DNA from: Acidobacteriota bacterium
Lineage (GTDB): Bacteria > Acidobacteriota > Terriglobia > Bryobacterales > Bryobacteraceae
Reading direction: 5' to 3'
DNA length: 64,000 nucleotides
Assembly (NCBI GenBank): GCA_003223115.1
Contig: QHXW01000028.1
Span: forward strand, 1 to 64,000
The notes beneath the pieces were generated by a model. That model made no database searches and was not told the origin of the DNA. It saw only the letters and a program-made list of their open reading frames with translations. The position numbers and the translations under genes were made by a program. Every line of letters starts with the position of its first letter. The first letter of the stretch is position 1. Below, piece after piece: positions 1-64,000 of the stretch.

Positions 1-207
1 CTCCTGCGTTTGGCGGTTCACTCGGACCAGCACGCCACCGGTAAGGTAACGAATGGTCTCGGCGGCCTCTTCTTCGACAGCCAGCGGATTGAAGGTCTTG
101 GGTTCGTTGCGCACGCAGAAGCGTAGTTCGCCGCCCCATTGCGCCGGCGCCTGGATAGCCGCGAACAGCCATAAGCTTGCAACCGCGATGAACGTCCGGC
201 GCCTCAT
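1..207 (-). CDS. ABC transporter substrate-binding protein, N-terminus only
   Basis: The first 69 codons of a secreted solute-binding protein, cut by the window edge. Translation from the ATG at 207 gives a basic, hydrophobic signal peptide ending in AQA/AQW, then a stretch typical of the mature start of family-5 peptide/nickel binding proteins (GGELRFCVRNEPKTFNPL). It captures the substrate in the periplasm for the two permeases encoded just upstream. Its ATG overlaps the stop of the preceding permease gene by 4 bp (ATGA), so the three genes form one tight operon. The substrate cannot be named from this fragment. Oligopeptide or dipeptide is the usual choice for the family. Confidence 0.8.
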   Translation of the reverse strand, partial: MRRRTFIAVASLWLFAAIQAPAQWGGELRFCVRNEPKTFNPLAVEEEAAETIRYLTGGVLVRVNRQTQE

Positions 208-1010
208 ACGAAAGACTCCTTGCGCGGCAGAACAAACTGGAAGCAGGTCATCACCATCACCAGCAGGCCGAGCGGCGCGAGCACCCATGGATTGGTTGCG
301 ATCAAATGCGGGTTCCCGAGATCGCGCAAAAGATTTCCCCAGGACGGCAGCGGCTCAGCCACACCCAGGCCGATCAAACCCAGGCTGGCTTCGCCCAGAA
401 TGAAAATTGGAATGGAAGTCCAGAACTGCGCGAGCACCACCGGTTTCAGGTTCGGAATCATGTGCACCAGAATCAGCCGGACCCCGTTGCATCCGCACGC
501 CTGCGCGTGCAGAATCATGTCGGAGTTGCGCAGTGACTGCGCCCCGATACGAATGACTCGCGCCGGCCCGGCCCAGCCGAGCAAGCCCATGACGGCAAAG
601 GTCACCAGCATCGAATCAATGGGCGCGGTGTTCAAAGGCAGCAGTGCGCGTGTGATCAGAAAAAGAAACAGCCAGGGGATGGATAGAAACAGGTCAATCA
701 AACGCAGAACTACCCGGTCCCACCAGCCGCCCATGTAGCCGGCCACTCCGCCCACTAACACGGCCATGGCGGTTGAAATAATTGCTGCTCCAGGCGCGAG
801 AAGCAGCGATACGCGGGTGCCGTACAGCAGGCGCGACCAGCGGTCCCGGCCCAGTTCGTCGGTTCCGAGTGGGAACTGGCGCGAAGCCGGCGCGCAAATG
901 GATTCACGAAACTGCAGAGAATAAGGGATTGGCGCGAACGCGTCCGCCAGCATGGAGATGGCGAATACCGTGACCAGGATCACCAGGGCGGCTTTGCGCA
1001 AAATTCTCAT
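204..1010 (-). CDS. ABC transporter permease, DppC/OppC type
   Basis: An inner-membrane permease of about 268 residues in the peptide/nickel importer family. An N-terminal transmembrane helix is followed by a periplasmic stretch with the family motif GTDELGRDRWSRLLYGTR. Further membrane helices and the cytoplasmic coupling loop (EASLGLIGLGVAEPLPSWG) lie toward the C-terminus. The start at 1010 is chosen because its ATG overlaps the upstream permease stop (ATGA, 1007-1010); the longer open frame upstream encodes no recognisable sequence. It pairs with the DppB-type permease and the binding protein. The ATPase genes are not in the window and presumably lie beyond the left edge. Confidence 0.87.
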   Translation of the reverse strand: MRILRKAALVILVTVFAISMLADAFAPIPYSLQFRESICAPASRQFPLGTDELGRDRWSRLLYGTRVSLLLAPGAAIISTAMAVLVGGVAGYMGGWWDRVVLRLIDLFLSIPWLFLFLITRALLPLNTAPIDSMLVTFAVMGLLGWAGPARVIRIGAQSLRNSDMILHAQACGCNGVRLILVHMIPNLKPVVLAQFWTSIPIFILGEASLGLIGLGVAEPLPSWGNLLRDLGNPHLIATNPWVLAPLGLLVMVMTCFQFVLPRKESFV

Positions 1011-1873
1011 CGCCGGTCCCGAGTGCAGATGGAAATCGCCAGGTCTGACGTCGAATTGGCGATTTGCGTAAATGCCGCAACCAGAATGGTGAGCGAGACC
1101 AACACGGGAAGGTCGCGCGCCAGCGCTGCTTTCCACGCGAGCTGCCCGATCCCGGGAAAATCACAGAGCACTTCGATGGGGATGGCCGCTCCGAAGGCTA
1201 CGCTCAGGCTCACGCCGGCGAGCGCCAGCAACTGAGGGGCGATCCACGGCACAACATGCCAGACGAAAACCCGCGTGGGGCTTAGGCCCCGCGCTTGCGC
1301 CACGAAAACGTGTGGCTCGCCGTACGCTTCGATGATCAGATTGCGCGCGTAGCGGAACACGTTGGGAAAAATCACCAGCGCGATGGCGAGTTTGGCCGGA
1401 CCGTTGGCGAAGAACAGGAGTAGCGCCAGAACGGCTGACGGCACGCATAGGAAGAAGCCGCTGATACAGGTGGTGACGAGATCGTAGAGCGGCGCGCGGT
1501 TCACGGCTGCCGGCACCGCCAACAGCAGGCCCAGCAGCCATCCGCCGGCAATTCCCGCGATCATCAACTGTAAAGTGACACGCGCTCTTTCCACCAGTAG
1601 TTCACTCACCGGACGGCTCAACGAACGGGAGACGCGGAAATCGCCCCGCAGCATGCGGCCGAGGTAATGTGAGTAATATTGGAAAACGTTGCGTTCGCCG
1701 GCATGCGATTGCTCTAGAGCTTGAATGCTCGACTCGTTGAGGCGTGGATCGAGGCGCTGGTCGTCGGCCTCAAAGCCTGGGCCGAATCGTACCAAGGTGG
1801 CGCCAAGTAGCCCGGCGACGAGAGTCGTGAGTACGAACGCACTCACGTGCCTTGCCAACCGCCGAATCCACAT
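1007..1873 (-). CDS. ABC transporter permease, DppB/OppB type
   Basis: A 288-residue inner-membrane permease, partner of the DppC-type subunit. It has one N-terminal helix, a periplasmic segment containing YLGRMLRGDFRVSRSLSRPV (the usual GDFG-S-RPV region of this family), and then several helices. The coupling region near the C-terminus reads IPIEVLCDFPGIGQLAWKA. It opens the importer operon as visible here. The gene starts 54 bp after the stop of the HD-GYP/GGDEF gene on the same strand. No terminator was seen between them, so read-through is possible, but a functional link is not evident. Confidence 0.87.
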   Translation of the reverse strand: MWIRRLARHVSAFVLTTLVAGLLGATLVRFGPGFEADDQRLDPRLNESSIQALEQSHAGERNVFQYYSHYLGRMLRGDFRVSRSLSRPVSELLVERARVTLQLMIAGIAGGWLLGLLLAVPAAVNRAPLYDLVTTCISGFFLCVPSAVLALLLFFANGPAKLAIALVIFPNVFRYARNLIIEAYGEPHVFVAQARGLSPTRVFVWHVVPWIAPQLLALAGVSLSVAFGAAIPIEVLCDFPGIGQLAWKAALARDLPVLVSLTILVAAFTQIANSTSDLAISICTRDRR

Positions 1874-1927
1874 ATGCCTGTTCTCCCGAGAATGCCTGCC
1901 CGCAAATCCGTCTACATCAATTTCGGG

Positions 1928-4369
1928 TTATTGCACGGCTACTACGGCAAGTTTTGATTCAGTCAATATCTCCGGCGCACCGGTACGCTGCAGCTTTTGT
2001 TGCTGCTTGTTCTTGTACATTCTCCGGTCCGCCGTGGCCAGTAAATCTTCCGCATTGCTTCCATCGGCCGGATAGAAAGCTTCGCCCACGCTCATCGAAA
2101 GGTAACGGCCGTTGTCAGGCACAATTTCTCCGGCTTCGGAGGCAACCTGCGTTAGTTGCCGGGTTCTTTCCTCTACCGAGTCCGGAGTGATGTGCGGCAG
2201 GAGTAGAACAAATTCATCCCCGCCCATCCGCGCTACATAGTCGTATTCGCGGCAGTTCTGCTTCAAACCATTCGCCACCCGGCTCAGCACTTTGTTGCCG
2301 GTCAGGTGGCCGAAACAATCATTCACCTGCTTGAACCCATCCAGATCGCACACCAGCACAGCCAGCGGGATATTCATACGCCGGCAGCGAGCCAGTTCAC
2401 TGTCGAGCCGCAGGAACAGCGAACGCGCGTTCGGCAAGTTCGTCAGGTAGTCGATAGTTGCCGAGTTCTCGACTTGCCGGTACTTCAGCGCGTTGTCGAT
2501 CGACAGTGAAACTTTGGAGCTGATAGCCAGCAGAATGCGCAAATTGTCTTTGGCGAAAGCATCTTTATCCGCGCGATACAGCGTGAGCACGCCTACCATT
2601 CCGTTCAGTCCTTCAAGCGGAACCGCGAGCGCTGAACGCAGGGTGCTAAATTTACCCGGGTCGCCCATGTAGCCGGCTTCAACCGACGGATTTCCATTCA
2701 AAATCGGCTTCTTGTTCTGCGCTACCCAGCCCGAGAGGCCTTCGCCCACGGGAATTTCGAGGGAGGAGAACAGCCGGAAATTCTCGCCATTCACGTACTC
2801 GGGTATCAGTTTCTGATCGCGCAGCACGTAGACCGCAATCGAGTCATACGGAATCAGGCGCTTCAAGCGCACCGCGACCACTGACAGTGTCTCGTTCAAG
2901 CTCAGAGAATTGCCCAGGTCCTGTGTGAGCTCGAACAGCATCTGCACTTCCTGGCGGGCAGCGGCGATTGAACACAGCGGATCGAGAATGTCCTTGCGGA
3001 AGCTGGGCTGCGCGCCAGTAAATTCGAAGCCGGCGGCTGGAGCCAGGCCCTTTTCGATCTTGACGTGGGTCGAGAGGCGCTTCTGATCCGACTTCTGGGA
3101 GTGCGCCATCTGTTCCAATTCTTTATAGCGTCGCTGAAGCACCTGCACCACTTTGGGATCGAAGCTCTTGCCGGACTCGGAAGCGATGAACTCCATGGCG
3201 CGGTCGAGCGGCAGAGCACGTCGATACTGGCGGTTCGATGCCAGCGCATCCAGGCAATCCACCGACGAAAGAATGCGCGCTCCGATGGGAATCTCTTCGC
3301 CCTTGAGGCCGCCGGGATATCCCGTGCCGTCCCATTTCTCGTGATGGGCGCGCACGATGGGCACCACCGGATAAGGAAACTGCACGCTCTCCAGAATTTC
3401 GGCCCCGACGACGGGATGAATCTTGATTTTTTCGAACTCTTCTGGCGTGAGTTTGCCGGGCTTGGAAATGATCTGCTCGGGCACAGCCAGTTTACCGATG
3501 TCGTGCAGCAGAGCAGCCGCACGCAGCGCCTGCATTTCCGCTGGCGGGAGTCCCAGGTCTTTGGCTATTTCCATGGCGTAGATGCGTACGCGCCGGAGAT
3601 GATCGTGGGTCGTATGGTCCTTGGCCTCGATGGCCAATGCCAGCGCTTCAATGGTGCGCAGGTGCAAAGCAGCCATTTCTTCGACGTGCTTCTTTTCGTC
3701 CTCCAGCCTGCCGAGATAAGTACGGTACGAGCGGTAAATAAAGTAAATGACAGGAATCAGAACGAGGGAAGCGTGCCAGTGAGTCTGCCGGCTCAGCACC
3801 GCCAGAATCCAGGCGATCGAAGCGCCGCCCAGATAATACGGAAAGCACCAAAAGTAGCAGTCGTACCAGATTTTCGTGATCGACTTTCCCTCGGTCATCG
3901 AAATTGCCGCGGCCACCGGCACTGTGTTCATTAGGAAAAAGACGCAAGCAGTAATTCCCAGACGAATCGGATTGGTGTCGCTGGGCATGCCGGTCAAGTT
4001 CGCGTGATAGGTGTAATACGAAGTGGCCACAGAGATGGCCATCGCGGCGGTATTGAAGATGACTTGGAAGGTTTTGGGTTTGGTTCTGGACTTCCACAAG
4101 CACTGAATCAAACTGCCAGTGCATCCAATGATCAACGTGGAGGGAAGATCCAGCTCGACGATGCCGATCAGAATGAAAAGGAAGTTCACCGACATCGTGC
4201 CGGTGATGCTCGGGAGGGCTACTTTGAGGGCCGACGCGACGGCCGAAACGGCAAGAAAGCACAGCGCACGGGCCAAATTCTGCGAGTTCCAATGAGTCAG
4301 CCCGAAGAGGGAGACCAGCGCGCCAGCCATAGAAATCATGCCGATATATATTCGGGCTTTTAACGGCAT
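1928..4369 (-). CDS. Membrane cyclic di-GMP protein: HD-GYP, GAF and GGDEF domains
   Basis: A protein of about 813 residues with both cyclic di-GMP breakdown and synthesis modules. Residues 1-215 are a multi-helix membrane sensor. An HD-GYP phosphodiesterase domain follows with HDIGK, HHEKWDGTGYPGGL and neighbouring metal-ligand motifs intact. Next come a GAF domain (about 470-610) and a C-terminal diguanylate cyclase domain with GGDEF and an inhibitory I-site, REYD, exactly five residues before it. All key residues of both activities are present, so it may switch between making and degrading cyclic di-GMP. The start at 4369 excludes an upstream frame extension without protein-like sequence and fits a sigma-54 promoter at 4405-4420. 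It is divergent from the activator gene at 4864. Confidence 0.92.
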   Translation of the reverse strand: MPLKARIYIGMISMAGALVSLFGLTHWNSQNLARALCFLAVSAVASALKVALPSITGTMSVNFLFILIGIVELDLPSTLIIGCTGSLIQCLWKSRTKPKTFQVIFNTAAMAISVATSYYTYHANLTGMPSDTNPIRLGITACVFFLMNTVPVAAAISMTEGKSITKIWYDCYFWCFPYYLGGASIAWILAVLSRQTHWHASLVLIPVIYFIYRSYRTYLGRLEDEKKHVEEMAALHLRTIEALALAIEAKDHTTHDHLRRVRIYAMEIAKDLGLPPAEMQALRAAALLHDIGKLAVPEQIISKPGKLTPEEFEKIKIHPVVGAEILESVQFPYPVVPIVRAHHEKWDGTGYPGGLKGEEIPIGARILSSVDCLDALASNRQYRRALPLDRAMEFIASESGKSFDPKVVQVLQRRYKELEQMAHSQKSDQKRLSTHVKIEKGLAPAAGFEFTGAQPSFRKDILDPLCSIAAARQEVQMLFELTQDLGNSLSLNETLSVVAVRLKRLIPYDSIAVYVLRDQKLIPEYVNGENFRLFSSLEIPVGEGLSGWVAQNKKPILNGNPSVEAGYMGDPGKFSTLRSALAVPLEGLNGMVGVLTLYRADKDAFAKDNLRILLAISSKVSLSIDNALKYRQVENSATIDYLTNLPNARSLFLRLDSELARCRRMNIPLAVLVCDLDGFKQVNDCFGHLTGNKVLSRVANGLKQNCREYDYVARMGGDEFVLLLPHITPDSVEERTRQLTQVASEAGEIVPDNGRYLSMSVGEAFYPADGSNAEDLLATADRRMYKNKQQQKLQRTGAPEILTESKLAVVAVQ

Positions 4370-4404
4370 CGTACTGTAGTTTTGGTCCACCGAGACCCGA
4401 TTAG

Positions 4405-4420
4405 TGCAAGCACCATACCA
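4405..4420 (-). promoter_or_regulatory. Sigma-54 (-24/-12) promoter for the HD-GYP/GGDEF gene
   Basis: On the minus strand the sequence TGGTATGGTGCTTGCA carries the invariant GG and GC with exactly ten bases between them and a perfect TTGCA at -12. Predicted transcription begins near 4395, about 25 bases before the ATG at 4369. A symmetrical dyad 124-140 bp upstream (4542-4558) is placed like a bacterial enhancer. The start of a sigma-54 activator gene lies at the other end of the same intergenic region. Confidence 0.72.
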
Positions 4421-4541
4421 AGTGGCGCCCCGGACATGCGGCTGGTTGTAAACCCGTCTACCTGCAATAGTTGATGTTTTTCCGGGAAACCGGGCAGAAT
4501 TAACCGCGAACCTGATTTGCGACCGGATGGCACAATTCAAC

Positions 4542-4558
4542 GGTGACAGAGTGTCACT
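4542..4558. promoter_or_regulatory. Enhancer-like dyad GGTGACA-N3-TGTCACT
   Basis: A 17-bp inverted repeat with 6-7 bp arms around GAG. A near-identical dyad (GGTGACA-AAC-TGTCACC) occurs at 7023-7039 upstream of a second sigma-54 promoter. The match in sequence, spacing and promoter type suggests a common activator, most simply the Fis-type regulator encoded at 4864. This assignment is inference. Confidence 0.62.
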
Positions 4559-4736
4559 GGAGAGCCCGTCAAATGACGGCCTCGAGCCTCCCCATCCAAA
4601 GTGAGTATCATCGTCGTGCGTCCCAAGTAGACATGCCTGTAGTAACTCGAGTAATCAATTTCCGGCACGTAACGTTCAGAGTTAACATCACGCGCTGATG
4701 ATTGTTACTAACTTTGGATAAAAAGTTGGAAATAAT

Positions 4737-4752
4737 GTTCTGAATTCAGAAC
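4737..4752. promoter_or_regulatory. Perfect 16-bp palindrome GTTCTGAATTCAGAAC (operator candidate 1)
   Basis: A perfect palindrome 112 bp before the activator ATG. It shares the frame GTTCY-N6-RGAAC with a second site at 4821-4836, and the two centres are 84 bp apart, eight turns of the helix. This suggests a pair of sites bound cooperatively by a dimeric regulator. Confidence 0.5.
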
Positions 4753-4820
4753 AAAGACCTTGCATCGTGTGACAAGACGGCCTAAAAATAGTGGGGACGA
4801 CTCGGATGCTGTGACGAATT

Positions 4821-4836
4821 GTTCCAGAGTCGGAAC
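4821..4836. promoter_or_regulatory. Inverted repeat GTTCC-N6-GGAAC (operator candidate 2)
   Basis: The second GTTCY-N6-RGAAC dyad. It ends 27 bp before the activator start and 14 bp before its GGAGG ribosome-binding site, so occupancy would be expected to affect transcription or its start. Its partner is the perfect palindrome at 4737-4752. Confidence 0.45.
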
Positions 4837-4863
4837 AGGGACCCGTTTTCGGAGGACGCAGGA

Positions 4864-5913
4864 ATGACGGCTGTTGGGGCAATCGAGACAGCACGTAAAA
4901 CGCATTCGCAGGCGATGCTCACTTGCGCCCGCGCGGCTGAGGATGAACGCGCTGCTCCTCGCCCGCAAAGCTATCTCGGCCTTTCGGCGATCATTGCCAG
5001 CCAGCCGATGCAGCAGATGATGGAACTGGTCATCAAGGTGGCGCAGACTAACGTAGCCGTCTTGATTAGCGGCGAAAGCGGCAGCGGCAAAGAGCTTGTC
5101 GCCCGCGCCGTTCATCACTATTCATTGCGTTGCACCAAGCCGTGGGTGGATCTGAATTGCGGAGCCCTGCCGGAACATCTCATTGAGAGTGAACTGTTCG
5201 GATACGAAAAAGGCGCCTTCAGCGGCGCCGACTCCATGAAGCAGGGACTGTTCGAAGCGGCCAATAATGGAACGCTTTTCCTGGATGAAATCGCCGAGTT
5301 GGATCCCAAGACGCAGGTGAAGCTGCTCCGCGTTCTCGATGGAGTTCCTTATTATCGGTTGGGTGGAACGCGCAAGGTGACCACCGACGTGCGTGTGGTT
5401 GCTGCCAGTAATGTGAACCTCGAGGAAGCCATTCACACCGGCAGATTCCGCGCGGATCTGTTTCATCGCCTGAGCGCCATCCAGATTCATGTGCCGGCCC
5501 TTCGGGAGAGGGGCGACGATGTCGGGCCGCTGGCGCAATTCTTCCTGCAACAGCATGATCCGCGACGCCGTTTTACCTCCGATGCCATCGAAGTTCTGCG
5601 CCGTTACCCCTGGCCCGGTAACGTGCGCGAATTAAAGAATATTGTGACCCGCGCCGCTATTTACAGCACCGGGGAAGAGATCGCAGCCATCGATCTTCCC
5701 CGCGAGGTGACCAGCAAAACCTCCAGACCATTGCAAACTGATGACAGAGAGCCGTGTTCGCTCGACGGCATGGAACAAAACGCCATTTTCAAAGCGCTGG
5801 AGCAGACGGGCGGCCATCAGCAGAAGGCCGCCGAAATTCTCGGGATTTCGCGTCGCACGCTCATTCGCAAGCTGAAACTGTACCGCTCCACGCCTTGCCA
5901 GTCGGTAGCCTGA
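4864..5913 (+). CDS. Sigma-54-dependent activator (AAA+ and Fis-type HTH, no receiver domain)
   Basis: A 349-residue bacterial enhancer-binding protein that would remodel sigma-54 RNA polymerase with ATP. After a short N-terminus of about 45 residues comes the AAA+ core: Walker A GESGSGKE, the sigma-54 contact loop as GAFSGA (a Ser variant of GAFTGA), Walker B GTLFLDEIAELD, and the RxDLFHRL arginine region. A Fis-type helix-turn-helix ends the protein (QQKAAEILGISRRTLIRKL). There is no phosphorylation or ligand domain, so control must come from partner binding, its own promoter, or direct ligand binding to the core. The ATG at 4864 is preferred over TTG 4819 because GGAGG sits at 4851-4855. 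It is divergent from the HD-GYP/GGDEF gene. Confidence 0.9.
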   Translation: MTAVGAIETARKTHSQAMLTCARAAEDERAAPRPQSYLGLSAIIASQPMQQMMELVIKVAQTNVAVLISGESGSGKELVARAVHHYSLRCTKPWVDLNCGALPEHLIESELFGYEKGAFSGADSMKQGLFEAANNGTLFLDEIAELDPKTQVKLLRVLDGVPYYRLGGTRKVTTDVRVVAASNVNLEEAIHTGRFRADLFHRLSAIQIHVPALRERGDDVGPLAQFFLQQHDPRRRFTSDAIEVLRRYPWPGNVRELKNIVTRAAIYSTGEEIAAIDLPREVTSKTSRPLQTDDREPCSLDGMEQNAIFKALEQTGGHQQKAAEILGISRRTLIRKLKLYRSTPCQSVA

Positions 5914-5945
5914 CGGCATTTCGCCCCCAGCATAGCATCGTTCAA

Positions 5946-6881
5946 TCACGCCCCGCGCCGCGCCCGGACAATGGCCAGCGCTTGCGTCGCCGCAAGGTCG
6001 TCAGCGCCACACTGCGGCCGCGCGCCAGGTGCCGCTGCCTTGAGCAGCTTGCGGAACGCTGCATCGGCTTCAAGGGCCGCCTCCAGATGCTCTGCTCCGG
6101 ACGCCGTGATCGCATAATCAGAGTTGTGACCGGGCCGGATATACTGTTTCTCGCTCAAAAACCAGATACCGAAATCCAGGTGCTCTCTGGGAAACGACAT
6201 CAGCGCCTCAAACTCGAGCACCGACAGCCCGGGGTCGTCGGGGTGCGTGCGGCGCCGCTGGTACAGCAAATAAAGAATACCCAGCCGTCGATTAGCCTCG
6301 CCTTCCACGCCCTCGCCGAATTCCTTCAGCCCGAACATAGGGAGCGGTTGCGTCCGCTGATTGCGCCGAATGTCGTCATACGCCGCGCGCCTGTCGGCAT
6401 CCGATAGCGTGTTGTATGCCTTGGTTAACAATAGAAACTTCTCTTGATTGCCGGTCTCGGTGTTATCCGGATGGTATCGCGCCGCCATGATGCGATACAC
6501 ACGATGAATCGTCTCGGGCTCGGCGTTGGGGCTGATTTGCAGCGCCTCATAGTAGTCCACCTCCGTTTCGCCGTCCTCTCGGCCCGAGCCCTTGGTTTCG
6601 GTATTGAATTCCAGGCCCAGTACGTATTTGGAGCCGCGCTGGTTGCAATGACGCACGATGGTGCTGGCCGTCAAGCCGTATTGCTCGGCGCGCACGTACA
6701 CTTCTGTGCGCTGCTCAATGGGTTCAGGCGATTCCACACGCACGCCCGTCTTCGACAGGTCGATGGCGCGGACGTTCATGATCCGGCTGTTTCCGGTGCC
6801 GTCCTGCCAATAAATCTCCAGCACGCCGTCGAATAACTGGCGCTGTTTTTTTCGTTTATCGGGTGAGTTCATCGTATTCAT
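5946..6881 (-). CDS. PilZ domain fused to a DnaJ-type J domain
   Basis: About 311 residues. The N-terminal PilZ domain keeps both cyclic di-GMP-binding motifs, RKKQR (RxxxR) near residue 9 and DLSKTG (DxSxxG). Near residue 110 a J domain begins, with the helix II-III signature HPD in RYHPDNTETG. A helical C-terminal region of unknown function follows. J domains recruit and stimulate Hsp70, so the protein could couple cyclic di-GMP level to chaperone recruitment; that role is inference. Two in-frame ATGs, at 6881 and 6872, are both possible, with only weak ribosome-binding sites. It converges on the activator gene and is divergent from the second PilZ gene. Confidence 0.87.
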   Translation of the reverse strand: MNTMNSPDKRKKQRQLFDGVLEIYWQDGTGNSRIMNVRAIDLSKTGVRVESPEPIEQRTEVYVRAEQYGLTASTIVRHCNQRGSKYVLGLEFNTETKGSGREDGETEVDYYEALQISPNAEPETIHRVYRIMAARYHPDNTETGNQEKFLLLTKAYNTLSDADRRAAYDDIRRNQRTQPLPMFGLKEFGEGVEGEANRRLGILYLLYQRRRTHPDDPGLSVLEFEALMSFPREHLDFGIWFLSEKQYIRPGHNSDYAITASGAEHLEAALEADAAFRKLLKAAAPGARPQCGADDLAATQALAIVRARRGA

Positions 6882-7022
6882 CACTCGCAGTTCGGGTGCC
6901 ACAACCTTCCCGTGCAAGGGCGGCAAATGGCCACGCCACCGGCGGGCAGAGCGCGTCAGAGATCCCCAAATAAATGGCACACTTACGCGACCTTCGGGCG
7001 CCCGGTGAAAAGCCGCCCGCGC

Positions 7023-7039
7023 GGTGACAAACTGTCACC
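7023..7039. promoter_or_regulatory. Enhancer-like dyad GGTGACA-N3-TGTCACC
   Basis: A 17-bp inverted repeat with perfect 7-bp arms, matching the dyad at 4542-4558. It lies in the roughly 400-bp divergent region between the PilZ-DnaJ and PilZ genes, about 155 bp upstream of the -24 element of the sigma-54 promoter at 7193-7208. It could also act on the PilZ-DnaJ side, where I found no -24/-12 promoter with correct spacing. Confidence 0.62.
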
Positions 7040-7192
7040 AAAGTGCCAGCCGCTATTAACTCGTTACCCCGCACCCCATTCGACTCGGCCCGCGGCCTGC
7101 CGGCTGCTGCATTTGAGACATGCTGTCGCCATGACTTTGTATAACCTGCGCTTCCTGGCTCACGCTTCCAAGCACTTAGTCGCTATTAGCTT

Positions 7193-7208
7193 TGGAACTG
7201 CTCTTGCT
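7193..7208 (+). promoter_or_regulatory. Sigma-54 (-24/-12) promoter for the PilZ gene
   Basis: TGGAACTGCTCTTGCT has GG and GC with exactly ten bases between and a TTGCT -12 element. The expected start of transcription is near 7219, 70 bp before the PilZ ATG at 7289. The dyad at 7023-7039 occupies an enhancer position. Confidence 0.68.
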
Positions 7209-7288
7209 TATTACCAAGCGGCTAACTTGATATGCACTTAAAAAACAGTGGCCGGCTACAAGAAACGGTGAACAGCAAGGGAGGATTC

Positions 7289-7726
7289 ATGAATTCGTCA
7301 GCCAACAAAGTCGCCGCCCGGTATCGCGAGCTTTTGCAGGGACTCGAACAACGCTCGCACGAGAGAATCAACCTGGCGCTCGAGTGTCGCGTGTCCCCCG
7401 GCAGCAGACGCTCGTCCGGAACCATGAAGCTCGTTGAGAACATCAGCCGCAGCGGAATCCTGATTCGCTGGCTGCCCTCGGACGGGCCCGAAGACATTCC
7501 ACGTCCGGGCGACACATTGAATATCGAAATGGCCCTGCCGGCCAACCACAATTTTGAGCGCAAGTGCTGGTTTTGCGGCGGCACGGTGGTGCGCGTTACC
7601 AAGGCCGAGGATAATTCGCCGCTGGTAGCCGTACGCATCAACACCACGAAGTTCCGGAAGTACTCGCCGCCGGCCAACCATAAGGGTTCGTCGCAGCTTC
7701 CGCAGTTCGCGTCCCTAAACCAATAA
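7289..7726 (+). CDS. PilZ-domain protein
   Basis: A 145-residue, mostly single-domain cyclic di-GMP receptor. RSHER gives the RxxxR motif and NISRSG the (D/N)xSxxG motif, so ligand binding is likely retained. The ATG at 7289 is chosen for its AGGGAGG ribosome-binding site at about 7278-7284; the frame is open further upstream but unsupported. A predicted sigma-54 promoter lies at 7193-7208. It is followed after 96 bp by the CpaE-like gene and probably reads into it. Its output partner is unknown; the neighbours suggest pili or surface behaviour. Confidence 0.88.
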   Translation: MNSSANKVAARYRELLQGLEQRSHERINLALECRVSPGSRRSSGTMKLVENISRSGILIRWLPSDGPEDIPRPGDTLNIEMALPANHNFERKCWFCGGTVVRVTKAEDNSPLVAVRINTTKFRKYSPPANHKGSSQLPQFASLNQ

Positions 7727-7822
7727 GATCCGGCATTTCTGACGCCGGGGAACTTCGGTAGCGCGGCCAGGGCTCCTTCGCCGGAAAGCTTTGGACGCGC
7801 CATCCGACAAAATATCACTGCT

Positions 7823-9046
7823 ATGAGACTGATGACTATAGGACTGGTGATCAAACGCAAGGAGCTGCTGCAAGAGGTAGAGTCTTGCTGCGCGCAACTT
7901 GGTAACCAGATCTTGGTTGAAAAAAACGATTGCGCTGCCTGGTCGACCTTTCAGGACTGGCTGCAGAGTTCGCAGCCGCAGATCCTGATCATTGACGTAG
8001 CCATCTTCCAGAACATCGTCTCAGACCGCATCCGGCAAGTGAAAGCGGCCTCGCCAAGCGCGATGATCATTGCGGTGAACACGTCATCTGAACCCGAGCC
8101 CATTCTGGAAGCCATGCGGGCGGGTGTCGAAGAATATTTTTACTTGCCGCTCCAAAAAGGCCTCCATGATGTGCTGCACCGCAAGCTGGATCAGCATATG
8201 CGTAATCAGTTCCTCACCAATGCAGACCGCAGGACTTTGGCCTTTCTTTCGGCGAAGGGTGGATGCGGCGGAACTACCATTGCCTGCCATACAGCGGTGG
8301 AACTCGGCAAACGCATGCATCAAACCGGTACGCATCACGTTCTGCTTGCCGATCTCGACGTTACCGGCGGCAATGTTCGATTCATCATGCGGGCAAAAAC
8401 GCCCTACTCGGTCCTCGACGCCATGGGTAATTCGCAGGGCCTGGACGTGGCAAGTTGGAATAAATTGATCTCGAATGGCTATCCCGGTCTCGAAATCATC
8501 TCGGGCCCGGGGCCGGTTCGCCTCGAGCGCATGCCGGAACAGCGCGAAGTCGAACGAGTGCTGAACTACGCGCGTTCGCGCTACCAGTGGGTGGTTCTGG
8601 ATCTGGGCTGCACGCTCACGCCCTACACCATGAACATCCTCGAGAGCATTAATGAGCTGTTTCTAGTGGCTTCACCGGATGTGCTCTCGCTCTTCCAGGT
8701 GAAACAGATCCTGCAGGAACTGCGGGCGAATGATTACTCCATCGATCGCGTGCGGCTGATTCTCAACCGGAGCGGCGAATACGACGAAAGTCTAGTCGCC
8801 GACGAAGCCAAGAAAATGCTGGGCATTCCAGTCCACCAGAGCATGCCCAATGATTACGCGGGACTCTCGGAAGCGTACGCGGAAGGCCGGCTGCTTTCGC
8901 ACGGCAGCGCGCTGAGAAAACAAATATCGGCCCTGACATCCTCCATCAGCGGCCTCGAAGACCAGGAGAATGTGAAGGACCCGAAGCAACACTGGTTCCG
9001 AAAGCGCCGTACGCCGCGGCTGACAGAGCAGGAAGCTTTGGGATAA
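7823..9046 (+). CDS. CpaE/TadZ-like MinD-family ATPase with receiver-like N-terminus
   Basis: 407 residues. Residues 1-125 resemble a response-regulator receiver fold. Residues 140-370 form a MinD/ParA-type nucleotide-binding domain with the atypical loop KGGCGGTT at 145-152, which lacks the canonical Walker A lysine, as in CpaE/TadZ proteins. A D-rich switch (LLADLDVTGG) and the VLDLG segment follow. CpaE/TadZ proteins localise the Flp/Tad pilus machinery at a pole. No other tad/cpa genes are in the window, so it may act with a distant cluster. It precedes a small ORF and a LuxR-type regulator, probably in one transcript. Confidence 0.85.
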   Translation: MRLMTIGLVIKRKELLQEVESCCAQLGNQILVEKNDCAAWSTFQDWLQSSQPQILIIDVAIFQNIVSDRIRQVKAASPSAMIIAVNTSSEPEPILEAMRAGVEEYFYLPLQKGLHDVLHRKLDQHMRNQFLTNADRRTLAFLSAKGGCGGTTIACHTAVELGKRMHQTGTHHVLLADLDVTGGNVRFIMRAKTPYSVLDAMGNSQGLDVASWNKLISNGYPGLEIISGPGPVRLERMPEQREVERVLNYARSRYQWVVLDLGCTLTPYTMNILESINELFLVASPDVLSLFQVKQILQELRANDYSIDRVRLILNRSGEYDESLVADEAKKMLGIPVHQSMPNDYAGLSEAYAEGRLLSHGSALRKQISALTSSISGLEDQENVKDPKQHWFRKRRTPRLTEQEALG

Positions 9047-9079
9047 ACGGAATTGATAACGCTGGAACTAAGGAGTGCC

Positions 9080-9247
9080 ATGATCTACCGACCTTCTATC
9101 AGACGCTTACTGCATCAGCTCTACCAGCGTAGAGCGGAGATAGATAATTTGATCTGCTTTTTTGAAAAACATCGAAGACGGAGCGCGCGCCGGCGCAACA
9201 GGTTGAAAGCGTTGCCTGCGGACGGCGTCCTCATCAGACGCAGTTGA
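9080..9247 (+). CDS. Small basic protein, unknown
   Basis: A 55-residue, strongly basic ORF (RHRRRSARRRNR in its C-terminal half) between the CpaE-like gene and the LuxR-type regulator. The ATG at 9080 is preceded by AAGGAG at 9070-9075, though with a short spacing. It ends 13 bp before the next start, consistent with co-transcription. No domain is recognised. It may be a genuine nucleic-acid-binding peptide or a chance frame. Confidence 0.42.
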   Translation: MIYRPSIRRLLHQLYQRRAEIDNLICFFEKHRRRSARRRNRLKALPADGVLIRRS

Positions 9248-9260
9248 AAGAAAGGACAAT

Positions 9261-9968
9261 ATGATTCGAGTTCTTATATTCACCGATCAACCTGTGCTCG
9301 CCAGTGGTTTTGTGAAAGCTCTGGCCAGCGCCGGCTTGGACTTATCCACCGCTGGCGACGTGGCCGGACACTCGGCTGATGCTTTGGCAGATGCTCCGCC
9401 CGACGTGGTGCTGTTAGACCTCACCGGCGAATTCACCTTCGAAACTCTGGCCGGTCTGCACACCCGCATTCCGGGCTCGAACCTGGTCATTCGCGTTGGT
9501 CCCATGTCGCGCGAGTTGATCTTCCAGGCGCTCGAGTGTGGCGTGCGCGGCATTCTGCCCGTAGGGCTCTCGCCGGAAGCGCTGGTGCAATCGCTCAAGC
9601 GGATCGCCGCCGGCGAAGTGCTGATCGAAGTCACCGATCCCGGCTTCGACACTCCTGGCGAAAAGCGCGTCAACTTCAGCGAGCGAGAGAAGCAGGTTCT
9701 CGAGCTGCTCTCTCAGGGATTGAAGAACAAGGAAATCGCGGGCGCCATGAATCTGGCCGAAGGCACCGTCAAGGTTTACCTCTCGCGCCTGTTCAAGAAA
9801 ACCAAGGTCCGCGATCGCTTCGAGCTCATGCTGTACCGCTCGCACGACCGCAAGCTGCTCAGTGCGTCAGAGTCGCGGGTTCGTAGTACAACGGCCACTC
9901 TGTCGAAGATGCCCGCCCCTGATTACACCGTCGCGGCGCCTGTCCGCGCCGAAGTCATCGCTGTGTAG
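9261..9968 (+). CDS. LuxR/NarL-type response regulator with degenerate receiver
   Basis: 235 residues: receiver fold (1-120), a LuxR-type DNA-binding domain (about 135-200), and a short Ser/Ala-rich tail. The phospho-acceptor aspartate may be kept (VVLLDLTG), but only one acidic residue is present in the first loop (FTDQP), and the conserved lysine after beta-5 is replaced (ILPVGLSPE). Phosphorylation is therefore doubtful. The helix-turn-helix is canonical (LLSQGLKNKEIAGAMNLAEGTVKVYLSRLFKK). No sensor kinase is adjacent. Position at the end of the PilZ-CpaE transcript suggests a role in surface or pilus gene control. Confidence 0.87.
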   Translation: MIRVLIFTDQPVLASGFVKALASAGLDLSTAGDVAGHSADALADAPPDVVLLDLTGEFTFETLAGLHTRIPGSNLVIRVGPMSRELIFQALECGVRGILPVGLSPEALVQSLKRIAAGEVLIEVTDPGFDTPGEKRVNFSEREKQVLELLSQGLKNKEIAGAMNLAEGTVKVYLSRLFKKTKVRDRFELMLYRSHDRKLLSASESRVRSTTATLSKMPAPDYTVAAPVRAEVIAV

Positions 9969-10017
9969 CGCGTTAATCGTCGAGAAGGCCGAGGCCCGCA
10001 CGTTATCATGAGATAGC

Positions 10018-10614
10018 GTGAAGCTGCTCATCTTCTCGGATATTCACAGCAATCACAAAGCGCTCGAACGTTTGATGGCCACCGACGCGGATTACTATTT
10101 CGCGGCCGGTGACTTGGTCAACTGGTCGCGCGGTCTGGATGATTGCGGAAAGATCTTGAAGTCGCGCGCCGAGAAACTCTACGTCATCCCCGGTAATCAC
10201 GAATCGGCCGATCAGATTGCCGCGTTTTGCGAGCGCTTCGGATTTCACGATTTCCACGAGCAGTCCATGACCGTTGGCCGGCATCATGTGGCCGGCCTGG
10301 GCTATTCGAGCCCCACACCGTTCAACACACCTGGCGAGTATACGGAGGCGGAATTGGCCAAACGTCTGGCGCGCTTCGAAAGCCTTGATCCTTTGGTGCT
10401 CATCTGCCACGCGCCACCCCACGGCACCGAGCTTGACCGCGTGCGCGACGGCCTCCACGCCGGCAGCAAAGCCGTCCGCGACTTCGTGGACCGTGTTCAA
10501 CCCGAATATCTTTTCTGTGGCCACATCCACGAAGCCGAAGGCATCACGGTCCCGATGGGAAAAACCAGGGCCACCAACGTCGGCAAGCGCGGCTATTTGT
10601 TAGAATTGGATTAG
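10018..10614 (+). CDS. Calcineurin-like metallophosphoesterase
   Basis: 198 residues with the complete metallophosphoesterase motif set in order: SDIHSN (D-x-H), AAGDLV (GD), PGNHES (GNHE), ICHAPPHG and CGHIHE (GHxH). These residues hold a two-metal centre that hydrolyses phosphomonoesters or diesters. The substrate cannot be deduced. The start is a GTG at 10018. Its stop lies 2 bp before the prfB ATG, so the two are probably co-transcribed. Confidence 0.85.
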   Translation: MKLLIFSDIHSNHKALERLMATDADYYFAAGDLVNWSRGLDDCGKILKSRAEKLYVIPGNHESADQIAAFCERFGFHDFHEQSMTVGRHHVAGLGYSSPTPFNTPGEYTEAELAKRLARFESLDPLVLICHAPPHGTELDRVRDGLHAGSKAVRDFVDRVQPEYLFCGHIHEAEGITVPMGKTRATNVGKRGYLLELD

Positions 10615-10616
10615 AG

Positions 10617-11751
10617 ATGACCATCGAAGAACTCGAACGGGAATATTCACCGCTCCGCGAACAGGCGTTAGCCGTGCGGAGCTATCTTTGACGTCCCCAA
10701 AAAGAAAACCCAGCTCTCAAAATTAGAAGAAGAGATCAATCGTCCGGATTTCTGGTCTCAGCCCGAGAAGAGCCAGAAAATCATGCAGGAGCGCAAACGG
10801 CTGGAACGGACTCTCGAGGACGATCACAAGATCGTTGCGTCTCTCTCCGATCTGGACACCTTGTTCGAACTGGCCCGCGAGGGCGAAAACGTCAACGGCG
10901 ATATCACGCGCGAGCTGAAATCTTTCTCCGAGGCTCTCGAGAGCGTTGAAACCGCGATGCTGCTGTCGGGCGAGAACGACGCCCGCAGCGCCATTATCAC
11001 CATCCACCCCGGCGCAGGAGGCACAGAGAGCCAGGACTGGGCGGAAATGCTGCTGCGCATGTATCTGCGCTGGGCCGAACGCAAGGCTTTCAACACCGTG
11101 ATTACGGACCGCCTGGAAGGTGAGGGCGCCGGCATAAAGTCCGTCACCTTCGAAGTGAATGGCGAAAATGCCTACGGTCTGTTGCAATCCGAAATCGGCG
11201 TGCACCGTCTGGTTCGCATTTCCCCGTTCGATGCGAATGCGCGCCGGCATACTTCGTTCGCCTCGGCGTTCGTCTACCCGCAGATCGACGAAGAAATTAA
11301 GATCGACATCCGTGCCGATGATCTCCGCATCGACACTTTCCGTTCGAGCGGCGCCGGCGGTCAGCACGTCAACATGACCGATTCCGCGGTTCGCATCACC
11401 CATTTTCCCACCGGTATCGTGGTTCAATGCCAGAACGAACGTTCACAGCACAAAAACCGCGAAAGCGCCATGAAACAGCTCCGCTCGCGGCTTTATGAGT
11501 TCGAGCTGGAGAAGAAGCAGGAGGCGGCGCGCAAGACCGAAGCCGCCAAGGCCGACATCAACTTCGGCAGCCAGATCCGAAGCTACGTGCTCGCTCCTTA
11601 CCGCATGATCAAGGACCACCGCACCAAACTGGCCATCGGCGACGTGGATCGCGTGCTGAACGGCGATATCGATTCGTTGATTCATGCCTACCTGGTATTC
11701 CGCAAGACCGGCAAGACGGTTAATAACGACAAGGACGATTTGCCCGAGTAG
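10617..11751 (+). CDS. prfB: Peptide chain release factor 2, programmed +1 frameshift
   Basis: Release factor 2, which recognises UGA and UAA and hydrolyses peptidyl-tRNA on the ribosome. Translation starts at ATG 10617 and meets an in-frame TGA at codon 25 (10689-10691) within CTT-TGA-C, the conserved autoregulatory shift site. Reading continues in the +1 frame from GAC at 10690, giving about 377 residues in total. The specificity tripeptide SPF (RISPFD) and the catalytic GGQ (GAGGQHVNMTDSAVR) are both present. A Shine-Dalgarno-like GGAG at 10678-10681 precedes the slip codon. Annotation without the shift would lose the first 24 codons. Confidence 0.95.
10678..10692 (+). promoter_or_regulatory. 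prfB: prfB +1 frameshift signal
   Basis: GGAG, four bases, then CTTTGAC. This is the Shine-Dalgarno-like stimulator, the CTT slip codon and the poorly terminating TGA-C context used by bacterial prfB genes for feedback control by release factor 2 level. Confidence 0.9.
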
Positions 11752-11807
11752 ACTTTTTCTCCGCGCCGAAGCCGGCGGGACAGGCGCAACGTGCATTCTT
11801 GCCTATC

Positions 11808-11878
11808 GTGGGACAGGCGTCGCAGTCGAAGATCCGCGACCTCCCGGGACCCGCGTATTATCCGGGCTTCCGCCTGTC
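11808..11878 (+). repeat. Dispersed palindromic repeat, copy 1 (about 71 bp)
   Basis: A short repeat whose ends are inverted copies, GACAGGCG and CGCCTGTC. A second copy in the opposite orientation lies at 31194-31265, about 90 percent identical by eye. An extra GGGACAGGCG half occurs just upstream near 11777. It sits between prfB and the hydrolase gene and carries no coding sequence. It resembles a REP/MITE-type element. Confidence 0.75.
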
Positions 11879-11914
11879 GTGCCCCTGTCGATAAAACGGA
11901 GGTAAGCTATCCGA

Positions 11915-13912
11915 GTGACCGTTCAACGTGCTTGCATTCTGGCGCTGTGCCTGGCTGGTCTCTCCCCGGCCGCTCTTCTGCGCATCGAGCTTTCTGAGCG
12001 TTCCGACGTGCTCGGCGGAAAATCGTTCGGTCCGGCGGGCCCCTATGAGCGCTTGATCGGCAAAGCCTATTTTGCCGTCGATCCGAGCAATCCTGCCAAC
12101 CGGATCATTTCCGATATCGATAAAGCGCCTCGTAACGAAAAAGGGCTGGTCGAATTCTCGGCGGACCTTTACGTGTTGAAGCCGCGCGATCCAGCGCATG
12201 GAAACGGCGCAGTGCTCTTTGAGGTGTCGAATCGCGGCACCAAAGGCATGCTGTCCATGTATGACCGGGCTGCAGGCGCACTCGATCCACGCACACAGGA
12301 GCAGTTCGGCGACGATTTTCTTCTGGCGCATGGTTACACGCTGGTGTGGCTGGGATGGCAGTTCGACGTGCCACGGCGCGAGGGACTGATGCGGCTGTAC
12401 GCGCCGATCGCGCGCGATGGTGAGCGGCCTATCACAGGCGTCGTCCGCTCCGAATGGGTGCTCGATCGCAGAGAGACCAGCAACTCTCTTGCGGACCGGG
12501 ACCATGTCCCATATCCCGCGCTCAACCCGGATGATCCGAAGCTCACGCTCACTGTTCGCGATACCAGGGAAGGCCTGCGTCGCGCCCTCCCCCGCGACAC
12601 CTGGCATATAGAGGACAGAGCGCGCGTGGTCATGCCCGCCGGCTTCGAGCCCGGGAAACTCTACGAACTGGTATACACCGCCCAGGATCCCGTGCTCGTG
12701 GGACTGGGACCTGCCGCGGTGCGTGACGTGATCTCATTTCTCAAGTACGGCGGCAACGATATCACCGTCCTCGGTGACCAGCGGAACTTTCTGAAACGCG
12801 CCTACGGTTTCGGGATTTCGCAGAGCGGCCGCTTTCTGCGCACGTTCCTTTACTACGGGTTCAACCGGGACGAGGGCAACAGGCGCGTGTTTGATGGCGT
12901 ACTGGCACACGTCGCCGGCGCCGCGCGCGGCAGCTTCAATTTTCGCTTCGCGCAGCCTTCGCGCGATGCCCACCCGTTTTTCAACACGTTCTATCCGACC
13001 GATATTTTCCCGTTCACTGATCTCGAAGAGACCGACAGCGAGACCGGAGTCACCGATGGCTTGCTCGTTCGCGCCATGAAGGATGCAGTGGTGCCCAGGA
13101 TTTTCTACACGAATTCCGCGTATGAATACTGGGGCCGCTCGGCATCGCTGATTCACACAACCATCGACGGTCTGAAGGACGCCACGATTCCGGAAACCAC
13201 GCGCGTCTATTTCCTGGCAGGCGGGCAGCACGGCCCTGCATCTTTTCCGCCGCCCAAGAACCACACCCGGAACATGACCAACCCGAACGACTATCGCTGG
13301 GCCATGCGCGCCTTGCTCCTAGCAATGGAGGGCTGGGTGCGCGAGGGTAAGGAGCCGCCGGCTTCTCGATATCCCAAAATCGCGCAAGACGCACTGGTGC
13401 CCCTGGGCGCGGTTCAATTCCCCAAAATTCCCGGAGTCAGTTTTCCCCAAATCATCCAGAAAGCCTATCGCGTGGATTACGGAACTGAATTTCGCACCGC
13501 GGGTGTCATCACCGTCGAGCCGCCGCGGGTGGGTCACGCATTTCCGATGCTATTGCCGCAGGTGGACCGTGATGGCAACGAAACATCCGGCCTGTGTATG
13601 CCTGACATTCAAGTGCCGCTCGCTACCTATACCGGCTGGAATCTGCGTACGCCCGACATTGGCGCTCCGGACGAACTGAACAGCATGCAGGGGTCGTTCA
13701 TTCCCTTCCCTCGCACGCGGGCGGATCGCGAGCTGCATCACGATCCCAGGCTTTCCATCCAGGAGCGTTACACGAGCCGGGCGGATTTCCTCCAAAAGAT
13801 CGAGGCCGCGGCCCGTGAACTGGCAGCCGGTGGCTACTTGCTGGCTGATGACATCCCGCACATCGTGGAGCACAGCGCCGTCGAATGGGATTTTCTGGGC
13901 GGTGCGCCGTAA
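11915..13912 (+). CDS. Exported alpha/beta hydrolase-domain protein
   Basis: 665 residues with an N-terminal signal peptide (about 1-20, ending PAAL) and a long alpha/beta hydrolase-type body common in Acidobacteriota. The nucleophile elbow is GISQSGR at about residue 296. A histidine in the GGQHG segment is a candidate catalytic residue. The substrate is unknown; related proteins are annotated only as alpha/beta hydrolase domain-containing. The start is GTG 11915, preceded by CGGAGGT at 11897-11903. It stands alone behind the palindromic repeat at 11808-11878. Confidence 0.8.
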   Translation: MTVQRACILALCLAGLSPAALLRIELSERSDVLGGKSFGPAGPYERLIGKAYFAVDPSNPANRIISDIDKAPRNEKGLVEFSADLYVLKPRDPAHGNGAVLFEVSNRGTKGMLSMYDRAAGALDPRTQEQFGDDFLLAHGYTLVWLGWQFDVPRREGLMRLYAPIARDGERPITGVVRSEWVLDRRETSNSLADRDHVPYPALNPDDPKLTLTVRDTREGLRRALPRDTWHIEDRARVVMPAGFEPGKLYELVYTAQDPVLVGLGPAAVRDVISFLKYGGNDITVLGDQRNFLKRAYGFGISQSGRFLRTFLYYGFNRDEGNRRVFDGVLAHVAGAARGSFNFRFAQPSRDAHPFFNTFYPTDIFPFTDLEETDSETGVTDGLLVRAMKDAVVPRIFYTNSAYEYWGRSASLIHTTIDGLKDATIPETTRVYFLAGGQHGPASFPPPKNHTRNMTNPNDYRWAMRALLLAMEGWVREGKEPPASRYPKIAQDALVPLGAVQFPKIPGVSFPQIIQKAYRVDYGTEFRTAGVITVEPPRVGHAFPMLLPQVDRDGNETSGLCMPDIQVPLATYTGWNLRTPDIGAPDELNSMQGSFIPFPRTRADRELHHDPRLSIQERYTSRADFLQKIEAAARELAAGGYLLADDIPHIVEHSAVEWDFLGGAP

Positions 13913-13925
13913 GGATTGGACTGTG

Positions 13926-14355
13926 TTACGCCGAACTCCGATGTAACACTGTAAATTCAGGACTGGCTGCAAGTGCGCGGTCGAACGTGACTGTGTCTGC
14001 GCACCCGGCGTTGCGAGCAATATTGCCGATCAGGTCATCCGCAAAGTTCGCCTTACCTATCTATCTAGCCGGAACTGTTCAATTTCAATACTGCGGCGCA
14101 CCAGGTCGTCGCGTTCGATAATGAAGAGATTCGTCTCAACGATCTGCTCGAGCGTGCGAATGACCTCAGCTTTTGGTTGCCGGTAGGTTCGGGCCAACAC
14201 CCATGCCGTTTCGCACAGAACCAGAATGGAAATGAACAGGGGGCTCCTCATTTTTCCGGCAACGTTCGATAAACCTCTCGGCGGCTCGAGCCTGTACGGG
14301 CTCATCAGCCGTCAGGTAGCGGACTAGCTAGGACGTTTGTATCGAGCGCCCTCAC
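13926..14355 (-). pseudogene. Decayed PIN-domain toxin (VapC type)
   Basis: Read through three frameshifts this is a complete PIN-domain ribonuclease, with LDTN, CETAW, ANFADDLIG and TVTFDR supplying the four acidic residues. The lesions are CTAG doubled to CTAGCTAG at 14324-14331, one extra base in a G5 run at 14239-14243, and an 8-bp insertion at 14057-14064 directly beside CTAG. Reversing all three restores one open frame of about 137 codons starting with GTG at 14355. That GTG overlaps the antitoxin stop by 4 bp. The gene is clearly inactive as it stands. Confidence 0.82.
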
Positions 14356-14715
14356 CGTTTAGCGAATCCGTCGGCAATCGCCTGGCTCATCTCTTCGATT
14401 GACGCGGGTTTGCGGCGCCGCGAACGCACCATTCCCTTAATTAAGCTCCCGCACGTCCCGGTTCCGTGGACGGATGATGACGGTTCCGCTAGCTCTCCAG
14501 GAACCTCGGTGCAAGTCGTTGGAAACAAAGAACCGGTCGAATAGAGGTTTCTGCCGCCAGAGACGTTCCCGCCAGGGACCGTCCGTTGCTTAGCTATAGC
14601 TAGAGGTGATCTCGAAATCCAGCCGGTGCCCCGTGCGGAGTTTCAAATAGTCCCGGATCTCTTTGGGGATGGTAATTTGCCCTTTACTTGTCAATGTCAG
14701 AGTGCTGGCGGACAT
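14352..14715 (-). pseudogene. Decayed AbrB/VapB-type antitoxin, split by a 111-bp insertion
   Basis: The N-terminal half has the SpoVT/AbrB DNA-binding fold ([20 protein letters not shown]) and the C-terminal half the toxin-binding tail (GTVIIRPRNRDVREL, then SIEEMSQAIADGFAKR). Between them lies an insertion from 14489 to 14603, bounded on both sides by CTAG. Removing one CTAG plus the insert restores the frame exactly across the junction. A stop also follows VREL, so at least one small indel affects the linker. The start region is duplicated (14708-14743). The gene lies directly downstream of kdtA-lpxK. Confidence 0.8.
14489..14603 (-). mobile_element. 107-bp insertion flanked by CTAG target duplications
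   Basis: CTAG at 14489-14492 and at 14600-14603 flank 107 bp that interrupt the antitoxin gene. Excision leaving one CTAG rejoins the coding frame without any other change, which supports a real insertion with a 4-bp target duplication. Part of the insert (14547-14584) recurs at 46187-46223 in the opposite orientation. No clear terminal inverted repeats were found. IS5-type elements duplicate YTAR targets such as CTAG, but kinship is only a guess. Confidence 0.65.
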
Positions 14716-14743
14716 GTTCCTTACTGCGGACATGTTCCTTACT
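14708..14743 (-). repeat. 18-bp tandem duplication over the antitoxin start
   Basis: Two perfect copies, 14708-14725 and 14726-14743, each carrying the AAGGAA ribosome-binding site and an ATG in the same frame. The upstream copy touches the kdtA-lpxK stop. Either ATG (14733 or 14715) could start the antitoxin. Confidence 0.85.
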
Positions 14744-17159
14744 ATTGATTATAGTCCTTACTTTGTAAGGCGCTGGAGGTCTTGAAGTCCTCGCCGCCAA
14801 ATGCCAGCCGGCTCCGGATGAGTTCGGCCAATGCCGCCTCTTCCTCCACGTGTATTCCGATCTTGAGCCAGTAAAGCCGCAGCGGCGCGAGCAGATCCTC
14901 CCAGCCCTCGCACAGATTGATCGAATCCTTTTCCGTAGTGACTATGGCCTCTGCTTTACAAGCCAGGAACTGGTCACGGAGCAGGCGGACTTCCCGCGTC
15001 CAATATTTGTGGTGATCGCTGAACTCCACCGTATCAACTCTGCGAATGCCCATCAAATCGAGAATGCACCAGAATGATTCCGGATTGCCAATGCCGCAGA
15101 ACGCTCCCGCGCGCGTGAACGGGGCCGCCTCCGTGGGGATCTGGTTTCCGTTCGCAGCGTCCACCCAGGATTTAGAAACCGTGTGCGCGCGAAAAATCGG
15201 AGCGTGCGTGTTATAACGCCGCAGCCTGCGTTCCAGGCTGGCTTCGGCACGGCAGCAGTCCACGCGCGTCATCACAATAGCGTCAGCCCGGGCAAGCGCT
15301 TGGAGGGGCTCTCGCAACCGGCCCAACGGAACCGGTGCGCCGCCGCCAAAGGGCATTAGCGCGTCGATGAGTACGACGTCGAGCTGGCGCTCGAGCTGCA
15401 CATGCTGAAACCCGTCGTCCAGAATCAACACGTCTACGCCGAAGCGCTCTTCGAGCAGCCGGCCACTTCGAAACCGGTCCTTGCCTATGCCGACCGGCGC
15501 CACACCCGATCGCAAGAAGATCTGCGGCTCGTCGCCCGAGCGCGATACCTTCACGCGAGCCCCCGGTTCCAGAATGAGGTGTTGCTCGAGTGAATGCCTG
15601 CCGTGCCCCCGGCTGAGAATGCCCGGCTTATGTCCGGCGCTGCGCAGAAGCTCGGCGAGATACAGGACAAACGGCGTCTTCCCCGTGCCGCCAACCGTGA
15701 TGTTCCCCACGCTCAGTACGGGCACGTCCAAGGTGCGCCGGCGCTTCAAACCCAAATGCCGGTTCCACGCGGCTCCCGAGCGCCAGACGAGCGAGAACGG
15801 CCACAAAAAAACCAACGCGGGCAGATGTGGACGAAACTTGGGCCAGGAATCTGCGGCCACTATCCGAATCGCCTCGAGGGCGCGAACCGTAGCTCCGCGC
15901 TCGGCCTCGGCACAAGCCCCCGCGCGCCGGCCCAGTTCCGTTGCGCGCCGCCGGTCTTCGAGCAGCCCTGCCAGGGCGTTTGACAGATCGCCGGGTCCCA
16001 TGATCTCGACGAAGGCCTGGCGCTTTCGAAATGCACTCGCAATATCGCGGAAATTCTCCATGTGCGGTCCGCAAATGATCGGCACTGAGAAATGGGCCGG
16101 CTCCAGGATGTTATGTCCGCCGCGCGCCGCGAGCGTTCCGCCCATGAAGACCACATCTGCCACAACGAACAGCCCGCCCAACTCGCCGATGGAATCCAGC
16201 AGTAAAACGCTCGGCATTTCCAGTGGTTTCTCGAGCGCCGAACGGCGTGTGAACCGGATGCCGGCTTGTTGCAGCTTGGCCGCCACCACATCAAATCGCT
16301 CCGGCTTGCGCGGTGCCAGCACCAGAAGCAGTCCGGATCGGCGCGACGCGATGTCGTGGAACGCAGCGATCACGGCGTCGTCCTCATCAATATCGCCCTC
16401 GGTCATCGGAGGCATGGTGCTGGCTGCAATCCAGACTTCAGCGGGATGCAGCCGCTCGATATACGCTCGCAGAGGCGAATCGCGCTCCAGTTCTCGGGGA
16501 ATGGAGTCGTACTTGAGATTGCCTGTCACCTGAATGCGTCCGGGAGGCGCGCCGATCGCCAGGTATCGCTCACGCATGAGGTCGTTCTGCACCAGAACCG
16601 CATCGGGCCAGTGTAAAACCTCGCCAAAAAACCAGCGGAACCCGCGATAACTCCGCTCCGTACGGTCCGAAATGCGGCCGTTGACGATTACCAGACCGCT
16701 GTTGATGCGTTTGACTTCCCGGAACAGATTCGGCCAAATTTCAGTTTCAACGATGATCACCATTAGCGGCCGCAAGGTCCGCAGAACGCGCCGGATGGCG
16801 AACGCGAGATCGGTGGGAGCGAAGAAAATGTGGTTTGCCACGTCCGCCAGCCGTTCGCGCGCGAGGGTGTGACCGGCCAGGGTGCTGGTCGACAAAAACA
16901 GGGGGGAGCGCGGAAATTCGGCTCGCAGCCTGCGCGCAAGTGGTTCAGTCGAAAGTACTTCTCCGACTGAAACGGCATGCAACCAGATCGATCCGGGAAC
17001 AGTCTGTCTGTAGGAACGGGATAAAAAGCCGAATCTCTGCGGCAAAGACTTAAAATAGGCGGGGTTGCGCACGCTCCGGAACAGCAAATATACGCAGAGG
17101 GCCGGGAGCGTCAACGCCTGAAGAAAGCGGTATACGAAATAAATGCCTTTTGTTTTCAA
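14742..17159 (-). CDS. Fused KDO transferase and lipid A 4'-kinase (KdtA-LpxK)
   Basis: A single frame of about 805 residues joining two successive lipid A enzymes. Residues 1-405 are KDO transferase: an N-terminal membrane anchor, the catalytic glutamate in [11 protein letters not shown], and the GT-B C-terminal fold with GGHNILEPA. Residues 430-790 are the tetraacyldisaccharide 4'-kinase with the P-loop VGGTGKTP and ILDDGFQH. LpxK makes lipid IVA and KdtA then adds KDO, so fusion may channel the intermediate at the inner membrane. The TTG at 17159 is the best available start; no ATG fits. It overlaps the 5' end of the divergent gene at 17143 by 17 bp. The decayed vapBC follows. Confidence 0.88.
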
Positions 17160-17769
17160 ACGCTTGGCTCTCTTGGCTAGTATAGTCGCGCTGGTGGGGG
17201 CGAACAAGGCGCAGCCGGCCGAAAAGGAACACGCCAAGTTCGCAATGGGCCCGGCGGAGGGTTTTCCGTCGCACCAAACTAGCCAAAAAGTGACTATCGG
17301 CGCGGCCCCTTACGATACGGCGGATACGGCCCTCACGGCCTTCGGCAAGCTTAATCCATATCAGCACGGCATTCTGCCGGTGCTGGTGGTGATTCAAAAT
17401 AGTACCGGGCAGGCCATCCGGGTGGACCGGATTCGGGTCGATTATATCGCGCCCGACGGCAGCCATATCGACGCTACACCGCCGCAAGATGTTCGGTATC
17501 TGAACGGCACCAACCGGCCCAACGTAATCACTGGACCGCTGCCTACCAAGGGACCGAAGATCGGGCGTCATAAGAATCCGCTGGATGCCTGGGAGATTGA
17601 AGGGCGTGCGTTTTCGGCGAAGATGATACCCCCCGGAGAAAGCGCCGGCGGATTTTTCTACTTTCAGACCGGCCACCATTCGGGCGCGCGCCTCTACGTG
17701 ACAGGGATACAGGAAGCTTCAACCGGGCGGGACCTGCTGTACTTCGAATTCCCTCTGAGAACCAAGTAG
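17143..17769 (+). CDS. Exported protein of unknown function
   Basis: 208 residues with a signal peptide ([18 protein letters not shown], cleavage near AQPA) and a mature domain rich in beta-strand pattern. No family is recognised. Conserved-looking features are the NPYQHGILPVLVVIQN and VDRIRVDYIAPDG segments, reminiscent of immunoglobulin-like exported proteins. It is divergent from kdtA-lpxK and followed by an AT-rich gap. The start at 17143 is needed for the signal peptide. Confidence 0.65.
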   Translation: MPFVFKRLALLASIVALVGANKAQPAEKEHAKFAMGPAEGFPSHQTSQKVTIGAAPYDTADTALTAFGKLNPYQHGILPVLVVIQNSTGQAIRVDRIRVDYIAPDGSHIDATPPQDVRYLNGTNRPNVITGPLPTKGPKIGRHKNPLDAWEIEGRAFSAKMIPPGESAGGFFYFQTGHHSGARLYVTGIQEASTGRDLLYFEFPLRTK

Positions 17770-18094
17770 GTAGCCGGCGGGTATTCGTCCGGCATCAGGG
17801 GCGGCTGGCGTTACGCGCACGTATCCCGCGGTAACACGGCCGCGTAACCATTCCGGCTATTGAACCAAAATTAGTAAAAATCGGGCCTCAGAAGAGCAGA
17901 CTGTTATCGTTGGATATTGTTTTCGCACGCACGCCTTAACCTTGGTCAGCCCCCCGCGCTATATCTTTGGAAATTAGACACTAATTAACCAATATCTTTT
18001 AACGCCTTTCCAAAAAAATCGCCAGAAAAAGGCTTTAATTACAGATGGTTTTTAATATAATGAAAACCGCGAGACCTAAGGGAAAGGCTACATA
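17770..18094. other. AT-rich intergenic region without a gene
   Basis: 325 bp with clearly lower GC than its surroundings, especially 17860-18060. It contains a small inverted element around TTAGACACTAATTAA (about 17974-17988) and likely holds the promoter of the gene at 18095. No ORF, RNA gene or convincing riboswitch was recognised. Confidence 0.5.
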
Positions 18095-20686
18095 GTGCGC
18101 TGTCAATATTGCGGAAAAAATCTGTGGCCTCTAAGAGGATTGTTCGACGAGGACTTCTGCAGCCGCGACCATCGGCAGCGTTACCACGAACGCGTCCGCA
18201 AAGCTCTCGAGCACATGCCCACGGTTGAACCCACGGCTCGGCCTTCGGCTGTAGCGGGTTTCCGGTTCGAAAAACCGGCGTTGCAGGAAAATCCAACAAA
18301 GTCACGCGGCCCTGTCGAGGTCATTAAGCAGCGCCCCACGCCCAGTTTGCCGGATTTTGCTCCGGCCGCGGCGAGCCCGGAACTCCGCCCCGCCCCGTTC
18401 TCCTTTGCGTCACCAGATGCGGCGCGCGGCGCTACGGCGCACCAGAAATTCGAAGTCACTGCAGGAGCCTTTGCGCAAAACATCGTCACCATCGACCGCC
18501 TGCGCGACCGTGTGGGGTTTGCGCAGCGAAAAGCCATCGCACCGCTGGTGGATTCTCCCGCCCCCGTGCTTTTGCGGCCCGGTGACTATCGCGCACAGGT
18601 GACGCGGAGCGGTCGCATCGCTCTCGAGGCGTTCGAGGAGCTCACCCACGTCTACCTGCACGAGCCCGAACTGAGGATGGAGAGCGGGTTCCCGGTAGGC
18701 GACAGTTTTGCGGAGCAGTTGAAACCCATCGCCGGCAGCATCACCAAGCCGGTATCCGAGACCAGACTCGCCGGCGCCGCACACATTGAGTACTTCCCCG
18801 GGCCGCCTATCTCCGCTGTCGCGATTCAAGCCAGCGCGAACCCCGAAGATATGCTTCCGGAGATGGCCTTCCAGGTCGGTCAGCACATCTGGCTCGAAGA
18901 TCCGATGACCTGGCGCTTCTCAGTGAATCTGGGGTCGGAGCACAACGTCGAAGCATCGCTGCGCGTCTCCGCGCAGCCGGCCCCGCTGGCGCAGACCATC
19001 AATGCATTCCCGGCACGCGCCACGAGCGCCGAGCCGGTGGCCTGGCAGTTCGGACCGGTCAATGCCGGCCGCAGCGTGCTCCAGCATTCTGGTATGCCGC
19101 GGTCCACGAGCGCCGCTGTCCTTGAATTTCCTGCGGCGCGGGCACGCTCCGCCCAGCCGCAGTTCGGATCCACCGCTCTATTCACCGTCGACAACTTCGC
19201 GCTCTACGTGCCAGAACTCTCGGCGGAGTGCGACACACTGCTCGAAGCCACCGAGGCGGCCGAAATCGCGCCAGCCGAAGCCAAGGCATTCGGCTCCGAA
19301 AGCAAGAATGGCGAGGCGTTTTTGCCTCGCGCCGCCGGCTGGGTCCCGATGGAAGCGCGTGCGGCAGCGCCGGCTTCCTCGATCCCTCTGCACAACGGCA
19401 ACGCCACCCCGAACAACCGCGCGGCTTCTCTCAACCTGCCGGATCGCGCCGTGCGGCTGATCAACGGCCCGTCCTTCTTCGCGGCCGAACCGCTGATCGC
19501 CAACTCGGCAGCGTGCCCCGTGATGTCGAGAACGGCGGAGTTCTCAAGCTCGCTCAACCTGCCGGCCTGCGCGACCTTCGAGTCCGATCTGAGCTTCCGG
19601 CCCATGGCTTCGCAGCCGCTGCTGCCTGCCCAGTCCTCGATCGAGTCCGCCGCGGCCACAGATCGCGCGCAGGCGGTCGTCACTACCGAGATTCGCATTC
19701 CGGATTTGCAGGCTCAGACCGCCGGCTTTGCTCAGGCCTTGCTGAAGCAGATGGAATTCCGGGTGATGGATACCGGCGACCGGCTGCCGCATCGCTTCGA
19801 TGTAATGGATCCGAAGTTGGCGCTGCATCTTCCCGAGATGCACTACGAAGAGTACCCGCTGGCGCTCAAGATCTCGGTGCCTGAGCCTCGCATGGTGACC
19901 GTGTTCGAGACCGCGACTGTTGACCCGCAGGGCAAGGTGCTTCCCATCACTCAGAGCCGGACCAAGCGATTTGCGGTTCCGAGCTATTTGAAGGGCATGG
20001 CCGCGGGCATCATGCTGGCATCGTTCCTGTGGTTCGGCAGTTCCAGCATGAAGTCCGATGGAATCACGCTGCGTCCGGGCGACCTGATCCGCATGACCAT
20101 CCAGCGGCGAGCGGTTTACGAGGTTGGCGACAACTTCCACGCCGGGCTTGCGAGCTGGGATGGCGGCAAAGGCCTCTCAAAGAGTTGGGTCTACGATCGC
20201 GAAGGTTACGTTCGGCCAGGCCGGATGGCGCTCTACAAGCCTTCCATGGACATGAAGGATTACAAGCTGGAATTCCTCACGCAGATCGAACGCAAGAGCG
20301 TGGGTTGGGTCTTCCGCGCTGTGGATGAGCAGAATTATTACGCCATGAAGCTGGCCGTTACCGAGCCCGGGCCGCGGCCCATCGTCGCGCTGGTTCGATA
20401 CCAGGTAGTAGACGGCAAGAGAGAATCTCGCGGTGAGACTCCGCTGCAAGTCATGATGCACAACAACCGGCCCTATCGCGTGCAAGTGGATGTGAAGGGC
20501 AATCACTTCCTGACCTCGATTGAAGGTCAGCTGGTCGATTCGTGGAGCGACGATCGCTTCAAAACGGGCGGTGTCGGCTTCTTCACGGAAAGCAGTGAGA
20601 AGGCGCGGTTGTACTGGATGAAGGTCACCAAGAACAGCGACTTGTTGGGCAAGCTCTGTTCGATTCTGGTGCCGAAGGAGTCGTAG
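18095..20686 (+). CDS. Zinc-finger, single-TM protein with C-terminal laminin-G-like domain
   Basis: 863 residues. The N-terminus forms a small zinc site (CQYCGKNL and FCSRDHRQRYHE). A long Ala/Pro-rich, low-complexity middle (about 50-615) lacks known domains. One transmembrane helix (about 630-650, GMAAGIMLASFLWFG) is followed by a C-terminal jelly-roll domain (about 670-850) like LamG or DUF1080 carbohydrate-binding folds. The cytoplasmic zinc end and presumably periplasmic domain suggest a signalling or scaffolding protein; that is inference. The start is GTG 18095, which places the CxxC at the very N-terminus. A TPR gene follows 54 bp later, probably in one operon. Confidence 0.72.
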   Translation: MRCQYCGKNLWPLRGLFDEDFCSRDHRQRYHERVRKALEHMPTVEPTARPSAVAGFRFEKPALQENPTKSRGPVEVIKQRPTPSLPDFAPAAASPELRPAPFSFASPDAARGATAHQKFEVTAGAFAQNIVTIDRLRDRVGFAQRKAIAPLVDSPAPVLLRPGDYRAQVTRSGRIALEAFEELTHVYLHEPELRMESGFPVGDSFAEQLKPIAGSITKPVSETRLAGAAHIEYFPGPPISAVAIQASANPEDMLPEMAFQVGQHIWLEDPMTWRFSVNLGSEHNVEASLRVSAQPAPLAQTINAFPARATSAEPVAWQFGPVNAGRSVLQHSGMPRSTSAAVLEFPAARARSAQPQFGSTALFTVDNFALYVPELSAECDTLLEATEAAEIAPAEAKAFGSESKNGEAFLPRAAGWVPMEARAAAPASSIPLHNGNATPNNRAASLNLPDRAVRLINGPSFFAAEPLIANSAACPVMSRTAEFSSSLNLPACATFESDLSFRPMASQPLLPAQSSIESAAATDRAQAVVTTEIRIPDLQAQTAGFAQALLKQMEFRVMDTGDRLPHRFDVMDPKLALHLPEMHYEEYPLALKISVPEPRMVTVFETATVDPQGKVLPITQSRTKRFAVPSYLKGMAAGIMLASFLWFGSSSMKSDGITLRPGDLIRMTIQRRAVYEVGDNFHAGLASWDGGKGLSKSWVYDREGYVRPGRMALYKPSMDMKDYKLEFLTQIERKSVGWVFRAVDEQNYYAMKLAVTEPGPRPIVALVRYQVVDGKRESRGETPLQVMMHNNRPYRVQVDVKGNHFLTSIEGQLVDSWSDDRFKTGGVGFFTESSEKARLYWMKVTKNSDLLGKLCSILVPKES

Positions 20687-20740
20687 AGGGCGCGCGGAAC
20701 GCTAGCTCCGCGTCGCTAAGAGAAACGAGAGGGAAGTTCA

Positions 20741-22432
20741 ATGAGCTCAGTGAATCGGAACCCGGTGGAAATCGGATCCGCCCGCCTTGCCGTGGTCGGT
20801 AAAACCGGCGCGGGGAAACCTAACGGTTCAAAAACAGCGAATGGATCGGACGCGGACGATAAAGGAAACCGTTCGCGGTCTCTGGCCACAGCAGTCTCTC
20901 TGCACCTCGAAGGAAAAGCAGAAGAAGCGTTGCGCGAGTTGCGCAAGGCGGTGGAGCGCGGGGAAAGCAAGCCGGCCCTGTACTCCGCCATGGGCCACAT
21001 TCTGTACGAGCTGCAACGGTATCAGGAAGCGGTAGAAGCTTATTCCAAGCTGGTTGAAGTCGAGCCGCACCATCGCACCGGTTATTTCAAGCTGGCGGTC
21101 TGCCTGGAGAAGCTGGGCCGCTGGTACGAAGCTGCCGCAAACTTCCGTAAAGCGCTGCAAATCTCTCCTGGAAACTCCGAAGCACAGCTCGGTCTTGGCA
21201 TCTGCCTGCTACATTTGGAAAATTCCGAGCAGGCGCTTGAAGCCTTCGATCGACATCTGAGCCAGGATCCGGACTGTCAAGAAGTTCTGTTCGGCAAAGC
21301 CGTGGCGCTGCAGCAGGCTGGCCGCATGGACGAAGCGGCCGAAATTTATCTGAACCTGCTGGGCCGCAACCCGCGTTCGGAAGAGACGCTTGCCAACCTG
21401 GTGGCGCTCGAGATCGCGCGCAAGGATTACGACGCCGTTCGCGACTACTCCGAAAAGCTGCTGGCTCTTCGCCCGCATTCTCAAGCCGCGCTGGCTGGTT
21501 TGGCGAGCTCAGCGTTTGCCGCGGCCGATTACCAAGCCGCATCCAAATTCTGCGCCAAGCTGGTGGACCTGGTTCCGGACAGCTTCGAGAACTGGTTCAA
21601 CCTGGGTGTCGCTTATCAGAAGACGAGCAATTATCAGGACGCCACGCAGTCTTACCTGAAGGCTACCGAAATCCGTCCGGAATCGGCTCAGGCACACTTG
21701 AACCTGGGCGTGACTTTCCAGGAGACTGGAAATCTGGACCGTGCTCGCGCCGCCTACGAGCGCGCCATGAAGCTGGATGCGACCCTGCCGGCGGTGCTGT
21801 GGAACCTGGCGCTGGTGCTCGAACAGCAAGGCAACGCCGAGGAAGCCGAGAGACTCTACTCCCAAATCCCCGAAAAAGATGCCGAGTGGGATGACGCGCA
21901 ATTCCGTCTGGGCTATCTGCGCCTACAGCGTGGGGACTACCGCGGCAGTATCGACGCCTTCAGCGCCTGCCTCAGCAAGCGGCATGACTGGCCCGAAGCC
22001 CGCCTCAATGCCGGTATCGCATATTGGAAGATGGAGGACGCCAAATCCGCGCGCAAGGCCTTCGAAGATGTCCTCTCGCTGCGGCCTGAGTCGGTCGATG
22101 CTTTGCGGGGTCTGGCCGCTCTGTCGCTGGCCAGCCAGGATTACGATCAGGCGTTCACGCTGCACAAGAAGCTCCTGGAGTTGGGCGAGAAGAGTCCGGA
22201 ACTCTACTACAACGCCGGGTTGATCGCGCAGAAGCGCGGCGAACTGCAGGACGCCGCTAAGTACTACGAGCAGGCGCTGTCACAGCAGCCGCAATTCGCC
22301 GAAGCCCTGCTGAACCTGGGCCATGTCCGCAAGTCACTGGGGCAGGAGGAAGAGGCCCGCGTCTGCTGGCGCAAGGCCGTGGAAGCGAAGCCCGAGCTGG
22401 CCGAGACCTATTTCGAGCCAGCGAGCCAATAA
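20741..22432 (+). CDS. Tetratricopeptide-repeat protein
   Basis: 563 residues made largely of TPR units (about 12-14) from residue 45 to the end, with typical W/LG/Y/A/F/A/P positions. No signal peptide or transmembrane segment is seen, so it is probably a cytoplasmic scaffold. The first 45 residues are polar and disordered-looking. The ATG at 20741 has GAGGGA upstream. It likely forms an operon with the preceding zinc-finger/TM protein. A 44-bp piece of its coding sequence is repeated at 23867-23910. Confidence 0.85.
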   Translation: MSSVNRNPVEIGSARLAVVGKTGAGKPNGSKTANGSDADDKGNRSRSLATAVSLHLEGKAEEALRELRKAVERGESKPALYSAMGHILYELQRYQEAVEAYSKLVEVEPHHRTGYFKLAVCLEKLGRWYEAAANFRKALQISPGNSEAQLGLGICLLHLENSEQALEAFDRHLSQDPDCQEVLFGKAVALQQAGRMDEAAEIYLNLLGRNPRSEETLANLVALEIARKDYDAVRDYSEKLLALRPHSQAALAGLASSAFAAADYQAASKFCAKLVDLVPDSFENWFNLGVAYQKTSNYQDATQSYLKATEIRPESAQAHLNLGVTFQETGNLDRARAAYERAMKLDATLPAVLWNLALVLEQQGNAEEAERLYSQIPEKDAEWDDAQFRLGYLRLQRGDYRGSIDAFSACLSKRHDWPEARLNAGIAYWKMEDAKSARKAFEDVLSLRPESVDALRGLAALSLASQDYDQAFTLHKKLLELGEKSPELYYNAGLIAQKRGELQDAAKYYEQALSQQPQFAEALLNLGHVRKSLGQEEEARVCWRKAVEAKPELAETYFEPASQ

Positions 22433-22452
22433 GGCCGGCTGTCCACTTTATG

Positions 22453-22496
22453 GCAGGGCGCTCCGCATTTGGGAGTCGCTCTGCTCACCTGTTTTT
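22453..22496 (+). terminator. Likely rho-independent terminator after the TPR gene
   Basis: GCAGGGCGCTCC and GGGAGTCGCTCTGC pair into a long stem with one mismatch and one bulge around a short GCATTT loop (22453-22484). A run of five T follows at 22492-22496. It begins 20 bp after the TPR stop. Confidence 0.5.
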
Positions 22497-22688
22497 GCAT
22501 CCGTAATATCGCTATGCGATTCGCCTCTCGCAACGCCGAGACGCCGAACAGTCCGTGCCACGTTTCTATAATGGTGCATGCGCCAGCGCGCGCTGAGTGA
22601 CTTCGTGGACGTGAAGTGTAAATGCCTCGCTCACCTGTGCCTTTGGTACTCGCTGCCAATACGACGAATACTGCTTTCGACGGGTCTC

Positions 22689-23018
22689 TCATATGACTAC
22701 GACGCTGGACTGATGAAGCAGGTCTTTTACATTACAACCTGCTCTCCAACGCTGCCAAGTATACACGCCGCGCAACCCAGCCGTGATTCACATCGGGCAG
22801 ATGTCAGTAGAAGGTCAGCCGGTGAACTTCGTACGGGACAACGGCGTGGGCTTCAATATGAGTATGCCCCCAAGTTGTTTGGCGTCTTTCAGCGTCTTCA
22901 CCGCAAGGAAGACTTCGAAGTTACTGGCGTGGGACTGGCCACCGTGTAACGAATCATTCACAAGCACGGTGGGCGCATCTGGGCTGAAGCGGAGATAGAT
23001 AAAGGTGCGACACAGTAA
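22689..23018 (+). pseudogene. Remnant of a histidine-kinase ATPase domain
   Basis: Pieces in several frames spell the ATP-binding half of a sensor kinase: the N-box region (LMKQVFY, NLLSNAAKYT), the G1 box (VRDNGVGF), KLFGVFQRLHRKEDFE, G2 (TGVGLATV) and IIHKHGGRIWAEAEIDKGAT. Frameshifts separate them, and the codon after GLATV is TAA where family members usually have CAG/CAA. The 5' sensor part is missing. The arrangement, with a small CheY-like protein behind it, matches phytochrome-type kinase/regulator pairs. Confidence 0.72.
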
Positions 23019-23465
23019 ATCATGAAGAGATAGAGATTCTGCTGGTTGAGGACGATCCGCTCGACTTGGAAATGACACTGCGCTCGCTCCCGAGCAATCA
23101 CGTGAACAATCGAATTGAGGTGGCTCGTGACGACGAGGAGGCCCTGGATTTTCTCTTCTGCCGGGGAGCCTACAGCAGCCGATCGCCACAACAGCAGCCA
23201 AAGCTGGTCTTGTTGGATTTGAAATTACCCAAGATCGACGGATTGGAAGTCCTCCGTGAGATGAGAGCCACGCCGCAGACCCGCGCCATTCCAGTAGTCG
23301 TATTAACGTCGTCTGCGGAACAGAAGGATATTGTCGAGACTGATTAAGCTTGGAGTTAACAGCTACATCCAGAAGCCCGTGGATTCCGCACAGTTCCTGC
23401 AGACCGTTAAGACCGCGGGGTACTACTGGGTGGTGGTGAACCGGACATCGCCTGTTCGGGCTTGA
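23015..23465 (+). pseudogene. Frameshifted single-domain response regulator
   Basis: A CheY/Rcp1-like receiver: ILLVEDDPLDLEMTL, phospho-acceptor LLDLKLP, VVVLTSSAEQKDI, then after a one-base frameshift near 23340 KLGVNSYIQKPV with the conserved lysine, ending GYYWVVVNR. A normal start is also missing: the codon before NHEEIEILL is GTA, perhaps a mutated GTG. It lies directly behind the kinase remnant. Both are decayed. Confidence 0.72.
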
Positions 23466-23562
23466 GGCAGGACGCACGCAAGTTGCTTCACAGAGGAAGA
23501 GTGGCGCGCTAGAAGCTAGCACGTCGACAATTGGGCCCTTTGTGCGTCGATGGTAGCGGCTT

Positions 23563-23796
23563 TTAGTGTCTGGTGCCCCAAACAACCTCCTGGCCCAGCT
23601 CCGCAACAATGAGCTGATCATTCGAAGCCAGCAACGCCGCGAATTGATCCCGCAGTTCAACAGCGTTTTTTTCGCTCTGAAGCACCCAATGAGAAGCCAT
23701 GATTCGCGTAGCACCTGCGCTCGTGAGTGCATTGACCAAATCCAGGTGTTCCAGTCCGGGGGCATACAGGACGTAGCTGATAAGCCATTTCCTCAT
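23563..23796 (-). pseudogene. Possible CHAT-type C-terminal remnant
   Basis: A 77-codon frame whose middle (LDLVNALTSAGATRIMASHW) resembles the late part of CHAT/caspase-like domains, where an alanine/glycine turn precedes a SxW motif. No catalytic His-Cys region is present and no start-to-end protein is visible. It may be a chance frame in a decayed region. Confidence 0.3.
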
Positions 23797-23866
23797 ACGG
23801 AGCCGACTCTAACAAACCTGTGGTGACGGCAAAACGGCATGAGGGGCAATGAGAGGCGAGCGCAGC

Positions 23867-23910
23867 CCGGAACTCTACTACAACGCCGGGCTGATCGCGC
23901 AGAAGCGCGG
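23867..23910 (+). repeat. 44-bp duplicate of an internal piece of the TPR gene
   Basis: Matches 22196-22239 inside the TPR gene with one mismatch. It encodes PELYYNAGLIAQKRG there, but here it is embedded in non-coding debris. It marks a partial duplication or the relic of a second TPR gene. Confidence 0.8.
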
Positions 23911-23935
23911 GCGAACTGGCTCAACCCGATTTGAT

Positions 23936-25168
23936 TTATTCGCAGCCGATTTCGGCCAGCATTTTCTGTGAGCAACGCAGAGCGGCGGCGTACTCTTCGT
24001 TCAGCACGCGGCGCAGGCTGCCGGTTTCGTCAGGCACCAGATCCCAAAGGCCGCTATTGTGCCAGTGAGTCGAATCCCCCCAGTCATAGCGGTCGAGAAT
24101 GGGATAGATGCAGATGCCCTCGATAGGCGTCCCATGCCGCCGCGCCTGGTAGACCTCCCAGGCGATCTCGCGGATCCAGCGCGGGCGCCCAATACCGAAG
24201 TGGCTGGTCTCGGCAACGAAAATAGGCCGCTCGTAGCGCTTAGAGACCCCGTCCAGCAGCTTATAGAATGGCACCCAGCGGTCGTCCAGGGGATTGTCTT
24301 CCCATCGCAGCCGCACATCGGGATGCTCCCACTGATTGGAGTGATAGTAATTGACGCCGATGATGTCCAGGTATTTGGGGTTGCCGCCCAGCTCGGGACG
24401 GACCTTGCCGGAGATCATGTCCCACGATTCCCACTGGCTGGCATCCTGCGTGGCCGCTGCTCTTTCTAGATCCGGCCGGTTGCGCGGAGGTACGACGTGG
24501 ATGATGGGCTCGGCGAACACAAAGCGAGCGCGCGGATCGACCGAACGGACGGCCTCGATGCAGGCAATGGAGGCACGCACGAGCTGGCACTTGATCTCGT
24601 CGTCACGGCCGTGCGCATGCGGAAAGACTATTTCGCGCGATGCGGCCCAGGTGAGGAACGAAATCTCGTTAATCGGTGTGTAAATTGGGATCCGCTCGGT
24701 GTTCTCGCGAACGACGCGCGCTACCGCAGCGGAAAACTGCCTGAAGCGGTTGACGAATTCGTGTGAGAACAGGTCGATGTCGTCGGGCCACCCATAGTGG
24801 CAGACATCCCACAGCACCTGAATGCCTTCGCGCTCGGCAGCCTGCAGCATGGGGAGAAACGACGAGAAATCGTACTTACCGCACCCGCGGTCGATCAGAT
24901 GCCAGCGCAACCCATCGCGGGCTGAACGGATGCCCATCTCACGCAGCAGCGCGTAATCGTGAGCGGCCTGGCGGTCGTGCTGGACCCCGGCGATCATATC
25001 CAGCCGCTTACCCGCTGGATTGATGTGCGATGCCGACTCAAAGCCGGCGAGCCAGAATGTTTGAAAAAGCTGCGGGGGTTTCAGGTACTCGAAAATGCCC
25101 GCCGCCAAACGGATCGGGCTCGCAGGTGGTTCCTGAGGAGCTGCCGGTGGATTCGAATTCTCTGTCAC
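23936..25168 (-). CDS. Clan GH-A glycoside hydrolase (beta-glucosidase-like)
   Basis: 410 residues with a TIM-barrel glycosidase pattern. TPINEIS carries the likely acid/base glutamate and FVAETSH the likely nucleophile. Other barrel strands are seen as WDVCHYGWPDD and IIGVNYYHSNQW. The mix of GH1-like (NE) and GH5-like features makes the exact family uncertain. No signal peptide, so probably cytoplasmic. It starts at GTG 25168, 10 bp after the stop of the GH2 gene, and probably acts on a related glycoside in the same pathway. Confidence 0.75.
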   Translation of the reverse strand: MTENSNPPAAPQEPPASPIRLAAGIFEYLKPPQLFQTFWLAGFESASHINPAGKRLDMIAGVQHDRQAAHDYALLREMGIRSARDGLRWHLIDRGCGKYDFSSFLPMLQAAEREGIQVLWDVCHYGWPDDIDLFSHEFVNRFRQFSAAVARVVRENTERIPIYTPINEISFLTWAASREIVFPHAHGRDDEIKCQLVRASIACIEAVRSVDPRARFVFAEPIIHVVPPRNRPDLERAAATQDASQWESWDMISGKVRPELGGNPKYLDIIGVNYYHSNQWEHPDVRLRWEDNPLDDRWVPFYKLLDGVSKRYERPIFVAETSHFGIGRPRWIREIAWEVYQARRHGTPIEGICIYPILDRYDWGDSTHWHNSGLWDLVPDETGSLRRVLNEEYAAALRCSQKMLAEIGCE

Positions 25169-25178
25169 GTGTGCGAGA

Positions 25179-27080
25179 TTAGTGGCGATCCTGTGTGCGG
25201 TAGTCTTCGGCCGGCACCAAATACTGGTGACGCTGGAAATTCATGATGCGTTCCCGCCAGGCCCACTCCACCTGCCGGTCGCGCGCGGTACGCGGTCCGC
25301 GAGTCCCCAGAGCGACCTCCTCGATAGGAAACTTGGGCGTGCGATCCGCGTAGAGAAGCCCATTCGCCTCCTGGTAAGTGTCCGCGAACTGTGTGTAACA
25401 GAACCCGGCGAGCGCTGTGAGCGAACGCACCGCGGCCAGCAGTTCAGTATATTTCCGCGCGAATTGCTCTATGTTTTCGGAGCGGCTGTAACCCCAAGTG
25501 GAATTGGGATCGGGTGAAAAGGCGATGCCGCCAAACTCTGTCAGCATGATCGGTTGACCGGAGTGCGCCTGCCCATCGAGCAGCAGCAACCGGCCTCCAG
25601 GTCGCTCCCGCTTGAAGAGTCGCGACTCCACTTCTTCGGCGCCGTAGCGTTTGGCAATACGCTCGGGCTGGTCGTCGTAATCGTGAATTCCGATGATATC
25701 GGTGGCTACACTCTCCCAGCCGTCGTTTCCGATGACCGGCCGCGTGGGGTCGAGCGTTTTCGTCAGATGATAGAGCGCCTGCACGTAGTGGCGCTGCGAC
25801 GGGCTATCCGGCAAGTCGGGCACGCCCCAGGATTCATTGAACGGCACCCAGGCCACGATGGACGGATGGCTGATGTCCCGCTCGATTGCCGCGATCCACT
25901 CCCGCGTCAGGCGCTGCACCGATTCCGCCGTGAAGCGGTACGCGCTGGGCATCTCCTCCCAAACCAGAAGACCCAGTTTGTCGGCCCAATAGAGATACCG
26001 CGGGTCCTCGATCTTCTGGTGTTTGCGAACGCCGTTGAAGCCCATCAACTTGACCAGCTCCACATCGCGGCGCAACGCGTCATCGTCCGGCGCGGTCAAT
26101 CCGCTTTCGGGCCAGTAACCTTGATCGAGTACCATGCGCAGGATATACGGACGCCCGTTAAGTACGAAGCGATCTCCCTGAACGCCGATGGAGCGCAGGG
26201 CGGTGTAGCTGCGGGCAGTGTCCAGCAACTCGCCGCGGCCGCCCCAGAGCTGGAGCTGCACTTCGGCCAGCGTGGGTGAACTCGGGCTCCAGAGCAGATC
26301 GTTTCGATAATCATCAATGCCAGGATCCGACAGAGCGATGCGCCGGTGCACTTCGCCGGCTACCACGGCGTAGGTATCGTCAGCCAGCAGCAGATCGCCA
26401 ATTTGCAGTTTGACTTTGAGTCTGAGCCCCTGCCGCCGCTCGCCATCCAGCTTGGCCTCAAAGCCGATTTCCCAGCGCTCCACATTGGGCGTCCAGCGGA
26501 CGGAGCCGATCCAAGTGGGCGGAACGCGCTCCAGCCAAACCGTCTGCCAGATGCCGGTGGTTCGCGGATACCAGATGGAGTGAGGTTCGAGTTGCCAATC
26601 TTGCTTGCCGCGAGGCTTCGCCAGGTCGGACGGATCGTCTTCGGCTCGGACGACAATGGTCTGGGGGCCTCGCTCGTTCAGCAGATCGGTGATATCCGCG
26701 CAGAAGGGCATATAGCCACCCTCGTGCCCCATCGCGACTGTGCCGTTAATCCAAACGGTTGTCTGATAGTCCACTGCGCCGAAATGCAGCAGCAGGCGCT
26801 GGCCGCCCGAGCGCTCCGGAGCCTCGAACGTGCGGCGATACCAGCAGGCCCGGGAGAACGCCGTATTGCCAATACCACTGGCTGGCGTCTCGGGAGCGAA
26901 TGGTACCGTGATCCGGGCGTTCCAGTCCACTTGAGCGGGCGAAGTCCACCGGGCATCGGGGTCATGCGAGAAGTCCCACGGGCCGTTCAGGTTGATCCAC
27001 TCGTCGCGCTCGAGCTGCGGCCTGGGGTAAGCGTGAGAAATGATCAACTCTTCGCTGGCAGGGGCTGCTTCAGAAGGCAA
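25179..27080 (-). CDS. Glycoside hydrolase family 2 protein
   Basis: 633 residues in the order sugar-binding jelly roll (about 20-185), immunoglobulin-like domain (190-300) and TIM barrel (305-600). The acid/base glutamate lies in FNESW and the nucleophile in LTEFGG, as in beta-galactosidases and beta-glucuronidases. No signal peptide is present. The TTG start at 27080 is supported by AAGGAG nine bases upstream. It precedes the second glycosidase in a two-gene operon, suggesting intracellular breakdown of an oligosaccharide. Substrate specificity cannot be read from sequence alone. Confidence 0.85.
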   Translation of the reverse strand: MPSEAAPASEELIISHAYPRPQLERDEWINLNGPWDFSHDPDARWTSPAQVDWNARITVPFAPETPASGIGNTAFSRACWYRRTFEAPERSGGQRLLLHFGAVDYQTTVWINGTVAMGHEGGYMPFCADITDLLNERGPQTIVVRAEDDPSDLAKPRGKQDWQLEPHSIWYPRTTGIWQTVWLERVPPTWIGSVRWTPNVERWEIGFEAKLDGERRQGLRLKVKLQIGDLLLADDTYAVVAGEVHRRIALSDPGIDDYRNDLLWSPSSPTLAEVQLQLWGGRGELLDTARSYTALRSIGVQGDRFVLNGRPYILRMVLDQGYWPESGLTAPDDDALRRDVELVKLMGFNGVRKHQKIEDPRYLYWADKLGLLVWEEMPSAYRFTAESVQRLTREWIAAIERDISHPSIVAWVPFNESWGVPDLPDSPSQRHYVQALYHLTKTLDPTRPVIGNDGWESVATDIIGIHDYDDQPERIAKRYGAEEVESRLFKRERPGGRLLLLDGQAHSGQPIMLTEFGGIAFSPDPNSTWGYSRSENIEQFARKYTELLAAVRSLTALAGFCYTQFADTYQEANGLLYADRTPKFPIEEVALGTRGPRTARDRQVEWAWRERIMNFQRHQYLVPAEDYRTQDRH

Positions 27081-27284
27081 GATAGTCGACTCCTTATTCT
27101 GCGGCTTCCATCTGGTGCGGGGGAATGTACTTCGCTACTGGAGGAGACGCAATCTGCGCCCTCCCGTTACGCCACATAACAGCTTCTGTCATTATACAAG
27201 GGCGAGCGGCCGGACACTAAAATCGGCCGCAAATCGCCGTAAACCGCGAGCCGCGCCGGGCCTGCCTGCTAAAATGTTCGATTC

Positions 27285-28307
27285 ATGCTGGATCAGCAAA
27301 TCAGCGAGCTCGCGAGCCAGGCGGAGGCCAGAATTGCGGCTGCCCGTTCGGCCCAGGAACTCGAACCGGTTCGGGTGGAAGTGCTTGGCCGTAAAGGCGT
27401 GCTGGCTCAAATCAGCAAAGAAATGGGGAAGCTGGCCCCGGAGGAGCGGGCGCGGGTCGGCAAGCTGCTGAATGCCGCCAAGCAGGCGCTCGAGGAGGCG
27501 CTCGAGGCCGGCAAGAAGCGATTTGAAGAGTCGGCGCTCCGGGACCAACTGGATGCCGAATGGGTGGACGTGACACTGCCGGCGCCCGGTCCCCGCCCTG
27601 GCAGCCTGCATCCCGTCAGCCAGATGCAGATGGAGATCGAGGATCTTTTCGTCTCCCTCGGCTTTATGGTGCTGGACGGGCCTGAGGTCGAAACCGAATA
27701 TCACAACTTCGACGCACTGAACATTCCACCGGAACATCCGGCGCGTGACGCGCAGGACACATTCTGGCTCACCGGCGGCCACCTGCTGCGCACCCACACT
27801 TCGCCTGTGCAGGTGCGCGGGATGGAACGGTTTCAGCCGCCGCTGCGGATGATTGCTCCCGGGCGCGTGTTTCGTAACGAAAGCGTGGACGCCTCGCACG
27901 ATCATACCTTCTATCAGATTGAAGGCATGATGATCGACCGGGACGTCTCGGTGGCGCACCTGCTCTACTTCATGAAGACGTTGCTGAGCGAAGTCTTTCG
28001 CCGCGAGGTGACGGTGCGGCTGCGGCCGGGGTTCTTTCCATTTGTCGAGCCGGGCTTCGAGCTGGATATTCAATGCCTGATCTGCGGCGGCACGGGTTGC
28101 CCGGTGTGCAAGCAGAGCGGCTGGGTGGAGCTGTTGCCCTGCGGGCTGGTGAATCCCAACGTGCTGCGGATCAGCGGAATCGACCCGGAAAAGTGGAACG
28201 GATTTGCATTCGGGCTGGGGCTGACGCGCCTGGTGATGATGCGCTACGGAATCGATGACATTCGTCTGCTGCAGAGCGGCGACCTGCGTTTCTTGGAACA
28301 GTTTTGA
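27285..28307 (+). CDS. pheS: Phenylalanyl-tRNA synthetase alpha subunit
   Basis: 340 residues, the normal length. An N-terminal coiled-coil arm (1-85) binds tRNA. The class II catalytic core follows: motif 1 with HPVSQMQMEIEDLF, motif 2 around RVFRNESVDASHDHTFYQIEG, and motif 3 GLGLTRLVMMRYGI near the C-terminus. It charges tRNA-Phe as an alpha2-beta2 tetramer with the pheT product encoded 40 bp downstream. The region upstream is divergent from the GH2 gene. Confidence 0.95.
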   Translation: MLDQQISELASQAEARIAAARSAQELEPVRVEVLGRKGVLAQISKEMGKLAPEERARVGKLLNAAKQALEEALEAGKKRFEESALRDQLDAEWVDVTLPAPGPRPGSLHPVSQMQMEIEDLFVSLGFMVLDGPEVETEYHNFDALNIPPEHPARDAQDTFWLTGGHLLRTHTSPVQVRGMERFQPPLRMIAPGRVFRNESVDASHDHTFYQIEGMMIDRDVSVAHLLYFMKTLLSEVFRREVTVRLRPGFFPFVEPGFELDIQCLICGGTGCPVCKQSGWVELLPCGLVNPNVLRISGIDPEKWNGFAFGLGLTRLVMMRYGIDDIRLLQSGDLRFLEQF

Positions 28308-28347
28308 TCATCGCGTTTGAGATCGTCGCATTTAAATAGGTTCAGTT

Positions 28348-30672
28348 TTGAAATTTTCTTACAACTGGTTACGGGAATATGTCGAAGGGCTCGAGCTTTC
28401 GCCGCTCAAGCTCGAAGGTCTCATCACCATGAAGACCGCCGAATGTGAAGGCATTGAGACGTACGGCCTCCCCCTGGGTAACGCGTGCACGGCGCGCGTG
28501 GATTCCGTTGAGCCCCTCGCGGGAACGCACAATGTGAAAGTTCGCGTGGTCACCGGCCGCTACGGTGAGAAAACCGTGGTGTGCGGCGCGCCAAACTGCA
28601 GAGTGGGCCTGGTGACCGCTTACGCGCCGTTGGGAAAAAAGGTCATCAACGGCGTGGAAAGCGATGGCATGCTGGCGAGCGGCGCCGAGCTGGGACTGAA
28701 TCGTGACCACGCTGGAATTATCGAGCTCGAAAGTCAGGTGGGCGCTCCGATCCCCGGCTGCGGACCCGATTCTGTTATCGAGATCGACAATAAATCCATC
28801 ACGCACCGGCCGGATTTGTGGGGACATTTCGGAATGGCTCGCGAGGTGGCGGCTATTTCGGGCGGCCGCCTGCTCGATCCGGTCAAGATGAATCTACTAC
28901 CCAAGGGCAAATGCCCGATCAACATCGCGATTCAGGATTTCGAGCTATGCCTGCGTTACAGCGCGCTGGTTTTCGAGAGCGTGACCGTGGGGCCCTCACC
29001 GCTTTGGCTCCAGTACCGGCTGAGTGCGATTGGATTGAATCCCATCAACAACATTGTCGATTTGACCAACTACATCATGGCGGAACTGGCCCAGCCCATG
29101 CACGCTTTCGATCGCGACCTGTTGCTGGGTGACACCATCTTCATCCGCACGGCACAGAAGGGCGAGCATATCGTCGCGCTCAATGAAGAAAAGTACGCTC
29201 TCAAGCCGAGTAACCTGGTGATCGCTGATAAATCCGGGCCCATTGCGATCGCCGGGGTTATCGGCGGCCTGGCCAGCGCCATCGGTAACAAGACCACGAA
29301 CATCGTTTTCGAAAGCGCCAATTTCCAGGCAGCGAGCATTCGCAAGACTTCGGTGGACATCAAACTGCGCACAGACGCTTCGATGCGTTTCGAGAAATCT
29401 CAGGACCCCAACAATACGGTGCGGGCGCTGGCTCGCGCAGTGGAGCTGATGCCGGAAATTGCGCCGGGTTCCCGGTTGGTGGGCGGCCTGGGCGATGAGA
29501 AAAAGGAAATTCCGGCTCCGTCCGAGGTCGCGCTGGAGGTCGATTGGGTGATCCGCAGATTGGGGCGGACGGTGTCGGAAGCCGAAATGCGCGATATTCT
29601 GGAGCGGCTTGAATTCGGTGTGCGCGATGTGGCGCCGCGCGTCTTCTCCGTGACCATTCCCTCGTGGCGCGCCGCCAAAGACGTTTCGCTCAAGGACGAT
29701 CTGGTGGAAGAAGTAGGCCGGATGATGGGCTACGATACGATCCAGCCGCAGCCGCCCGCGGTTCTGGCAGCGGTACAGCACCCGGACGAGACACGCACGT
29801 TTCATCGTGCCGCGCGAGCCACGTTTGCGGCGCAAGGCTTCACCGAGGTCTATAACTACTCGTTCATCAGCGAAGAGCTGGCGCAAATGTTCGGCTTCGA
29901 TCCTGACGACCACGTGCGCGTGGCAAACCCTATCGCGTCGGGACAGACGTTAATGCGGAGATCGCTCGTGCCCGGCGTCTATCGGAATGTCGTCGAGAAC
30001 AGCAAGCATTTCGAGCGCTTCCGTTTTTTTGAGATTGGCCGCGAGATTCACAAGCAACCCAAAGGTCTTCCCCGGGAGATTCCTCACCTGCTGGCGGTCG
30101 CTTACAGCAAGGATCCCTCAGCGGAGAATCTTTTTGAGTTGAAGCAGGTAGCCGAGTGCCTGATGCCAGCAGCGGAGGTGCGACCGGCCATGGCGCGGTG
30201 TTTCGAGCATCCGGCGCGCGCGGCTGAGGTAAAGTGGCAGGGTCAAGTTGCCGGGCGCCTGTTCGAGCTGCATCCGAACCTGTTCGAGCTGCATCCGAAG
30301 ATGCTGGAGGGCCGGGCGGCCCTGCTCGATCTGGACCTGGCGCTCATTCAGGAATTGCGGCCGCGGGAGAAGCGCTATGTGCCGCTGAGACGCTACCCGT
30401 CCAGCCAGTTCGACCTGTCGGTGATTGCGGCGACCCGAGAACTGGTGGCCGACCTCGAAAGCAAACTGGCGGGATTTGCGGGCCAGCTGCTGGAGCGCAT
30501 CGAATATGTGCGCCAGTACTCCGGACCTCCTCTCGAGGAAAACCTCAAGAGCGTCTCGTTCCGGCTGACCGTCGGCTCGACCGAACGCACGTTGTCCTCT
30601 GAAGACGCTGGCGCCATCCGTGCGCGCATCATTGATGGAATGCGCGGGTTAGGTTACGAGCTCCGTGTCTGA
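28348..30672 (+). CDS. pheT: Phenylalanyl-tRNA synthetase beta subunit
   Basis: 774 residues. It contains an N-terminal tRNA-binding OB-fold region, B3/4 editing domain (about 210-380), B5 domain, a catalytic-like core and a C-terminal anticodon-binding FDX-ACB domain (YPSSQFDLSVI to the end). It starts with TTG at 28348 (KFSYNWLREYVEG is the usual N-terminus). A 21-bp in-frame tandem duplication at 30258-30299 repeats seven residues (LFELHPN/K) just before the C-terminal domain. Its end overlaps the HNH gene by 8 bp. Confidence 0.95.
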   Translation: MKFSYNWLREYVEGLELSPLKLEGLITMKTAECEGIETYGLPLGNACTARVDSVEPLAGTHNVKVRVVTGRYGEKTVVCGAPNCRVGLVTAYAPLGKKVINGVESDGMLASGAELGLNRDHAGIIELESQVGAPIPGCGPDSVIEIDNKSITHRPDLWGHFGMAREVAAISGGRLLDPVKMNLLPKGKCPINIAIQDFELCLRYSALVFESVTVGPSPLWLQYRLSAIGLNPINNIVDLTNYIMAELAQPMHAFDRDLLLGDTIFIRTAQKGEHIVALNEEKYALKPSNLVIADKSGPIAIAGVIGGLASAIGNKTTNIVFESANFQAASIRKTSVDIKLRTDASMRFEKSQDPNNTVRALARAVELMPEIAPGSRLVGGLGDEKKEIPAPSEVALEVDWVIRRLGRTVSEAEMRDILERLEFGVRDVAPRVFSVTIPSWRAAKDVSLKDDLVEEVGRMMGYDTIQPQPPAVLAAVQHPDETRTFHRAARATFAAQGFTEVYNYSFISEELAQMFGFDPDDHVRVANPIASGQTLMRRSLVPGVYRNVVENSKHFERFRFFEIGREIHKQPKGLPREIPHLLAVAYSKDPSAENLFELKQVAECLMPAAEVRPAMARCFEHPARAAEVKWQGQVAGRLFELHPNLFELHPKMLEGRAALLDLDLALIQELRPREKRYVPLRRYPSSQFDLSVIAATRELVADLESKLAGFAGQLLERIEYVRQYSGPPLEENLKSVSFRLTVGSTERTLSSEDAGAIRARIIDGMRGLGYELRV
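30258..30299 (+). repeat. 21-bp tandem duplication inside pheT
   Basis: Two perfect adjacent copies (30258-30278 and 30279-30299) add seven residues to the protein without breaking the frame. Confidence 0.9.
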
Positions 30673-31309
30673 CCGCGCTTCGTTCCAGGATTTCCCCGAA
30701 AGTACACGCAGAGCCAGCAAAGGCGGTTGGGTGAGCACGCGCTCTTTGCCGCAGGGACCGAATGGGCGCGCGCTATGCCGCTGGTGCGGACTCGAAGTTC
30801 CGCGGGGCCGCCGCACCTTCTGCTCGCCTTACTGCGTGGACGCATGGAGGCTGCGTACCGATCCGGCGTACTTGCGCGAGAAGGTATTCGAGCGCGATCG
30901 CGGCATCTGCGCGGCGTGCGGGGTGGATACCCAAGGGCTGCGTAAGAAATTTCGCAAGCTGGATTACCGGGCGCGGCGAGACTTTTTGAAACAATGGAGA
31001 TTGAAGGAAGGCTGGCGCCGCAGTTTATGGGACGCAGATCACATCATCCCGGTGGCGGAGGGCGGCGGCGAATGCGATCTGACCAACATGCGTACGCTGT
31101 GTCTGAAATGCCATCGCAAGGCGACAGCGGAGCTTCGGCTCAGACGACAGGAGTGGCGCAGACTTCAGGCTGACAACCAGAGCCATGCTGCTAGACAGAC
31201 GAAACCCCGGATAATACGCGGGTTCCGGGAGGGTCGCGGATCTTCGACTACGACGCCTGTCCCACCTGGGTCTGCGAAAGAAAATTGGCAGGCAGTGGCC
31301 GACGCCTGA
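30665..31309 (+). CDS. HNH endonuclease-type protein
   Basis: 214 residues. Two paired-cysteine knuckles (CRWCG and FCSPYC; CAAC) precede a classical HNH motif, DADHIIPVAEGG, then N and CLKCHRKAT. Such proteins are metal-dependent nucleases, but many are of unknown cellular use. The GTG start at 30665 overlaps the pheT stop by 8 bp. Its last 35 codons run through a dispersed palindromic repeat (31194-31265), so the C-terminal tail is repeat-derived and probably not conserved. folP follows immediately. Confidence 0.8.
   Translation: MSDRASFQDFPESTRRASKGGWVSTRSLPQGPNGRALCRWCGLEVPRGRRTFCSPYCVDAWRLRTDPAYLREKVFERDRGICAACGVDTQGLRKKFRKLDYRARRDFLKQWRLKEGWRRSLWDADHIIPVAEGGGECDLTNMRTLCLKCHRKATAELRLRRQEWRRLQADNQSHAARQTKPRIIRGFREGRGSSTTTPVPPGSAKENWQAVADA
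31194..31265 (-). repeat. Dispersed palindromic repeat, copy 2 (about 72 bp)
   Basis: Inverted copy of 11808-11878. Terminal inverted halves read GACAGACG and CGCCTGTC. It lies inside the 3' end of the HNH gene, translated as PRIIRGFREGRGSSTTTP. A CTAG tetranucleotide directly abuts its left edge (31191-31194). Confidence 0.75.
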
Positions 31310-31314
31310 CACCC

Positions 31315-32172
31315 ATGCCCCGCAAACCATTCGTCTGGAAATTGAAAGCTCGTAAGGTCGCACTCGGTGAGCGCACTCTGATTATGGGAGTGCTCAACGT
31401 CACGCCCGATTCATTTTCGGATGGCGGCAAGTATCTGGACCCGGATCGAGCCTTCGCGCGCGCCATCGAACTGGAGGAGCAAGGCGCGGATATCATCGAC
31501 GTCGGCGCGGAATCCACGCGCCCCGGTTCCACGCGAGTGAGCGCAGCCGAGGAACTTCGCCGTCTCATTCCGGTGTTGAAACGACTGCACGGAAAATTGA
31601 CTATCCCGATTTCCGTGGACACTTACAAGGCCGAGGTGGCGGAACTGGCCATCACGCACGGAGCCGAAGTCATCAACGATCCCACCGGCCTGACCTTCGA
31701 CGCTCAGATTGCCAAGACCGTGGCGCAGCACGATGCCGGTTTGATCCTGAACCACATGCGGGGCCGGCCGGAGACCTGGGCCAAGCTGCCGCCAATGCGC
31801 GACCTGATCAACAGCATTGCGCGTGATCTGGAGGCGACTGCACATCGCGCCCGGGGCGCTGGAGTGGATCGTTCGCGTATCGTCATCGACCCCGGCATCG
31901 GTTTCGGCAAGCGCAAGGAGCAGAATTCGGAGATTCTGGCGCGGCTCGGGCGGCTCTCCCAACTCGACCTGCCCATTATGGTGGCGCCTTCCAGAAAATC
32001 GTTCTTGGCGCAGCAGACCGAGGAGCAGACGCGCTTCGCAACAGCCGCCGCGGTAACAGTAGCGGTGATGAGCGGCGCACATATCGTCCGCGTGCACGAC
32101 GTCGCTGAAATGCGCGCTGTGCTACAGGTAGTCGACGAGGTGCTACGCAACGCGTCGAGCGACGGAAACTAA
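31315..32172 (+). CDS. folP: Dihydropteroate synthase
   Basis: 285 residues. It condenses p-aminobenzoate with the pterin pyrophosphate in folate synthesis and is the sulfonamide target. Pterin-binding motifs are intact: MGVLNVTPDSFSDGG, DVGAESTRPG, SVDTYKAEVA, NDPTG, DPGIGFGK and APSRKSFL. ATG 31315 gives the usual N-terminus; an upstream frame start at 31285 is less likely and would lie within the HNH gene. The gene ends the pheS-pheT-HNH-folP run. Confidence 0.95.
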   Translation: MPRKPFVWKLKARKVALGERTLIMGVLNVTPDSFSDGGKYLDPDRAFARAIELEEQGADIIDVGAESTRPGSTRVSAAEELRRLIPVLKRLHGKLTIPISVDTYKAEVAELAITHGAEVINDPTGLTFDAQIAKTVAQHDAGLILNHMRGRPETWAKLPPMRDLINSIARDLEATAHRARGAGVDRSRIVIDPGIGFGKRKEQNSEILARLGRLSQLDLPIMVAPSRKSFLAQQTEEQTRFATAAAVTVAVMSGAHIVRVHDVAEMRAVLQVVDEVLRNASSDGN

Positions 32173-32315
32173 AGCTAACAGGACGCGACAGATTCGGGTG
32201 ATGGCCCGACTGCTCTGCTGGGATCATGGGGGCACGGGAGTGGATTGATCAAATCAAATCAATCCCGATTCCCGGAATTGCGAGAAGTTCTGGCCGGAAA
32301 TTCGCGGTATCGTTT

Positions 32316-32357
32316 AGAAAGCGCTTGGTAGAAAGTAGAAAGCGCTTGGTAGAAAGC
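32316..32357 (+). repeat. 21-bp tandem duplication upstream of the Nramp-type gene
   Basis: Two adjacent 21-bp copies (one terminal mismatch) containing AGAAAGCGCTTGG, with a third partial copy after them. They lie in the 231-bp gap between folP and the transporter gene, within the probable promoter region. Confidence 0.8.
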
Positions 32358-32403
32358 GCCTGGTCAGCTACTCCGAACTCCGCTCCGGGACCGCAAGGAA
32401 CAA

Positions 32404-33711
32404 TTGGATTCCGAACTACCTCGCACCAAGCCCACTGAAGCCGCCAAGGGCTTTGCGCCACCTTTTCGTTTCCGTAATTTTTTCCGCGACCTCGGTCCGG
32501 GCCTGATTACCGGTGCTGCCGACGACGACCCCTCCGGCATCTCCACCTACTCCGTCAGCGGCGCCCAGTTTGGCTACGCGCCCCTATGGACCGCATGGTT
32601 CTCGTTCCCGTTAATGGCGGGAGTGCAGCTCATGTGCGCAAGGCTGGGGATGGTGACTGGGCGCGGTCTGGCCGGCGTGGTGCGCCACCGTTATCCGCGG
32701 CCTATACTGTGGGGCGCGTGCACACTGTTGATTATCGCGAACGTGATCAATATCGGCGCGGACCTGGGAGGGATGGCCGCCGCCACCGAAATGGCGACCG
32801 GTGTCAACGTCTCCATCTGGGCGCCGATCTACGCCGGTCTCATGGTGTCCTTGCTGTTCTGGTCTTCTTACCGCCAGATCGCGCGCCTGTTCAAATGGCT
32901 GACGCTGGTGCTGTTTGCCTATGTCGGCTCGGCGTTTCTGGCTCATCCCAAGTGGAGCGAGGTCCTGCACGCGACGCTGGTTCCTCACATCGAATGGTCG
33001 AAGTCTTTCTTCGCGGTCCTGGTGGGCTTGTTCGGCACCACCATCTCGCCATACCTGTTCTTCTGGCAATGCTCGCAAGAGGTGGAAGAAGAGCGCGCCA
33101 TGGGCAGGCGCACCCTGGCAGCGCGAAAAGGGGCGACGCCCGCAGAAATGCACCATGCGCTGGTGGACGTGGTGACGGGCATGTTTTTCTCTAATTCTGT
33201 GATGTACTTCATCATTCTTACCACCGCCGCGACACTTCACGCGCACGGCAAGACCGACATCGCGACCGCGCGCCAGGCAGCCGAGGCACTACGGCCGCTC
33301 GCCGGAAACAGCGCATATTGGCTTTTTACGCTGGGAATCATCGGCACCGGGATGCTGGCGATTCCCGTGCTCGCCGGTTCCACTGCGTATGCCGTGGCGG
33401 AGGCCTTCGCTTGGGGCGCATCGCTCAACCTCAAGCCGGCGCCCGCCCGGAAATTCTACAGCGTCCTGGGAGTGACCCTGGCGCTCGGTATGGCGGTCAC
33501 GTACTCGGGAATCAGCGCGATCCGCATGCTGTTCTGGTCGGCTGTGGTCAATGGCGTACTGGCTCCTCCCTTGATTGTTCTGGTGTTGGTGCTCACTAGC
33601 GACCGTAAATTAATGGGAGAACACGCCAACTCGCCGTTGTTGAGATGGCTTGGCTGGACAAGCGCAGGCGTGATGACGTTCGCCGCCATTTTTATGTTCA
33701 TGGCTGGCTAA
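32404..33711 (+). CDS. Nramp-related divalent metal transporter
   Basis: 435 residues with about 11 membrane helices. TM1 carries DDDPSGISTYS in place of the canonical DPGN metal motif, and the TM6 region reads FGTTISPYLFFWQ, lacking the methionine that selects transition metals in classical MntH/Nramp. It therefore belongs to the divergent Nramp-related group, some members of which move magnesium or other hard cations. The ion here is unknown. It starts with TTG 32404 after an AAGGAA. It stands alone. Confidence 0.8.
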   Translation: MDSELPRTKPTEAAKGFAPPFRFRNFFRDLGPGLITGAADDDPSGISTYSVSGAQFGYAPLWTAWFSFPLMAGVQLMCARLGMVTGRGLAGVVRHRYPRPILWGACTLLIIANVINIGADLGGMAAATEMATGVNVSIWAPIYAGLMVSLLFWSSYRQIARLFKWLTLVLFAYVGSAFLAHPKWSEVLHATLVPHIEWSKSFFAVLVGLFGTTISPYLFFWQCSQEVEEERAMGRRTLAARKGATPAEMHHALVDVVTGMFFSNSVMYFIILTTAATLHAHGKTDIATARQAAEALRPLAGNSAYWLFTLGIIGTGMLAIPVLAGSTAYAVAEAFAWGASLNLKPAPARKFYSVLGVTLALGMAVTYSGISAIRMLFWSAVVNGVLAPPLIVLVLVLTSDRKLMGEHANSPLLRWLGWTSAGVMTFAAIFMFMAG

Positions 33712-33746
33712 CGACCGGTCAGCGCAAAGCCGGTGACGAAACCAGT

Positions 33747-34004
33747 TCACTCAGCCGCGACGGCCTTGACGTTATCCCGCTCCCCAGCGGCTCGCTCTTG
33801 AGCTGTGGCTTGCTCTTCGAGGGCGGCCCAGCGAGCATACCGAAACAGATCCGCACGATGCTTCCAGACAAATTTCCAAAATCTGACGAAGTCGATCCGA
33901 TCCGCGTGAATGCCGGCATAGGTTTCAATGCGCCAGCGCAGGTACGGGCTTTTCCACGGGCGCAGGTGATTGCCTCGTGACAATCGCCAAATAGCCCGAA
34001 GCAT
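33747..34004 (-). CDS. Small protein coupled to the VWFA gene, unknown function
   Basis: 85 residues, basic and Trp/Arg-rich in the first 60 (WRLSRGNHLRPWKSPYLRWRIETY). Its ATG at 34004 follows the stop of the VWFA gene without a gap, which indicates translational coupling. No known domain is recognised; it looks like a genuine conserved small protein rather than a chance frame. Confidence 0.6.
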   Translation of the reverse strand: MLRAIWRLSRGNHLRPWKSPYLRWRIETYAGIHADRIDFVRFWKFVWKHRADLFRYARWAALEEQATAQERAAGERDNVKAVAAE

Positions 34005-34946
34005 TTAAGAGCCGCCGTTGCCTTTCAGAGCGGCCGTCTCGCGGGTGGCGTAATAGCCGGTTCGCGTGCGGACCACAGGGCGGTTCGGGCCGTTGGCAGC
34101 GACTTTGATCTGCCTGAAGCTGCCATCGAGTTGCTGATTAGACGGCGTGTAGGCCAGCGTGTACTGGTTGCGAATGTCGTGCGCCACCTGGGTGGCAATG
34201 CGGTTCACGTCGGCCAGTTCTTTCGGATAAAAGGCCAGGCCCCCGGTTGCCTCGGTGAGGGCGTCAAGAGCGCGCTTGGCGCGTTTGGCTTCGCGCCGCT
34301 CTTCTTCACTGAGCAGCCCGATGGCGTAGACGATCACTCCCTCCCCACCGCTCTGCTGCGCCGTCTTGATGAGATTCTCGAGGCTGATCATGCTGGCGTT
34401 GTCATTGCCGTCGGTCACCACCAGAATGACCTTCTTGTCTTTCTTGGCCTTGTCCTTCATGTGGTCGATCGACATGCGAACGGCATCGCGCATGGCCGTT
34501 CCACCACGTGAATCAATCTTGGTAAGCGCTTGCTCCATCCTTTGGACATCGTTGGTGAAGTCGCAATCCAGAAAAGCATCGTCGTTGAAGTTTACGACGA
34601 ACACTTCGTCGTCGGAATTCGAGGCTTTGACCAACGCGAGCGCCGCGGCCGCAACTTTCTGGCGCTTGTCGCGCATGCTGCCGCTGTTGTCAATCACCAG
34701 TCCCATCGAAACGGGAATGTCTTCGCGGCGAAATAACTTCATCTGCTGCTGCACGCCGTTTTCATAAATTTGAAACGCATTCTGAGCCAGGTTCGTAACC
34801 AAATGGCCGGTTTTATCGACCACGGTCGCATGCAGCACCACCAGGCGCGTTTCCGTCGTGAATACCGCCGGGTCCTTCTGGGCCACAAGCAGAGACGCAG
34901 GCGCCAGAAGCGCCAGACAAAGATAGGTGTTGATCGTTTTCATCAA
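34005..34946 (-). CDS. VWFA-related domain protein (acidobacterial type)
   Basis: 313 residues. A signal peptide (about 1-20, LLAPASLLVA) precedes a beta-rich linker and a von Willebrand A domain with the metal site DNSGSM and the downstream GGTAMRD. Proteins of this type (TIGR03436) are abundant and nearly restricted to Acidobacteriota. They are thought to mediate metal-dependent protein contacts outside the inner membrane, but partners are unknown. It follows a paralogue with a 9-bp gap and precedes a coupled small ORF. Confidence 0.88.
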   Translation of the reverse strand: MMKTINTYLCLALLAPASLLVAQKDPAVFTTETRLVVLHATVVDKTGHLVTNLAQNAFQIYENGVQQQMKLFRREDIPVSMGLVIDNSGSMRDKRQKVAAAALALVKASNSDDEVFVVNFNDDAFLDCDFTNDVQRMEQALTKIDSRGGTAMRDAVRMSIDHMKDKAKKDKKVILVVTDGNDNASMISLENLIKTAQQSGGEGVIVYAIGLLSEEERREAKRAKRALDALTEATGGLAFYPKELADVNRIATQVAHDIRNQYTLAYTPSNQQLDGSFRQIKVAANGPNRPVVRTRTGYYATRETAALKGNGGS

Positions 34947-34955
34947 TCCTTTGAG

Positions 34956-35996
34956 TTATTGCGAGGGAGCATAATAGCCAAGCCTCCAGAACGCACGCAG
35001 AGGAGGCAGGCCGCGAGGCTGTACCAGCTTGATCGTTACCCGCCGGTACTTGCCATCCCGGTCATGATTGCTGGGCGTGTAGCCGATAATGTACTGATTT
35101 CGCAGCTCGATGCCGATCTTGGCCGCGATATCGGGTAAGTCGTTCAAGTTCTCCACCGGAAAGTGCCGTCCCCCCGTTTGTTCCGCGATCTCACTGAGCA
35201 GGCTGGGGCCGGACAGCTCTTCGGGCGTACGCCCGCGCGTCGACATCGGCTCGAAAATACCGATCGCATAAATTTGGACGTCTGCTTCGCGTACCAGGTT
35301 CTTAATTTCACTTTCGGTGTACCGGCTGCTGTTATCGCCCCCATCCGAGATGATGAGCAGCGCTTTACGGGGGTTCTTGGCCTTCTTCATCTTGTGAAGC
35401 GCCATGTAGACGCCGTCCAGAAGAGCCGTTCGCCCTTTGGATTGCGTGAAGGTCAGGCGGTTTTGAACCTCCTCCAGGTGGGTGGTGAAGTCCACCACCA
35501 GTTCCGGCCGGTCGCTAAATTCGATCAGGAAAAATTCGTCCTCGGGATTGGCGGTCTTGAAGAACTGGGCCACGGCCTGGCGCGACTTCTCGAGTTTGTT
35601 GCCCATGCTGCCACTGGTATCGAAAACCAATCCTACGGAGAGGGGCGCGTCTTCGCTCGCAAAGTGCGACAGTTGCTGCTCGCTTTTGTCTTCAAAAACG
35701 CGAAAATTCTCGCGCTCCAAGCCTGTGACAAAGCGGTTGAGCGGGTCCGTCACGGTGACGGGAATCAGCACCAGCGTGCTCTCGACGCGAATATTGCTGC
35801 GCGGAACATCGACGGTTGGCTCGCCACGCTTGGCGCGTGGAACAATTTCGACCTTCGATTCCGCTTTTGCAGCCGAGTCCCCTTGAGTCGGCGCCGCCGG
35901 CTTGTCATCCGCCCTCAAATTCAGGAGGAAACCAAAGACCAGAAAGAGGCACAAACACAAGTAAAGACCCGGAAAACGGGGGGATCGGCCGCTCAT
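34956..35996 (-). CDS. VWFA-related domain protein, second paralogue
   Basis: 346 residues. An N-terminal signal-anchor (LYLCLCLFLVFGFLLNLRA), an acidic/Ala linker, then the VWFA-related domain with MIDAS DTSGSM and later GRTALLDG. It shares end-to-end layout with the downstream paralogue and likely arose by duplication. First gene of the three-gene transcript at 33.7-36 kb, divergent from kdsB. Confidence 0.88.
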   Translation of the reverse strand: MSGRSPRFPGLYLCLCLFLVFGFLLNLRADDKPAAPTQGDSAAKAESKVEIVPRAKRGEPTVDVPRSNIRVESTLVLIPVTVTDPLNRFVTGLERENFRVFEDKSEQQLSHFASEDAPLSVGLVFDTSGSMGNKLEKSRQAVAQFFKTANPEDEFFLIEFSDRPELVVDFTTHLEEVQNRLTFTQSKGRTALLDGVYMALHKMKKAKNPRKALLIISDGGDNSSRYTESEIKNLVREADVQIYAIGIFEPMSTRGRTPEELSGPSLLSEIAEQTGGRHFPVENLNDLPDIAAKIGIELRNQYIIGYTPSNHDRDGKYRRVTIKLVQPRGLPPLRAFWRLGYYAPSQ

Positions 35997-36052
35997 TTTT
36001 TCCAGCCTCTGCAGCTTCAGTTTATCACACGACTTTTGTGGTATGATCCTCT

Positions 36053-36820
36053 GTGCACCGCAAAATCCTGGGTGTTATTCCTGCTCGGTACGCATCCTCC
36101 CGTTTCCCTGGCAAAGCCCTCGCCCCCATCGTCTCAAAGTCCATGCTGCAGCACGTTTACGAACGTGTCTCGCTGGCCCGGTACCTGACACAGGTGATTA
36201 TCGCCACCGACGACGACCGGATCTTACGGGAAGCGCGGCGCTTTGGAGCTCAGGTTCGCATGACCCGATCCGATCATTTATCGGGGACTGACCGTGTGGC
36301 CGAGATCGCTTCCACGGAATCCGCCGAGTGGGTGGTCAACGTTCAAGGCGACGAGCCGCTCATCGATCCGAACGCCATCGACACCGCCATACTGCCGCTG
36401 CTCGATGAGCCTTCCATTCACATGGGTACGCTTAAGAAACGCATCGAGGACCCCGAGGAACTGCACGATCCCAACGTGGTGAAAGTGGTTACAGACCGCT
36501 TTGAGAACGCCATTTATTTCTCACGCGCGACCATTCCTTATGGGCGCCAGGAGGCTCGAGGGAAAGACGCTCCGGTGCACTACAAACACATCGGCCTTTA
36601 CGTTTACCGGCGGGATTTCCTGCTGCGGTACTCGGGTTTGGCGGTTGGTCCGCTGGAAAAATCCGAGCGCTTGGAACAGTTGAGAGCATTGGAGAACGGT
36701 TTCAAGATTCGAGTAGTGGAAACGGAGTACGAATCAGTGGGCGTGGATACGCCCGAAGATCTGGAGCGGGTGTCAAAGCTGTTCGAAGCTTCACTAGCGG
36801 GGGTGAATCGAAATGGCTAA
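36053..36820 (+). CDS. kdsB: CMP-KDO synthetase
   Basis: 255 residues. It activates KDO as CMP-KDO for transfer to lipid A, the reaction feeding the KdtA half of the fusion at 14742-17159. Recognised by IPARYASSRFPGKAL at the N-terminus (CTP binding), VNVQGDEPLI and the GLYVYRRDFL segment. It starts with GTG 36053. Its stop overlaps the pyrG ATG by 8 bp. Together with pyrG (CTP supply) and kdsA (KDO synthesis) it forms a pathway operon. Confidence 0.94.
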   Translation: MHRKILGVIPARYASSRFPGKALAPIVSKSMLQHVYERVSLARYLTQVIIATDDDRILREARRFGAQVRMTRSDHLSGTDRVAEIASTESAEWVVNVQGDEPLIDPNAIDTAILPLLDEPSIHMGTLKKRIEDPEELHDPNVVKVVTDRFENAIYFSRATIPYGRQEARGKDAPVHYKHIGLYVYRRDFLLRYSGLAVGPLEKSERLEQLRALENGFKIRVVETEYESVGVDTPEDLERVSKLFEASLAGVNRNG

Positions 36821-38413
36821 GTACATCTTTGTGACGGGAGGCGTAGCCGCGGGCTGCGCGTAAGTCTCCAAAAGTTCGATCCTTATTTAAACGTCGATCC
36901 CGGCACGCTCAGCCCCTTCCAGCACGGCGAAGTGTTCGTTACCGATGATGGCGCGGAGACCGATCTCGACCTGGGCCACTACGAGCGCTTCACTCATGCG
37001 CGTCTCACGCAGGCGAACAACGTCACCTCCGGCCGCATTTACGAGCAGATTATTTCGCGCGAGCGGCGCGGCGATTATCTGGGCAAAACCGTCCAGGTGA
37101 TTCCTCACGTCACCAACGAAATCAAAGCCGCCATCAAGCGCGTCTCGACCGATGTGGACGTGGTGATTGTCGAGATCGGCGGTACCGTGGGCGACATCGA
37201 GTCACTGCCGTTTTTGGAAGCCATTCGCCAGATGCGCCATGAGCTGGGACGCGACAACAGCGTTTTTGTGCATGTCACGCTGGTACCCTGGATTGCTGCC
37301 GCGCAGGAGCTGAAGACTAAGCCCACACAGCATAGTGTGAAAGAGTTGCGGGCTATCGGTATTCAGCCCGACATGCTGCTTTGCCGCTCCGAACGCTTTC
37401 TGCCCAAGGACGTCAAGGAAAAGATTGCGCTGTTCTGCGACGTGGACGCCGAAGCAGTCATCACCGCGCGCGATGTTAAATCGGTCTACGAAGTTCCGCT
37501 TGTGTTCGCCAGCGAGAGCGTGGACGAAATTATTTTGCGCCGCCTGAAGCTGGATTCGGGACCGCGCGAACTGGCCCGGTGGAGCGAGATGCTCGATCGC
37601 ATGCAGAACCCGGTGGAAGAGGTTTCTATCGGCCTGGTCGGCAAGTACGTCGAGTACGAGGACTCGTACAAGAGCCTCAAGGAAGCCCTGCTGCATGGCG
37701 GGCTCGCGCACCAGCTAAAAGTGGATATCCACTGGATTGAAGCCGAGGGCGTCACGGCGGCCAATGCGGCCGCCACGCTCGAAAGTTACGACGGCATCCT
37801 GGTGCCCGGCGGTTTCGGAAAGCGCGGAATCGACGGCATGGTGGAGGCTATCCGTTACGCCCGCGAACACAAGCTGCCGTATTTCGGAATTTGCCTGGGA
37901 ATGCAGACCATGGTGATTGAGTACGCGCGCAATGTATGCGGATTGGAGCGCGCAGACTCGACCGAGTTCGACCCGGCCACCCCGCACCGCGTGATTTTCA
38001 AACTGCGCGAGTTGAAGGGCGTGGATGAATTGGGCGGCACCATGCGGCTGGGCGCCTGGGCTTGCGTGCTGGCGGACGGCAGCCTGGCGCAACGTGCTTA
38101 TGGCGAGCGGGAAATCAGCGAGCGCCATCGCCATCGCTACGAATTCAACCGCGAGTATGAGGAAGCGCTGATTGCCGCCGGTCTCAAGATTACCGGTGAA
38201 ACACCGGACCAGACTTACGTCGAGATTTGCGAGATCGCGGACCACCCCTGGTATCTGGGCTGCCAATTTCATCCGGAGTTCAAGTCCAAGCCGCTCGAGC
38301 CGCATCCCTTGTTTCGGGCCTTCATCGGGGCCGCTCACCAGAACCGCCGCAAACGGCTCACCCAGCGGCGTGAGGCTTTCGAGGACGTCCGCGAATACTC
38401 GCGCGGCGACTGA
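36813..38413 (+). pseudogene. pyrG: CTP synthase with a deletion over the P-loop and a frameshift
   Basis: The ATG at 36813 encodes AKYIFVTGGV, the normal CTP synthase start. Directly after it, at 36845-36848, the sequence jumps to RGLRVSLQKFDPYLNVDPG. Compared with the family, about 19 residues including the ATP-binding SSLGKG loop are missing, equal to about 55 bp, which also shifts the frame and creates TAA at 36861. The rest is intact: synthetase domain and a class I glutaminase with GICLGMQT and the HPE triad. The enzyme as written cannot work. Because pyrG is normally essential, either another copy exists or this is an assembly error. Confidence 0.85.
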
Positions 38414-38511
38414 TTCCGCTCGCCAGTAATGCAGCTCGGGCCGCGATCGCGCGAGACCAGCACAAGACCAGCACACAAGTCCGGACGCTACTTGCGCTCA
38501 TACGATAATAA

Positions 38512-39363
38512 ATGTCCGTGACTGCTCCCCAGCCGATCCAGCTCACCAACCCGCGCGGCGAAGCCATCACCTTCGGCGGAGGCTGCCCTGTCGCGCTCAT
38601 CGCCGGACCTTGCGTCATCGAATCCGAAGAGCACGTCCACCGCATGGCCGGCGCCATCCGAGAGATCGCTGGACCGTTTGTGTGCAAAGCCTCGTTCGAC
38701 AAAGCCAACCGCACCAGCCTCACTGGATTTCGCGGCCCTGGCCTTCAAGAGGGGCTACGCATCCTCACCGGAGTCAAGGCCGCCGGGCATGCCATCCTGA
38801 CCGATATCCATGAGCCCGCGCAGGCCGGACCCGCCGCTGAAGTGGCGGATATCCTGCAGATTCCCGCGTTTCTCTGCCGCCAGACTGACTTGCTTCTGGA
38901 GGCTGGGCGCACCGGCCGCATTGTCAATATCAAGAAGGGCCAATTTGTCGCACCACGAGATTTTCGTCATGCCGCCGAAAAAGTGGCCTCGGTGGGCAAC
39001 GCGAAGATCCTGCTGACCGAACGCGGTTCATCGTTCGGTTACAACAACCTGGTAGTGGATATGCGGGGCCTCGAGATTATGCGGGAATTCGGCTGGCCGG
39101 TCGTGTTCGACGCGACCCACAGCGTGCAGCTTCCGAGCGGTGCCGGCAACGCTTCCGGAGGCCAACCGCAATTTATCGAGCCGCTGGCGCGCGCCGCAGT
39201 AGCCGTGGGGGTAGACGGAATTTTTGTCGAAGTGCACGACCGCCCGGACCAGGCCCTGTCTGACGGCCCTAACGCCTTGCGCCTCGACCAGTTGGCCGGG
39301 TTCTGTAAACGGCTACGGGCGCTAGACGGCCTGATAAAGGCCCCAAATTTCCTGCACGGATAG
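38512..39363 (+). CDS. kdsA: 3-deoxy-D-manno-octulosonate 8-phosphate synthase
   Basis: 283 residues. It condenses phosphoenolpyruvate with arabinose 5-phosphate to make KDO 8-phosphate. Motifs include [32 protein letters not shown], and [19 protein letters not shown] cysteine in the IAGPCVIES context is typical of the family and fits metal-dependent forms; whether metal is needed is not certain. Third gene of the kdsB-pyrG-kdsA operon. Confidence 0.95.
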
Positions 39364-39401
39364 GCAGCCCCATCCGTCGTACAATTGTTGGAGAGGTTTG
39401 T

Positions 39402-39887
39402 GTGAAAAGGAACGGCTTGCAACTGCGTCTAAATCGACGCCAATTCGGCTTCTCCCTCATTGAGTTGCTGATCGTCATCGCCATCATCCTGATCATTCTG
39501 GCAGTCGCGATGCCCAAACTCAGCAAGTCGAGAATGTTCGCTCAGGAGATGGCCGCGTTACAGGCGATCAAAACCATCCACACCGGCCAGACCCAGTACT
39601 ACTCGCAGTTCGGCAAGTATGCCACCACTCTGGCCGAGTTGGGCCCTCCGACTACCGGCGCCTCCGGGCCGCAAGCCTCGGATCTGATTCCGGAAGACCT
39701 GGCGCTGGGTGAAAAGCAAGGTTACAAATTCACGCTCACCCCCGTGCCCGGCGGATACATCATCAATGCATCGCCAGTGGCATTCGGAACCTCCGGCAGC
39801 CGGACCTTCTACTCCGATCAGAGCATGGTGATCCGCCAGAATTTCGGACAGGAAGCCGCCACTGCCAACAGCCCACTGTTCAAGTAG
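39402..39887 (+). CDS. Type IV pilin-like protein
   Basis: 161 residues with a classical prepilin leader: RRQFG before FSLIELLIVIAIILIILAVA, including the glutamate at position 5 of the mature protein. The C-terminal globular part has the pattern of major pseudopilins (QTQYYSQFGKYATTLAELG). It would be cleaved and methylated by prepilin peptidase and assembled in a pilus or type II secretion pseudopilus. Start GTG 39402. No assembly genes are adjacent. Confidence 0.88.
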   Translation: MKRNGLQLRLNRRQFGFSLIELLIVIAIILIILAVAMPKLSKSRMFAQEMAALQAIKTIHTGQTQYYSQFGKYATTLAELGPPTTGASGPQASDLIPEDLALGEKQGYKFTLTPVPGGYIINASPVAFGTSGSRTFYSDQSMVIRQNFGQEAATANSPLFK

Positions 39888-39908
39888 CCGTCAAGAAGCA
39901 GCGCTTTG

Positions 39909-40097
39909 ATGAATCCTCCCCTGGACATGAACGCCGTCGTCAAGGCTCTTGAGCGCCGCTATGGCCGCGTCAAGCTCGTTCCAGAGGACGGGTTGACCTG
40001 GATCGATGTTGCCGGCGTGCGCCTCGCATTCCCCGACGCGGAAAAACTGGCGCTGGGGAAAGTGACGTTGGAAGAGTTGCAGCACTCACGCAAGTAG
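39909..40097 (+). CDS. Small protein, unknown
   Basis: 62 residues from ATG 39909 (an upstream TTG is possible). The sequence is amphipathic without membrane segments. Codon usage looks coding, and its last 11 codons are present again as a 33-bp copy at 40602-40634, which argues that the frame belonged to a real, rearranged gene. No family recognised. Confidence 0.5.
   Translation: MNPPLDMNAVVKALERRYGRVKLVPEDGLTWIDVAGVRLAFPDAEKLALGKVTLEELQHSRK
40065..40097 (+). repeat. 33-bp direct repeat, first copy
   Basis: The 3' end of the small ORF, including its stop. 31 of 33 bases match 40602-40634. The pair brackets the DUF5658-like gene and about 500 bp. Confidence 0.85.
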
Positions 40098-40241
40098 GGT
40101 AGGTCCTTTTGCCCTTGTCCTGATTTCTTGTCTCTTGCTTCTCCCGATGCTAGCTAGTCCTTGGCGATATCGCGTTGCATTCATCTCGGCGTCACCGCGT
40201 TGAAGATTCACTGGCTCCGCCACAAGTCCGGCGTAAGGGCT

Positions 40242-40574
40242 CTAAGCCGGGACGTGCCGCCATCCCTGGGCGCAAATCAGCGCGAGATTCCACGTCACCA
40301 CCGCCGCAAACCAGAAATTGGCTATCACGACGATTCGCGGATACCGGCGAAGCGCGATCACCACGAGAATCACCGCCAGTATCTTCGAAACCATGAGCGC
40401 GGGGAGAGGGCCAATACGCATCAGGTGCGAAATGAAGAGGCTGGCTTCAGCGGCGCCCAGGCGAAGGCCAATCAGCGTCGTGAGCACGTCGAGAATCTGC
40501 AGAAAAACGAAAACGCTGAGGGAGGGACGCTGCAACAGGAGCTGCATCTGTCCATTGTTTCGCGGCACGATCAT
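40242..40574 (-). CDS. DUF5658-like membrane protein
   Basis: 110 residues with three membrane helices: VFVFLQILDVLTTLIGLRLG, LPALMVSKILAVILVVIALR and VVIANFWFAAVVTWNLALI. The acidic residue in helix 1 followed by LTT and the glutamate in AAEASLF fit the DUF5658 pattern. Function is unknown. It is on the opposite strand between two copies of a 33-bp direct repeat. Confidence 0.7.
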   Translation of the reverse strand: MIVPRNNGQMQLLLQRPSLSVFVFLQILDVLTTLIGLRLGAAEASLFISHLMRIGPLPALMVSKILAVILVVIALRRYPRIVVIANFWFAAVVTWNLALICAQGWRHVPA

Positions 40575-40601
40575 GCGCGACCAGTTGTCTTTGGTTAATT
40601 A

Positions 40602-40634
40602 ACGTTGGAAGAGTTGCAGCAGTCACGCAAATAG
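40602..40634 (+). repeat. 33-bp direct repeat, second copy
   Basis: A truncated copy of the last 11 codons of the small ORF at 39909-40097, with stop codon, in the same orientation but without the preceding coding sequence. Confidence 0.85.
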
Positions 40635-40723
40635 CAGACTTGCGAAATCGCCGCGGCCCGTGTCGCATGCGCCTTTGCGTTATTATTCTCGGCGTCTCGG
40701 CGTTGAAAACTTTCGCCGCACCA

Positions 40724-41698
40724 TCACTGGCTTGCTCTGCGCAAACGGTCGAGAATGCCCGCCCACTCCGGTGTCTCGGGCGGTTGCTCTACGGCGATCC
40801 AGTCGAATCCACCTTCATCCAAACGGTGCAACGTATCGTACAGCGTCGTGGCATATTGATCCGCCTCTGACGGCATCTCGATCGATTCCCCTATCCTGTG
40901 CCTCGCCACCGCGGACCGGTTCATGAAAAGATACGCACCGCGGCCCCAAGTTGGGAGATCCGCATCTTTCACAAGAAGCAGAAGAGTCTTCGGCCGATAG
41001 TGCTGCGCGTGCATTCCGGGCGATGGGTGCGCACCCTCGGCCGGCGCTCCCGCGATTTCGATTTTCCCGATGACGGCTTCGATCTGCTCGACGGAAATCA
41101 TCCCAGGCCGCAACAATACCGGTACCGGCGTGGCCAGCGACAGAACAGTCGATTCGATACCCACGCGCGTCGGCCCGCCGTCCAGAATGAAATCCACTGC
41201 ATCGCCTAAAGACCTGCGAACGTGCGCCGCCGTCGTGGGCGAAAGTTCGGTGAAGCGGTTGGCACTGGGCGCCGCAATCGGAACCCCGGCTTCGGCGAGT
41301 AATGCCAGTGCAAAAGCGTTCGCTGGAACGCGCAGACCCACTGTTGGCAGGGCCGCCGTTACCACGTCTGGGATCAGCTCACGCTTCGGTAAGACCAGCG
41401 TCAGCGGACCGGGCCAGAATCTGCGCGCCAACTGCTCGGCGTCGTCCCGCCAGTTTTTTGCCAGAGCGTCGGCAGCTTCGCGCGAACCCACGTGCACAAT
41501 CAAGGGGCTGGTGGCCGGACGCCCTTTTAGCCGAAAAATCTTCTGCACGGCGCCCGCATCAAGCGCGTTGGCGCCCAATCCGTAAACAGTTTCGGTTGGA
41601 AATGCCACCAGCTTGCCCTCGCGGATCAGCGCCGCGGCCTGCCGGATCTTTTCGGGATCGGGCCGGGCGTTCAGCGATTCTTGGGTATGCTGATTCAA
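40724..41698 (-). CDS. Threonylcarbamoyl-AMP synthase (Sua5/TsaC family)
   Basis: 324 residues, the long Sua5 form. An N-terminal YrdC fold (1-205) carries FPTETVYGLGANA, the K-x-R (RLKGRP) and SANRFTELSPTTA ligand motifs. A Sua5-specific C-terminal domain starts after the hinge SPGMHAQHYRPK. It makes threonylcarbamoyl-adenylate for t6A modification of tRNAs reading ANN codons. Start TTG 41698 lacks a clear ribosome-binding site; a slightly later start is possible. Confidence 0.9.
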   Translation of the reverse strand: MNQHTQESLNARPDPEKIRQAAALIREGKLVAFPTETVYGLGANALDAGAVQKIFRLKGRPATSPLIVHVGSREAADALAKNWRDDAEQLARRFWPGPLTLVLPKRELIPDVVTAALPTVGLRVPANAFALALLAEAGVPIAAPSANRFTELSPTTAAHVRRSLGDAVDFILDGGPTRVGIESTVLSLATPVPVLLRPGMISVEQIEAVIGKIEIAGAPAEGAHPSPGMHAQHYRPKTLLLLVKDADLPTWGRGAYLFMNRSAVARHRIGESIEMPSEADQYATTLYDTLHRLDEGGFDWIAVEQPPETPEWAGILDRLRRASQ

Positions 41699-41775
41699 TT
41701 TTCTAAACGAAACGACCCCAAGCGGCGCGCCTTGATCACATCATGTTCGCGATCGTTGGGCTCTCGAATTCACCG

Positions 41776-42765
41776 TCATGGCCGCGCGAAACCTTCCCAG
41801 ACGTGCGCAGTGAACTTACGCAGCGTTCGGAAGCCGGTGCGCTCGTACAGGTCGACCGCCTCGCGATTCGAGGCAGTCACGGTGAGGCTCACTTTCCGGC
41901 AGCCATGCCGCCGCAGATGGGCCAGAGATAACCGCAGCAGTTCATAGCCCACGCCGGTTCCGCGCACCGGCGGTGACACGCATATCTGGGTAATGTGCCC
42001 GGCTTCGGGGCCCACCAGGCTGGCTAAAGAAAGACCGCACAGATTGCCCTTCCGCGTATCCAGCGCAACATAGGAAGCCGGGCGGAAAAAATTGCCGCAG
42101 CCCGGGTACTGCACGATGTTATAGAGAAAACGCCGGGCGCCCGCGAGCGAGCGGTACTGATCGTTGATCCAGCTATCCACATGGCCGACGTAAGCCGCGG
42201 CAATCAATTGCGCGCCGGTCTCCTGATAATGCTCGGCCCATTTTTCGAAATAGACCGGATACCGCGGCAGTTTTTGAATCAGTCCGGGCGCATGCACTAA
42301 ATCCAGCAACATGAAATTGCGTTCGAAGGTCGACAGAAAGCGGGAGCCTGGAAGTATGCGGCCTGGCTCCGCCAGAATCATCATGAGCTGCGATTCGATG
42401 CGCCGCACCTGCGGATTACTCATGAGGGCGGCCAACACAGCGCCAAGCAGGCGGTCCTCATGGGCTACAGTACGGAACTCCCGAGTGACGAAAAGATCTC
42501 CGACCAGAGCTTTGTGTTCTTCGAGCACGAAGTAGGAATATCCCACTGCGGCTCCGCCTGCGAGCAGAGCTGCGCCGCTCAGCGCCCGTAGATCCACGTA
42601 CCGGCGCACCAGGTCAGCCGATTTGCGGAAATCCCAATCCAGGCTCTCGGCCCATGCGCGGCTCTCTTCTTCCAGCAAGCCCTCCAGATGAGACGACGAG
42701 ATCTGCCGGAGATCCACGAGATCGGGCGCGTTGATGGTGGGCGCCGCTTCGATCCTTGCGGCCAT
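41776..42765 (-). CDS. Tandem GNAT acetyltransferase
   Basis: 329 residues with two GNAT folds. The N-terminal half (about 18-165) is degenerate. The C-terminal half (about 185-325) has the acetyl-CoA loop VSPPVRGTGVGYELL and the family-typical NREAVDLYERTGFRTLRKFT. The substrate is unknown. Two-domain proteins of this type often act on small molecules. It starts 76 bp before Sua5 on the same strand, so the two may be co-transcribed. Confidence 0.82.
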   Translation of the reverse strand: MAARIEAAPTINAPDLVDLRQISSSHLEGLLEEESRAWAESLDWDFRKSADLVRRYVDLRALSGAALLAGGAAVGYSYFVLEEHKALVGDLFVTREFRTVAHEDRLLGAVLAALMSNPQVRRIESQLMMILAEPGRILPGSRFLSTFERNFMLLDLVHAPGLIQKLPRYPVYFEKWAEHYQETGAQLIAAAYVGHVDSWINDQYRSLAGARRFLYNIVQYPGCGNFFRPASYVALDTRKGNLCGLSLASLVGPEAGHITQICVSPPVRGTGVGYELLRLSLAHLRRHGCRKVSLTVTASNREAVDLYERTGFRTLRKFTAHVWEGFARP

Positions 42766-42867
42766 CTACCCAGGATTATAGCGTGGAAGCTCTCGCCGGC
42801 AGCCGCGCAGGGCGGCCTTCCTGCAGCTTGATTCCATCGCCACCCGCGGGCAGCGCGGGCGCGTTCG

Positions 42868-44910
42868 TCACCGCAACAGCGGGTTCCGCGGTGTGTTTAC
42901 CGCCGGCAGTGTGACTCCCGGAAAATTCCTCATCGGAGGCAGCACGCGGCTTTGGGGAGTCTCCAGCACCGGAATTGCGGTGGGCGGCTTCGACACCGCA
43001 CCTCGCACGGCCTCTTCCATCATCACGCCGTGATTCTTGAGGATTTCGCCGGTTGACAGCTCCAGTTGCAGCCTCGCACGGCTGTATGCATTCAGCGCCG
43101 TCACTTCAACCAGTTGCGCCGCGGTAAGGTCGCGCTGCACCAGGATCACGTTCAGAATTGTGGATGCTCCCATTTGGAACTTCTTGCGCTCCGCCTGTAG
43201 CGTCTGCTCCGTCAACGCTCGAGATTTCACCGCGGTCTGATACGCTGCCCAGGCTTGCCGCTGCGCGATCACGGCGTTTTGCACGTCTACCTTCACCTGC
43301 TTGCGCATCTTCCGGTCGTTCAACTCCTGCTGCCGGAGTTCCAGCTCACTGCGAGTCACGTCGGCCTGCGCCGAACGATTTCGTAGCGGGATGATCAATT
43401 GCAGAGTCACCGAATAATCCGGGAAATTTCTGCTGAACAGCTGTGACAATACCCTGCCAAAACCGCCCAGGAAAAAGGGATCGACGGAATTTGGATCGCG
43501 AGTAGTGAACGGCGTCCCAGGTGGCGATCCCGCGGGCGGCGGAACCGGCAAGGAATTCACCTGGCCCGCCAGCGCATTGTTCCGCACGTCGCCGATCAGG
43601 TCGAGCGCCGGCAGCAGAGCGTCTTTGGTTCCCTTGAGTCCCAGCCGGTTATTGGTGAGCACGATCTCGCTCTGCTCCACTTCGGGCCGGCTCTGGAGCG
43701 CCGTCGAATAAAGGTCCTGAACGGGCACCACCGGCTCCTGGTCCGGAACATGTATGGATTCGGTGGGCACGATGCGGGCCTGCGCGAACAACGGATCGTC
43801 CACATCGGTCCGGCTCAGGGCGTTCTTCAAAACTGTTTCCTGCTCCAGCACCTGCGTTTCGGCGGTCGTCTGTTCCTGCTGGCTGCGCGCTACTTCGGCT
43901 TCGGCACGCACGATTTCAATGGGCGCCAGTGTTCCGATGGCCACCTGCTTCTTGTTATCGCTGTACAGTTTCTCAGCCAGCTCCACCGCCTGCCGCTTGA
44001 CCTTCACGTTGTCATCGAGCGCCACCAGGTCCCAGTACAAATTGATGACTGAGGCCACCGTGGTCATCACCTGTTGTTTGAATACCAGATCGGAAAGGTG
44101 GAGGTTGTTCTTGCCCTGCCGGATGATGCGATTATTCACCGCGGGCTTGAAGCCCTGCAGCAGATGCTGGCGCACTGAGAGCGCCATTTGCGCGTTCGTT
44201 GACGGGTTGAAATCGTTGTTGGGTGAGTTCTGGTTGAGGAAGTTATTACTCCACTGGTAGGTGACGATAGTTCCCGACAAAAATCCTTGCTGCATGGCGA
44301 AGTCCCACCACTTATTCAGACTCACCAGAGAGTTGCTGTTGGTGGCGGTGATGAAGCGGCTGGGGAGCGCTTGAGTGGTATGGCCGAAATGCGTATCCAT
44401 GAAAATCTCAGGATCGAGATTGGGCACTGCTGTACCGATGGTCTGAATCGTGATGCCGCCCACTGTGCCCGTGGTTCCGTTTCCGCCGCCACCGCCGCCT
44501 TGAACGTTCTGTCCCGCGAGTACGCCGCTGCTCGCCGGCCCTTGCTGGACGCCTGTTGGAATTCCACGCAGCAGGTTTCCCGATTGCGCGCGAAGCAGGT
44601 CGGCTTCAGCAATGTGCGGCCCATAGCGTCCCACTTCGATGTCGAGATTGTTTTCGAGCGCCAGCGCGATGGCGTCGTCGAGTGACAGATAGATCTTGCG
44701 CGCTCGGATCAGCGCATCCAGACGAGCTGAATTGGAGTAGCTGGGCACGGGCACTGTGCGCGCCTGATAAGGCCGGCGCAGGTTCGAGAAAAATCCGCCG
44801 TTCGGTGGCGACTGCGGCGCACGCAGATCCGCGCTTTGTTCCGCGAAGCCCGGTGGCGTCATCAGCACCGCGGCACACGCCGTCGCGACCAGAGCTTGTC
44901 CATACCTCAT
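42868..44910 (-). CDS. TolC-family outer-membrane efflux protein
   Basis: 680 residues with a signal peptide (ATACAAVLMTPPGFA) and two outer-membrane efflux repeats: DAIALALENNLDIEVGRY near residue 80 and the matching second half near 410. Long coiled coils fit a trimeric periplasmic tunnel. A Gly-rich loop (GGGGGNGTTG) and a Pro-rich C-terminal tail are unusual extensions. The start at 44910 has AGGAGG nearby. No pump or adaptor gene is adjacent, so the partner is elsewhere. Divergent from mazEF. Confidence 0.88.
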   Translation of the reverse strand: MRYGQALVATACAAVLMTPPGFAEQSADLRAPQSPPNGGFFSNLRRPYQARTVPVPSYSNSARLDALIRARKIYLSLDDAIALALENNLDIEVGRYGPHIAEADLLRAQSGNLLRGIPTGVQQGPASSGVLAGQNVQGGGGGGNGTTGTVGGITIQTIGTAVPNLDPEIFMDTHFGHTTQALPSRFITATNSNSLVSLNKWWDFAMQQGFLSGTIVTYQWSNNFLNQNSPNNDFNPSTNAQMALSVRQHLLQGFKPAVNNRIIRQGKNNLHLSDLVFKQQVMTTVASVINLYWDLVALDDNVKVKRQAVELAEKLYSDNKKQVAIGTLAPIEIVRAEAEVARSQQEQTTAETQVLEQETVLKNALSRTDVDDPLFAQARIVPTESIHVPDQEPVVPVQDLYSTALQSRPEVEQSEIVLTNNRLGLKGTKDALLPALDLIGDVRNNALAGQVNSLPVPPPAGSPPGTPFTTRDPNSVDPFFLGGFGRVLSQLFSRNFPDYSVTLQLIIPLRNRSAQADVTRSELELRQQELNDRKMRKQVKVDVQNAVIAQRQAWAAYQTAVKSRALTEQTLQAERKKFQMGASTILNVILVQRDLTAAQLVEVTALNAYSRARLQLELSTGEILKNHGVMMEEAVRGAVSKPPTAIPVLETPQSRVLPPMRNFPGVTLPAVNTPRNPLLR

Positions 44911-45096
44911 GGGTTCCCTCCTGCCAATCAAAGACAGATTATCGGGTTCTCAAGGGCAGGTGGGGTGCCACCGTAAGTACTTGAAACGCGACGGTGTTTT
45001 GATCATACGGTGTCCGCTTATGGGACGGCGGTGTCCAAGGCCGGAGCGAGAATTGGGACCGTCACATGCAGCGGCTCGAAACTCCCTCCCGGCAGT

Positions 45097-45114
45097 GTTA
45101 TATTTATATATAAC
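45097..45114. promoter_or_regulatory. Operator candidate GTTATAT-TTAT-ATATAAC before mazEF
   Basis: An 18-bp dyad with perfect 7-bp arms, 14 bp before the MazE ATG and overlapping the expected promoter. SpoVT/AbrB-type antitoxins bind such palindromes and repress their own operon. The AT-rich core stands out from the surrounding GC-rich sequence. Confidence 0.62.
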
Positions 45115-45127
45115 TAAGGAAATTGCC

Positions 45128-45385
45128 ATGCACATTACCAATCTGCGCAAGGTAGGCGGCTCGGTCATGCTGGCCGTCCCGCCCGCGCTGCTCGATATCC
45201 TGCACTTGCAGCCGGGTGCCAAAGTCGGAATCGCGATTGAAAGCGGCCGTCTCGTCGTGGAGCCGCAGACGCGGCGCCGGTATACCCTGGACGAGCTGCT
45301 CGCCCAATGCAATCCAAAAGCTCCGCGCACCAAGCAAGAACAAGAATGGCTCGCTAGTAAGCCCATCGGCAGCGAGCTCATCTGA
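45128..45385 (+). CDS. MazE-type antitoxin (SpoVT/AbrB fold)
   Basis: 85 residues. The N-terminal half is a swapped-hairpin DNA-binding domain (TNLRKVGGSVMLAVPPALLDIL), and the C-terminal half is the flexible toxin-binding tail. It neutralises the downstream ribonuclease and probably represses the pair through the operator at 45097-45114. The ATG at 45128 is chosen for its AAGGAA; the longer open frame upstream has no protein-like sequence. Stop and toxin start overlap by one base. Confidence 0.87.
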   Translation: MHITNLRKVGGSVMLAVPPALLDILHLQPGAKVGIAIESGRLVVEPQTRRRYTLDELLAQCNPKAPRTKQEQEWLASKPIGSELI

Positions 45386-45717
45386 TGAAGCGCGGCGAAA
45401 TCTGGCTCGTCAGCCTCGAACCTACATCGGGACACGAGCAAAAACGTCGCCGTCCCGTGCTGATCGTGTCGCCGGAGGCCTTCAACCGGATAACGAAACT
45501 CCCCGTAATTCTCCCGATAACAAGCGGCGGTAATTTCGCGCGCACGGCAGGTTTTGCCGTTCCGCTGACAGGGGCCGGAACCAAAACGACGGGAGTTGTC
45601 CGGTGCGATCAACCACGCGCGCTCGATCTCGCCGTGCGCGGCGGCAGGAAGCTGGAAAGCATCCCAGTCGCGTTCATGGACGAGGTGCTGGCGAAGATTT
45701 CACCGATATTTGAGTAA
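45385..45717 (+). CDS. MazF-type mRNA interferase toxin
   Basis: 110 residues of the MazF/PemK fold: KRGEIWLVSLEPTSGHEQKRRRPVLIVS, then PITSGG and VRCDQPRALDL. The arginine in RRRP and the threonine/serine in PITS are the usual catalytic positions. It cleaves RNA at short sequences when free of antitoxin. Intact, unlike the vapBC remnant at 13.9-14.7 kb. Confidence 0.9.
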   Translation: MKRGEIWLVSLEPTSGHEQKRRRPVLIVSPEAFNRITKLPVILPITSGGNFARTAGFAVPLTGAGTKTTGVVRCDQPRALDLAVRGGRKLESIPVAFMDEVLAKISPIFE

Positions 45718-46625
45718 ACGGCCCAGGCGTTTCACTACGTGGCTCGAGCGGCGAGTTGTTCGCGGAATCGGGATTTAATTAAGGTCTCTGTCCCTGGGCT
45801 CTGAGCGAGACACCGTCAAGCAGCGGTCGATCGTCTGCTATTTACTCCGTGCAGCTGTGCGACGCGATAGATTAGAAGCAAGCGATTCCGGGTACGTCGC
45901 TGTTTACACCGTGCTATTGATGTGGATTTTATGCGTTTTCACTAGCGTTCTCGGCCTTGGTCTTCTTCTTTTCCGGAGAACACGACGGTTAGGAACAGTG
46001 ACCATTAGCAGCGGATTGCTCCTGCCCGGCGTCTTTTTCGTTCGCATCTCCGATTCGGCAGGCTGGTTTCATGGGTGAATCAACCGATGCAAGCGTTCGG
46101 GCCGAACGTCCAAGCAAGTGAAGTCGTCTATTACAATCTAATCTGGGTGTCACCAATGCAGAGATGGAGAGTTTTCAGAGAGCACCGGACGGTCCCTGGC
46201 GGGAACGTCTCTGGCGGCAGAAACAAGTGCCACTTGACACGTTTGTCAAAATGAAATTGGATTCGGCAAGCTAAGGCCGTTTACACACTGGTGCTTTCTG
46301 CCCGTCAGAGAGCATGGCTCCGGTTTTCATCCGATCCCAGGCATTGGTGGCGGTTCGCTGCCGTTATCGGCACGGATCTGACCCCGTTGGTGAGTTTTCT
46401 TATTTATTTACGAATCGGAACCGGCCGAATCCTGTGCAAGCTCTACCAGGCCAGGGCCGACGGGGCCGGGCTCGAATTTAAACCTGGCATTACTTATTTC
46501 CTACGCTTGTTACCGTCGCAGGCACACGGACACGATGCCTTCGCTATAGGCTAAGTCCATCTCTTCGGCTGGACCGGCGAGGTCAGCTCAGATCGCTGAT
46601 CGCCAAATCTCCTCTCGTCTTTCGC
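45718..46625. other. Degenerate region without a convincing gene
   Basis: About 900 bp. Frames at 45857-46078 (a GTG-started 73-residue hydrophobic ORF) and 46291-46554 show no recognisable domain and no ribosome-binding site. The stretch contains a 37-bp repeat shared with the insertion in the decayed antitoxin. It is best read as decaying or imported DNA leading into the IS21 remnant. Confidence 0.5.
46187..46223 (+). repeat. 37-bp repeat shared with the antitoxin insertion
   Basis: Matches 14547-14584 in reverse orientation, with the core GGTCCCTGGCGGGAACGTCT. Here it is not bounded by CTAG. It shows that the insert belongs to a dispersed repeat family. Confidence 0.8.
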
Positions 46626-46659
46626 GTCTACGACGACAAAGCACCAAAGGACATTCCCG

Positions 46660-46936
46660 CACATTGATTCCGAGTGAACGCTTTCCATTTTTCCGCTGGG
46701 CTTGCCCCGGTTCTTGCGCATCGAGTCGCGGCGTCGGTTTCGGCGAGCGGAGCCATGGCCCAAGCGTCGATCACCAGCACATCGATGCGGCTAAGCCGTG
46801 CCAGCAAACTGCGGAGGCTTCCGACGGCATGCGCGATGGCAAGATCGCGGAACAGTCGCGCATGTACAGCGCCAAATAGCCATCCGCACTGCATCGCGGT
46901 TTCGCTCTTAGTAGGCGTACGTGGCATCACTAGCAT
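46660..46936 (-). pseudogene. IS21-type istB remnant
   Basis: LFRDLAIAHAVGSLRSLLARLSRIDVLVIDAWAMAPL is the sensor/Walker B part of the IstB helper ATPase, with the usual DDW changed to DAW. It then jumps to a piece of the C-terminus in another frame (RRDSMRKNRGKPS). The central and N-terminal parts, including the P-loop, are lost, as is the transposase istA. A dead insertion-sequence fragment. Confidence 0.78.
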
Positions 46937-47057
46937 CCAACCTTCTTCTGTTCTGGGCAGTCATCATCTTTATCCAGCGCGGCGCCCGTGACCCCTGTGC
47001 GCGGGGTCTACAATGTCCAATAGCAGAAGGCTCAAAAACCACGTATTCCCCATCAGT
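46930..47057 (+). repeat. Dispersed direct repeat, copy A (128 bp)
   Basis: From CTAGCATCCA to CCATCAGTG. Copy B is at 49208-49353 in the same orientation, and the two flank the TPR-SPOR gene. Copy A lacks an 18-bp internal stretch present in B. Both begin exactly at a CTAG. No inverted ends or ORF were seen. Confidence 0.78.
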
Positions 47058-47269
47058 GTCATCGGGATGCGCCCACGACGACAATCTTCAGCCTTGGCGC
47101 ACAGGCTTCTGTTCCTCCGCCGCGGGCGCCAGTCCCAGGAGCGACGCGCATGCGAGAGTGCGCCCCGTCGAACAAATGACGCGGCGCGACCACTTGCTCA
47201 TATGTTCGGCCAGCTAGTCCGGCACCGGAACACCGCGCAAATACGCCCCCCGGCGAGAGATTCCCTGCG

Positions 47270-49144
47270 CTATTTTCGAACGATGGGGTGAAAACCCGCT
47301 TTTTCCAGATCCGCCCTGGCTTTGCTGAGCGCGGACGAATCGGCGAACGGACCTACCATGACGCGATAAACCTTAGGATTCGGTCCTTGCGCCAGTAGAG
47401 CCGGGGATCCGCTCTGTTTGAGCGTATTCACTAGCGCGTCACCCTGCGGTTGTGTCACGGCCGCCACTTGCAGGTACATTCGACCGGGGCCAGGCCTCAC
47501 GGCGGGTATGTCAGACATCCCAACCGGCGAGGCGTTTTGCCGTGAAGGGTTGGGTTCCCGACGGGACTCATCTGCTTTCTTGTGGTCCTGTTTACCAGGC
47601 CTCACGTCGGGTATGTCAGACATCGCAACTGGCGAGGCGTTTTGCAATGAAGGCTTGGATGCCCGACGTGACTCATCTGCTTTCTTGTGGTCCTTACCCT
47701 CCCCCAGCGACTTGAGTTGCTGTAGCCGCTCGTCCATCTGCACCAGCGTAGGTTCAGCTTTATCGGGCTGCTTCAATTGCAGGTAGGCCTCGGCTTCGAG
47801 TTCTAATCCTTTGAGGCGGGAGTAGGCCCGGTAAAACTTGTAATCTTCGAGGTTCTCCTTGGTCGCGTACAGATCATAGTAAGGCGCCGTCGACTCGATT
47901 TCCCACTGGGCCAGGCCCTTGTGGGCAAACTCGGCGGCACGCTCGGGTTGGAGGTATTTTCTACAGAGCAACTCTGCCAAGTTGAAGTAATCATTAGAAC
48001 CTGGGCCGTCCGGTCCCGCATTGGCCATCGCGACTGCGTACGTCTTGTCGACCGCCATTTTCACGTCGCTCGCGGAGACGTCGTCGAGGTGCTTCATCGC
48101 ATCCAGGCGTTGCATCCAGATGAACGTGGCGTTGGGACGCTGCTTGATCCATTGGTCTGTCTGCTCCAGTAGATCGCGGAAGAAAGTTTGCTTGGCGGCC
48201 GCGGGAGCATTCTCCGCAGAGTAATGATGGTCCTTCCACCATTTCGACATCGCCACCAAAGACCCCGGTCGCGGAAAGTGGTTCTCGCCCTCTTCCTTCG
48301 CCCAGTCAGCCTGTCCTTGGTCATTCACGAGCGTGTAGCCATTCTCAAGCGATGCGTACCATTCGCGCTTGTCCTGCAGGTTGAGGATGCGGATCCGTTG
48401 CAGATCCTGGCTGACCTGCTTACGCAAGGCGTCGTCAGAGGCCGCACTCGCCTTAAACTCAACCGCCCAGAGTGTTCCGTAAACGCCGATTGCGTCGGCG
48501 TCCTTACGGGAGGCGATTAGCGCGCGTAAATTCGCGGCGTACTGTCGCAGGAGGTCCTTCTCATCGACGTGGGTCAGCGGCTCATAGCCTTCGAGGGATG
48601 CGGGACAAGCCTCCAGAAAAGCCTTCAGATGCGCGATGCTCTGCCCCTGGTTCAAGAAAGCCGGCGAGCTATAAATATCGGCGAGCTGAAGATGTGGCCA
48701 GGGGACCTTCGGATCTTTCTCAAGAGCGCTGGTGAACAGCTTTATTGCCTGCTGCGACTGGCGCCCGACGAGCGCCACGCCATAGAGGTATGACAGTTGT
48801 GCGCGGTCTGGTTTCTTCTCATGGCGTGCCTTGTACTCAGCAATTACTTTATCTTTATCCGTTCTGCTGTACAGCGAGCGGATGTATTCCCGCTGGACAA
48901 ACATGTCGTCTGGATATTGGTGGAGCACTGCCTGGAGGGCGGCGGCACGCTGTTCGCGGAATTGCCAGTCCGTCTGCGCAGGCGTCTGCTGCGGGAGCTG
49001 GTCGAGTGCGGCTTTGACCGCCGGAGCAGGAGCACACAGGTCGGCCCCGCGCGCGGAGTGGGCGCTCAGCAGCATCAACACCGTGAGTAGATGTACCTTG
49101 GCAAATCCGATGAAGGGAGCTTTTGAAGCCAGACTTTTTGGCAC
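47270..49144 (-). CDS. Exported TPR protein with SPOR-like C-terminus
   Basis: 624 residues: signal peptide (about 10-33, SAHSARGADL), a TPR-type helical body (about 60-480), a duplicated 35-residue Lys/Arg/Pro-rich linker (about 485-550), and a C-terminal SPOR-like domain (VYRVMVGPFADSSALSKARADLEKAGFHP). SPOR domains bind peptidoglycan lacking stem peptides, so it probably sits in the periplasm at sites of wall remodelling. The SPOR end is closely like that of the M56 peptidase at 61736. The gene is bracketed by a 128/146-bp direct repeat. Confidence 0.8.
   Translation of the reverse strand: MPKSLASKAPFIGFAKVHLLTVLMLLSAHSARGADLCAPAPAVKAALDQLPQQTPAQTDWQFREQRAAALQAVLHQYPDDMFVQREYIRSLYSRTDKDKVIAEYKARHEKKPDRAQLSYLYGVALVGRQSQQAIKLFTSALEKDPKVPWPHLQLADIYSSPAFLNQGQSIAHLKAFLEACPASLEGYEPLTHVDEKDLLRQYAANLRALIASRKDADAIGVYGTLWAVEFKASAASDDALRKQVSQDLQRIRILNLQDKREWYASLENGYTLVNDQGQADWAKEEGENHFPRPGSLVAMSKWWKDHHYSAENAPAAAKQTFFRDLLEQTDQWIKQRPNATFIWMQRLDAMKHLDDVSASDVKMAVDKTYAVAMANAGPDGPGSNDYFNLAELLCRKYLQPERAAEFAHKGLAQWEIESTAPYYDLYATKENLEDYKFYRAYSRLKGLELEAEAYLQLKQPDKAEPTLVQMDERLQQLKSLGEGKDHKKADESRRASKPSLQNASPVAMSDIPDVRPGKQDHKKADESRREPNPSRQNASPVGMSDIPAVRPGPGRMYLQVAAVTQPQGDALVNTLKQSGSPALLAQGPNPKVYRVMVGPFADSSALSKARADLEKAGFHPIVRK
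47490..47694 (-). repeat. 105-bp in-frame tandem repeat in the TPR-SPOR gene
   Basis: Two units of 105 bp, 47490-47594 and 47595-47694 (second slightly short). Each encodes about 35 residues with DHKKADESRR and MSDIP-VRPG. It forms the linker between the TPR body and the SPOR domain. Confidence 0.88.
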
Positions 49145-49207
49145 CTTCGGTATCCCTTAGACTTAGTGGAACTCGTCGGGAAAGTCAAACCCTAACCGTC
49201 CCCTTCG

Positions 49208-49353
49208 CTAGCATCCAGCCTCCTTCTGTCCTTGGCAGTCATCATCTTATACAGCTTATTCAGCGCTTATACAGCGCGGCGCCCGTTCCCCTGTGCGCGG
49301 GATCTACAATGTCCAGTAGCCGCGGTCTCAAAAGCCACGTATTCCCATCAGTG
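49208..49353 (+). repeat. Dispersed direct repeat, copy B (146 bp)
   Basis: Second copy of 46930-47057, begins with CTAGCATCCA and ends CCCATCAGTG. It differs by scattered substitutions and an extra TTATACAGC-rich stretch. It lies upstream of the TPR-SPOR gene. Confidence 0.78.
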
Positions 49354-49551
49354 CAGGTATTTACATGAAATGAAGAAACGAAGCCAAATCCCAAAACCGA
49401 CACTACGAGGGCGCCTCCGGTAGTCATGCTGTCGCGCACCCGGAACACTTCATCGCCTGCGGCGTCAAACCTGCCAACCGAACAGAATACCAGCTACTGC
49501 AAGTGAACGAATCGGCCCCCGGCGGTGTCTTGTCTGCATAGGAGACTAGAA

Positions 49552-49998
49552 ATGAAACAGGCGTTCATGGCCTTCGCAATTGCCGTTTGCCCCCTACTCT
49601 GTGGATTTGCGGACGAGGTACTGCAGCCGCCCGGTCCGGTGATCGTGGTCCAATTCCTCGGCTTCTCGGATACGCAAGCGGCTCAGTTTACGCAACTCCT
49701 GCAAACTCTGCAGGCGACTGCCGGTGGACTGCAGCAGCAGATCGGTCCCAAGCAACAAGCGCTCGTCACCCTGCTGAGCAGCGCACAGCCAGACCCGGCC
49801 ACTGTGGGCAAACTGTTCCTGGAGATCCATGTCCTGCAACAGCAGTTTGGGCAGGCTCTCCAGTCCTATCACGAAAGTTTCCTGGCGTTATTGACTTCGG
49901 ACCAGAGGCAGAAGACACAGGCGGTAGTGCAAGCGGCGCAGTTGCTGCCCGCTGTGAAGGCGTTCGCTGAAGTGCGCTTGATTGAGCCTCCACGATAG
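49552..49998 (+). CDS. Small exported helical protein (Spy/CnrX-like)
   Basis: 148 residues: signal peptide (AFAIAVCPLLCGFA) and an all-helical body rich in Gln and Leu, with the spacing seen in Spy/CpxP/CnrX-type periplasmic proteins (LTSDQRQKTQAVV near the end). Such proteins act as chaperones or as stress/metal sensors. It lies 11 bp before an ECF sigma gene, so a sensor role is likely by context. ATG 49552 is the natural start. Confidence 0.65.
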   Translation: MKQAFMAFAIAVCPLLCGFADEVLQPPGPVIVVQFLGFSDTQAAQFTQLLQTLQATAGGLQQQIGPKQQALVTLLSSAQPDPATVGKLFLEIHVLQQQFGQALQSYHESFLALLTSDQRQKTQAVVQAAQLLPAVKAFAEVRLIEPPR

Positions 49999-50009
49999 AC
50001 AAGAATACG

Positions 50010-50518
50010 ATGATGCCGGGGCAGGACCCGGATCTCGCGGACTTCGAGCGGCTGTTGCGCGACACTCACCGCACGGTCTTCCAAGTGGCATATGCCGTGC
50101 TCGCGAACCCTGCGGACGCGGAGGAGGTGACGCAGGACGCATTTCTACGCGCCTACAAGAAGTTTTCCAGCTTGCGCGATCCGCAGAAGTTTCGCGCTTG
50201 GGTAGCCCGTATGAGCTGGAGGCTGGCCTTGAATCGCCGCGTTCTAATTTCCGTGCGCTGCGGCGCGACGGATCGTGGTTTCGAAGCCGGTCGGTGCCGA
50301 ACGATCCCGAGGCGGAAACGTCCGCGCGTGAGTTTGAGTCGCGTCTGCAAGAGCACATCGCTGGGTTGCCGGAAAAGCTGCGGTCTGCGCTTCTGCTGAG
50401 CGCCGTACAGGGATTGGATGCACGAACCGTTGGAATAATCCTGAACGTGCCGGAGGCCACGGCGCGCTCGCGGCTATTTCTGGCGCGACGCCAGCTATTG
50501 AAGACACTATTGCCATGA
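50010..50518 (+). pseudogene. ECF sigma factor split by a frameshift
   Basis: Region 2 is in the first frame (TVFQVAYAVLANPADAEEVTQDAFLRAYKKF, then WVARMSWRLALNRR). Region 4 is in the second (ESRLQEHIAGLPEKLRSALLLSAVQGLDARTVGIILNV, then RSRLFLARRQLL). One missing base near 50240 separates them. Corrected, the protein is about 169 residues, normal for the ECF group. Its stop overlaps the anti-sigma ATG. As written the sigma factor is inactive unless the shift is a sequencing error. Confidence 0.82.
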
Positions 50519-50988
50519 ATGCATGCCCGAAATGGAGGGAAGAGCTGATCGACCATGCACTCGGCGGGTTGCCCGCCGCGGCGCTCCAGGCGCATCTTGC
50601 TACTTGCGCAGGTTGCTCTGAGGCCCTGGAGGCATGGCGGCGGAAAGCAGCGCAGATAGACACGGGCGTTCAACAACTGATAGCGGCCGAGCCCCGCGCC
50701 CAGGGACCTGAACGGGTCCTGACTCAGATCCAGCGCTCGCCGGTCAAACCGTTCTATGGCCGCGTAGCTCTGGCGGCGCTGATGCTCACCGTAAGCCTCG
50801 TCGTGGTGCTGGACCGTCCGGCCCCGCCGAAAAAAGTAGTTCCGTTCCCCGTTATGGCACTCTCCACTTGGCGCTCTCCAACTCAATCGTTACTGCACTC
50901 GGCAGCCGATCCTTTGCTGAGGAGAGTGCCGCGCTTGGGGGAAAAATTCTTTGAAACGAAGCCCACTGGAGACAAGAATGCTCAATAG
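50515..50988 (+). CDS. Zinc-finger-type anti-sigma factor
   Basis: 157 residues. The N-terminal domain holds the ZAS motif (HLATCAGC) that binds an ECF sigma factor. A single transmembrane helix follows at about 85-100 (VALAALMLTVSLVVVL) and then a short periplasmic tail. It would hold the upstream sigma factor at the membrane until an envelope signal arrives. Overlaps sigma by 4 bp and the next small exported protein by 11 bp. Confidence 0.83.
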   Translation: MNACPKWREELIDHALGGLPAAALQAHLATCAGCSEALEAWRRKAAQIDTGVQQLIAAEPRAQGPERVLTQIQRSPVKPFYGRVALAALMLTVSLVVVLDRPAPPKKVVPFPVMALSTWRSPTQSLLHSAADPLLRRVPRLGEKFFETKPTGDKNAQ

Positions 50989-51400
50989 AATCAACATTTG
51001 GCCAGCCGTTCTTCTGTACGCCGCGCTCCTGGCTGCTCAGCAGCCCCCTGGTCCGGATCCCATGGCCGAAAACCTGTTTCCTCCCGAATTAGTCATGGCC
51101 CACCAGAAAGCGATTGACCTAAGCGACGCGCAGAAGACCTCCATTCGGGCCGAACTGCTGAAGGCTCAAACCCGGTTCACCGAGCTTCAGTGGCAGCTTC
51201 AAGACGCCATGGAAGGTTTGGTCTCGCTTCTGAAGCAATCCTCTGTAGACGAGGCGCAAGTCATGACCCAACTGGACAAGGTATTGACTTCCGAGCGGGA
51301 GATCAAACGCACGCAGATCAGCCTGTTGGTACGCATCAAGAACAAACTGAGTCCGGATCAGCAAGCGTACCTTCAAAAGCTGAAGGTGGCGCCGAAGTAG
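50978..51400 (+). CDS. Second small exported helical protein (Spy/CnrX-like)
   Basis: 140 residues: signal peptide (WPAVLLYAALLAA) and a helical body with ELVMAHQKAIDLSDAQKTSIRAEL and a C-terminal KLSPDQQAYL, typical of Spy/CpxP/CnrX-like proteins. It ends the sigma/anti-sigma operon and may act as periplasmic sensor for the anti-sigma factor. ATG 50978 is inside the anti-sigma gene and has GGAG just upstream. Confidence 0.72.
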   Translation: MLNRINIWPAVLLYAALLAAQQPPGPDPMAENLFPPELVMAHQKAIDLSDAQKTSIRAELLKAQTRFTELQWQLQDAMEGLVSLLKQSSVDEAQVMTQLDKVLTSEREIKRTQISLLVRIKNKLSPDQQAYLQKLKVAPK

Positions 51401-51464
51401 GCGCGGTTGCTTTTGAGCTATAGCCGACGCAACTACGCTCATCCTCCGCTGCTATAATTTTTCC

Positions 51465-53519
51465 TTGCCCCCTGAAGTCCGCCATTCCGTCTGCGCGCTC
51501 GATTGTCCGGATTGCTGCAGCCTGCTCATCAATGTCGAAAACGGCAAAGGCAGTCGGCTGCGCGGCGATCCCGATCATCCCGTCACTCGCGGATTTCTGT
51601 GCGGCAAAGTGGCGCGCTATCTCGAGCGTGAGTACTCGCCCGATCGGCTGCTCCATCCCCAGCGCCGCGTCGGCTCTAAAGGTGAAGGCTGCTTCGAGCG
51701 CATCACCTGGGACGAGGCGCTCGATGAAATCGCCGAAAAGTTAACATCCATCGCGACAGAGTTTGGCCCCGAAGCCGTGCTGCCCTACAGCTACGGCGGC
51801 TCCATGGGTTATCTGCAAGGCTCCGGCATGGATCGCCGCTTCTTCCATCGCTTGGGAGCGTCGCGCCTGGACCGCACCATCTGCTCGGCAGCGGGGGGCG
51901 CGGGACTGATGGACGCGCTGGGCGTTCGCTATGGCACTGAGCCCGAGCAGTTCCGCCACGCGAAACTCATTCTGGCCTGGGGCGCCAATATTCTCGGCAC
52001 CAACGTTCACTTGTGGCCTTTCATCGTCGAAGCCCGCCGCCACGGAGCGACATTCTACACCATCGATCCGCATCAGAACCGCACCGGCCGGCTCTCCGAC
52101 AAGCATTTCTTCATCAATCCCGGCAGCGATACGGCCCTTGCGCTCGGCATGATGCACGTCATCGTCGGCGAAAATTTGCACGACGCCGATTATGTCGCAA
52201 AGTACACATTGGGTTTTGACGACCTGCGTGAGCGCGTGACCGAGTATCCTCCGGAGCGTGTGGCCGCGCTCACCGGCATCGCGAAAGATGAAATTGTCAC
52301 GCTCGCCCGCGAGTATGCCACCACACGGCCGTCCGTGATCCGGCTCAACTACGGGTTGCAGCGCAGCGAGCGGGGCGCCATGGCCGTGCGGGCCATCTCG
52401 CTGCTGCCGGCGCTCACCGGTTCATGGAAAGAAATCGGCGGCGGCGCTCAGCTCTCTACATCAGGTGCGTTTCAGGTCAATCGCAATGCGCTCGAACGCC
52501 CCGACCTTCAATTGCGTTCGCCGCTCGGCCGTGAGGCGCGCATCGTGAATATGTCTCAGCTCGGCATGGCGCTCAGTGAGCTGGAAAATCCACAAATTCA
52601 TGCGCTGGTCGTTTATAATTCCAATCCCGCCGCGGTCGCTCCCAATCAGAATTCGGTATTAAAGGGACTGTGTCGCAACAATTTATTCACCGTGGTGCTG
52701 GAACAATTTCAAACCGATACCGCCGACTTCGCGGATATTGTGCTGCCCGCGACCACATTTCTCGAGCACACCGACGTCTATTTCGCCTACGGTCATTACC
52801 ATCTGCAGCTCGCGCGGCCCGTTCTTCCCGCCCCCGGTGAGACGAAATCGAATGTCGAGATCTTCCGGCTGCTGGCCGGCCGCATGGGCTTTGACGACGC
52901 GTGCTTCACTGAATCCGAAGACGGCATGGTTCGCGGCCTGCTCGATTCCAGTCACCCGTTCTTGAAAGACATCAGCATCGAGGAGTTGGATCGAGAGCAC
53001 TCCGTGCGGCTGCGTGTGGCTTCCAATGGCGATGCGTTTCTGCCGTTCGCGCAGGGCGGATTCGGCACGCCTTCCGGCAAATGCGAATTCAACGCTTGCA
53101 CGCTCGACTACACGCCGCCCGCCGAATCACGTCATGGCGACGCTGCGTTGCGCTCGAAATATCCGCTCGAGCTGATCTCGCCCAAGAACGACGACAGCAT
53201 GAACTCCACTTTCGGTTACCGTCCGGACCGCGATCATGAGACCTCCGTGTTGCGTCTTCACGTCTCCGATGCGGAGCGGCGCGGCATCAGCTCGGGCGAC
53301 CAGGTGCGTATTTTCAATGACCGCGGCTCCTGCTTGCTGGGGGCTGAGGTCGACGGCAGTGTTCCGGCAGGCGTGATTTGCGCTCCCTCGACGCGCTGGC
53401 CAAAGATGTCGCCCCAGCGCTCGAACGTCAACGTGCTCACATCAGAGCGGCTCACTGACAAAGGTGGCGGCGCGACCTTCTATAGTTGCCTGGTGCAGGT
53501 GGAAAAGAGTGGCGATTGA
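51465..53519 (+). CDS. Molybdopterin oxidoreductase catalytic subunit
   Basis: 684 residues of the DMSO reductase superfamily. The N-terminus binds one [4Fe-4S] cluster through CALDCPDCC and the later cysteine in GFLCGK. Bis-MGD binding regions and the C-terminal beta-barrel domain (QVRIFNDRGSCLLG) are present. The metal ligand may be the cysteine in RTICSAAGG. No twin-arginine signal, so probably cytoplasmic. No iron-sulfur or membrane electron partner is encoded next to it. The start is TTG 51465. A lipoprotein gene starts one base after its stop. Confidence 0.88.
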   Translation: MPPEVRHSVCALDCPDCCSLLINVENGKGSRLRGDPDHPVTRGFLCGKVARYLEREYSPDRLLHPQRRVGSKGEGCFERITWDEALDEIAEKLTSIATEFGPEAVLPYSYGGSMGYLQGSGMDRRFFHRLGASRLDRTICSAAGGAGLMDALGVRYGTEPEQFRHAKLILAWGANILGTNVHLWPFIVEARRHGATFYTIDPHQNRTGRLSDKHFFINPGSDTALALGMMHVIVGENLHDADYVAKYTLGFDDLRERVTEYPPERVAALTGIAKDEIVTLAREYATTRPSVIRLNYGLQRSERGAMAVRAISLLPALTGSWKEIGGGAQLSTSGAFQVNRNALERPDLQLRSPLGREARIVNMSQLGMALSELENPQIHALVVYNSNPAAVAPNQNSVLKGLCRNNLFTVVLEQFQTDTADFADIVLPATTFLEHTDVYFAYGHYHLQLARPVLPAPGETKSNVEIFRLLAGRMGFDDACFTESEDGMVRGLLDSSHPFLKDISIEELDREHSVRLRVASNGDAFLPFAQGGFGTPSGKCEFNACTLDYTPPAESRHGDAALRSKYPLELISPKNDDSMNSTFGYRPDRDHETSVLRLHVSDAERRGISSGDQVRIFNDRGSCLLGAEVDGSVPAGVICAPSTRWPKMSPQRSNVNVLTSERLTDKGGGATFYSCLVQVEKSGD

Positions 53520-54050
53520 ATGACGGCGCGGCGGACCGCGGCTTTGCTGCTGATCATCGGCCTTTGCGCTTTTCCCGGCTGCAAGAGAAGTAAGCGCGTC
53601 ACCGGGCAGACCGAAGAGGAGCCTCCACGCGCGCCTTCCACCGTGCACGTCGCTGATCCCAACGTGAAATCGCAACTGGTAGCGGGCTGGTACGATGTCG
53701 AGCAGAACTCCTGGCGCTGGACTTCAAAACGTTTTGCCGTGGTGCTGGGCACTCCGCGCGGTGCGGGCTCGAGAGGCGCCGAGCTCCAGATGCACCTCAC
53801 CATTCCCGATGTCGTCATTTCGAAACTGAAATCGATTGCGCTCACTGCTTCCGTTCAAGGCAAAGTGCTGCCTCCGGAAACTTACAACCAGCCTGGTGAT
53901 TTCCTTTACTTGCGCGATGTGCCCGGGAACTTGTTAAGCACTGATTCGGTCCGCGTTGATTTCGTGCTCGACAAAGCTCTGCCCCCCGGGAACATGGACC
54001 AGCGCGAGTTGGGAATTGTGGTGGACCGCGTCGGCCTCGAACCCAAATGA
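53520..54050 (+). CDS. Lipoprotein of unknown function
   Basis: 176 residues. A lipoprotein signal ending AFPGC puts the lipid-modified cysteine at residue 20. The mature part is a beta-rich domain resembling the C-terminal domain of the next protein (HENAFEFAFDLP). Starts immediately after the oxidoreductase stop and overlaps the next ATG by 4 bp, so the three form one operon. Role unknown. Confidence 0.68.
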   Translation: MTARRTAALLLIIGLCAFPGCKRSKRVTGQTEEEPPRAPSTVHVADPNVKSQLVAGWYDVEQNSWRWTSKRFAVVLGTPRGAGSRGAELQMHLTIPDVVISKLKSIALTASVQGKVLPPETYNQPGDFLYLRDVPGNLLSTDSVRVDFVLDKALPPGNMDQRELGIVVDRVGLEPK

Positions 54051-55948
54051 AAACGGGCGCTGCCGCCTGTGCGGGTCCGGCAACAACCGGGAGTCGGGTT
54101 TCTTCGGTGGGCGCCGCATTTTGCTGGCTGATCCCCATTATCTTTTGCGTGTTCCTCTACAGGCGCGGATTGTTTGCCTGGTTTCAGGCCGATGACTTCG
54201 CCTGGTTGAACCTCAACGGCCAGGTCCACAACTGGCGCGATTTGCCGCACGCGCTGTTTGCCCCCATGGCGCAGGGGACCATCCGCCCTTTGAGTGAGCG
54301 CGCGTATTTCATGGCGTTCGAGGCGCTATTCGGCGTAGATGCGTTGCCCTATCGTATTTGTGTCTTTATCGTGCAATGCGTCAACCTGGCACTTGTGGTT
54401 TCGATCACCACGCGGCTTGCCGGTTCCATCTTTGCCGGCGTTATCGCAGCGGTCCTGTGGGTGGCGAACAACGCCCTATTCCTGCCCATGGTGTGGTGTT
54501 CGGCTTTTAACCAGATTCTCTGCGGCATGTTTCTGCTCGGTGCATTCTGGTGCTTACTTCGGTATATCGAGACCGGTGAACACCGCTGGAATATCGGGCA
54601 GTGGGTTCTGTTCATCCTGGGGTTCGGCGCACTCGAAATCATGGTGGTGTATCCCGCGCTGGCCGCTGTCTACACGTTCGTTCGCGCCCGGAAATATTTT
54701 CGGTCGACGTTGCCGATGTTCGTGCCGTCTTTTGTTTTCGGCGTGGTCCATATGGCGGTCGCTCCAGCCCAGAAAGCCGGCGCATACACTTTGCATTTCG
54801 ACTGGACCATTCCTCCTACGTTTCTCACCTACTGGCGCTGGGCCTTGATTTCCTCGCAGACGCCCGCCCGCGGCGCTACGCGTTTGCTGCTTCTAGCTGC
54901 GGCCATTACCGTTGCACTGTTCGGCTTCGCCATCTTCCGCACTCGCCGCAAAGACTGGCTGCCGGTTTTCTGCCTGGCATGGTTTGTGATCGTGCTCGCG
55001 CCCTTGCTGCCGCTCCGCGATCACGCGTCGGATTATTATTTGTTTCTGCCGGCGATTGGGCCCGCAATTCTCAGCGGCTATGCGCTCGTCGATTGGCGGC
55101 GCGCGGTGTGGGGGAAAGTATTGGGCGTGGCGCTGGCCGCCGCTTATTTGTTGGTGATGGTGCGCGCCGATCGTTCGGCCGCCGGATGGTGGTGCGATCG
55201 CAGCTTAGCTGTCAAACGCATGGTGTTAGGCGTGGCGCGCGCCCATGAGTTACACCCCAATCAGGCGATTATGCTGGAAGGCGTGGACAGTACGCTGTTC
55301 TGGGGGGGAGTTTTCCACCGGCCTTTTTCCGTGCTCGGCATCTCAAACGTTTACCTCACACCGGGGTCAGAAAGTCGCATTGACCGGCATCCTGAGCAAG
55401 GCGACGTCTCTGCGCTCGTGTTGCCGCCTGGTCCGGCGCTTCGCGGCCTGAAAAATCAACAGGTTGTGGTGTATGCCGTGGGCGGCGAACGGTTGCGCAA
55501 TGTGACCTCCACCTATGCCAATATGGCGCTTAGCAACTGGAAAGACGAGCCTCCGACACGTGTCGACGCCGGTAACTTGTTCATGGCATACCTGCTTGGC
55601 CCTGGATGGTACTCCGGGGAATCCGGATACCGCTGGATGGGCGCCCGTGCCCAGCTCCGGATTGGCGGGCCGCGTACCCTCGCAGATCGTTTATACGTAA
55701 AGGGTTATTGCGCGAACGAACAGCTTCGAGCTGGGCCACTGCCACTCGAAATCACGGCGGGGAACAAGCGCTTGCCGCCGGTACAGATCGCCCCCCACGA
55801 GAACGCCTTTGAATTCGCTTTCGACTTGCCTTCGCAGCTCGTTGGGAAGGCAGAACTCCCTATTTTTCTGAAGGTTGGACGTACCTTTCGGCCGCCCGGT
55901 GACAGCCGCGATCTCGGTCTAGCCTTTGGCTCCTTCGAAATCCGATAA
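54047..55948 (+). CDS. Polytopic membrane protein, GT-C glycosyltransferase-like
   Basis: 633 residues with about 10-11 membrane helices in the first 400, followed by a periplasmic beta-rich domain. FQADDFAWL in the first external loop is the place and pattern of the acidic motif in GT-C lipid-linked sugar transferases. The C-terminal domain has no recognised family. It is the last gene of the oxidoreductase-lipoprotein operon. Substrates are not predictable. The glycosyltransferase reading rests on topology and the DD motif only. Confidence 0.68.
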   Translation: MKTGAAACAGPATTGSRVSSVGAAFCWLIPIIFCVFLYRRGLFAWFQADDFAWLNLNGQVHNWRDLPHALFAPMAQGTIRPLSERAYFMAFEALFGVDALPYRICVFIVQCVNLALVVSITTRLAGSIFAGVIAAVLWVANNALFLPMVWCSAFNQILCGMFLLGAFWCLLRYIETGEHRWNIGQWVLFILGFGALEIMVVYPALAAVYTFVRARKYFRSTLPMFVPSFVFGVVHMAVAPAQKAGAYTLHFDWTIPPTFLTYWRWALISSQTPARGATRLLLLAAAITVALFGFAIFRTRRKDWLPVFCLAWFVIVLAPLLPLRDHASDYYLFLPAIGPAILSGYALVDWRRAVWGKVLGVALAAAYLLVMVRADRSAAGWWCDRSLAVKRMVLGVARAHELHPNQAIMLEGVDSTLFWGGVFHRPFSVLGISNVYLTPGSESRIDRHPEQGDVSALVLPPGPALRGLKNQQVVVYAVGGERLRNVTSTYANMALSNWKDEPPTRVDAGNLFMAYLLGPGWYSGESGYRWMGARAQLRIGGPRTLADRLYVKGYCANEQLRAGPLPLEITAGNKRLPPVQIAPHENAFEFAFDLPSQLVGKAELPIFLKVGRTFRPPGDSRDLGLAFGSFEIR

Positions 55949-56126
55949 CTTGGCTTTGTTTTGGCAGTAAAACTGCTCACAGTGATTCCGTAATACGCTG
56001 GCACCAGCGGGAGACCGTAAATTTTAGTATGCAGGACTAAGATTACTTGAAACCTTTACTGTCATATAGCGTCATACGTGGTGATACGGAGGGGTCAGTA
56101 AGGGTTGGAATTGGAAGGAGATTCAG

Positions 56127-56510
56127 ATGACCAAGAACGAACTCGAAAAATACCGGAATGTGCTGGAAGCGAAACAGACCGAGTTATCCGCCAACCTGCG
56201 GAATCGGGGAGACATCGCCATCGAGAAGACGGCCGATGCCATCGACGAGGTGCAATTGGCGGGCGAGCGTGAGCTCGCGATTCGCAACCTGGACCGTGAC
56301 TCCAATCTCCTGCGGAAGGTGCGCGCCGCTTTGGGGCGGATTTCGGATGGCTCCTACGGCACGTGTTTGCACTGCGATGAGGAGATCAGCCCAAAGCGTC
56401 TCACTGCAGTACCCTGGACGCCCTATTGTATTAAGTGCCAGGAAGCTGCCGATCGCCACGAATTCGAGAGCTCGGACATGCCGGACCAGTTTCTGGCCGA
56501 CGCAGCGTAA
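56127..56510 (+). CDS. DksA/TraR-type zinc-finger protein
   Basis: 127 residues: coiled-coil N-terminal half and a C4 zinc finger, CLHCDEEI and CIKCQE, at about residues 90-115. DksA-type proteins insert into the secondary channel of RNA polymerase and modulate initiation, often with ppGpp. The acidic tip of the coiled coil is not exactly DxxDxA, so it may be a DksA-like paralogue. ATG 56127 follows GGAAGGAG. A strong terminator follows at 56534-56562. Confidence 0.87.
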   Translation: MTKNELEKYRNVLEAKQTELSANLRNRGDIAIEKTADAIDEVQLAGERELAIRNLDRDSNLLRKVRAALGRISDGSYGTCLHCDEEISPKRLTAVPWTPYCIKCQEAADRHEFESSDMPDQFLADAA

Positions 56511-56533
56511 CCTGTATCTCCTTCAAATCCGGA

Positions 56534-56562
56534 CGGGCGCGAATTCATTTCGCGCCCGTTTT
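56534..56562 (+). terminator. Rho-independent terminator of the dksA-type gene
   Basis: Perfect 10-bp stem (CGGGCGCGAA / TTCGCGCCCG) with a 5-base loop, followed by four T (56559-56562). The group II intron begins five bases later. Confidence 0.9.
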
Positions 56563-56566
56563 GCTT

Positions 56567-57215
56567 GTGTGCCGAGCATGTTCGACGGCTCGGGGGTGAA
56601 AGTCCCCTTGACAACCTGATGGAGGTGAATTCATAGCGAAGCGCAAGGGCGCTCCAGCGACGGAGGGTCTGAAAGAAGCGTGGAGCAAACGTACGAGCCG
56701 ATGGACCAGAACCGGATCTGAAGGCATACGGTGCCGGGCAAGTGGGCCAGTGACCATCCATCAAGGGCATCGCGAATTCGTGACTGAAGGCGTCGCAAGG
56801 GGCCTTGATTCCAGCAGAAGTCAGCCATGCCTCCGGCGTGCCGTGTTGAACAGCCTGTGACTTCGACCGCAGCCGACTACCGGCTTCCCGCGCCGCAGTT
56901 TTTGGGGAGACGGCCGATGTTGGAAATAAACGGCTGGACTGGAAGTCACAGACCAGCAGAGTCCGGTAACGGATGAAGGCCCGAACCGTGATCGTGGGTA
57001 GTAGTGCGCGACTGTCGTGCAGGCCATGCGCCAGCCAATCCGCTGCGGCGGAGCTTACCAGGCGCGGATAGGGTGAAGCCCGAAAGAACCCGGGAGCTTC
57101 TCACGGAACCCCCGGCCCTCACCGGCTCAAGTCACGGAACCGCAGTATGCGGACCCGCATGTACGGTACGGTGGTGTGGGAGGGGAGGAGCTGTCAGGCT
57201 TCCCCCTATCCCGAT
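56567..57215 (+). mobile_element. ORF-less group II intron remnant
   Basis: Starts GTGTGCCGAGCATG and ends in CCCTATCCCGAT, both typical of bacterial group II introns. Inside are the AGCGAAGCGCAAGGGCG and GGTCTGAAAGAAGCG stretches of domain I, and a domain V-like hairpin around GTATGCGG/GCATGTAC near 57136-57170 followed by domain VI. No reverse-transcriptase frame exists. The AGC of the domain V triad appears as AAC, so splicing is doubtful. Insertion right behind a terminator is the known habit of class C introns. A 149-bp repeat sits within it. Confidence 0.8.
56813..56961 (+). repeat. Structured dispersed repeat, copy 1 (about 149 bp)
   Basis: Homologous to 61508-61651 in the same orientation with about 93 percent identity by eye. 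It contains CTGTGACTTC and its inverted copy GAAGTCACAG about 85 bp apart, with a further CAGCCG/CGGCTG pair inside, so it can form a long hairpin. Lies within the group II intron remnant. Confidence 0.82.
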
Positions 57216-57283
57216 TTGCAGGGCGGAGTTTGCCGAAGATCGTGTCGAACTTTCGACAGGAATCGTCGAAACCGGTCGGAGTT

Positions 57284-57949
57284 TCAGCGCAGACCGATTA
57301 CGGAGAGCATCCGGCCCGCGTGATCCCGGTCGCGCCGGTAAGAATGAAAGTCATCCGGATGGCACAAGGTGCAGAGACCGGCAACGTAGATCTTTTCCGA
57401 CGGCACTCCGGACTCAATCAGTTGCTTGCGGTTGATTTCTGCTAGATCGAGGTGGGCGGAATGGGCCAAGTCACTCAGTGCTTGATCGTACTCTCTAAAC
57501 TGGCAAGCCACGTCCGCCCCCACCTCATAGCAACATTTTCCGATTCCTGGCCCGATCGCAACGTGTAGATCTTCCGCACGGCTGGAGAAATTTTCTTCCA
57601 GGTGCTTTACGGTCTTCCGTGCGATTCGGCTCACGGTGCCTCGCCAGCCCGCATGAACCGCCGCGACTGCCCGATTCCCGGGATCGAGCAGGAGGAGCGG
57701 AATGCAATCGGCGGTCTTGACGCCAACGAGCCGCCCCGGCGTGTTCTCGATGAGCGCGTCACCATCGCCGATACGGCCGCTCGAACCGCCGGCGCGCATT
57801 ACGATATCGGAGTGCACCTGGTGCAGGGTAGCGACCCGGTCCGCGGGCCAGAAATTTTCAGACCTGCGGGTGCCGAAGCCATGCTCCAGCCAATCAAACT
57901 GGTCGAAAGCACGGACTCGATAAACCTGATGGGAAGCTTTGTAAAACAC
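57284..57949 (-). CDS. pgeF: PgeF/YfiH-type multicopper (laccase-domain) protein
   Basis: 221 residues. Family motifs include HQVHSDIV, KTADCIPLLLLDP, AAVHAGWRGTVSRI and GPGIGKCCYEVG, which provide the His/Cys metal site. PgeF removes amino-acid errors from peptidoglycan precursors in E. coli; other members have purine-nucleoside phosphorylase or deaminase activity. The start is GTG 57949, 8 bp after nuoB. Confidence 0.9.
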   Translation of the reverse strand: MFYKASHQVYRVRAFDQFDWLEHGFGTRRSENFWPADRVATLHQVHSDIVMRAGGSSGRIGDGDALIENTPGRLVGVKTADCIPLLLLDPGNRAVAAVHAGWRGTVSRIARKTVKHLEENFSSRAEDLHVAIGPGIGKCCYEVGADVACQFREYDQALSDLAHSAHLDLAEINRKQLIESGVPSEKIYVAGLCTLCHPDDFHSYRRDRDHAGRMLSVIGLR

Positions 57950-57957
57950 GCCGGCGC

Positions 57958-58521
57958 CTACGCCGGATTCTGGATCTGCGAGATCATGACCTGCTGCTTG
58001 AAATTCTCGAGCATGGCCTCGTCGAGCCGGACTTCGGTGGGCCGCTTCACTAGCGTGGTCATCTGGTCGATTTTGTCCTGCAGCTTCAACAGCGCGTAGA
58101 ACAAATTTTCAGGGCGCGGCGGGCAGCCGGTAACATAGACGTCCACGGGGACAACTTTATCGACGCCCTGCAACACCGCGTAGGTATTGAACGGACCGCC
58201 CACGCTCGAACACGCGCCCATGGAGATCACCCATTTCGGATCGGGCATCTGATCGTAAATGCGCTTGAGCACCGGCGCCATCTTCAGTGTTACGGTGCCG
58301 GCCACGATCATGAGATCGGACTGGCGCGGGCTGGGGCGAAAGACCTCGGCGCCGAAGCGCGCGATATCGAAGCGCGACGTGGATGACGCAATCATCTCGA
58401 TGGCGCAGCAGGCCAGGCCGAAGGTGAGCGGCCAAAGCGCGGACTTGCGCGCCCAGTTGAATACGTAATCCACCGACGTGGTGACGAAATTTCTTTCAAA
58501 CTGATTCTGGATAAAAGACAT
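57958..58521 (-). CDS. nuoB: NADH-quinone oxidoreductase subunit B
   Basis: 187 residues. It carries the N2 iron-sulfur cluster of complex I with cysteines in [17 protein letters not shown] and [10 protein letters not shown]2 donates electrons to quinone at the membrane arm junction. No other nuo genes flank it. Genomes of this lineage can have more than one complex I cluster, so it may be an isolated subunit gene. pgeF follows 8 bp downstream. Confidence 0.95.
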
Positions 58522-58866
58522 TGTTCCCGTTGGCCGTTATTTTACCAGCTATGCGGGCTCCGGGGGCCGGGGCGGAGTGGGAGTCAGCCAATTCTCCGGA
58601 GATGCCGGCCAGGGCTTGGTCTGGAGTGTCAGACGGGATTCCGGCTGGTGTGTCCAAAACGGCCCGCAAGTGCGTCGAAGGCACACGAGGAACATCTGTC
58701 AATAAGTTCATCGGCTTTGGCTGCAAGAGTATTAACTACTGGCTGGTCAGTTGCAAGCTACTTGCCTGGCTACGGCGCAATCTCTCGGAACTGTGTGCGA
58801 GAGAGTTTCGTCTATGGCCCTTGCTATAATCGAAAAACCGAACGTAAGTCGTTTTCCTATCACGAT

Positions 58867-61503
58867 ATGAGGTTTATTTGTGTCTTTATCCTGAGCGCCC
58901 TGGCTGTGTGGGGCGCCGTGTTCACCACCGGACAGGCTGCGCGCAGCGTCATCGGCCAGCCCACCTTTACTCAAGGCGACCCGGGGGCGAGCCAGAAACT
59001 GGTAGGCGGCATCAGCGGTGTGGCCTATGCGAATCACGCGCTCATTGTGGCGGACGCCAACCGGATCGGAGCCGCTCCGGTCAATAACCGCGTCTTGATT
59101 TTTCAGAATCTCTCGAGCCAACTGCCTCGTCCGACGGACGAAACAGTTCAGGGCGCGCGCTGCCCGCTTTGCGTTGGCGAGGCCAGCGTTGTGCTGGGAC
59201 AACCGGACTTCCAAAAGACCGATATCGGGTTGTCGCAAACCGCACTGCGGACTCCCACGGCTGTGGCGACCGACGGCAACGTGCTTGCTGTAGCGGACAC
59301 GGATAACAACCGCGTGCTGATCTGGAAGAGTATTCCGGCGGCGAACAATACTCCGGCGGACGTAGTCATCGGGCAGCCGAATTTCACTTCCAACAGCACA
59401 GTGGCGCCGCCCACGGCCGCATCCATGCGCGGACCGCAGGGTGTTTGGATTCAGGCCGGGAAGCTCTACGTTGCCGACACACAGAACCACCGCGTTCTGA
59501 TCTACAATTCGATTCCCGCTTCGAACGGAGCGGCGGCCGACGTGGTTCTGGGCCAGCCTAATTTCACGACGTTTGTGCAGCCGGATTTGACGCAGGCCAG
59601 CGCGGACGCGCTGCCGGACAACGTGCTGAATCCGGTGTCGGTGACCTCAGACGGCGAGCACCTGTTCGTCACGGATCTGGGTCACAATCGGGTGCTGATC
59701 TGGAACAGCCTGCCGACGCAGAATCAGCAGCCGGCGGACTTGGCCATTGGCCAGCCCGATCTGAAAAGCGCGATTTCGAATAATTCAACGGTGATGTGCG
59801 CTTCAAACGGCACCGATACCGCCGGCAAGCCCACATATCCGCCTCTGTGTGACAACACGCTGAGTTTTCCGCGCTATGCGCTCTCTGACGGCACGCGCCT
59901 GTTCATCGCGGACGGCGGCAACGATCGCGTGCTGGTCTATGACCATATCCCCACAACCAACGGCGCCAAGCCCGACGTCATTCTGGGCCAGGTGAATGGC
60001 TTGACCGACCAGACCTCAAACAGCTCCGACCGTATGAGCGCGCCTTCATCGCTGGCTTGGGATGGAACGAATCTTTACGTGAGCGATACCTATAACCGCC
60101 GCATTCTGGTGTTTTCGATGGCCGAGCCGAAGGTTCCGTTTGGGGCCGTACGAAATGCTGCGAGCTTTCAGGTTTACGCGGTGGGCGCCATCAATTTCAC
60201 CGGAACCATCAATGAAAACGACGAGGTCACCATCACGATTGCCGGAAAGGATTACAAGTACAAGATCCTGAAGACTGACACGTTCGACGTTGTGGTCAAT
60301 TCGCTGGTGAATCTTATCAATGCCGGCACCGGAGATCCAAACGTGCTGGCGACTCCAAACGATGTGGTGCAAGGCATCCTGCTGACATCGCGCAAGCCAG
60401 GGGTCAACGGCAACGGCATCGCTTATACGACCGCAACATCGAGCGGAGCAAAAATCGTAGCCACAACCGGAGGAGCCAGCCTTGTGGGCGGCCAGGATAC
60501 AGCCCAACTTGCGCCAGGTGCTCTGCTCACTATTACGGGCACAGGCCTGAGTGAATCGACCGGAGTGGAGCCCGGCACAGGCAAGTTCCTGCCGACCGAA
60601 ATTGCCGGAGCTCAGGTTTACATGGACGGCGCTCGCGTGCCGCTGCTTTATGTGTCGCCCACACAGATCAACGCCCAGATCCCCATTGCCATGGCCGGCG
60701 CCAGCAGCATCAGCGTCTACGTCCGAACCAAGCACAAAGACGGAACAGTGACCGTCACGACTCCGGTGGCCGTGACGATTGTTCCGGAGAATCCCGGAAT
60801 TTTTGCGGAGGGAGGCAACGACCCACGGCCGGGGCTGGTGTTCCACGGAACGCCGTTCGCCAGCGCCACGATTTCAGTGGACGGTTCGGTAAACGCGGGC
60901 GATGTCGCCACCGTGAAGATCAGGGACCGATCCTACACCTACACGGTAAAGAGCACTGACTCTTTGGCCACCATTCGCGACTCGCTGGTGACGGCCATCA
61001 AAGCGGATCCGGAGGTAACGGCCTCGGCCGCCGGGGTATTCACGCGAATCCGTTTGCAAGCGCGCACGAGGGGTGCGGCAGGTCAAGGGATTCCGTACAC
61101 GGCAGCCGTCACCGGCAGTGCAGCGAAGCTGCTGTTAACGGCCACTAGCTCGGCTCTGTGCTGCGCCAATGCGGGCCGCGCGACCACCGCTAACCCAGTC
61201 GTCTCCGGAGAAACCATTACCCTCTACGCAACCAGTCTCGGCCTGCCCAAAGACCTGAGGGGCTATGAAACCGGCAGGCGATATGACGGCCCCGGCACGG
61301 AACCAGTGGAGTTCGTATCCTCGCTCGCGGGTGGCAAGACGGCGAACGTGCTGGAGGCCAGCCCATGGCCTGGAAGCGTGGGTGTCTGGGAGGTTCAGCT
61401 CGAATTGAATTCCGATCTGCCGACCGATCCGCTGACGCAACTCACCATCGCGCAATTTACTTACGTGAGTAACATCATCACGTTCCCGGTAAAGAAGCCA
61501 TAA
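58867..61503 (+). CDS. Exported NHL-repeat protein with Solibacter-type C-terminal domain
   Basis: 878 residues. After a signal peptide (FILSALAVWGAVFTTGQA) come about six NHL-like blades in which VVLGQPNF and NHRVLIYNS recur (about 30-420), forming a beta-propeller. The C-terminal part is the TIGR03437 domain (LTITGTGLS, then VPLLYVSPTQINAQIP). Two homologous modules of about 95 residues (about 440-535 and 670-765), each with GD/ND-V-I, YxYxVKxxD and SL motifs, are inserted between its parts. The start at 58867 gives a clean signal peptide; the long frame upstream is not coding. Such proteins are probably cell-surface. A structured repeat follows. Confidence 0.85.
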   Translation: MRFICVFILSALAVWGAVFTTGQAARSVIGQPTFTQGDPGASQKLVGGISGVAYANHALIVADANRIGAAPVNNRVLIFQNLSSQLPRPTDETVQGARCPLCVGEASVVLGQPDFQKTDIGLSQTALRTPTAVATDGNVLAVADTDNNRVLIWKSIPAANNTPADVVIGQPNFTSNSTVAPPTAASMRGPQGVWIQAGKLYVADTQNHRVLIYNSIPASNGAAADVVLGQPNFTTFVQPDLTQASADALPDNVLNPVSVTSDGEHLFVTDLGHNRVLIWNSLPTQNQQPADLAIGQPDLKSAISNNSTVMCASNGTDTAGKPTYPPLCDNTLSFPRYALSDGTRLFIADGGNDRVLVYDHIPTTNGAKPDVILGQVNGLTDQTSNSSDRMSAPSSLAWDGTNLYVSDTYNRRILVFSMAEPKVPFGAVRNAASFQVYAVGAINFTGTINENDEVTITIAGKDYKYKILKTDTFDVVVNSLVNLINAGTGDPNVLATPNDVVQGILLTSRKPGVNGNGIAYTTATSSGAKIVATTGGASLVGGQDTAQLAPGALLTITGTGLSESTGVEPGTGKFLPTEIAGAQVYMDGARVPLLYVSPTQINAQIPIAMAGASSISVYVRTKHKDGTVTVTTPVAVTIVPENPGIFAEGGNDPRPGLVFHGTPFASATISVDGSVNAGDVATVKIRDRSYTYTVKSTDSLATIRDSLVTAIKADPEVTASAAGVFTRIRLQARTRGAAGQGIPYTAAVTGSAAKLLLTATSSALCCANAGRATTANPVVSGETITLYATSLGLPKDLRGYETGRRYDGPGTEPVEFVSSLAGGKTANVLEASPWPGSVGVWEVQLELNSDLPTDPLTQLTIAQFTYVSNIITFPVKKP

Positions 61504-61507
61504 GGCA

Positions 61508-61651
61508 GGAGTCAGCCATGCCTCCGGCGGAGCCGGATTGAACAGCCTGTGACTTCGACCGCAGCCGACTACCGGCTTCCCGCGCCGCAGTTTTTGGGGA
61601 GTCGGCCGATGTTGGAAATAAACGGCTTGACTGGAAGTCACAGACCAGGAG
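61508..61651 (+). repeat. Structured dispersed repeat, copy 2 (about 144 bp)
   Basis: Second copy of 56813-56961, starting 5 bp after the stop codon of the NHL protein. The same inverted CTGTGACTTC/GAAGTCACAG arms are present. It may act as a transcript end or stabilising hairpin. Confidence 0.82.
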
Positions 61652-61735
61652 ATCAGGAGCCGGACGGCACAAGACTCCGTCGAACCGTCTCTCTGTCTGG
61701 CGGTTTGAAATGCGTGCCGGCGGCGCTCCGGGATC

Positions 61736-63865
61736 TCAATAATGACCGTTCTCCCAAATCCTGACCGGATGAAAGCCGGCGCCTTCGAGATTAACTTTCG
61801 CGCGATCGAGTGATTGCGCATCATGGTACGGTCCGACCATAACGCGCACCAGATTGTCTGCAGTGGAAGTCAGAGAAACAGCGTGGAAGCCCTTCTCCTT
61901 CAAAAGGCGGGTTAACACATTCGCCGTGCCGGCGCCACCCGTCACTTGCCAAAACGATCCCGACCACTCAGCTGAATTTCGCTGTTCTGGAAGAGGGGAT
62001 GCCGAGGCTGTCTGGTTGTCCGAGACCGCCGGCGGAGGTGGCGGAGGCGGTGGCGGCGCAGCAAGAACTGCTTGTGCGCTGGCGGGCCCGGGCGGGGGGC
62101 CATCAACATTGAGGTGCGGCGCTGGCTCCGGCTGCTGGTTCTGGGCGTTACGGCGCTTCGTAGCGAGCGTCCTAGTGACCCAATCGTCGGCTTTCGCAAT
62201 CAGATCCGCGGATTCGGCCGGGCTCTCGACAATACCGGCTTTGAGCCGATCCAGCAGATTCATGTAGGCCATGGCGTCGTCGTAATTCGGGTCGAGTTGC
62301 AGCGCGACTTGCAACATCCGGAAACCGTCCTCGATCCGTGGAAGGAATTGGTCCCGCAAACTCTTGCGCGACGTCGTATCCGGGATCCAGTACTCTTCCA
62401 TCTTGCCTCCGGTTGCCTGCTTGGCCCGCACATATTCTGGGTAAACGATTACCCAGTCCAATACGCCGGCGGTGTAATAAGCCGTTTTGTCCTTGGGATC
62501 GAGCTGAATGAGCTTCACGGCCGAATCCTGAGCCTCACTAAATTGTTTGGTATCCATCGCCACCGCCAGCAATCCCTGCGTTGCCAGCTTGTTTTGCGGG
62601 TCGCGCGCGAGTACACCCTGATACTGTTGGCGTGCGCTGGCCATGAGGATACTGTCAGGCTGCCCTCCTTCAGCGAAGAACTCCCGTATCAGTGCGTTCG
62701 CCAGAAACAGCTTTGCATTGATGTTGGCCGGCTCCAGCTTCACGGCGTTTTCAAAGTGTTGGACTGCGCTTTTGAAGTCATCACTGTTGTACGCGTCACC
62801 TGCCTGTTTCATTTCGCTGTGCGCTCCCGATTGTGCGCGAGCGGTGAGCACCAGTCCGGAGGCGATCACGACACAAAGAGCAAGGGCCGAAAGCCCGGTC
62901 GCGAGCAGAAGACGTGCACGTTTCAGATTCGCTGCCGGCTGCGCTGCTAGACGCCGGAGTCTTTCCTCCAGAATGTCGCCGTCGAAAACACCCAACGTGC
63001 AACCAGGATTCGGCAACCCCACCATGGCAACAGCGATGCTCATTATCGAGCGAGCATAAGCGCCGGGATCCATCAACTGCCTGATCACCAGTTCGTCGCA
63101 GGCCATCTCGCGTGTTCGCTCGATTTCACGGCGAATGATCCAAGCTGCCGGGTGGAACGAGACGGCCAGGTACAGCAGTTCATAGAGTAGGTTCAAAGCA
63201 AAATCGTGCCGCGCAATATGCGCCATCTCGTGTCCGATTGCGGTGGTCAACACGTCTTCCGATGTTTCCGCAAATAGGAATTCGGGCAGGATGATGGTCT
63301 TGTGCCATACTCCAGTCATCACGGGGCTAGAGACAATCGGGGACGAGAGCAACTCGACGCCGCTCAGATCAAACGCTTTCAGCCCGCGCTCCCACACCTT
63401 TTCCAATGCCAGAGGCGTGCTGTGAGGCGACGCGGTCGGTCGTATCTGGATGCTTCTCATCCAAGCCCATACCAACTTGCCGAAACGGAACGCGAGGAAC
63501 AGCAGGTATATGCCCATCAGCACGGCACCAGTGGTTGGGCCGAAAGTCACCGCCCATGTTTTTGGCGCTTGTGGCCGACGTGCGGGAGCAGGCGCTGCCT
63601 CGGATGACGCGGACGGCGCGAGCGTAACGGCAGGCGACGCATAGGACACCGTAATCCTCACGGTCGTGGATTGTTCGCTCTTGCGGACACTTGCCACAGG
63701 CAGTAAGATCGCCGCGAGCAGCGCTGTTACCCAGAGAGCGTGCCGGTACCTCGCCGGACCATTCAGCATCAGCCGGGAAGCCAGTACTGCGACCGCAGCC
63801 ACCAGCGGTACTTGCCACAACGAATTCAGCAAAAAAGTAAGCAGATAGCGACTAATCGTTTCCAT
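61736..63865 (-). CDS. M56 (BlaR1-type) metallopeptidase with TPR and SPOR-like regions
   Basis: 709 residues. The N-terminus has four membrane helices and an M56 zinc protease loop with HEMAH (HExxH). After the last helix (about 330) comes a TPR region (about 360-540), a proline run of nine, and a SPOR-like domain (about 635-705) with VRVMVGPYHDAQSLDRAK. In BlaR1 the C-terminal domain senses beta-lactam and the protease then inactivates BlaI. Here the sensor is replaced by wall-binding-type parts, so peptidoglycan state could be the signal (inference). It overlaps blaI by 14 bp. Confidence 0.88.
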   Translation of the reverse strand: METISRYLLTFLLNSLWQVPLVAAVAVLASRLMLNGPARYRHALWVTALLAAILLPVASVRKSEQSTTVRITVSYASPAVTLAPSASSEAAPAPARRPQAPKTWAVTFGPTTGAVLMGIYLLFLAFRFGKLVWAWMRSIQIRPTASPHSTPLALEKVWERGLKAFDLSGVELLSSPIVSSPVMTGVWHKTIILPEFLFAETSEDVLTTAIGHEMAHIARHDFALNLLYELLYLAVSFHPAAWIIRREIERTREMACDELVIRQLMDPGAYARSIMSIAVAMVGLPNPGCTLGVFDGDILEERLRRLAAQPAANLKRARLLLATGLSALALCVVIASGLVLTARAQSGAHSEMKQAGDAYNSDDFKSAVQHFENAVKLEPANINAKLFLANALIREFFAEGGQPDSILMASARQQYQGVLARDPQNKLATQGLLAVAMDTKQFSEAQDSAVKLIQLDPKDKTAYYTAGVLDWVIVYPEYVRAKQATGGKMEEYWIPDTTSRKSLRDQFLPRIEDGFRMLQVALQLDPNYDDAMAYMNLLDRLKAGIVESPAESADLIAKADDWVTRTLATKRRNAQNQQPEPAPHLNVDGPPPGPASAQAVLAAPPPPPPPPPAVSDNQTASASPLPEQRNSAEWSGSFWQVTGGAGTANVLTRLLKEKGFHAVSLTSTADNLVRVMVGPYHDAQSLDRAKVNLEGAGFHPVRIWENGHY

Positions 63866-64000
63866 GTTTCTTCTCCTGCGGTGGCGCCAACACTTTTTGA
63901 ATTTGCACCAACTTTTCTGGAGTCAAATGACGCATTTCCAACAGACTTAAGACCAAGCCGTCGGCCGAGCCCCCAAAGAATCGGTTCAGCATTTCACCCA
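63852..64000 (-). CDS. BlaI/MecI-type repressor, C-terminus only
   Basis: The last 49 codons of a repressor that continues beyond the window. NRFFGGSADGLVLSLLEMRHLTPEKLVQIQKVL is the dimerisation and C-terminal region of BlaI/MecI proteins. Its stop at 63852 overlaps the M56 start at 63865, the usual arrangement for this cut-and-release regulatory pair. The DNA-binding domain is outside the window. Confidence 0.85.
   Translation of the reverse strand, partial: GEMLNRFFGGSADGLVLSLLEMRHLTPEKLVQIQKVLAPPQEKKHGND

Follow-up and report, generated by a model that had tools for sequence, protein, structure and literature searches.

How does a group II intron that lacks a reverse transcriptase (RT) gene come to lie directly behind the terminator of a dksA-like gene, and is it a solitary relic or one member of a lineage? 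The question is raised by a locus near the end of the window, that is, the whole stretch of 64,000 nucleotides from an Acidobacteriota contig that was analysed here. A preliminary description made from the letters alone had proposed a 649-bp RT-less class C intron with a degenerate domain V, still movable if a helper acted in trans.

The element (copy A) occupies positions 56567-57215 on the plus strand, exactly 649 nt, begins with GTGTGCC and ends with CCCGAT. The borders were set by aligning sister copies with different flanks and are consistent with the dksA-terminator-pgeF arrangement in two genomes of the same genus that lack the intron. The end consensus GTGYG...AY is satisfied (GTGTG...GAT), and an RT gene is absent from 56567-57215, as had been stated. 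Its nature as a decayed group II intron follows from alignment to three sister copies of the same genome (B, C and D) and to relatives, from relaxed Rfam matches, and from copy B, which exceeds every cut-off. The position behind the dksA terminator was likewise borne out. The dksA-like gene (56127-56510, plus strand; Pfam zf-dskA_traR, 1e-10) is followed by an intrinsic terminator with a 13-bp stem and a T-run (56531-56562, plus strand), the presumed insertion target, which is retained in intron-less relatives. Its hairpin (56531-56561) folds with -23.5 kcal/mol, a value equalled by none of 200 shuffles, and only a few T-rich tail bases separate it from the intron start. Since dksA, the terminator and pgeF are adjacent with no intron between them in the two genomes of the same genus, the intron is most simply read as a gain in the present lineage.

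The assignment to class C, also made earlier, was confirmed from several sides. A full-length relative of the same D1-D3 type (locus L155, G111:C5) carries an RT of 461 aa, whose best solved relative is the GsI-IIC RT (E 1e-147) and which matches NCBIfam group_II_RT_mat. A terminator-like hairpin stands 5' of 11/11 intron copies checked, and directly 5' of all four copies A-D of the own genome. The CGC catalytic triad can be read directly in D5 of copy B and of relatives, for example in ACCGCCGTATGCGG. Taken together, the RT of the relative, the terminator sites and the triad place the lineage in class C, and on these sequence characters the window element is a class C group II intron. Class C introns were also met in direct tandem, at L071:1501-2394 (G083:C41) and L155:245-2206 (G111:C5), where the second intron begins at the 3' end of the first, as if the D6 hairpin were the target. 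Loci in which D5/D6 directly precede D1 appear to fit successive insertion better than circularly permuted introns (PMC8637638).

Copy A is heavily damaged. No Rfam match was found in the window at the gathering cut-offs, which are 32 bits for RF02001 (D1-D4) and 40 bits for RF00029 (D5/D6), and under relaxed settings copy A reached 31.8 and 24.7 bits, respectively. The D1-D4 match is a core remnant at 56651-56739 on the plus strand. Intact relatives score 65-130 bits (RF02001) and 41-48 bits (RF00029), and copy B, on the minus strand at C89:36322-35583, reaches 121.7 bits for D1-D4 and 48.4 bits for D5/D6, so the weak score of copy A reflects decay and not absence of an intron. The search with domain V models that had been suggested as a check was thus answered in two ways, as copy A fails the curated cut-off while sister copies pass it. 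Aligned with copy B, copy A has two internal deletion sites in the D1-D3 region (56755-56770, plus strand), 11 nt at 56755/56756 and 66 nt at 56769/56770, which together remove about 77 nt between D1 and D3; D4 has suffered small losses as well. Domain V (57138-57175, plus strand) is broken by a 5-nt tandem duplication, TACGG at 57162-57166 and again at 57167-57171, and by a C-to-A change that makes a mismatch. When D5 was tested by folding, copy A misfolded and copy B formed a proper D5 and D6, with a UA bulge near the 3' end of the latter. Domain VI of copy A with its bulge near the 3' end, and the 3' end of the intron, were placed at 57176-57215 (plus strand) by relaxed Rfam matching and folding. 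The degeneracy seen earlier in domain V is therefore real and includes loss of the fold, and copy A is almost certainly a dead intron; with both D5 and the D1-D3 region damaged, a helper in trans, on which its movement had been supposed to depend, could hardly move it. Weak relaxed matches of Rfam to Termite-leu, che1, tpke11 and a trypanosome snoRNA were dismissed as terminator-like or chance.

Two things had been overlooked: an unrelated genomic repeat of 146 bp nested inside copy A, and the fact that the RT-less state is shared by a conserved lineage, some of whose intact members occur in this genome and others in different genera, and is not a local accident. The repeat, which is foreign to the intron, makes up most of 56814-56960 (plus strand), at the D3/D4 junction (RF01998 region). 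It has about 40 copies in the genome and its site is empty in relatives, those of other genera showing an uninterrupted GCAGAAGTCAGCAGAGGGC at the insertion point. Copy B bears the same repeat at the same point, while copies A and B lie behind different terminators and beside different genes; both thus descend from one repeat-bearing RT-less intron, and the RT-less form probably moved after the loss of its RT. Movement of the intron is the simplest reading of this pair, with gene conversion as its rival. The first seven bases 3' of copy A (57216-57222, TTGCAGG) also follow copy B, whose site is unrelated in other respects; this may be due to chance, target preference or carry-over. As for the repeat itself, further copies were noticed at 61505-61652 and at C118:66992-67133 and 67131-67258. 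It usually lies inside heptad-like CAGGAGN arrays and contains an internal inverted repeat (CTGTGACTTC/GAAGTCACAG). In other genera there are a few full but diverged copies, besides shorter stretches that match the first ~43 or the last ~48 bases of the repeat.

To follow the lineage, copy B without the 146-bp repeat was used as the homology query. Full-length RT-less relatives of 613-624 nt, 79-84% identical to this query, were found in other genera, several of them exceeding the Rfam cut-offs; identity to copy B itself is 81-87% for copies in other genera, and nine RT-less introns share 77-95% pairwise identity. The D4-specific part occurs in 12/237 genomes and 11/76 genera of the family; the match is near full length in eight genera and only partial in the remaining ones. 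When the GTDB genome collection was scanned with a pattern, 11 loci emerged, all in Acidobacteriota, adding L129 and L133, which are absent from the listed loci of the family search, and the RT-less D4 motif had no match in the viral collection. Judged by these comparisons, the novelty is that the RT-less class C introns form a conserved lineage, of which at least eight genera of the family have near-full-length members. The terminators upstream of the RT-less copies differ in sequence, and so do the neighbouring genes where these are readable. Two genomes of the same genus (G035 and G094) yielded no family member, either with copy B minus the repeat or with its D4 part as query. The dksA region is only 71-73% identical between genomes of the genus, so that copies in other genera are closer than this region; together with the absence of the family from the genus this points to horizontal gain of the RT-less intron.

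The feature that unites the RT-less copies is a D4 module of about 180 nt (in copy A 56975-57132, plus strand), conserved across genera and delimited by alignments, conservation, folding and comparison with the RT gene start. It is common to all RT-less copies, has the same ends in each, and is absent from RT-bearing introns, in which its position is that of the start of the RT gene. At a constant offset the module aligns with the first ~140 nt of the RT gene in several RT-bearing introns, with scores mostly of 20-26 against shuffle maxima of 14-19; the match is marginal for L155 and absent for L156 and L084. The module thus probably descends from the 5' end of an RT gene, most of which was removed by one deletion. 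In its middle part conservation equals that of the ribozyme core (mean identity 0.89-0.94, flanks 0.69-0.79). In the predicted fold 97.6% of the pair cells are kept, two-sided changes occur in only two pairs, and the covariation score exceeds that of all 500 shuffles, from which a conserved fold can be predicted with moderate confidence. A small conserved peptide was considered and rejected, as alignment by eye showed its frames interrupted in different copies. By analogy with class C introns, whose D4a is the high-affinity maturase-binding arm (PMC10190682), it is plausible that the module recruits a maturase in trans.

From these observations a history can be proposed, and we consider it likely that copy A is what survives of a class C intron that was non-autonomous and mobilised in trans. 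Most of the RT gene would first have been lost from domain IV of an ancestral class C intron, leaving the structured remnant of about 180 nt; the RT/maturases of related full-length introns would then have spliced the RT-less RNA and carried it to new terminators, and copy A would have inserted behind the dksA terminator and later decayed in domain V and D1-D3. Here we infer the mobilisation in trans, the horizontal spread and the retention of D4 for maturase binding. The low number of RT-less copies, 1-3 per genome, counts against mobilisation in trans. The search for a class C RT in the own draft assembly, also suggested beforehand, recovered broken pieces but no intact RT of this type, the best having 223 aa with a stop and 187 aa without. 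The RT genes of copies C (C494) and D (C476) are broken, and such broken class C RT genes and intron pieces are numerous in the genome (L037 on C494, L038 on C476, L022-L036), some with inserted repeats or foreign pieces. Elsewhere, no RT of class C type was found in the draft genomes G129 and G053, the only RT in G069 is distant and contains a stop, larger RT pieces occur in G083 and G108, and the RT of G028 is open but distant (47% identical). Repeated introns often break draft assemblies, and since all of this concerns drafts, a missing helper RT is weak evidence.

In the D1-D3 tree, based on short alignments of about 285 columns, the RT-less copies are scattered and at least six changes of state are required; a single RT-less clade was rejected (log-likelihood 62 lower, p-AU 7e-5). 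Copies A and B fall among RT-bearing introns, L071 joins the intron that lies in tandem with it (95.9%), and L133 and L129 fall with RT-bearing types; in the 3' part the D6 of L133 is that of the RT-bearing type L158. A common D4 module on scattered D1-D3 parts means that parts were exchanged or that D4 was introduced into several backbones. We tentatively suggest, as a possibility still open to considerable doubt, that one RT-less D4 entered several class C backbones and that D1-D3, and in one case D6, were exchanged with RT-bearing introns. A non-autonomous lineage of this kind would last, spread horizontally and keep matching its local helpers.

The scattered backbones also bear on the other explanations. 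Were each RT-less copy an independent dead remnant of a local RT deletion that never moved again, D1-D3 parts that do not form one clade would be expected, and copy A and parts of the copies in G028 and G116 are indeed clearly decayed. Yet the copies share one D4 module with the same ends, and these modules resemble one another far more than they resemble any RT gene, which argues for a single deletion; several copies are Rfam-intact, and the nested repeat of A and B at different sites already disfavours such a history, which we regard as unlikely. Recombination or gene conversion among old terminator-site introns could have spread D4 and the 146-bp repeat with no RNA-based movement at all. 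This would suit the mosaic, one D4 module in several D1-D3 backbones, and could explain the repeat shared by A and B, but genomes of the same genus have no intron at the dksA site and sites differ between genera, so insertion did occur and conversion accounts for only a part; as a full explanation it appears improbable.

That the element was kept as a host RNA, for instance a regulatory RNA at the dksA 3' end, might be thought of on account of the conserved gene directly upstream on the same strand and of the D4 module, a conserved structured RNA in the sister copies. Little read-through is to be expected behind a terminator, however, nothing is inserted at the dksA site of same-genus genomes, and copy A is accumulating deletions, which leaves this explanation very improbable. 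Mobilisation in trans followed by decay remains the preferred reading.

Among known systems, the class C introns B.h.I1, GsI-IIC and the Eubacterium rectale IIC retroelement (PMC10190682) have the same insertion at terminator hairpins and the same D5/D6 and D1-D4 type. The present lineage differs from them in having no RT gene and, in its place in D4, the module of about 180 nt, and the window copy is dead. The RT-less TeI3 introns of Thermosynechococcus elongatus, which are spliced and moved in trans by the RTs of related introns, resemble it in a single common RT gene deletion with a retained remnant and a structured D4 (PMC2882425). However, they are not targeted to terminators and number 17 copies in one genome (PMC2882425), whereas the present lineage is of class C, has 1-3 copies per genome in at least eight genera and varied D1-D3 parts, and its mobility is a reading of sequence and distribution. 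Clostridium tetani C.te.I1 (PMC3919590, cited in PMC4424553) is likewise an RT-less bacterial group II intron in a genome with no related RT, but it interrupts a coding gene and is spliced at alternative 3' sites, whereas the present introns stand behind terminators. In the open-licence literature no publication on an RT-less class C lineage was found.

In a review, RT-less group II introns of bacteria are regarded as rare, immobile, capable of splicing only and not persistent for long (PMC4424553). The exchange of backbones suggested above, if true, would contradict the view of such introns as rare, immobile and short-lived. The window copy is only a dead representative of the RT-less lineage. 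Conserved in at least eight genera, the lineage itself would give class C introns a natural non-autonomous partner, and it would allow testing which features of D4 a class C maturase needs for its action in trans.
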